IMG/VR virus record: IMGVR_UViG_3300048837_002318
Span: 1-21,669 of that record
Reading direction: 5' to 3' (one strand)
Source: a virus
DNA: 21,669 nt
Shown in pieces: positions 1 through 21,669 of this stretch. The notes under the pieces were generated by a model. That model saw only the letters and a list, made by a program, of their open reading frames with translations, was not told where the DNA came from and searched no databases. Every line of letters starts with the position of its first letter. The stretch's first letter is position 1. The translations under genes were made by a program, and so were the position numbers.

Positions 1-348
1 CACCGAGCCGAAGGTGAGGACATGCTCGTTTTCCTTTTCTGACGGCGACTGGTTGCGGTCGCTCCATGTGAGCGGGATCGCCACCGCCTGCCGGAAATCG
101 CCGGTCGGGTTCAGCATGGTCATCTGCTGGCCCTTGCTGGGCGGCGTATGCAGTTTCAAGTCGCCGGCGGCTTGCGCATAGGGCACCCAGGGTCCGATGA
201 ACGGCGCGCCGTCATCGCCTTCGCCAAGGCGGATGCGCAGGCGCTGCTTTTTGGCGTCGACCTCTTCGACTGTGCCGTGGCGCATCATGTTGGCGAACCG
301 GCGCTCCAGTTCGGCAATTCGCACCACGAGTTCAGCAAGCTCGCGCAT
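1..348 (-). CDS. Phage baseplate assembly protein V (partial, 3' end outside window)
   Basis: The 116 visible codons start at the ATG at 348 and run off the left edge, so the C-terminus is missing. The N-terminus is a short helix (MRELAELVVRIAELERRF), followed by an OB-fold-like segment with HGTVEEVDAKKQRLRIRLG, GPWVPYAQ and PPSKGQQMTMLNPTGDF. This order is typical of GpV/gp45 baseplate spike proteins of Mu- and P2-like phages, which form the central membrane-piercing spike. The gene follows the upstream phage gene by 9 bp in the same direction, and an AAGG lies about 7 nt before the start. It implies a contractile-tail baseplate module to the left of the window. The family call is good; the exact subfamily cannot be fixed without the C-terminus. 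Confidence 0.85.
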   Translation of the reverse strand, partial: MRELAELVVRIAELERRFANMMRHGTVEEVDAKKQRLRIRLGEGDDGAPFIGPWVPYAQAAGDLKLHTPPSKGQQMTMLNPTGDFRQAVAIPLTWSDRNQSPSEKENEHVLTFGSV

Positions 349-357
349 CGCTTAGCC

Positions 358-1167
358 TTAAGGCTCCTGCGGTCCGAGCGCGTCGTTCGCGCTGTCCGCA
401 TTTGCCTCGAACCCACCGCCCGGAAACTTCAGCGTGGCGCCTGCGACCGGAGGCGCGATTTCGACCGGCGTCGGGTCTTCGACGATCTGGCCAAGCCCAA
501 TGCCCCGAATACCCGTCAGCCCCAGCGCGACCCGGGCCTGCTGCCAGTCTGGAATGACCGTGCCGGCAATGAGCTGCCGCCAATATCGCGCCATATCGGC
601 GAGTTCGACGTCAGCCTCCATGGTCGTCAGGAGATCGGCCCAAACCCCCGCAGGCTCAGCGCCGGGGATCGGCTCGGCGATCGGCTCCACTTTATATACG
701 GCACGCAGCAGCGCCTGGCGGCGGCCCTTGTCGGCGATGGCGCCGCGGTCCCATTCGCAGAAATCCTGCGGTCCAGACCGAAACCAGAGCCTGCGAAACA
801 GCGCAGGCCAAACCGATGTCTCGGCAAGGAGAACCTTCTCAACCTCGTAAGCGAGACTTCGCAGATACACCTCGTTGCCTTCATCCGAGGCCGGAATCCG
901 GATCTCGGTCTCGCCGGCATCGACGGTCACTGCCTGCGCCACGAACATGTCGACCGACAGTTCGATGACTTGCGGCGCGCTGAACAGCTCACGTCCCGTA
1001 ACTTGCCGCTTGCCGCTGTCGCAGTAGATGACAATCACGGGCGCACCCTGGTCGCGCAGCGCATCGAAGGGCTCCACGGCGCTGTCGAACACGGCCTCGC
1101 CTACAGAGGTCCTGCCCTTGAGGGATCGCAGCGCCGTGATCTTGATGGCCGCAACCGCAAGGCTCAC
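358..1167 (-). CDS. Phage structural-region protein of unknown function (269 aa)
   Basis: I do not recognise this family. The start is a GTG at 1167 that overlaps the upstream stop (GTGA), a strong sign of translational coupling to the connector-like protein. The protein is soluble, with no signal peptide or membrane segment. An N-terminal stretch MSLAVAAIKITALRSLKGRT is followed by a beta-rich part ending QGAPVIVIYCDSG, then a helical middle containing LAYEVEKVLLAETSVWPALFRRL, and a proline/glycine-rich tail. Its place between the head-tail connector gene and baseplate V suggests a tail-terminator, tail-completion or minor tail role, but that is inference from position only. Confidence 0.7.
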   Translation of the reverse strand: MSLAVAAIKITALRSLKGRTSVGEAVFDSAVEPFDALRDQGAPVIVIYCDSGKRQVTGRELFSAPQVIELSVDMFVAQAVTVDAGETEIRIPASDEGNEVYLRSLAYEVEKVLLAETSVWPALFRRLWFRSGPQDFCEWDRGAIADKGRRQALLRAVYKVEPIAEPIPGAEPAGVWADLLTTMEADVELADMARYWRQLIAGTVIPDWQQARVALGLTGIRGIGLGQIVEDPTPVEIAPPVAGATLKFPGGGFEANADSANDALGPQEP

Positions 1168-1559
1168 GTCACATTCCTCACCAGTGATAGAAGGACACGG
1201 GCGAGACCATCGCTTTCCACGACCGTGATCTCGAAGGCCGGGTAGTCAGGGCGATCGAGCAGGATCACGCGATCACCGACCTTTGGCCACTCGCCGCCAA
1301 GCCTCATCGCATCGATGCTGGCCACAGTGTCGGCCATCACAATGGCCCGGTCGAAATCGCGCCCCACCGCATTCTGGACCGTGCGCTTGCGATCCGGCCT
1401 CTCGGTGATGATCGCGAGCACCTGCCGCTCGGAGTGATCCGGATCGGACACAGCTTCCGCATAACCGCCCGGCCGCATCGGCACGAGGCGCACGGTCTCG
1501 GCGAAGGCGCGATCGAGCGCTGGTTGGCGCGCGGTCCAGGCTTCTAAAAATTGCGACAT
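1164..1559 (-). CDS. Head-tail joining protein, FII-like
   Basis: A 131-aa soluble protein directly downstream of the major capsid gene, where lambda-type phages keep the head-completion and tail-attachment proteins. The C-terminal half (about residues 92-128) has the pattern GDRVILLDRPDYPAFEITVV followed by DGLARVLLSLVR, a compact beta-barrel signature common to FII/gp17-like head-tail connectors. The central part has IITERPDRK and an alanine-rich helix. The start is ATG at 1559, 34 bp after the capsid stop, with no clear Shine-Dalgarno sequence. The stop overlaps the next gene start. The connector role rests on this pattern plus position and is moderate in certainty. Confidence 0.6.
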   Translation of the reverse strand: MSQFLEAWTARQPALDRAFAETVRLVPMRPGGYAEAVSDPDHSERQVLAIITERPDRKRTVQNAVGRDFDRAIVMADTVASIDAMRLGGEWPKVGDRVILLDRPDYPAFEITVVESDGLARVLLSLVRNVT

Positions 1560-1593
1560 CGGGCGGGCGCAGCTGTGCGCTCATTCCACTTGT

Positions 1594-2622
1594 CTAATGA
1601 TGCACGCCCTTGATCAGTGCCCGCGGGCGCAGGCACAGCGACAGAGGATTGGTTTGCATCTCAAGCCTCACCGACTTGTTATTGTCGGACGGAATCGCCT
1701 TGGCGTAGCGCGGCAGGCCAAGCGTATTCACCGTCTCGATATAGTCCGCCGGCGCAAAGAAGGTCTTGAACAGGTTTGGTGTGCCGAGCGGAAAGAAATG
1801 CGCTTCGTTCGTGTCGATGAACGGGGTGATGGTGTCGCCCGTATCGGTGCCGCCACCAATCCAGCCACGGTAATTCTCGAAGGTAATGCCGCCATATTTA
1901 AGGGTCGAGAACACCACGCCCTCGCGCAATCGGACGCCCTCCTGGTAGCGATAGGTATCGCGCACCTCGGCATGCTCGATCAGATCGTCCCAGAAGGTGT
2001 CGCCGCAGAGCGCATATACGCTGGTGAAGGCAACGCCACCCAGCGTCTGCGCCATGGTGCGAACGAGTTGGCTGCACTTCTTGCGCACAGCCGTATTGGC
2101 ACTGCCGAGGGCGAAATTGACCGGCGTGACCGCGGTGACGCCGAATTCCGAGTAGAGGTCGTAGATCGTGTTGCCGTCGCGGTCGACGATCAAACCCTTG
2201 ATGGCGCCGACCCGCTGGAATTCGGTCGTGACATCGAGCTGGGCTGTGAACATCTCCATGCGGCCTGCGAGATAGGTCTCGACAGACCGGGACTGCATTT
2301 GCGGCCCAAACTCGCGGACATTCTGCACTTCCTCGGCCAGCACATTGTCGTCGAGTTGATAATGCGGGACTTTCAGGACCCGGGCGCGGCGCAAGGGTTT
2401 AGGACGGGTCTCGCCGGGGCCGCCACGCGGCGTCGGATTGACCAGCGTCAGGATTCCGGCCTGCTCTTCGATCGCGATCGAGGTTGTCGGCACGGGCGCT
2501 TCATTGAAAAGCCCCAGCGAACCGAGCCGACCGGGCACGAAGGGAAGCTTGTTGATCGAGTCGGTCAGCGACACAAAGTTGAAGGCGTCGTTGTTAAAGA
2601 CGTCGAGGATCTGTTCCATCAT
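1594..2622 (-). CDS. Phage major capsid protein, lambda gpE family
   Basis: A 342-aa protein, the usual length for lambda-type E capsid proteins. It begins MMEQILDVFNNDAFNFVSLT, then has the family's early beta region (TSIAIEEQAGILTLVNPTPRG), the extended arm (RARVLKVPHYQLDDNVLAEE) and the central domain containing RVGAIKGLIVDRDGNTIYDL. The C-terminal region has FFPLGTPNLFKTFFAPADYI and QTNPLSLCLRP, also typical of E. It forms the icosahedral shell and is bound by gpD, encoded immediately upstream. AGGA lies close to the first of two tandem ATGs (2622, 2619); the second has the better spacing. It looks intact. Confidence 0.93.
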   Translation of the reverse strand: MMEQILDVFNNDAFNFVSLTDSINKLPFVPGRLGSLGLFNEAPVPTTSIAIEEQAGILTLVNPTPRGGPGETRPKPLRRARVLKVPHYQLDDNVLAEEVQNVREFGPQMQSRSVETYLAGRMEMFTAQLDVTTEFQRVGAIKGLIVDRDGNTIYDLYSEFGVTAVTPVNFALGSANTAVRKKCSQLVRTMAQTLGGVAFTSVYALCGDTFWDDLIEHAEVRDTYRYQEGVRLREGVVFSTLKYGGITFENYRGWIGGGTDTGDTITPFIDTNEAHFFPLGTPNLFKTFFAPADYIETVNTLGLPRYAKAIPSDNNKSVRLEMQTNPLSLCLRPRALIKGVHH

Positions 2623-2644
2623 CTATTCCTTGCGTTCCCGACCC

Positions 2645-3019
2645 TCAGCGTACCACGATGCCGGCGGCGCGCAGCTGATCCCACTTGGTTGATTTCTTGG
2701 GGTCGTCATCGACCGTGGCCTCGTAGCGAAGCCCGTGGCGGCTGACTTCCGCATGGCGCATCACGCCGACGGCGACCACATCTGAGGCTGTCGCATCGAC
2801 CTGGCCGACCAGGATGGCCGATGCTGTTTCCGAGCCATCAGCTGCGTTTTCCGGCGATGGCACAAATTTGCGGCTTGCGATCACCTGGCCGAGCACGGTG
2901 CCGGGTAAAAGCTTCCCAGCGCCCGAGGCAATCACGATTTGGTCGCGCGACAGCCGCCCCTCTGCATCTTCGGAAAGAATGAAGTTGCCGTCATGGGGGC
3001 TCTCATAGAGCACGGTCAT
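2645..3019 (-). CDS. Head decoration protein D, lambda gpD family
   Basis: The 124-aa product starts at ATG 3019 with a clear AGGAG at 3026-3030, six bases upstream. The N-terminus SPHDGNFILSEDAEGRLSRD leads into a beta-tulip core (IVIASGAGKLLPGTVLGQV, then ASAILVGQVDATASDVVAVG and MRHAEVSRHGLRY), matching the gpD-like decoration family. In lambda the protein trimerises on the expanded capsid and stabilises it. It lies 22 bp upstream of the capsid gene, in lambda D-E order. It is separated from the scaffold gene by an unrelated 860-bp moron block, so it may need its own promoter. Confidence 0.88.
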   Translation of the reverse strand: MTVLYESPHDGNFILSEDAEGRLSRDQIVIASGAGKLLPGTVLGQVIASRKFVPSPENAADGSETASAILVGQVDATASDVVAVGVMRHAEVSRHGLRYEATVDDDPKKSTKWDQLRAAGIVVR

Positions 3020-3036
3020 AAAGTTCTCCTGTTCGC

Positions 3037-3052
3037 CGCATCGATCGATGCG
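3037..3052. promoter_or_regulatory. 16-bp perfect palindrome upstream of gpD
   Basis: CGCATCGATCGATGCG is an uninterrupted palindrome lying just upstream of the gpD ribosome binding site and 18 bp from its start codon. It could be an operator for late-gene control or a chance GATC-rich palindrome in a GC-rich genome. No -35/-10 pair is convincing beside it. Confidence 0.3.
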
Positions 3053-3172
3053 CGCGCGCTCGCTGGTCTTGAAGCCGAAGCGTTATGCTTGACGAATTGG
3101 CTCGTGCCGCCGCATGAAGGGGCAGAGCATCTTGCGAGTTTTCTTGCCGCGTTGCGGGTGAGGAAATATTCG

Positions 3173-3547
3173 ATGTTAGAGCGCTGGAAGCATTGGGCGC
3201 AGCTCGTCAAGCGGGATGCACATGCCCTGTATCTTGCCGCGCGTGATCCTCGGGTCCCCTGGGTAGCCAAAACGTTGGCACTCGCTGTCGCGGCTTATGC
3301 GCTATCGCCTATTGACCTAATCCCAGATTTCATTCCCGTCTTTGGATACCTGGATGATCTGGTTATCGTGCCAGCGGGCATTGCGTTGGTAATAAGACTT
3401 GTGCCGCCCGACATCATGGCTGAACACCGCGCTATTGCGGTGGCAGCTCAAGATCGGCCGGTCAGCAGGAAAGTTGCGGCTATTATCGTCGGACTTTGGG
3501 TGCTGAGCATTGGCCTGACGCTGTGGTGGGCCAAACGATACATATAG
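3173..3547 (+). CDS. DUF1232 (YkvA-type) small membrane protein
   Basis: A 124-aa protein with the DUF1232 signature YALSPIDLIPDFIPVFGYLD at residues 42-61, preceded by a soluble N-terminal helix (MLERWKHWAQLVKRDAHALY). Hydrophobic segments at about 31-48, 61-77 and 101-119 predict two or three membrane passes. The family is widespread in bacteria and its function is unknown. I chose ATG 3173 because an AGGA lies about 8 bases upstream and the family domain starts there. The open frame further upstream runs antisense into gpD and is not credible. It is on the strand opposite the phage head genes and has bacterial rather than phage homology, so it reads as a moron. Confidence 0.85.
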   Translation: MLERWKHWAQLVKRDAHALYLAARDPRVPWVAKTLALAVAAYALSPIDLIPDFIPVFGYLDDLVIVPAGIALVIRLVPPDIMAEHRAIAVAAQDRPVSRKVAAIIVGLWVLSIGLTLWWAKRYI

Positions 3548-3570
3548 CGAACCTTAAGCCTTGGCCGAGG

Positions 3571-3589
3571 CCGTCCTCGTAGAGGACGG
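3571..3589. terminator. Hairpin between convergent moron genes (possible bidirectional terminator)
   Basis: An 8-bp perfect stem CCGTCCTC / GAGGACGG with a GTA loop lies 23 bp after the DUF1232 stop and 17 bp before the stop of the convergent gene. The position suits a shared terminator, but there is no clear T-run on either side, so intrinsic termination is uncertain. Confidence 0.45.
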
Positions 3590-3606
3590 GTTGAGAGTTC
3601 AAGTTT

Positions 3607-3822
3607 CTATCTTATTGGGAGGCCGCGGATTCTGTTGAAGATCGTGTCCTCATCCACTTCTGAAATTTCAGAGACATCAGCCGCGTGGGCCGACGAAATC
3701 TCCAGACCCAATCCCTGCCTCGGCTCTGGTTCCAACCAAGAGGAGATCGCCAACAGAGCCGCTAGCAGGGCCGGGCCTACGACCATGAAGTACGAACGAA
3801 GAGGAACCGACCGGCGTTGCAT
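3607..3822 (-). CDS. Small single-pass membrane protein, unknown function
   Basis: A 71-aa protein with a positively charged start (MQRRSVPLRS), one hydrophobic segment at about residues 11-30 (YFMVVGPALLAALLAISSWL), then a polar tail with an acidic patch (SEISEVDEDT) ending RIRGLPIR. From memory, short proteins with this arrangement are common in Bradyrhizobium and relatives. It is probably anchored in the inner membrane by its N-terminus. The motif SSAHAAD at 43-49 resembles a signal peptidase site but lies far from the hydrophobic stretch. No Shine-Dalgarno sequence is obvious. It converges on the DUF1232 gene and together they form the moron block. Confidence 0.6.
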   Translation of the reverse strand: MQRRSVPLRSYFMVVGPALLAALLAISSWLEPEPRQGLGLEISSAHAADVSEISEVDEDTIFNRIRGLPIR

Positions 3823-3879
3823 AAAGCGGAAACGCCGGCTCAGCTCCAGCGTTCCACACGACCGTGTTTCACGCCCGCC

Positions 3880-4329
3880 TTACTTGGATGCGGCAGCCAC
3901 CGCTGCTCGCCGGCGCGCGTAGACGTCTTCGGTGCTTATCACGCGTGGCGGCTGATTGGTGGTCCGCTCGCCTCCGGAGCCGAGCTTCGGCTGCGCCTCC
4001 CGCGCCATCGCTTCGTCGAGACTTCCCTTGGTCGCCGGTGATTTGGCGAGGGCCGCGAGCGCGACCTCTGCCGGGAACTCGGTGTCGAAGGCAAAGTACT
4101 GGGCAAGGTTTTCGCGGCCCTTTGCAGCTTCACTCGTCAGAATGCCTTTTATCCGCTCCCGTTCCGTCAAGACGCCCCGTTGCACACCCTCGGTAGCACC
4201 CGCTGAACGCGCTTCACTCAGTTTGGTCGCGACGTCATTGACGGCCTGGACCGGTTCCGTCGGTTCGCTAGGGGGCGTCGTTTCGCTTTCGGGCGCAGCT
4301 CCTGCGGCGGCTAGGATTACGTCTCGCAT
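3880..4329 (-). CDS. Probable capsid scaffolding protein (Nu3-position)
   Basis: A 149-aa, charged, low-complexity protein encoded 9 bp after the S49 protease gene. Its AGGAG ribosome binding site overlaps the protease stop codon, so the two are translated together. The order is a Pro/Thr/Glu-rich N-terminus (about 10-35), a helical middle (SEARSAGATEGVQRGVLTER, about 38-57) and a basic C-terminal helix ending ARRRAAVAAASK. This matches the short helical scaffolds downstream of the maturation protease in lambda-type head operons, although lambda Nu3 itself is an internal start in the protease gene. The role is inferred from position and composition. Confidence 0.6.
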   Translation of the reverse strand: MRDVILAAAGAAPESETTPPSEPTEPVQAVNDVATKLSEARSAGATEGVQRGVLTERERIKGILTSEAAKGRENLAQYFAFDTEFPAEVALAALAKSPATKGSLDEAMAREAQPKLGSGGERTTNQPPRVISTEDVYARRRAAVAAASK

Positions 4330-4338
4330 TGCTGTCTC

Positions 4339-5259
4339 CTAATGTCTGGCCTTGATCGCTTTGACGAAGCCGTCGAAGGCCTCCAGTGCATGACCGGTGG
4401 CGTCGGCAAGCCCGAGGGCCACCGCATCCCGGCCGCGATAGTCCTGCGCCTCGGTCGCCAAGGCGGCCTGCGCGGTGAAACGCGAGCCACGGTGACGCCC
4501 AACGCTCTCAGCAAACGTCTGCCGGGCCGCTTCGAGATCGCCGACCATCCGCTGGGCGACCTCGTCGGAAAGAGCTTCGAACGGGTTGCCCGCCATTTTT
4601 CGGGCGCCCGCCCGTAGCACCGTGACCTTCACACCCTGCTGCTCAAGCGCTTTCGACCAATCAGTGTGCAACGTCACCACGCCGATCGAGCCGGCGCGCC
4701 CGTGTTCGGGCATCACGATCTGGCGCGCTGCGGACGCCAGGAGGTAACCCGCAGACAGGGCGTGATCGGTCAGAATGGCTAAGGTCGGCATTTCGGCCGA
4801 CAGGCGGGCGATCAGGTCGGCGGTCTCGAAAGCGCCGGCAAGCTCGCCGCCAAAACTGTCGATCTCGAACACCGCGGCCTTAATGGCGGGGTTGCGCATG
4901 GCGCGCAGCACCTGCGCTTGCAATCCCTCATAGGAAGTCCGCCCCGACATGGCGCCGACATAAGCACCCTTGTGCACCAGCGTGCCTTCGATCGGGATTA
5001 GCGCGACCCCATCGATCGTGTCGAACATGGCTGACCCGTTGGCCTCATATCGCCGACCCGTACGAGCGCCGATACGACCAGCCAGTGGCCGGCCATCTTC
5101 AAACGCCGTATGATTGACGCGCTCGCCAGCTCCCTCCAGCACCACGCCGCCCTCGACGATCCGTCCGCCGATGCCGGCGAGCGCAGCATCCAGCTTGCCT
5201 GAATGCATCAAGAGCGGCGTGTTGAACACCCGCGCGGCCAGTTCAGGGCGCAGGATCAT
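4339..5259 (-). CDS. S49 family capsid maturation protease (gpC-like)
   Basis: A 306-aa member of the SppA/ClpP-fold S49 peptidases used by lambda-type phages to process the scaffold and portal during prohead assembly. Visible features are the core start GVALIPIEGTLVHKG (about 84-98), the oxyanion-region motif EIDSFGGEL (132-140), the nucleophile in HALSAGYLLAS with Ser169, GSIGVVTLHTDWSKALEQQG (190-209), and the general base in GARKMAGNPFEAL with Lys221. The Ser-Lys pair is intact, so it should be active. The start ATG at 5259 overlaps the upstream stop (ATGA). Length is normal for phage S49 proteins without the extra scaffold domain, which is encoded separately here. Confidence 0.92.
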   Translation of the reverse strand: MILRPELAARVFNTPLLMHSGKLDAALAGIGGRIVEGGVVLEGAGERVNHTAFEDGRPLAGRIGARTGRRYEANGSAMFDTIDGVALIPIEGTLVHKGAYVGAMSGRTSYEGLQAQVLRAMRNPAIKAAVFEIDSFGGELAGAFETADLIARLSAEMPTLAILTDHALSAGYLLASAARQIVMPEHGRAGSIGVVTLHTDWSKALEQQGVKVTVLRAGARKMAGNPFEALSDEVAQRMVGDLEAARQTFAESVGRHRGSRFTAQAALATEAQDYRGRDAVALGLADATGHALEAFDGFVKAIKARH

Positions 5260-7928
5260 GCCAGGGCCTTTTGCTGCTTGGACGGCGATTGATCGTCAGT
5301 GTCACCGGAAGGCGCGGCCTTACGATCGAACATCGCATCGGGATCAAGGCCAAGCGCAAGCATCTCCTTGCGCTCGCGGGCTCGCTGCTGAATGGTCTCG
5401 AGATAATCCTCGCCCTGTTCGGAGCATTCGCGCTCAAGCGTCGACAAACCTGCCGCTAGGCGCTCGGTCGCGGCCGTCGCCTCCTTGTGCGGATCGACCC
5501 AGCCGCGACCGGGACCGATCCATTTGGCCGCGCAATAGGCAGCCTTGGCCTGCGCAAATTCAGGCGCCCCCTTGGGCAGCGTGACGACGCCACGGTCGAT
5601 CGCTTCTTCCAGCCAGCCAGCATAGATCGGCGCCATAAAAGCTTGCGCGAAGTGCTCCTTGCGGGCGGTGAAGCCGCGCCAGACTTCGAGTAGAGCCGCG
5701 CGGGCCGAGGAATAGTTGACCTGGCCCCAGTCCATCGACAGCTGCTCATAGGTCATGCCCATGGCGGCTGCCACATTGCGCAGGCTCGCGCGCTCGAAGG
5801 CCTCGAATACGCTGTTGGGATGGTTCGGCTTGGTCAGTGTTACCTTCTCGCCCGGGAACGTAAACGCGATCTTGGCGCCACCGACATTGATCGGTGCGGC
5901 CTGGTAATAGTCGAGGCGCTGCTGCTGGTAGGCTGACAGCTCCTCGCCGCCGCCAAGCGCCGAGGCAAACTGGTCATGATCGAACGGGCTCTCGACAAAA
6001 GCCGCCATCACCGCGTTGAGGACGGCAGCCTGCAGTTCGGCCTCATCGTAGCGCCCGAGCATCCGCAACCGTTTGACGATCGGCGCCAGTACGGAGACGC
6101 CACGATACTGGCCGGCGCGGCCCGGTTCGAAGGCGTGCACCACCACCCGGCGGCCGAAGCTGGTCTCTCGCGGAATGCGCTCCCAGCTCCAGAACATCGG
6201 ATGAAACACATTCTGGTCGCCCGGATGGGCTCGACGGATATGATAGGCGAGCGGTTCGCCATGTTCGCCAAGCTCGATGCCCTGCCGGCGCCAATAGGTA
6301 TCGACCGCGTTGTAGGGATTCGATAGCCGGTCCGGATCGATCACCTGAACCGCGGTCGCGTATGGTCCGCCGCGCGGCAGCCAGAGAATCGCGGCAAGCG
6401 CCTCGCCATCCATCAGTCGATGCCGGACCCGTGCGTGCCGGCGGCAGAATTCATAGACCCGGTGCTCGGGGACTTCATCCTTCTTGCCGGGCCGAAAGCC
6501 GGAATCGATGAACGCGCGGCGGATCACAACGCCGCCGATCGGCCGCGCCAGAAGTTCGGCGAGATCGGTCCAGACCTCGCCCTGTTCGGTCGCTCCCCAA
6601 ATCTCGTTCTGCTCGATCAGCCAGCTTTCCTGGCGGGTGCCGAACCCGCGGATGACATAGACCAGCCGGTTCTTCTGGACGTCGATGCCAGCGGTGAGCA
6701 GCAAAACGCCGTCCGGAATCTCACCCGAGCGGTAAGGCAGCTTCAGACGGGCGACATCCGCCCATTCCGGCGCATCCCCGCCGGTCGGGGCCCACAATTC
6801 GCCAAAGCCGCCATTGATGACAGTCTGGACTTCTTCCTGATCGCCCGAGTTCAACGCCTCGACATAGCGGCCGGCACGCTCGCCGAACGACACGAAAGGC
6901 GACGCAAGTCCTGAGACCCAGAAGCTCAGGGTCGTGCCCTCCGGCGGATCGCCAATCACGCGGCCGTCCGGTTCGATCCGCTGTCCTGGCGCAACATAGA
7001 CGCCGTGGGCGTTCATCTCGAACTTGTGCTTCTCCTCGATGACGCCGTCACAATTGGGACATTGCAGAAAAGCGAGCCTCCGCGTCTCGATCGCGGTCGC
7101 ATCGCGCTCGATGTTCTCTTTGCCGCCCTTCGGGGTGATGTCGATCTTCGGGATAACCAGGCAATCGAACCGCGGGATGAAATAGTCCTCGCAATGCGGA
7201 CAGGGCCAGGCCCAATGGTAACGGGTCCCCCGCTGCCAAAGCTTCCAGATCGGGCTGTCGAGGCCCTCGATGTCGTCCTGCTCGACGACCTTCCAGAATT
7301 TAAGCCCCGTTGCCTCGTCTTTCTCGATCTCGACCGATCCTTCGGTCGGCGTCGACGTCACTCCGAGAGTAAAGTCGGCGTGGGTATCGCCGCGAACCTC
7401 AAGGAGGCGTACGGGGTCACCCTCGCCCTTGATGTTCTTGGCCATGCCGTCGCGTTCATCGACGATGGCGAGACCTGCCGGATCCGACTTGAGCTGGTTC
7501 GCAGAGCCTGCCCAGGCCAGACGCACCGGCACGCCGGAGACGATCTTGCGCGTCTTCTTGTTCTTCTTGCCGCGCGCCAGCTTGATCGACAGGCTCGGCG
7601 ATCGGTTGAGCGCATCGTCGAACCGCGGCTCGAACTGGTCCGTCACGAAATTTCGGTCGGGGCCTGCATAGATGATCGGCACCGGACGCTGATCGAGCCG
7701 CGACAGAATCACATCGATAACAGAATCGGTTTTGCCCATCTGGCCGCCACAGACGAACACCACGGTATTGTAGCGCGCGTCCTCAAAGGCCCGCATGAAC
7801 GGGATCATATAAGGGGTCAGCGCCGGGTCCTTCGGCCCGGGCCGGCCCGATGAGAGCGGATAGACCCGGTTCTCGCGCGCCCACTGGTCAGTCGATACCT
7901 TCCTCGTCGGGCGCAGGATCCTCGTCAC
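5256..7928 (-). CDS. Fused terminase large subunit (GpA) - portal protein (gpB), probable in-frame deletion product
   Basis: One open frame of 890 codons from GTG 7928. An ATG at 7988 is an alternative; I prefer 7928 because family similarity begins at TRILRPTRKVSTDQW and overlap with TerS is smaller. Residues 1-505 are a GpA-type terminase: Walker A-like GGQMGKT (61-67), Walker B LAIVDERD (153-160), two CxxC pairs (Cys243/246, 290/293), and the first nuclease acids in GIDVQKN (Asp416) and AFIDSGFR (Asp475). After VYEFCRRHARVR the sequence becomes a lambda-type portal: MDGEALAAILWLPRG, DPDRLSNPYN, RGVSVLAPIVKRL, NAVMAAFVESP, and a late TYEQLSMDWGQVNYSSARAA. The terminase C-terminus, any gpW gene and the portal N-terminus are absent. 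Translation is coupled to the protease gene (ATGA). Packaging and portal function are both probably lost. Confidence 0.88.
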   Translation of the reverse strand: MTRILRPTRKVSTDQWARENRVYPLSSGRPGPKDPALTPYMIPFMRAFEDARYNTVVFVCGGQMGKTDSVIDVILSRLDQRPVPIIYAGPDRNFVTDQFEPRFDDALNRSPSLSIKLARGKKNKKTRKIVSGVPVRLAWAGSANQLKSDPAGLAIVDERDGMAKNIKGEGDPVRLLEVRGDTHADFTLGVTSTPTEGSVEIEKDEATGLKFWKVVEQDDIEGLDSPIWKLWQRGTRYHWAWPCPHCEDYFIPRFDCLVIPKIDITPKGGKENIERDATAIETRRLAFLQCPNCDGVIEEKHKFEMNAHGVYVAPGQRIEPDGRVIGDPPEGTTLSFWVSGLASPFVSFGERAGRYVEALNSGDQEEVQTVINGGFGELWAPTGGDAPEWADVARLKLPYRSGEIPDGVLLLTAGIDVQKNRLVYVIRGFGTRQESWLIEQNEIWGATEQGEVWTDLAELLARPIGGVVIRRAFIDSGFRPGKKDEVPEHRVYEFCRRHARVRHRLMDGEALAAILWLPRGGPYATAVQVIDPDRLSNPYNAVDTYWRRQGIELGEHGEPLAYHIRRAHPGDQNVFHPMFWSWERIPRETSFGRRVVVHAFEPGRAGQYRGVSVLAPIVKRLRMLGRYDEAELQAAVLNAVMAAFVESPFDHDQFASALGGGEELSAYQQQRLDYYQAAPINVGGAKIAFTFPGEKVTLTKPNHPNSVFEAFERASLRNVAAAMGMTYEQLSMDWGQVNYSSARAALLEVWRGFTARKEHFAQAFMAPIYAGWLEEAIDRGVVTLPKGAPEFAQAKAAYCAAKWIGPGRGWVDPHKEATAATERLAAGLSTLERECSEQGEDYLETIQQRARERKEMLALGLDPDAMFDRKAAPSGDTDDQSPSKQQKALA
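6405..6435 (-). other. Junction between terminase and portal sequence
   Basis: Reading leftward, the last clearly terminase-like residues are FCRRHARVR and the first clearly portal-like residues are LMDGEALA. The switch therefore lies within about 30 bp. No stop, frameshift or insertion sequence marks it. Short CGGCA-like words on both sides could have served as microhomology, but this cannot be shown without an intact relative. Confidence 0.7.
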
Positions 7929-8409
7929 CCGATCGATAAGAACGACGGAGTTTTGCGATGCGGTCGGCCACTTCGGTGAGCGCATCATCCACTTCTCGCT
8001 GCAGCTGCTCCCGCTGCTCGATGTTGCGGGTCAAGCGCGCCGGAATCGCATTGACCCGTGCGACCACGGCGCCCGCCACCTCGTCCACCAGCGTCATGGC
8101 TTCCACCAGAGGCACGAGCTCTCGCTCGGTCTGCGCGACCGCCAGTTCCTCCTTGCGGGTCCGAATATCTTGCAGCCGGCTGAGCGAGGCCGTCTTGCTC
8201 GACCGACGCGCTTCGTCCTTCAGGAACCGGATATAGCCCTGCACCACATCGACCACGCGGTAGCGGCCGCGCTGGACCTTGGGGATCCAGCCGTCCTTGG
8301 ACAGCCGCCGGATCCACTCCGGCGTCACCATCAAGAGCCGTGCCGCGACCTCGACCGTTATCGTGCCGGCGGCCTCATCGCCGCGCTGCGCGTCCGTGGT
8401 TTTCGCCAT
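7888..8409 (-). CDS. Terminase small subunit / Nu1-like DNA-packaging protein
   Basis: A 173-aa protein. Residues about 16-65 form a winged helix-turn-helix (TITVEVAARLLMVTPEWIRR, then PKVQRGRYRVVDVVQGYIRF) like lambda Nu1 and other MerR-type packaging proteins. After it come long charged helices (SRLQDIRTRKEELAVAQTER and NIEQREQLQREVDDALTEVA) that suit oligomerisation and contact with the large subunit. The acidic tail GDEDPAPDEEGID overlaps the start of the large subunit gene. It should recognise the packaging site and recruit TerL. It looks intact, in contrast to its partner. ATG 8409 is followed by a typical polar N-terminus. Confidence 0.85.
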   Translation of the reverse strand: MAKTTDAQRGDEAAGTITVEVAARLLMVTPEWIRRLSKDGWIPKVQRGRYRVVDVVQGYIRFLKDEARRSSKTASLSRLQDIRTRKEELAVAQTERELVPLVEAMTLVDEVAGAVVARVNAIPARLTRNIEQREQLQREVDDALTEVADRIAKLRRSYRSGDEDPAPDEEGID

Positions 8410-8415
8410 TATGCG

Positions 8416-8432
8416 CGATCATTTTGTGATCG
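8416..8432. promoter_or_regulatory. Inverted repeat in the divergent region before terS
   Basis: CGATCA and TGATCG flank TTTTG, seven bases upstream of the terS start. The 117-bp gap here separates terS (leftward) from a small rightward gene, so an operator affecting one or both promoters is plausible. The arms are only 6 bp, so chance is also possible. Confidence 0.3.
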
Positions 8433-8526
8433 TGGCGCCGCCATCTTTGTAATCAAACGATCCGATTATCTACTTGGCTTTGGCGCCGATTGAAGCGTGT
8501 ATGCGGCAACCCCGATGGAGACCGCA

Positions 8527-8748
8527 ATGCGCCGCAGCCCCGACAACCGCAACGCCCTTGACGCTTTCATGGCCCGCAAGGCGGAGATCGACGCCATGCT
8601 CGAACGCCTCAAGGCGCTGAGCGACGACCACTTTGGCTGTGCGCCCGATGAGATCGAATGGGGGCATGTGGGCACGCTCGCGCACTACTCCGAACTGCTC
8701 AAGCGCATCACCGATTCAGCCTTCAAGGAAGGCGAATACGCCGAATAA
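8527..8748 (+). CDS. Conserved small protein of unknown function (73 aa)
   Basis: I take ATG 8527 because GGAG at 8517-8520 lies six bases before it; ATGs at 8497 and 8515 lack such a site. The product begins MRRSPDNRNALDAFMARKAE and continues with helical IDAMLERLKALSDDHFG, then EIEWGHVGTLAHYSELLKRI and an acidic end. It is soluble and probably all-helical. I know no function for it; similar short proteins occur in Rhizobiales genomes. It lies on the strand opposite the terminase genes, together with the DUF3489 gene, and may be a moron expressed in the lysogen. Confidence 0.75.
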   Translation: MRRSPDNRNALDAFMARKAEIDAMLERLKALSDDHFGCAPDEIEWGHVGTLAHYSELLKRITDSAFKEGEYAE

Positions 8749-8852
8749 GCGCTTCGGCTCCTCCCCATCGCCCTGCACCGTCATGGCCCGCGGGGCTCAG
8801 GCCGGTGGCAGGGCCGCGATGGTCGTGGCCCGTCTGCCAAAGGAGCGATGTC

Positions 8853-9134
8853 ATGACTTCACGTTCGAAGAAATCCAAGAGCCAGGCGCGGAAGTTCGCA
8901 AAACCGAAGAAACAGAAAACGCCACGCGCCCGCGAGAACAGCAAGCAAGCGCAGCTCGTCGCGATGCTACGAGACACCAAGGGCGCCACCATCGACGAGA
9001 TCGCCAAGGCGCTGTCCTGGCAGCCGCACACCGTGCGGGGCGCTATGGCCGGGGCGCTGAAGAAGAAGCTCGGGCTTGAGGTAACCTCGGAGAAGGACGA
9101 CAAGCGCGGGCGCGTCTACCGCATCGGAAGCTAG
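8853..9134 (+). CDS. DUF3489 protein
   Basis: A 93-aa protein with a very basic N-terminus (MTSRSKKSKSQARKFAKPKK) followed by a helix-turn-helix-like DUF3489 domain: KQAQLVAMLRDTKGATIDEI, then WQPHTVRGAMAGALKKKLGL and GRVYRI. The family is common in alphaproteobacteria, often near mobile elements, and the fold suggests DNA binding; no target is known. AGGAG at 8841-8845, seven bases before ATG 8853, decides the start. It ends 11 bp before the end of the convergent methyltransferase gene, leaving almost no room for a terminator. Confidence 0.88.
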   Translation: MTSRSKKSKSQARKFAKPKKQKTPRARENSKQAQLVAMLRDTKGATIDEIAKALSWQPHTVRGAMAGALKKKLGLEVTSEKDDKRGRVYRIGS

Positions 9135-9145
9135 ATTAGTAGCAA

Positions 9146-10402
9146 TCAACCGTGCGACTGCGGAAACATCTGACCGGTGGCGGCGTGCCTTGCGCTGCCG
9201 CCGGTTGCTTCCTGCCAGCGGGCGACAATGACGTCGGCATATTTCGGATCAAGCTCGATCAGCCTCGCCCGCCGTCCTGCACGCTCCGCCGCGATCAGCG
9301 TGGTGCCTGAGCCGCCGAACGGGTCGAGCACGATGTCGCGGCTCTTGGACGAGTTGCGGATCGCCCGCTCGACCAGTGCCACCGGCTTCATCGTCGGATG
9401 CAGATCATTTTTCGCCGGCTTATCAAAAAACCACACGTCGCCCTGATCGCGGGCGCCGCACCAATAGTGGTCGGCGCCGTCCTTCCAGCCATAGAGGATC
9501 GGCTCGTACTGGCGCTGATAATCAGACCGGCCAAGCGTGAAGGTGTTCTTGGCCCAGATCACGAAGGTCGACCATTTGCCGCCGGCTTTGCGGAAGGCCT
9601 GCTGCAGCGCGTCTAATTCGGATGACGACATGCAGACGTATACGGCACCCTTGGTGACGGTGAGGATGTTGACGCAGGCGTCGTAGAGGAACGCCCCAAA
9701 CTCCAGGCCGAGATTGTCGTTCAGGATCGGCCGGTTCTTCCCACGCTTTTTGTCCTCAGCCGAATTTGCGTAGTTCACGCCATAGGGTGGGTCGCAGAAC
9801 GTCATGTCCGCGAGCTCACCATCCAGCACCTTCTCGACGTCGCTCAGCACCGTGGCGTCGCCACAGAGGACCCTGTGCTCGCCACAGATCCACAGATCGC
9901 CAGGGCGGCTGATCGGGTCTGCCGGCGGCTCGGGCGCCTTGTCAGGGTCGCCGTCGAGGTCGGCGCCGACCTGCAGCAGTCTGTCGAGTTCGTTTTTGGA
10001 GAAGCCGGTCAACGTCAGATCGAAACCGGCCTCGCGCAGATCGCCGAGCTCAAGCCGCAGGAGCTCATCGCTCCATTCACTTGCTTCCGTCAGCCGGTTG
10101 TCGGCGATCGCGTAGGCCTGGCACTGCGCCTCGGTCCAGCCGCGGGCGACAATCGTCGGCACATCGACGATGCCCTCCAGCCTGGCGGCGTCAAGCCGGC
10201 CGTGGCCGGCGATCAGCATGCCGCTTTCGCGCACCAGCACCGGCATGGTCCAGCCGAATTCGCGGAGCGAGGCTCGGATTTGCTCGACCTGTTCGGGGCT
10301 GTGAACGCGGGCGTTGCGCGGGTTCACGGTCAACCGCTCGATCGGCCACAGTTCGACCTTGGCCGCAGGCCAGGCGATCGACGGTTTGACGAGGGAATTC
10401 AT
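9146..10402 (-). CDS. ParB-domain-containing DNA adenine methyltransferase (beta class)
   Basis: A 418-aa protein with two domains. Residues about 16-105 are a ParB/Srx-like domain (PIERLTVNPRNARVHSPEQV, then VLVRESGMLIAGHGRLDAAR). Residues about 170-398 are an N6-adenine or N4-cytosine methyltransferase with catalytic motif IV DPPYGVNYAN (204-213) and, after it, the AdoMet motif DPFGGSGTTLIAAERAGRRA (360-379). The IV-before-I order makes it beta class, and DPPY favours adenine. No restriction enzyme is nearby, so it is an orphan, likely protecting phage DNA or affecting replication timing. This architecture is frequent in alphaproteobacterial prophages. The start is ATG 10402 with no clear Shine-Dalgarno sequence. 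Confidence 0.93.
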   Translation of the reverse strand: MNSLVKPSIAWPAAKVELWPIERLTVNPRNARVHSPEQVEQIRASLREFGWTMPVLVRESGMLIAGHGRLDAARLEGIVDVPTIVARGWTEAQCQAYAIADNRLTEASEWSDELLRLELGDLREAGFDLTLTGFSKNELDRLLQVGADLDGDPDKAPEPPADPISRPGDLWICGEHRVLCGDATVLSDVEKVLDGELADMTFCDPPYGVNYANSAEDKKRGKNRPILNDNLGLEFGAFLYDACVNILTVTKGAVYVCMSSSELDALQQAFRKAGGKWSTFVIWAKNTFTLGRSDYQRQYEPILYGWKDGADHYWCGARDQGDVWFFDKPAKNDLHPTMKPVALVERAIRNSSKSRDIVLDPFGGSGTTLIAAERAGRRARLIELDPKYADVIVARWQEATGGSARHAATGQMFPQSHG

Positions 10403-10460
10403 CGATTTTGCGAGCTTTTTGCGGGGTCAAAACCCAACCAAACTGAGAATTTTCGAACTG

Positions 10461-10478
10461 GAAAAACGCGCGTTTTTC
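10461..10478. promoter_or_regulatory. 18-bp perfect palindrome upstream of the methyltransferase gene
   Basis: GAAAAACGCGCGTTTTTC reads the same on both strands and lies in the 138-bp gap between the GpZ-like gene and the methyltransferase gene, 59 bp before the latter's start. It could be a repressor operator or a weak hairpin. The A/T-rich arms argue against an ordinary GC-rich terminator stem. Confidence 0.4.
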
Positions 10479-10540
10479 GGGCGGCGGCGCCACCGCTTGT
10501 GAGGCCCCCAAAGGAAGGACCCGTTGACTTGCTCCGAGCG

Positions 10541-11071
10541 TCAGCGCGACAGCATGCGTCCGATCTCGTGGCCAACGCGTGCGATGATGCTGCTGACGCC
10601 CCTGTGCCAAGCGGCAGCGCTGTAGTCCTTCACCAGCTCGCGTCCGAGGTTGGGGCCATAGAGCCAGCGGATCGGCAGGCGCTTGTTCGACGTTCGAATG
10701 AAGGCGCGACCAAACCGCGGCACGATGAATGCGTGCCGGAATATGCGGCGCTTGTTCCAGGGCGCAGCCGACACGCCCTTGCCGCGCTGCTTGCCACCGA
10801 ACCAGGCGATGTTGGTTTCCTCTCCGCGCGCCTTGAGTTGATAGGTCAAGCTTGCCGGCGTCGAACGGATGGTAGCCATCGCTTTGTCGATCGCGCCGTA
10901 TTTGATGCCGGTCTGCTTGACCAGAGTGCGCTTGACCTGTGTTCGCCCCTTGTCGCCCTCGTGGTTCAGCGCGCGTGACATGGCGGTGCGGGCTTGGCCC
11001 TCGCCCAGAGCGGCAAGTTGATTACCGTATCGCGCCAGGACTTGGTCCGTGGCGTTGATGATTAATTTCAT
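10541..11071 (-). CDS. Prophage minor tail protein Z-like (GpZ)
   Basis: A 176-aa protein with the layout of the minor tail protein Z family. It has an N-terminal helical part (ARTAMSRALNHEGDKGRTQV, KRTLVKQTGIKYGAIDKAM), a beta region (ASLTYQLKARGEETNIAWFG, then RRIFRHAFIVPRFGRAFIR with the typical H/F-rich strand), and an ending in RLPIRWLYGPNLGREL plus a basic C-terminus. In lambda, Z acts in tail completion. Here it is separated by 175 bp from the gene before it and sits next to the methyltransferase, far from the other tail genes, which is odd. The start ATG 11071 has no strong ribosome binding site. Confidence 0.8.
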   Translation of the reverse strand: MKLIINATDQVLARYGNQLAALGEGQARTAMSRALNHEGDKGRTQVKRTLVKQTGIKYGAIDKAMATIRSTPASLTYQLKARGEETNIAWFGGKQRGKGVSAAPWNKRRIFRHAFIVPRFGRAFIRTSNKRLPIRWLYGPNLGRELVKDYSAAAWHRGVSSIIARVGHEIGRMLSR

Positions 11072-11228
11072 CGCAGTGATGTGGTCGGTTTCGATCCGTC
11101 CCGCCGTCGGTTCGTTGGCGCATTAGTGGACCGTGGTGAAATGAGTAGACTTGCATCGGACACCCGTCAATTTGAAATCGAACGCCCGCTGCATTTTGTC
11201 TGCAAGCGATTGATCCGACTCAAGAATC

Positions 11229-11245
11229 ACAACGAAGATCGTTGT
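11229..11245. terminator. Small hairpin just after the DUF6456-like gene
   Basis: ACAACGA and TCGTTGT flank AGA, beginning two bases after the stop codon of the leftward DUF6456-like gene. The position suits a terminator, but the stem is only 7 bp and the following T-run is broken, so this is tentative. The rest of 11072-11246 shows no gene. Confidence 0.3.
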
Positions 11246-11246
11246 C

Positions 11247-11789
11247 TCATCGCCCGTCTGTTTCGCGAATGCCGTAGTGCTTCATCAGGACACCAAGGGC
11301 TGCGAGCAGTATCCCCTGCGCGCTTTCCTGCCGCACCGGTCGTCCGCTCCAACCCCGGCGGAGCGCCCACTCGCGGATCGAGGTCTGCATGCCGACGACA
11401 TGCCAGACGCATGAGCCGGCCGGCGAACCATGTCCACCGAGAGCGTCGAGCGCTTTCGCCACGCGTTCGCGTGCGGCGATCTGTGTATCGCTAAAGTCAG
11501 CGGGGCGATATTTGCCGGGAGTTGGCCTCGCCATGAGCATCAGATTTGATCGCGGCATGGAATCGAAGCAGGCGATCGTAAACGCGGCCTGGAAGTCACG
11601 CGCCGCATCATGCATCGCAGGCGTGATCGCCCTCGATCGCAGCATGAGCCCGAGCGTGTCGACGGTCCGGTGATGGGTGACTTTAATGCCGTTGGGGTCG
11701 AACTCTGTAACCGTTCGTGTTGTGCGCCGCTGGCCGGCGGGAGCGCTGTTTTTTGAGCCGCGGACTTTCCGCTTCTGCTTCGTCGTCAT
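11247..11789 (-). CDS. DUF6456-like protein, phage early region
   Basis: A 180-aa soluble protein. The basic N-terminus (MTTKQKRKVRGSKNSAPAGQ) is followed by TPAMHDAARDFQAAFTIACF (about 56-75) and a C-terminal helical part with IAARERVAKALDALGG, then REWALRRGWSGRPVRQESAQ and LLAALGVLMKHYGI. The last part resembles the end of DUF6456 proteins found in Rhizobiales chromosomes and prophages, where a tryptophan-containing helix precedes a final LxxHYG. Its role is unknown; a regulatory DNA-binding function is possible. The start ATG overlaps the previous stop (ATGA), so it belongs to the leftward operon with the TSCPD-like and RuvC-like genes. Confidence 0.6.
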   Translation of the reverse strand: MTTKQKRKVRGSKNSAPAGQRRTTRTVTEFDPNGIKVTHHRTVDTLGLMLRSRAITPAMHDAARDFQAAFTIACFDSMPRSNLMLMARPTPGKYRPADFSDTQIAARERVAKALDALGGHGSPAGSCVWHVVGMQTSIREWALRRGWSGRPVRQESAQGILLAALGVLMKHYGIRETDGR

Positions 11790-12070
11790 GGCTGTCTCGA
11801 CTCTCGGGCGATCAAGTCAGCAAGCGCACCGATGATAGAGGCGGGCGTTTCACCGTCGCCGATCCGGCCCATGCTGGCGGCGAGGGCATCAGGCGACACG
11901 CCGTGCTGGAGGAGCAGCGACAGCGCGACACAAGCATCGTCAAGGAGGCGTTCCATGGCGGAGCCGATCTTGGCGCCATGCGTGAACACTTCGCCGATGC
12001 GATCGTTTGCGACATCGAAGCCAAGCGTGACCGAGTAGTTGTTCGCCTCGTAGACGAATTGCATGGTCAT
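11786..12070 (-). CDS. TSCPD-like small protein
   Basis: With ATG 12070 the product is 94 aa: MTMQFVYEANNYSVTLGF, a beta-rich first half, then AMERLLDDACVALSLLLQHG and a final helix. The pattern of a short beta unit, a glycine-bearing loop (HGAKIGSAM) and a helix ending LLLQHGVSPDAL resembles the TSCPD domain found at the C-terminus of some ribonucleotide reductases and as short standalone phage proteins. The Cys of a typical TSCPD motif is not evident in the loop. A longer start at 12136 would overlap the RuvC-like gene by 33 bp; I prefer 12070 because the domain begins there. It is coupled to the next gene by an ATGA overlap. Confidence 0.6.
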   Translation of the reverse strand: MTMQFVYEANNYSVTLGFDVANDRIGEVFTHGAKIGSAMERLLDDACVALSLLLQHGVSPDALAASMGRIGDGETPASIIGALADLIARESRQP

Positions 12071-12102
12071 GCTTGGCCGTCGGTCAGGCAGGCGTGTCCT
12101 GG

Positions 12103-12639
12103 TCACGACACGCCTCCATAGTTCTCGATTGCCCACAGCAGGATCGAGATTGCGTCGGCCTCGTTGTCGTCGGCCGGCGCGAAGCCGCGTGCCTTTACCG
12201 CGGCGATGACCGCTCGCTTGTCGGCGTTGCCCTTGCCGGTGATGAATCGCTTGATCGTGCCTACCGGCACGCCCTGGTAAGGGACGTCGCGGAATTCGGC
12301 CCAGGCTTCGAGGTGGGCGAGAAAACCGCCGTACACGTGGGCCGCCAGCGTGCCGGCATGTGCACGCACTTCCTCGAAGAACACCGCGCCGATCGGGCCT
12401 GAGCTCTCGGCGAGTTCACTGAGCCAATGATTGAACCGCAGGAAGGCCATGCCGCCGCCTTCGAAGCGGTTTGGCCGAAACTGCTGCATGCCGCTGGTGA
12501 TGGCGCCGTCGGCGCCACGAAGCGCCCAACCCGTGTGCGAGCCGAGGTCAAGGGCAAGGACGGCCGATCCTTGATCGCAAAAGAGCTTCGCGGCAGGCTC
12601 ACGAGCCCGCGACGGCAGAGATGCTTGGGAGAAGTTCAC
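12103..12639 (-). CDS. RuvC-like Holliday junction resolvase / RNase H-fold nuclease
   Basis: A 178-aa protein of the RuvC family found in phage early regions. The acidic residues of the RNase H fold are all present: LALDLGSHTGWAL (Asp31), AVFFEEV (Glu89/90), and DDNEADAISILLWA (Asp158 and Asp162). The basic segment TIKRFITGKGNADKRAVIAA (128-147) precedes the last acids, as in the family. It should cleave branched DNA during replication and packaging. The start is GTG at 12639; the first 25 residues precede the conserved core and may not all be translated. It is the first gene of a leftward operon behind a candidate promoter. Confidence 0.87.
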   Translation of the reverse strand: MNFSQASLPSRAREPAAKLFCDQGSAVLALDLGSHTGWALRGADGAITSGMQQFRPNRFEGGGMAFLRFNHWLSELAESSGPIGAVFFEEVRAHAGTLAAHVYGGFLAHLEAWAEFRDVPYQGVPVGTIKRFITGKGNADKRAVIAAVKARGFAPADDNEADAISILLWAIENYGGVS

Positions 12640-12684
12640 GATGAAGGCTCACGAGATGTGGGCCTTCGGCTTTGGTCGGATCGG

Positions 12685-12712
12685 ATTCTAGGTTTTCGGA
12701 CTCAGCATGCAA
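12685..12712 (-). promoter_or_regulatory. Candidate sigma-70 promoter for the RuvC-like operon
   Basis: On the minus strand TTGCAT (12712-12707) and TAGAAT (12690-12685) are separated by 16 bp, each matching four of six consensus bases. It would give a leader of about 40 bases before GTG 12639. The location is right for the leftward operon, but alphaproteobacterial promoters are loose and this is only a candidate. Confidence 0.35.
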
Positions 12713-12714
12713 GG

Positions 12715-12741
12715 GAATTCGATGCCTGCCCTGTCGAATTC
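12715..12741. promoter_or_regulatory. Inverted repeat, possible operator
   Basis: GAATTCGA and TCGAATTC are perfect 8-bp arms around an 11-bp spacer. The element abuts the candidate -35 box of the RuvC-like operon. The arm length and spacing suit a dimeric helix-turn-helix regulator; none is encoded in the window that I can assign to it. Confidence 0.4.
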
Positions 12742-12758
12742 GCGAGAGCGCCTCTCGT

Positions 12759-13025
12759 GTCACCGACCTCTAGCACCGTTGGTGACGCGACTTTGTTGAA
12801 GAAAGTCACAGCGTTATCCGATTTCGTCACCAACCTCCGTGTCACCAACGGGTCGAAAAACATCTCTATAGGAAAAATGAATCCGCCGATCGAACATCGA
12901 TTTCCGCGTATGACTCTCTAGACCGTTGGTGACGTTGGTGACGTTGGTGACACCATTGTTTTTGCAGCGATTTTCGTGTCACCAACCTCGCTAAAGAGGT
13001 TGGTGACACCGCGAAGGTTGGTGAC
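12759..13025. repeat. Array of GTTGGTGAC / GTCACCAAC 9-mers
   Basis: Nine exact copies start at 12778 (+), 12826 (-), 12841 (-), 12925 (+), 12934 (+), 12943 (+), 12978 (-), 12999 (+) and 13017 (+). The one-mismatch copy GTCACCGAC is at 12759 (-). Three copies are in direct tandem with no gap (12925-12951). Mixed orientation and irregular spacing resemble iterons or a multi-site regulator region, and rule out a CRISPR array. A degenerate remnant of a repetitive coding end is also possible. Confidence 0.75.
12976..13009. repeat. 14-bp perfect inverted repeat within the 9-mer array
   Basis: GTGTCACCAACCTC and GAGGTTGGTGACAC flank GCTAAA. Each arm contains one copy of the 9-mer, so the hairpin is built from two array units plus matching flanks. 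No T-run follows on either strand, which argues against a terminator and for a protein-binding site or origin structure. Confidence 0.7.
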
Positions 13026-13162
13026 ATCTCCATATGCTGAACGGTCATTTTGCGTGGATCACCCGCCACTAGGCCGCGCGTTGTTCGAATCGATGAAAGA
13101 CCCTTGGTGAAGCCTCCGGTCGGAACAGATGTCCGTTTGCCGCGGGATGCTTTCAACGAGAA

Positions 13163-14140
13163 TCAGCGGCTCTCAAAAAGCCCGACCTGGCTTACCACCT
13201 GCGCCCACTTGGCGGCTTCCGCCGCCATGTAGTGCCCGAATTCTTCGGGTGTGAAGAGAATGGGCGTGATCGCCAGATTCGCAAACCTCGCCTTCATTTC
13301 CGGATCTATAAGTCCGAGGTTGATCTCCCGGTTGAGGAAGGCCACCACTTCGTTGTTTGTCTCCTTTGGAACGCCAACGCCGAGCCAGGAATTCGCGTCA
13401 TATCCTGAAATCGTCTCGGCTATGGTCGGAAGATCGGGCAACAGAGGATGTCGACGTCGACCTGCCATCGCGAGGGGTTTCAATGTACCCGCTCGAATAT
13501 GCGAAAGGCTTGTTGTCAAGACGGCGAACATGACGTGGACGCGACCGCTGATGAGATCGGTAAACGCTGCTGCCTCTCCTGGATATGGGATGTGCGTCAT
13601 TTTCGTTCCGGTCATCATTTGAAACAGTTCGCCTGCCAGATGTGACGTCGTGCCGGAGCCAAAGGACGCTAGATTAAGCGTCCCTGGATTGGCGTTGGCA
13701 TACGCGATGAATTCTTCCAGGTTGTCGGCGCGAATCGATGGGTTGATTAACAGCACCAGCGCGAACTCCACCAGTCCAGAAACTGGCGCCACATCCACAA
13801 GCACATCAAAAGGAAGCTTCGCGAACAGCGCCCGATTGACTATCGCCGAAGCCGGCACAAGCAGAAGCGTATGGCCGTCTGGAGCCGATTTGATCGCCTC
13901 GTGAACAGCCAGGTTGCCGCTCGCTCCCGGTTTATTGTCGATGATCACCGGCTGAAGGAGCCGACCCGAAAGCCAATCTGCCATGATGCGGGCGGCTACG
14001 GTGGCGCCTCCGCCCGGAGGAAAGCCGACCAGCCACCGAATGGGTCTGCTGGGATAAGTTTGAGCTCGAGTAACCAAACCCATCCCGAGAGCGGCGAACC
14101 CGGTACAGAGGCCAACAAAATTTCGGCGAGGCATCAGCAT
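13163..14140 (-). CDS. Tripartite tricarboxylate transporter substrate-binding protein (Bug/TctC family)
   Basis: A 325-aa periplasmic binding protein of normal family length. The N-terminus has a Tat-like signal (PRRNFVGLCTGFAALGMGLV, probable cleavage near TRA-QTYP). Family landmarks follow: YPSRPIRWLVGFPPGGGATV (about 29-48), VIIDNKPGASGNLA (65-78), DGHTLLLVPAS, LNLASFGSGTTSHLAGELF and the loop HIPYPGEAAAFTDLISGRVH. It would bind a small carboxylate or related organic acid in the periplasm. No TctA or TctB membrane genes are nearby, so it is an orphan, as many Bug proteins are. It is bacterial cargo, not a phage gene. A second ATG at 14134 is an equally possible start. Confidence 0.93.
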   Translation of the reverse strand: MLMPRRNFVGLCTGFAALGMGLVTRAQTYPSRPIRWLVGFPPGGGATVAARIMADWLSGRLLQPVIIDNKPGASGNLAVHEAIKSAPDGHTLLLVPASAIVNRALFAKLPFDVLVDVAPVSGLVEFALVLLINPSIRADNLEEFIAYANANPGTLNLASFGSGTTSHLAGELFQMMTGTKMTHIPYPGEAAAFTDLISGRVHVMFAVLTTSLSHIRAGTLKPLAMAGRRRHPLLPDLPTIAETISGYDANSWLGVGVPKETNNEVVAFLNREINLGLIDPEMKARFANLAITPILFTPEEFGHYMAAEAAKWAQVVSQVGLFESR

Positions 14141-14182
14141 GGAACTTTTTCCCGGCGCCGAGCTTGGAGGCTGAGACCGATT

Positions 14183-14231
14183 GCGTCTGCAAACGAGCGA
14201 TCATAGCAGAAACGGTTTGCGCGGCAGACGC
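14183..14231. promoter_or_regulatory. Inverted repeat between divergent Bug and kinase genes
   Basis: GCGTCTGC (14183-14190) and GCAGACGC (14224-14231) are perfect 8-bp arms 33 bp apart, in the 114-bp gap between the two divergent start codons. GCAAAC and GTTTGC lie just inside them. This could be a shared control region; no clear promoter boxes stand out. Confidence 0.3.
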
Positions 14232-14254
14232 CGAAGTTCCAACCGGGGAGGGCG

Positions 14255-16633
14255 ATGTTGCGGAGCGAAGTGAAATCCACGCTGAAGGTGGATGACGCGA
14301 GCGCACCGGTTGTGCAGCGCGAAACGGTGAAACTGGGGGAAAAGTTAGCCGAGGAACGGTATGAAGCGCTTTCCAAGGCGCTGGAGGCGGAACGCGCGCG
14401 TCTCGCTGCGATCGTGGAAGGGTCTCGGGACGCGATCTGGAGCTGGGACATTGAGGGCAACATCCTCAGCTGGAACGCGGAAGCGCAGCGAATGTTCGGC
14501 TATACCAATGATGAGATCATTGGCAAGCCGTTGCTCCTTCTTGTTCCTAAGGATCGCCACGCCGCTGCGCGCCAGGTGATTGGAAAACTCGGGCAGGGGG
14601 AGTGGTTCGGTCAGTATGAGACAGTCAGAGTCCGAAGGGACGGAAGGCCGATCGACGTCGAACTCACCGTTTCACCGATTCGGGATGCAGAAAATCAGGT
14701 TATTGGCGCTTGCACTGTTTGCCGCGATATAACCGATCGGAAACAAGTGCAGGCAGCGCTCGCAAAGCGTGTCGCCGAACTGACGACCCTTTATCAGCTT
14801 ACGGAGCGACTGCAGAGCGCGCGGACTCCCGATGACATCTATCAGGCGGCGCTCACAGCGATAGCAGACGCATTGAATTGCGAACGCGCATCGATCCTTC
14901 TGTTCGATGCATCGCAAGCAATGCGTTTTGTTGCATGGTTGGGATTGTCAGAATCGTATCGAACAGCGGTTAATGGCCATTCGCCGTGGACGCCGGATGT
15001 GCAAAGTCCGCAGCCCATTTATGTGGAAGATATTCGGTTCAGCGGTGAAACTGACGCCCTCAAGGCGACCGTAGAGACGGAGGGAATACGAGCCCTCGCT
15101 TTCATTCCACTGATTGCGAACGACAAGCTGATCGGGAAATTCATGACTTATTATCCTGAGCCGCACTGCTTCACGGAACATGAAACGAGTCTTGCCAACA
15201 CCATTGCGCGTCAGCTGGCCCTTGCCGTGTCGAGGTACAGATATGAAGAAGAGCTGCGGGCGTCCGAACAACGCTTCCGCCTGATGTCGGAACACGCGCC
15301 CGTGATGATCTGGATCAGTGATCAGCAAGGTCAATGCCTGCATCTCAATCGGATGTTGCGGACGTTCTGGGGTGTGGATGAAGCCAGCATCTCCGATTTT
15401 GATTGGAGCCGGACTCTTCATCCCGATGATGCGTACGATATTCAGACTCAAGTTATGAATGCACTAAAAAACCAAAGTAGCGTAACAATCAAAGGACGCT
15501 ACGCAGATGCCGCGAGCCGCTACCGGGTCTTGCAGACCGACGCGCGCCCCAGGTTTTCGGCAGCAGGCGAATTTCTCGGTATGATCGGAGTCAACGTCGA
15601 TGTTACCGAGCGCGAAGAGGCGGAAGAAGCGCTTCGGAAAAGCGAACAGCGCTTTCGCAATGCAGTGGAAGCTGCCCCGAGCGGGATGATTATGACGGAT
15701 AGCGAAGGGCACATCGTTTTGTCCAATGCCCATTCCGAGCGGCTCTTCGGATACACGCGGGATGAACTGGAAGGGAAGAAGATCGAAATCCTTGTACCGG
15801 AACGGTTTCGGGATCCTCATCCCAATCTTCGTTCGGGCTATTACGAACATCCCAGCGCCAGACCAATGGGATTGCGCCGCGATCTGTTCGCGCGACGCAA
15901 AGATGGCACCGAGTTGCCAGTCGAGATTGGACTGAGCCCGATCGAGACCGACGAGGGACTCATGACTCTTGCCGCGATCGTGGATATTAGCGAACGAAAA
16001 AAGGCTGAGGCTCATCGCGAACTTTTAATCGCTGAACTCAATCATCGTGTGAAGAACACGCTATCAACCGTTCAGTCCTTGGCGTGGCAAACGTTCAAAG
16101 ATTCGCCCAATAGGCCCACCGTAAAGGCGTTCGAAGCTAGACTTATTGCGCTCTCCTCAGCCCACGATGTTCTGACACGTGAGAACTGGGAAAGCGCGGG
16201 CTTGAGGGAGATCATCGAGCAAGCGATCGCGCCGCATCGCTCCGATGTCGATGACCGCTTTGCAATTGAGGGTCCGGAAGTGCGATTGACGCCAAAATCA
16301 GCCCTCGCTATCGCGATGGGATTGCATGAGCTTTGCACTAACGCTGCGAAATATGGCGCTCTTTCGATTCCGAAGGGCCGTGTGAGTATTTCGTGGGGCG
16401 TCGATCGTGGCGTTTCACCAGCGCAATTCAATTTGCTTTGGCAGGAGCGCGGAGGACCTATCGTAAAGCCACCCCAGCGAAAGGGGTTCGGGTCCCTGCT
16501 TGTTGAGAAGTTGCTGGCCTCGGATCTGGGTGGAACAGTTGTTCTATCTTATGCTCCCGAAGGCGTAACCTGCTCAATTTTAGCTCCGCTCCACGATGTT
16601 GGCGGACATGTGCCGGGAGTCGTCTATGGGTAG
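14255..16633 (+). CDS. HWE-family sensor histidine kinase, PAS-GAF-PAS-PAS
   Basis: A 792-aa cytoplasmic kinase without membrane segments. The order is: short coiled N-terminus, PAS about 46-160 (AIVEGSRDAIWSWDIEGNIL, CRDITDRK), GAF about 175-328, PAS about 333-455 (APVMIWISDQQGQCLHLNRM), PAS about 461-583 (APSGMIMTDSEGHIVLSNAH, VDISERKK), then HWE kinase. The H box is ELNHRVKNTL with phosphoacceptor His597; the N box is HELCTNAAKYGALS with Asn696; the family-defining WQERGGP (729-735) and GFGSLLVEK (744-752) are present. All catalytic parts look intact. The ligand cannot be read from sequence; such PAS domains sense light, redox or small molecules in relatives. GGGGAG precedes ATG 14255. It is translationally coupled to the receiver gene. 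Confidence 0.95.
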   Translation: MLRSEVKSTLKVDDASAPVVQRETVKLGEKLAEERYEALSKALEAERARLAAIVEGSRDAIWSWDIEGNILSWNAEAQRMFGYTNDEIIGKPLLLLVPKDRHAAARQVIGKLGQGEWFGQYETVRVRRDGRPIDVELTVSPIRDAENQVIGACTVCRDITDRKQVQAALAKRVAELTTLYQLTERLQSARTPDDIYQAALTAIADALNCERASILLFDASQAMRFVAWLGLSESYRTAVNGHSPWTPDVQSPQPIYVEDIRFSGETDALKATVETEGIRALAFIPLIANDKLIGKFMTYYPEPHCFTEHETSLANTIARQLALAVSRYRYEEELRASEQRFRLMSEHAPVMIWISDQQGQCLHLNRMLRTFWGVDEASISDFDWSRTLHPDDAYDIQTQVMNALKNQSSVTIKGRYADAASRYRVLQTDARPRFSAAGEFLGMIGVNVDVTEREEAEEALRKSEQRFRNAVEAAPSGMIMTDSEGHIVLSNAHSERLFGYTRDELEGKKIEILVPERFRDPHPNLRSGYYEHPSARPMGLRRDLFARRKDGTELPVEIGLSPIETDEGLMTLAAIVDISERKKAEAHRELLIAELNHRVKNTLSTVQSLAWQTFKDSPNRPTVKAFEARLIALSSAHDVLTRENWESAGLREIIEQAIAPHRSDVDDRFAIEGPEVRLTPKSALAIAMGLHELCTNAAKYGALSIPKGRVSISWGVDRGVSPAQFNLLWQERGGPIVKPPQRKGFGSLLVEKLLASDLGGTVVLSYAPEGVTCSILAPLHDVGGHVPGVVYG

Positions 16634-17033
16634 AGGTGTCACCAGCGGTTTGCGCGTCCTCCTTGTTGAGGATGAGGCCTTGTTGCGCACGATGATCGGC
16701 GAGATGCTCACCGAAATGGGCCATCAAATTGTAGGCGAGGCGGCTCAACTAGATGCGGCCATTAAACTCGCGAGCGAGGCCGATTATGATTTGGGCCTCT
16801 TAGACCTCAATCTAGGCAATGGTATTACATATGATGTCGTGGAAGTCCTACTTGAGCGCCGAAAGGCCGTAGTTCTATCCACTGGCTATGGTCGCGCCGG
16901 ATTAAGCCCGAGATACGAGAGCTGCATTGTTGTGCAGAAGCCGTTTACCGAAGAAGCGGTCAGTCGCGCTATCCAGCTGAGTCTGAGACAGGCTGCCCAA
17001 GCTCCTGAGCAGGAGGCAGCAGGCTCGGCTTGA
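16626..17033 (+). CDS. Standalone response regulator (receiver domain only)
   Basis: A 135-aa single receiver domain: acidic pocket VLLVEDEALL (Glu15, Asp16), phosphoacceptor Asp60 in LGLLDLNLG, Thr86 in LSTGYG and Lys105 in VQKPF, then a short tail. There is no output domain, so it must act by protein contact or phosphotransfer. ATG 16626 overlaps the end of the kinase gene by 8 bp and has GGGAG six bases upstream, so the kinase is the probable partner. HWE kinases are often paired with such receivers. An in-frame ATG at 16596 is less likely. Its stop lies 9 bp from the convergent stop of the phage primase-helicase gene. Confidence 0.93.
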   Translation: MGRGVTSGLRVLLVEDEALLRTMIGEMLTEMGHQIVGEAAQLDAAIKLASEADYDLGLLDLNLGNGITYDVVEVLLERRKAVVLSTGYGRAGLSPRYESCIVVQKPFTEEAVSRAIQLSLRQAAQAPEQEAAGSA

Positions 17034-17042
17034 ACCGGGGCG

Positions 17043-19556
17043 TTATTCAGCCTTTCGGTATCGCCATTCCCGGATCGATCCCGTACGGACCTGACAGCGC
17101 TCCCAGTGGCGTGCTTTCAGATACGCCGTGACCCGCATCTGATCCGCGCGCGTCCAGTGCGCCGCCTCAATGCCAAGCGCGCCTTCGAGAATTTCACCTA
17201 CGGACACATCGATCAGCGGTGTCGACCGCTCGACCTCTTCGTCGCGCCAATCATCGAAGTTCCCGTAGCCGTGATTGACGCGCCGCCGCTCATAGGTGAG
17301 CCATCGATCGATGCGCGCATCCCACGCGTCCGCCTGGTAGCGCTCGGCCTGTTCGGATTGCGCAGCTGCGATCAACTCCGGCTCCTCCAGCCACCAGATC
17401 GCGCCATCGCAATACAGCGCGACCGCTTCTGCCCAGAGCTGGTCGCGGTCACGCGCGAGCGCGTCGAGGTCGATGCTCCCGCATCGGACCGGCCAGAAGC
17501 GGCGGTTGCCGGTCTCGTCGCGCAGATAAGTCTCTGGGTTGACGCTGCCCGCGAAGACACACTGGCGCGGCACCGTGACGATGTAGCGCTCATAGGGCGG
17601 ACGGTAGCGGTCGGTGGTCCTCGTCAGGAACGCCTTAATGCGCGAGACCTCCGCCCGGCTGATGGCATCGAGCTCTGCAATCTCAATGATCCAAATCCCG
17701 CGCATCTGCTGTGCCGCATCTTTGCTTCCGATCTCCGCGAGCTCGTCTGTGAACCAGTCCGCGCCAGCAAGCGTCTTGATGGCGCTGGACTTCTTCGCTC
17801 CCTGCGCACCTTCGAGGATCAGCATGTGGTCGGCTTTGACTCCGGGCTTCATGATCCGAGCCACCGCCGAGATCATCCAGCGCGCGCCGAATGCCCTATT
17901 GAGCTCGGTGTCGTCGGCCCCGAGATACGCGACCGTCCACTGCGCCAACCGCACCACTCCATCCCACCGGAGGTGATCGAGGTAGTCGCGGACTGGATGC
18001 ACTCGCACCTCGCGCGCCACCGCGCCGACGCTGCGGCTAACCATAGCGGGGGCAACATTGATCTCGCGTCGCTGCAGCCACTCGGCGCACCGCACATCAT
18101 CGGCGTCGCTCCAGGCTCGCGTCGGACTAGTGATAGAGTCGTCCCATGGCAAGTTGCGCGTCACCAGGATTTCCTGGCGGAAGTCGTCGAACACGAGCGC
18201 GCCGGCGAATGCCTCGTCGTTGGAAAGCGCGGTAATGATGTTCGCCTCATTGCGCTCAGGTGCGCCGGCGAGATCCAAACGGAGCTGGCTCGCCCAGCGT
18301 GGACGCATCGGCTGCCGGTGGATATCGCCTGTGGCGTTCAGCCGGCGACGGAGCTCGCCGATCTGTTTTTCGAGGACTGCGACCGGGATGCCGGTCGCGG
18401 CCTTGATCGCGCTCAGCACCTGACGCTCAGGCAACGGCTCCAGGCGCGCAGTGACGATCTGGCCGAGGATCGCGCCCAGCGCCTGCAGCTCGGGCGGCCT
18501 CGTCAGGGCTCGCGCCGCCGACTCGAAATCGGCCGCAGTCGTCAGCAAAGAGGCGGCTCGCGGAAGCATATCCTTATAGTCGTCGGCAGTTGCGCCGCGA
18601 CGCAGGTCGTCGTTGAAGTCATCGCCATGCAGCGGTGAGACGATCATATTCGCGACGCCGGCCGCGTTGAGGCGATCGGCGAGCGCGGCCGCTGCCTGCT
18701 TCCCGGCGTCACCCGCGTCCGCAAAGATGGTGACGCGCCTGATATCAGGCGGCCACTCCCACTTCCGGAGCCCATCGGCGGATAGCGCAGCCCAGGTTGG
18801 GATTCCGAAGATCGCTTGCGCGGACAGCGCCGTCTCGATCCCCTCGGCGACACCGAGGTGACCATCCTCTGGCATTGGCCACAGCCGCACCGATCCGCCG
18901 GCGACCGGCCCCAGCATCTTCTTGCCCGCCGGCGCTTTGCTCGAGCCGTCGTCGAGCAGGAACGTGCGATGGATGCCGCCGGTCGGCTCACCGGCGCGGT
19001 TGCGGACGCGGGCTATCATGCCGGGCCAGCCGCGACGCGTCTCGAAATCAGCAACGTCCGGGTTGAACAGCAGATCGGGTGACGCTGGATCGTGAAGACC
19101 GCGGCCGTGCAGATAACGCTCGGCCACGGTCCCGGCGAGCGGCGCGCAACCCGCGAGGATCCGGGCGACCTCGTGGCTGTGGTCCGGCGTCCCCGGCCCG
19201 GAACGCAGTGGCGCTGGCTGGTCCAGCCGGGCGTAACGCGCGGCTTCCTCGAACAGCGCCGGCGGCGTGAGCCCGGTGCCATGGTGGATGAGGTCGATAG
19301 GGCCAGCGCACTCGCCGGTTGCGTGGTCGTATCCCCAGCCGGCGCGCGGGCCCCGGAGGTGGATGACACAGGAGCCCTCGTTGCGCGACGCACGACCGGA
19401 GAGGTCGGCACAGCGCAAGATCTTTCGATCGACCGAGATGCGCGCCTGCGGAAACAACGGCGGCAGCCAGTCGGCTGCCGTCGCGCACAGTCGTTCCCGG
19501 ATTTCGTCGAGGTCGTACCGGACCGGCGGCCGCCAGACCTCGTTGAGATCGATCAT
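17043..19556 (-). CDS. Phage primase-helicase with Toprim and VapE (SF3-like) domains
   Basis: An 837-aa replication protein from ATG 19556, chosen because it overlaps the helicase stop (ATGA); an ATG at 19607 is possible. Order: N-terminal region with RASRNEGSCVIHL and GWGYDHATGECAGPIDLIHH (57-93); Toprim with AEGIETALS (237-245, Glu238) and FADAGDAGK (278-286); a linker; and a VapE ATPase with Walker A-like GAQGAKKSS (583-591), Walker B-like IIEIAELD (623-630), the arginine-rich segment TYLRDETGNRRFWPV (676-690), and a winged-helix end REWRYRKAE. It should prime and unwind DNA at the phage origin. The Walker A loop has Lys in place of the usual Gly before the catalytic Lys. No zinc ribbon was seen. 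Confidence 0.92.
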   Translation of the reverse strand: MIDLNEVWRPPVRYDLDEIRERLCATAADWLPPLFPQARISVDRKILRCADLSGRASRNEGSCVIHLRGPRAGWGYDHATGECAGPIDLIHHGTGLTPPALFEEAARYARLDQPAPLRSGPGTPDHSHEVARILAGCAPLAGTVAERYLHGRGLHDPASPDLLFNPDVADFETRRGWPGMIARVRNRAGEPTGGIHRTFLLDDGSSKAPAGKKMLGPVAGGSVRLWPMPEDGHLGVAEGIETALSAQAIFGIPTWAALSADGLRKWEWPPDIRRVTIFADAGDAGKQAAAALADRLNAAGVANMIVSPLHGDDFNDDLRRGATADDYKDMLPRAASLLTTAADFESAARALTRPPELQALGAILGQIVTARLEPLPERQVLSAIKAATGIPVAVLEKQIGELRRRLNATGDIHRQPMRPRWASQLRLDLAGAPERNEANIITALSNDEAFAGALVFDDFRQEILVTRNLPWDDSITSPTRAWSDADDVRCAEWLQRREINVAPAMVSRSVGAVAREVRVHPVRDYLDHLRWDGVVRLAQWTVAYLGADDTELNRAFGARWMISAVARIMKPGVKADHMLILEGAQGAKKSSAIKTLAGADWFTDELAEIGSKDAAQQMRGIWIIEIAELDAISRAEVSRIKAFLTRTTDRYRPPYERYIVTVPRQCVFAGSVNPETYLRDETGNRRFWPVRCGSIDLDALARDRDQLWAEAVALYCDGAIWWLEEPELIAAAQSEQAERYQADAWDARIDRWLTYERRRVNHGYGNFDDWRDEEVERSTPLIDVSVGEILEGALGIEAAHWTRADQMRVTAYLKARHWERCQVRTGSIREWRYRKAE

Positions 19557-20875
19557 GACAGGATGACCAGGCCTTGCTCGGCTCTCGTTATTGCTGTGTA
19601 GAGCCACCGTGCGCGATCCATCGGCGTTTTTCCGAGGCCGTCATCCCAAACGATGACATTTCGCCAGGAACTGCCTTGGCTCTTATGGGCCGTTATCGCC
19701 CAGCCGAACGTCGCCTCGGTCAGGTTGCGCTTGTGCTTCCAGTCGCGGTCATGGCGCTGCCGGTCGAAGGCAACATGGTCCTCGAAGTGACCCTTGTAGA
19801 TACGCAACCGCTCGCGCTTGCCGTCATTTCCAGGACGGCCGATCGTGCCCCCCTCCTCGTCAGTCACGGTTGCCGAGAAGAACAGGCTGCCCTCATCGAC
19901 GACGTCCTCAAGCATGACGAACATGCCGTTGATCAGGCCGATATCATTCTGATTTTTGAGGCAGATGATCTTCTCGCCCCGGCCGGTCGGGAGATACCCG
20001 TCGCCAAAGCCAGCGGCGCGCCGCATGGCATTGTTGAGCTGCAACCGCGTGGCATTAAGACCACAAATCACCTGGCCGCCGCGCAGGCATTGCTCCGGCG
20101 TCACGTCCATCTTGCGCATTTTCCAGACGAATGTGTCGTACCGGCCAAAGCCGATCGGCTCGCTGCGCCGCGCCATGGTCGCGAGCCGGATGATCGCGCT
20201 TTCCTCGGCCTGGCGGTGGATTTCAGTGAGCATGACGTCAGGGGCATCGTTGGTAAACGCGCCTTCGCCCTTGATCGGCGGGAGCTGACCCGGATCGCCC
20301 AGAACGAGGATGGGTTTGCCAAAGCTCATCAGGTCGCGCGCCATCTCCTCGCCGACCATGGAGACCTCGTCGAGCACGATCAGCTTGGCCTGCGCGGCAT
20401 CGCTCTGCGGATTGAGCGCGAAGCGCGGCTTCTTCATCTGTGACAGCGCCTGCCGCATGGCCTCGATTGCTGCTTCTGCCACCGTGCGCTCGAAGCCCGC
20501 AAGCTTGAGCGCATCCTGCTCGGCGTCGGCGATCTTCTTATGTGCCGCCTCGATTTCCTCGTCGGTGGCGACGATCACGCTGTAGATCAGGCTGTGGATG
20601 GTGCGCGCCGGCGTGCCCTTGCGGCGCAGCACCAAGGCGGCTTTACCGGTAAAGGTGGCGGTCACAACGCCGGGGACGCACGAACCGCCCTCACGATTGC
20701 TCTTGTGCGGCTCGAGGCCGAGCTCGTCGAGCGCAAATTTCAGGACAGTACTTTTTCCGGTTCCGGCATAACCGAACAGCCGAAAAATCTGCTGCTTATC
20801 GGCCCGGTTCTTGAACCAGTCCTTGATGGCAGCGATGGCCCGCGCCTGCGTATCGGAGGGCGTGATGTCGTTCAC
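19553..20875 (-). CDS. RecD/Dda-like SF1B DNA helicase
   Basis: A 440-aa helicase from GTG 20875, chosen because GTGA overlaps the upstream nuclease stop and a GGAG lies about 8 bases before it. Motifs in order: Q-like TPSDTQARAI, Walker A GYAGTGKST (35-43), motif Ia TFTGKAA (74-80), Walker B VLDEVSM (167-173), motif III GDPGQLPP (193-200), motif IV-like LTEIHRQ, motif V AITAHKSQGSSW (393-404) and motif VI YTAITRAEQGL (426-436). It lacks the long N-terminal part of cellular RecD2, so it is the short phage type. It likely works 5' to 3' in replication or recombination together with the adjacent nuclease. Confidence 0.93.
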   Translation of the reverse strand: MNDITPSDTQARAIAAIKDWFKNRADKQQIFRLFGYAGTGKSTVLKFALDELGLEPHKSNREGGSCVPGVVTATFTGKAALVLRRKGTPARTIHSLIYSVIVATDEEIEAAHKKIADAEQDALKLAGFERTVAEAAIEAMRQALSQMKKPRFALNPQSDAAQAKLIVLDEVSMVGEEMARDLMSFGKPILVLGDPGQLPPIKGEGAFTNDAPDVMLTEIHRQAEESAIIRLATMARRSEPIGFGRYDTFVWKMRKMDVTPEQCLRGGQVICGLNATRLQLNNAMRRAAGFGDGYLPTGRGEKIICLKNQNDIGLINGMFVMLEDVVDEGSLFFSATVTDEEGGTIGRPGNDGKRERLRIYKGHFEDHVAFDRQRHDRDWKHKRNLTEATFGWAITAHKSQGSSWRNVIVWDDGLGKTPMDRARWLYTAITRAEQGLVILS

Positions 20876-21669
20876 GGTGCCGCGCTCCAGCAGCGGTCTT
20901 GCCAGGCGCAAGCGCCGTGCCATTCCCCACCGCTCCAACCGCCGCGGCAGATCGCAGAGCTGCGGTCGGCAACTGCGCGCGGCAGGAGCTCCTGCATACC
21001 GCTGGCGCGGACGATCTGAACCGCGCGATCACTCGCGCGTTGGGCAAGCAGCGCATCGAACGGCACCAGTTCACAGTAAAGCTCGAAGGTGTCGCGGTTG
21101 AGCGCGGTGAACAGCGCGGGGTTCGGCAGATCGAGATAAGCCTGATAAAGCGCAATCTGCGCTGCATAGATCGGCCGTGCCAACACAACACCTCGCTTGA
21201 CGATTTCTTTCCAGGGCGCTGCCCCCACGGCCTTGTTCTCCCAGAGGGCCGGAAAAGCCATCGCGACCGGGCCGGCAATGAGGCAACCATCGATGTGGCC
21301 TCTGAAGCGTCCGTCGAGGGCGGAAAATCCGAACTGGCGTCCGTCTGGCCGCTGCGTGCGGAGATCGAATCCGGCCGCACGCAGCCAGCCGGCGACGATG
21401 TCCTCGGCCCGATGCCCGGCCTCGAAGATGCGCAGCGTCTTCGGCTCGAACTCTCGGCCTTCGTCCTTTGGCACCGCCAGATAGTCATATTGAATCTGCC
21501 GCAGGCATTCGCGTCCGAGGCCAGAGGTGCTGACGTAGCGCCGCGGCGGCTGCGCCCGATCGCGTTCGCTCAGCGCCGCATCGATGGCGGCATTCACGGC
21601 CACCGCGATGCCGGGTGGCCGGCTCGGATTCTCGTACTGACAACCGGATTTGTGGTTCAGGTCGATCAT
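20872..21669 (-). CDS. PD-(D/E)XK nuclease, Cas4/RecB-like phage exonuclease
   Basis: The 265 visible residues start with MIDLNHKSGC exactly at the right edge, so an earlier start cannot be excluded. Catalytic landmarks are GHRAED (85-90), GHIDG (Asp127), WENK (Glu144, Lys146) and AAQIALYQAYL (170-179), giving an intact PD-(D/E)XK core. Cys55 (GRECLR) and the C-terminal Cys241, Cys254 and Cys260 resemble the Fe-S cysteines of Cas4/AddB nucleases, although spacing is unusual (His251 sits where a cysteine would be in C-x2-C-x5-C). It probably resects DNA ends for recombination with the downstream helicase. The stop overlaps the helicase start (GTGA). Confidence 0.85.
   Translation of the reverse strand: MIDLNHKSGCQYENPSRPPGIAVAVNAAIDAALSERDRAQPPRRYVSTSGLGRECLRQIQYDYLAVPKDEGREFEPKTLRIFEAGHRAEDIVAGWLRAAGFDLRTQRPDGRQFGFSALDGRFRGHIDGCLIAGPVAMAFPALWENKAVGAAPWKEIVKRGVVLARPIYAAQIALYQAYLDLPNPALFTALNRDTFELYCELVPFDALLAQRASDRAVQIVRASGMQELLPRAVADRSSAICRGGWSGGEWHGACAWQDRCWSAAP

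Follow-up and report, generated by a model that had tools for sequence, protein, structure and literature searches.

A terminase-portal reading frame in a phage with a lambda-like head module probably records a recent in-frame deletion

Whether an uninterrupted reading frame that passes from a terminase into a portal protein encodes a working fusion protein is the question raised by IMG/VR record IMGVR_UViG_3300048837_002318, of which a stretch of 21,669 bp was analyzed (hereafter, the window). We consider it most probable (roughly 0.85) that a single recent in-frame deletion made a packaging-defective derivative of a temperate phage with a lambda-like head module, probably as a prophage. This is a known way for a phage to turn defective, and the locus is a fresh example of it and not a novel kind of protein.

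The frame lies on the minus strand (7988..5256) and comprises 910 codons with no internal stops. Pfam and PHROGs analyses and comparison with relatives confirmed the composition proposed by the sequence-only reading, namely a GpA-type terminase (residues 1-521) that continues directly into a lambda B-type portal, from about B residue 147 to its end. The terminase part (6427..7988, minus strand) contains the ATPase domain, GpA_ATPase (PF05876), at residues 47-329 (profile positions 1-245 of 247, E 4e-44), followed by the first part of the nuclease domain, GpA_nuclease (PF20454), at residues 354-530, where the match covers only profile positions 2-177 of 294, or approximately the first 60%. The portal part (5256..6426, minus strand; B residues ~147-535) was matched by Phage_portal_2 (PF05136) at residues 521-776 of the frame (profile positions 107-353 of 354). 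PHROGs places the terminase/portal split at residue 520/521, in agreement with Pfam. Both halves are cut within conserved domains and not at domain borders: Pfam and motif alignment revealed that the frame lacks part of the endonuclease domain, including one of its three conserved aspartates, and it also lacks a full-length portal domain, B residues 1-146 being gone. A search of solved structures with B found the lambda portal and 8vhx, and the search with A found no relative.

Related viral loci provide the arrangement from which the frame departs. In L005 (IMGVR 3300010050_000016), A (678 aa), gpW (74 aa), and B (535 aa) are separate and complete, and Pfam profiles assign the nuclease (positions 1-291 of 294), gpW, and the portal (positions 3-353) to three genes. 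The same organization, with a complete A of 677-678 aa, gpW of 74 aa, and B of 535 aa at the usual spacing, is present in nine relatives (L005, L006, L007, L008, L010, L011, L013, L014, and L018). In two further relatives, L015 and L016, the three genes are also complete but W and B are separated by an extra segment, and the partial contigs L009, L012, L017, L021, L023, and L026 are consistent with the separate-gene arrangement. The extra DNA between gpW and portal carries small opposite-strand open reading frames and is located at 8256-9380 in L015, 2304-3089 in L016, and 848-1972 in L023. Given that this DNA sits between W and B, outside A, an intein or mobile gene at the breakpoint was rejected.

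Alignments with the relatives end at window position 6426/6427 from both sides, which locates the switch between the GpA and lambda portal families inside the interval of 6405-6435 named beforehand. The window reads CACGGGTC up to this point and CGGCATCG beyond it; in the relatives, A reads CGGGTC and then GCTTATGCC, and B reads GGCGTTC and then CGGCATCG, such that the only letters in common at the breakpoint (6426..6427) are the 2-bp microhomology TC. Measured from the A start to the B stop, the window is 1126-1139 bp shorter than the nine normally spaced intact relatives. What has been lost is A from codon 521/522, the whole of gpW, and B to approximately codon 146 (27% of the portal), and so the claim of an in-frame deletion reaching from late A across gpW into early B was borne out against intact relatives. 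The minimal explanation would be one recent deletion of ~1.14 kb, with 2 bp of microhomology, running from A codon 521/522 through gpW to about B codon 147, in which the two stumps were joined in frame by chance. By calculation, at least two shared bases are expected at ~19% of random pairs, so the TC match marks the event as ordinary illegitimate recombination.

A recombination hotspot was also considered on account of L021, which starts 7 bp past the breakpoint. It was rejected: L021 is identical to L010 and starts ~125 bp before L009 and L010 diverge, which fits an assembly-graph overlap. Comparison of L009 (4313-6527) with L010 (6001-8212) showed identity over the terminase gene's first 1694 bases, after which the two differ by ~70% or more in places. 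Recombination or strain mixing accounts for this divergence, which affects W and the 3′ part of A.

The locus resembles the lambda A-W-B operon (J02459) in its gene order, in an A of the GpA family and a B of the Phage_portal_2 family, and in its overlapping B and protease genes. Lambda has gpW between A and B, as do the relatives of the window; unlike lambda, the window has lost W entirely, together with the 3′ part of A and the 5′ part of B, and identity to lambda is ~24% for A and 35% for B. The best matches among annotated phages are Microcystis phage Mae-JY30 and Vibrio phage VP882 (~42 and 37% identity), in which, unlike the window, terminase and portal are separate complete genes. Lambdoid defective prophages and deletion derivatives offer a close parallel, in that essential head or packaging genes are lost while the remaining late operon is intact and in that the event is a short-homology illegitimate recombination. 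The breakpoints seen here differ from those of lambdoid deletion derivatives in fusing terminase to portal in frame.

The deleted segment contains residues that packaging would be expected to need. The aspartates of nuclease motifs I (AGIDVQ) and II (FIDSG) are retained, and that of motif III (NHFLDC), which is common to the intact relatives, Mae-JY30, VP882, and lambda in the alignment, falls within the deleted segment; the three aspartates together presumably form the metal site. The 146 N-terminal residues that the portal has lost can be aligned to counterparts in lambda and the solved portals 8vhx and 8k38. The third casualty, gpW, is required for head-tail joining in lambda. Relative to the intact relatives, an essential packaging gene has been destroyed, A and B being truncated and gpW absent, and no second copy of A, gpW, or B was found within the 21.7-kb window. 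The product would keep the terminase ATPase domain, would be without the third nuclease aspartate and the portal N terminus, and would have no gpW to work with; for such a genome, neither cleavage and packaging of its own DNA nor assembly of a portal would be expected. Because a nuclease aspartate, gpW, and 27% of the portal have been removed, self-packaging should be lost, and the loss of packaging that had been predicted is, judged from the sequence, the likely outcome.

A defective genome of this kind could still be packaged if related intact phages supplied terminase, gpW, and portal. Such helper dependence, a sub-case of the deletion reading, is possible though unlikely. Relatives with complete A, W, and B genes share IMG samples with L003 and L004, the two other records of the deletion described below (L010 and L018 with L003, L008 with L004), and the other genes compared, the small terminase subunit among them, are undamaged. 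Defective prophages are known to complement one another, for example in E. coli O157 (PMC2669165).

The deletion reading requires that the junction be real DNA. The fused junction is present in three records: the window, IMGVR 3300048589_000908 (L003), and 3300048835_000129 (L004), which have neighboring IMG sample numbers, perhaps from one project, and may not be fully independent. An exact junction-spanning 26-mer was found in one other IMG/VR contig, 3300048589_000908 (L003/L033). Over 13,000 bp, L003 differs from the window at a single position (window position 5066; G in the window, T in L003); it stops at window position 13000 and extends 9.47 kb beyond window position 1. This extent differs from that of the window, which indicates a separate assembly. 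L004 is 100% identical to the window over 6366 bp and ends 12 bp past the junction. A search of IMG/VR for an intact copy of the same strain, with strain-specific 29- and 34-mers flanking the junction on either side, returned the records with the deletion and no others.

That the join instead arose in silico or from a chimeric library molecule, the real phage being intact, is very unlikely. These are metagenomic contigs from samples with several close relatives, and L004 ends only 12 bp after the junction, as an artefact might; however, a 2-bp overlap is far below an assembler k-mer, so a de Bruijn assembler could not have made the join and molecules spanning it must exist, and the identical join recurs in the records of two named samples and in the window with different contig extents. 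No collapsed repeat is present at the junction, the finding that would have undercut the sequence-only reading. On the sequence evidence the junction is real DNA, and assembler collapse is unlikely.

Outside this strain the fusion was not encountered. Among 29 to 30 related viral loci, it is absent from all except L003 and L004, which belong to the same strain as the window. It is likewise absent from the 17 genomes with matches (E ≤ 1e-60) among 397 searched from the order of Methylobacterium oryzihabitans, in each of which the match is terminase-only or portal-only and no open frame exceeds 696 codons. Thus neither an intact phage carrying this fused gene nor the fusion in a diverged lineage was found among the related viral loci or these 17 matching genomes. 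In the best of 797 matched phage records, terminase and portal are separate features, and no published description of a terminase-portal fusion, and no paper mentioning the IMG samples, was found in the part of the literature covered.

The remainder of the late operon allows the age of the event to be judged. On the minus strand, a full-length terminase small subunit (TerS; 7888..8409) precedes the fused frame, and a full-length S49-type head maturation protease (4339..5259) follows it, succeeded by a scaffold-like protein of the head maturation protease/scaffold C-terminal family (3880..4329), head decoration protein D (2645..3019), and major capsid protein E (1594..2622), as identified by PHROGs (TerS, S49, and scaffold), Pfam (S49, D, and E), and comparison with relatives. 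S49, scaffold, D, and E were thus present downstream as described, with one gene overlooked, a DUF1232 gene (2939-3547, plus strand) that lies between scaffold and D against the direction of the late operon. The DUF1232 region is colinear in L010 and absent from L005. The ATGA overlap of the B stop and the S49 start is retained, so the translational coupling of downstream genes that had been expected to survive would do so.

Pairwise dN/dS values were calculated with our own Nei-Gojobori script, pairs including the window being compared with intact-intact pairs. Median values were 0.078 versus 0.089 for the A part, 0.052 versus 0.060 for the B part, and 0.034 versus 0.036 for the capsid protein, and those of the A part, B part, S49, scaffold, D, E, neck, and methyltransferase genes all fell within the intact-intact range; TerS was somewhat above intact pairs (0.18 versus 0.12). 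On the L003 extension, the tail genes show neither truncation nor stops in comparison with L005 and L006. With the other structural and tail genes full length and dN/dS normal, the event looks recent. The recency proposed earlier is thus supported, there being no decay elsewhere and one difference in 13 kb between two records, whereas the accompanying suggestion of general decay or domestication is not, because the other genes compared are untruncated and have dN/dS values resembling those of the intact relatives.

The low dN/dS of both halves is explained by constraint that predates the deletion, and the clean frame needs no selection because the B frame is open and one-third of random A-to-B deletions, by calculation, retain the frame. 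That selection keeps a fused ATPase-portal protein for a new function, for example as a dominant-negative, interfering packaging protein with which a domesticated prophage or similar element blocks related phages, is most improbable. The length of the clean frame and the conservation of its ATPase domain and of most of its portal speak for such selection, but frame retention by chance is this frequent, dN/dS records the time before the deletion, the halves are cut inside conserved domains, and the fusion is absent from every diverged relative compared. The earlier proposal of selection for the fused product is therefore not upheld. The locus also warns against reading a functional fusion protein into every clean frame that joins two gene families in a metagenomic contig.

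A large, resolvase-type serine recombinase is encoded in 5 of 10 relative or sister contigs, and an S24 repressor-like domain is present in two others of those ten; no tyrosine integrase was found in the relative contigs. The recombinase suggests that the phage group is probably temperate. The window and L003 both end short of the recombinase and are without host flank. The genome with the deletion would most simply be an integrated prophage, replicated by its host and with its other genes as yet undecayed, and it is probably a prophage. The locus would capture, cleanly and in a form that can be dated, the earliest stage in the conversion of a temperate phage to a defective one: one deletion, no other damage, and intact relatives sharing the samples.

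Elsewhere in the window, a region of lower GC content between a RuvC-like gene and a VapE/primase gene (13030-17040) has the appearance of host-like cargo within the phage. It encodes a TctC-type receptor (13163-14140, minus strand), a PAS/GAF/HWE histidine kinase (14255-16633, plus strand), and a receiver-domain protein (16596-17033, plus strand), and its best match in the 397 genomes covers part of the kinase at just 68% DNA identity. At the same site, L006 and L026 carry ~2.9 and ~1.1 kb of other DNA, respectively. Just before the cargo, short GGTTGGTGACA-like repeats in direct and inverted orientation are clustered at 12770-13030; L003 ends there at window position 13000, and the homology of L006 and L026 ends at 13026. 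The stretch between TerS and the methyltransferase is variable and contains small plus-strand genes (8497-9134), one with DUF3489. The methyltransferase gene itself (9146-10402) combines a ParB-like N-terminal domain with an N6/N4 DNA methyltransferase and matches the common phage family phrog_498.
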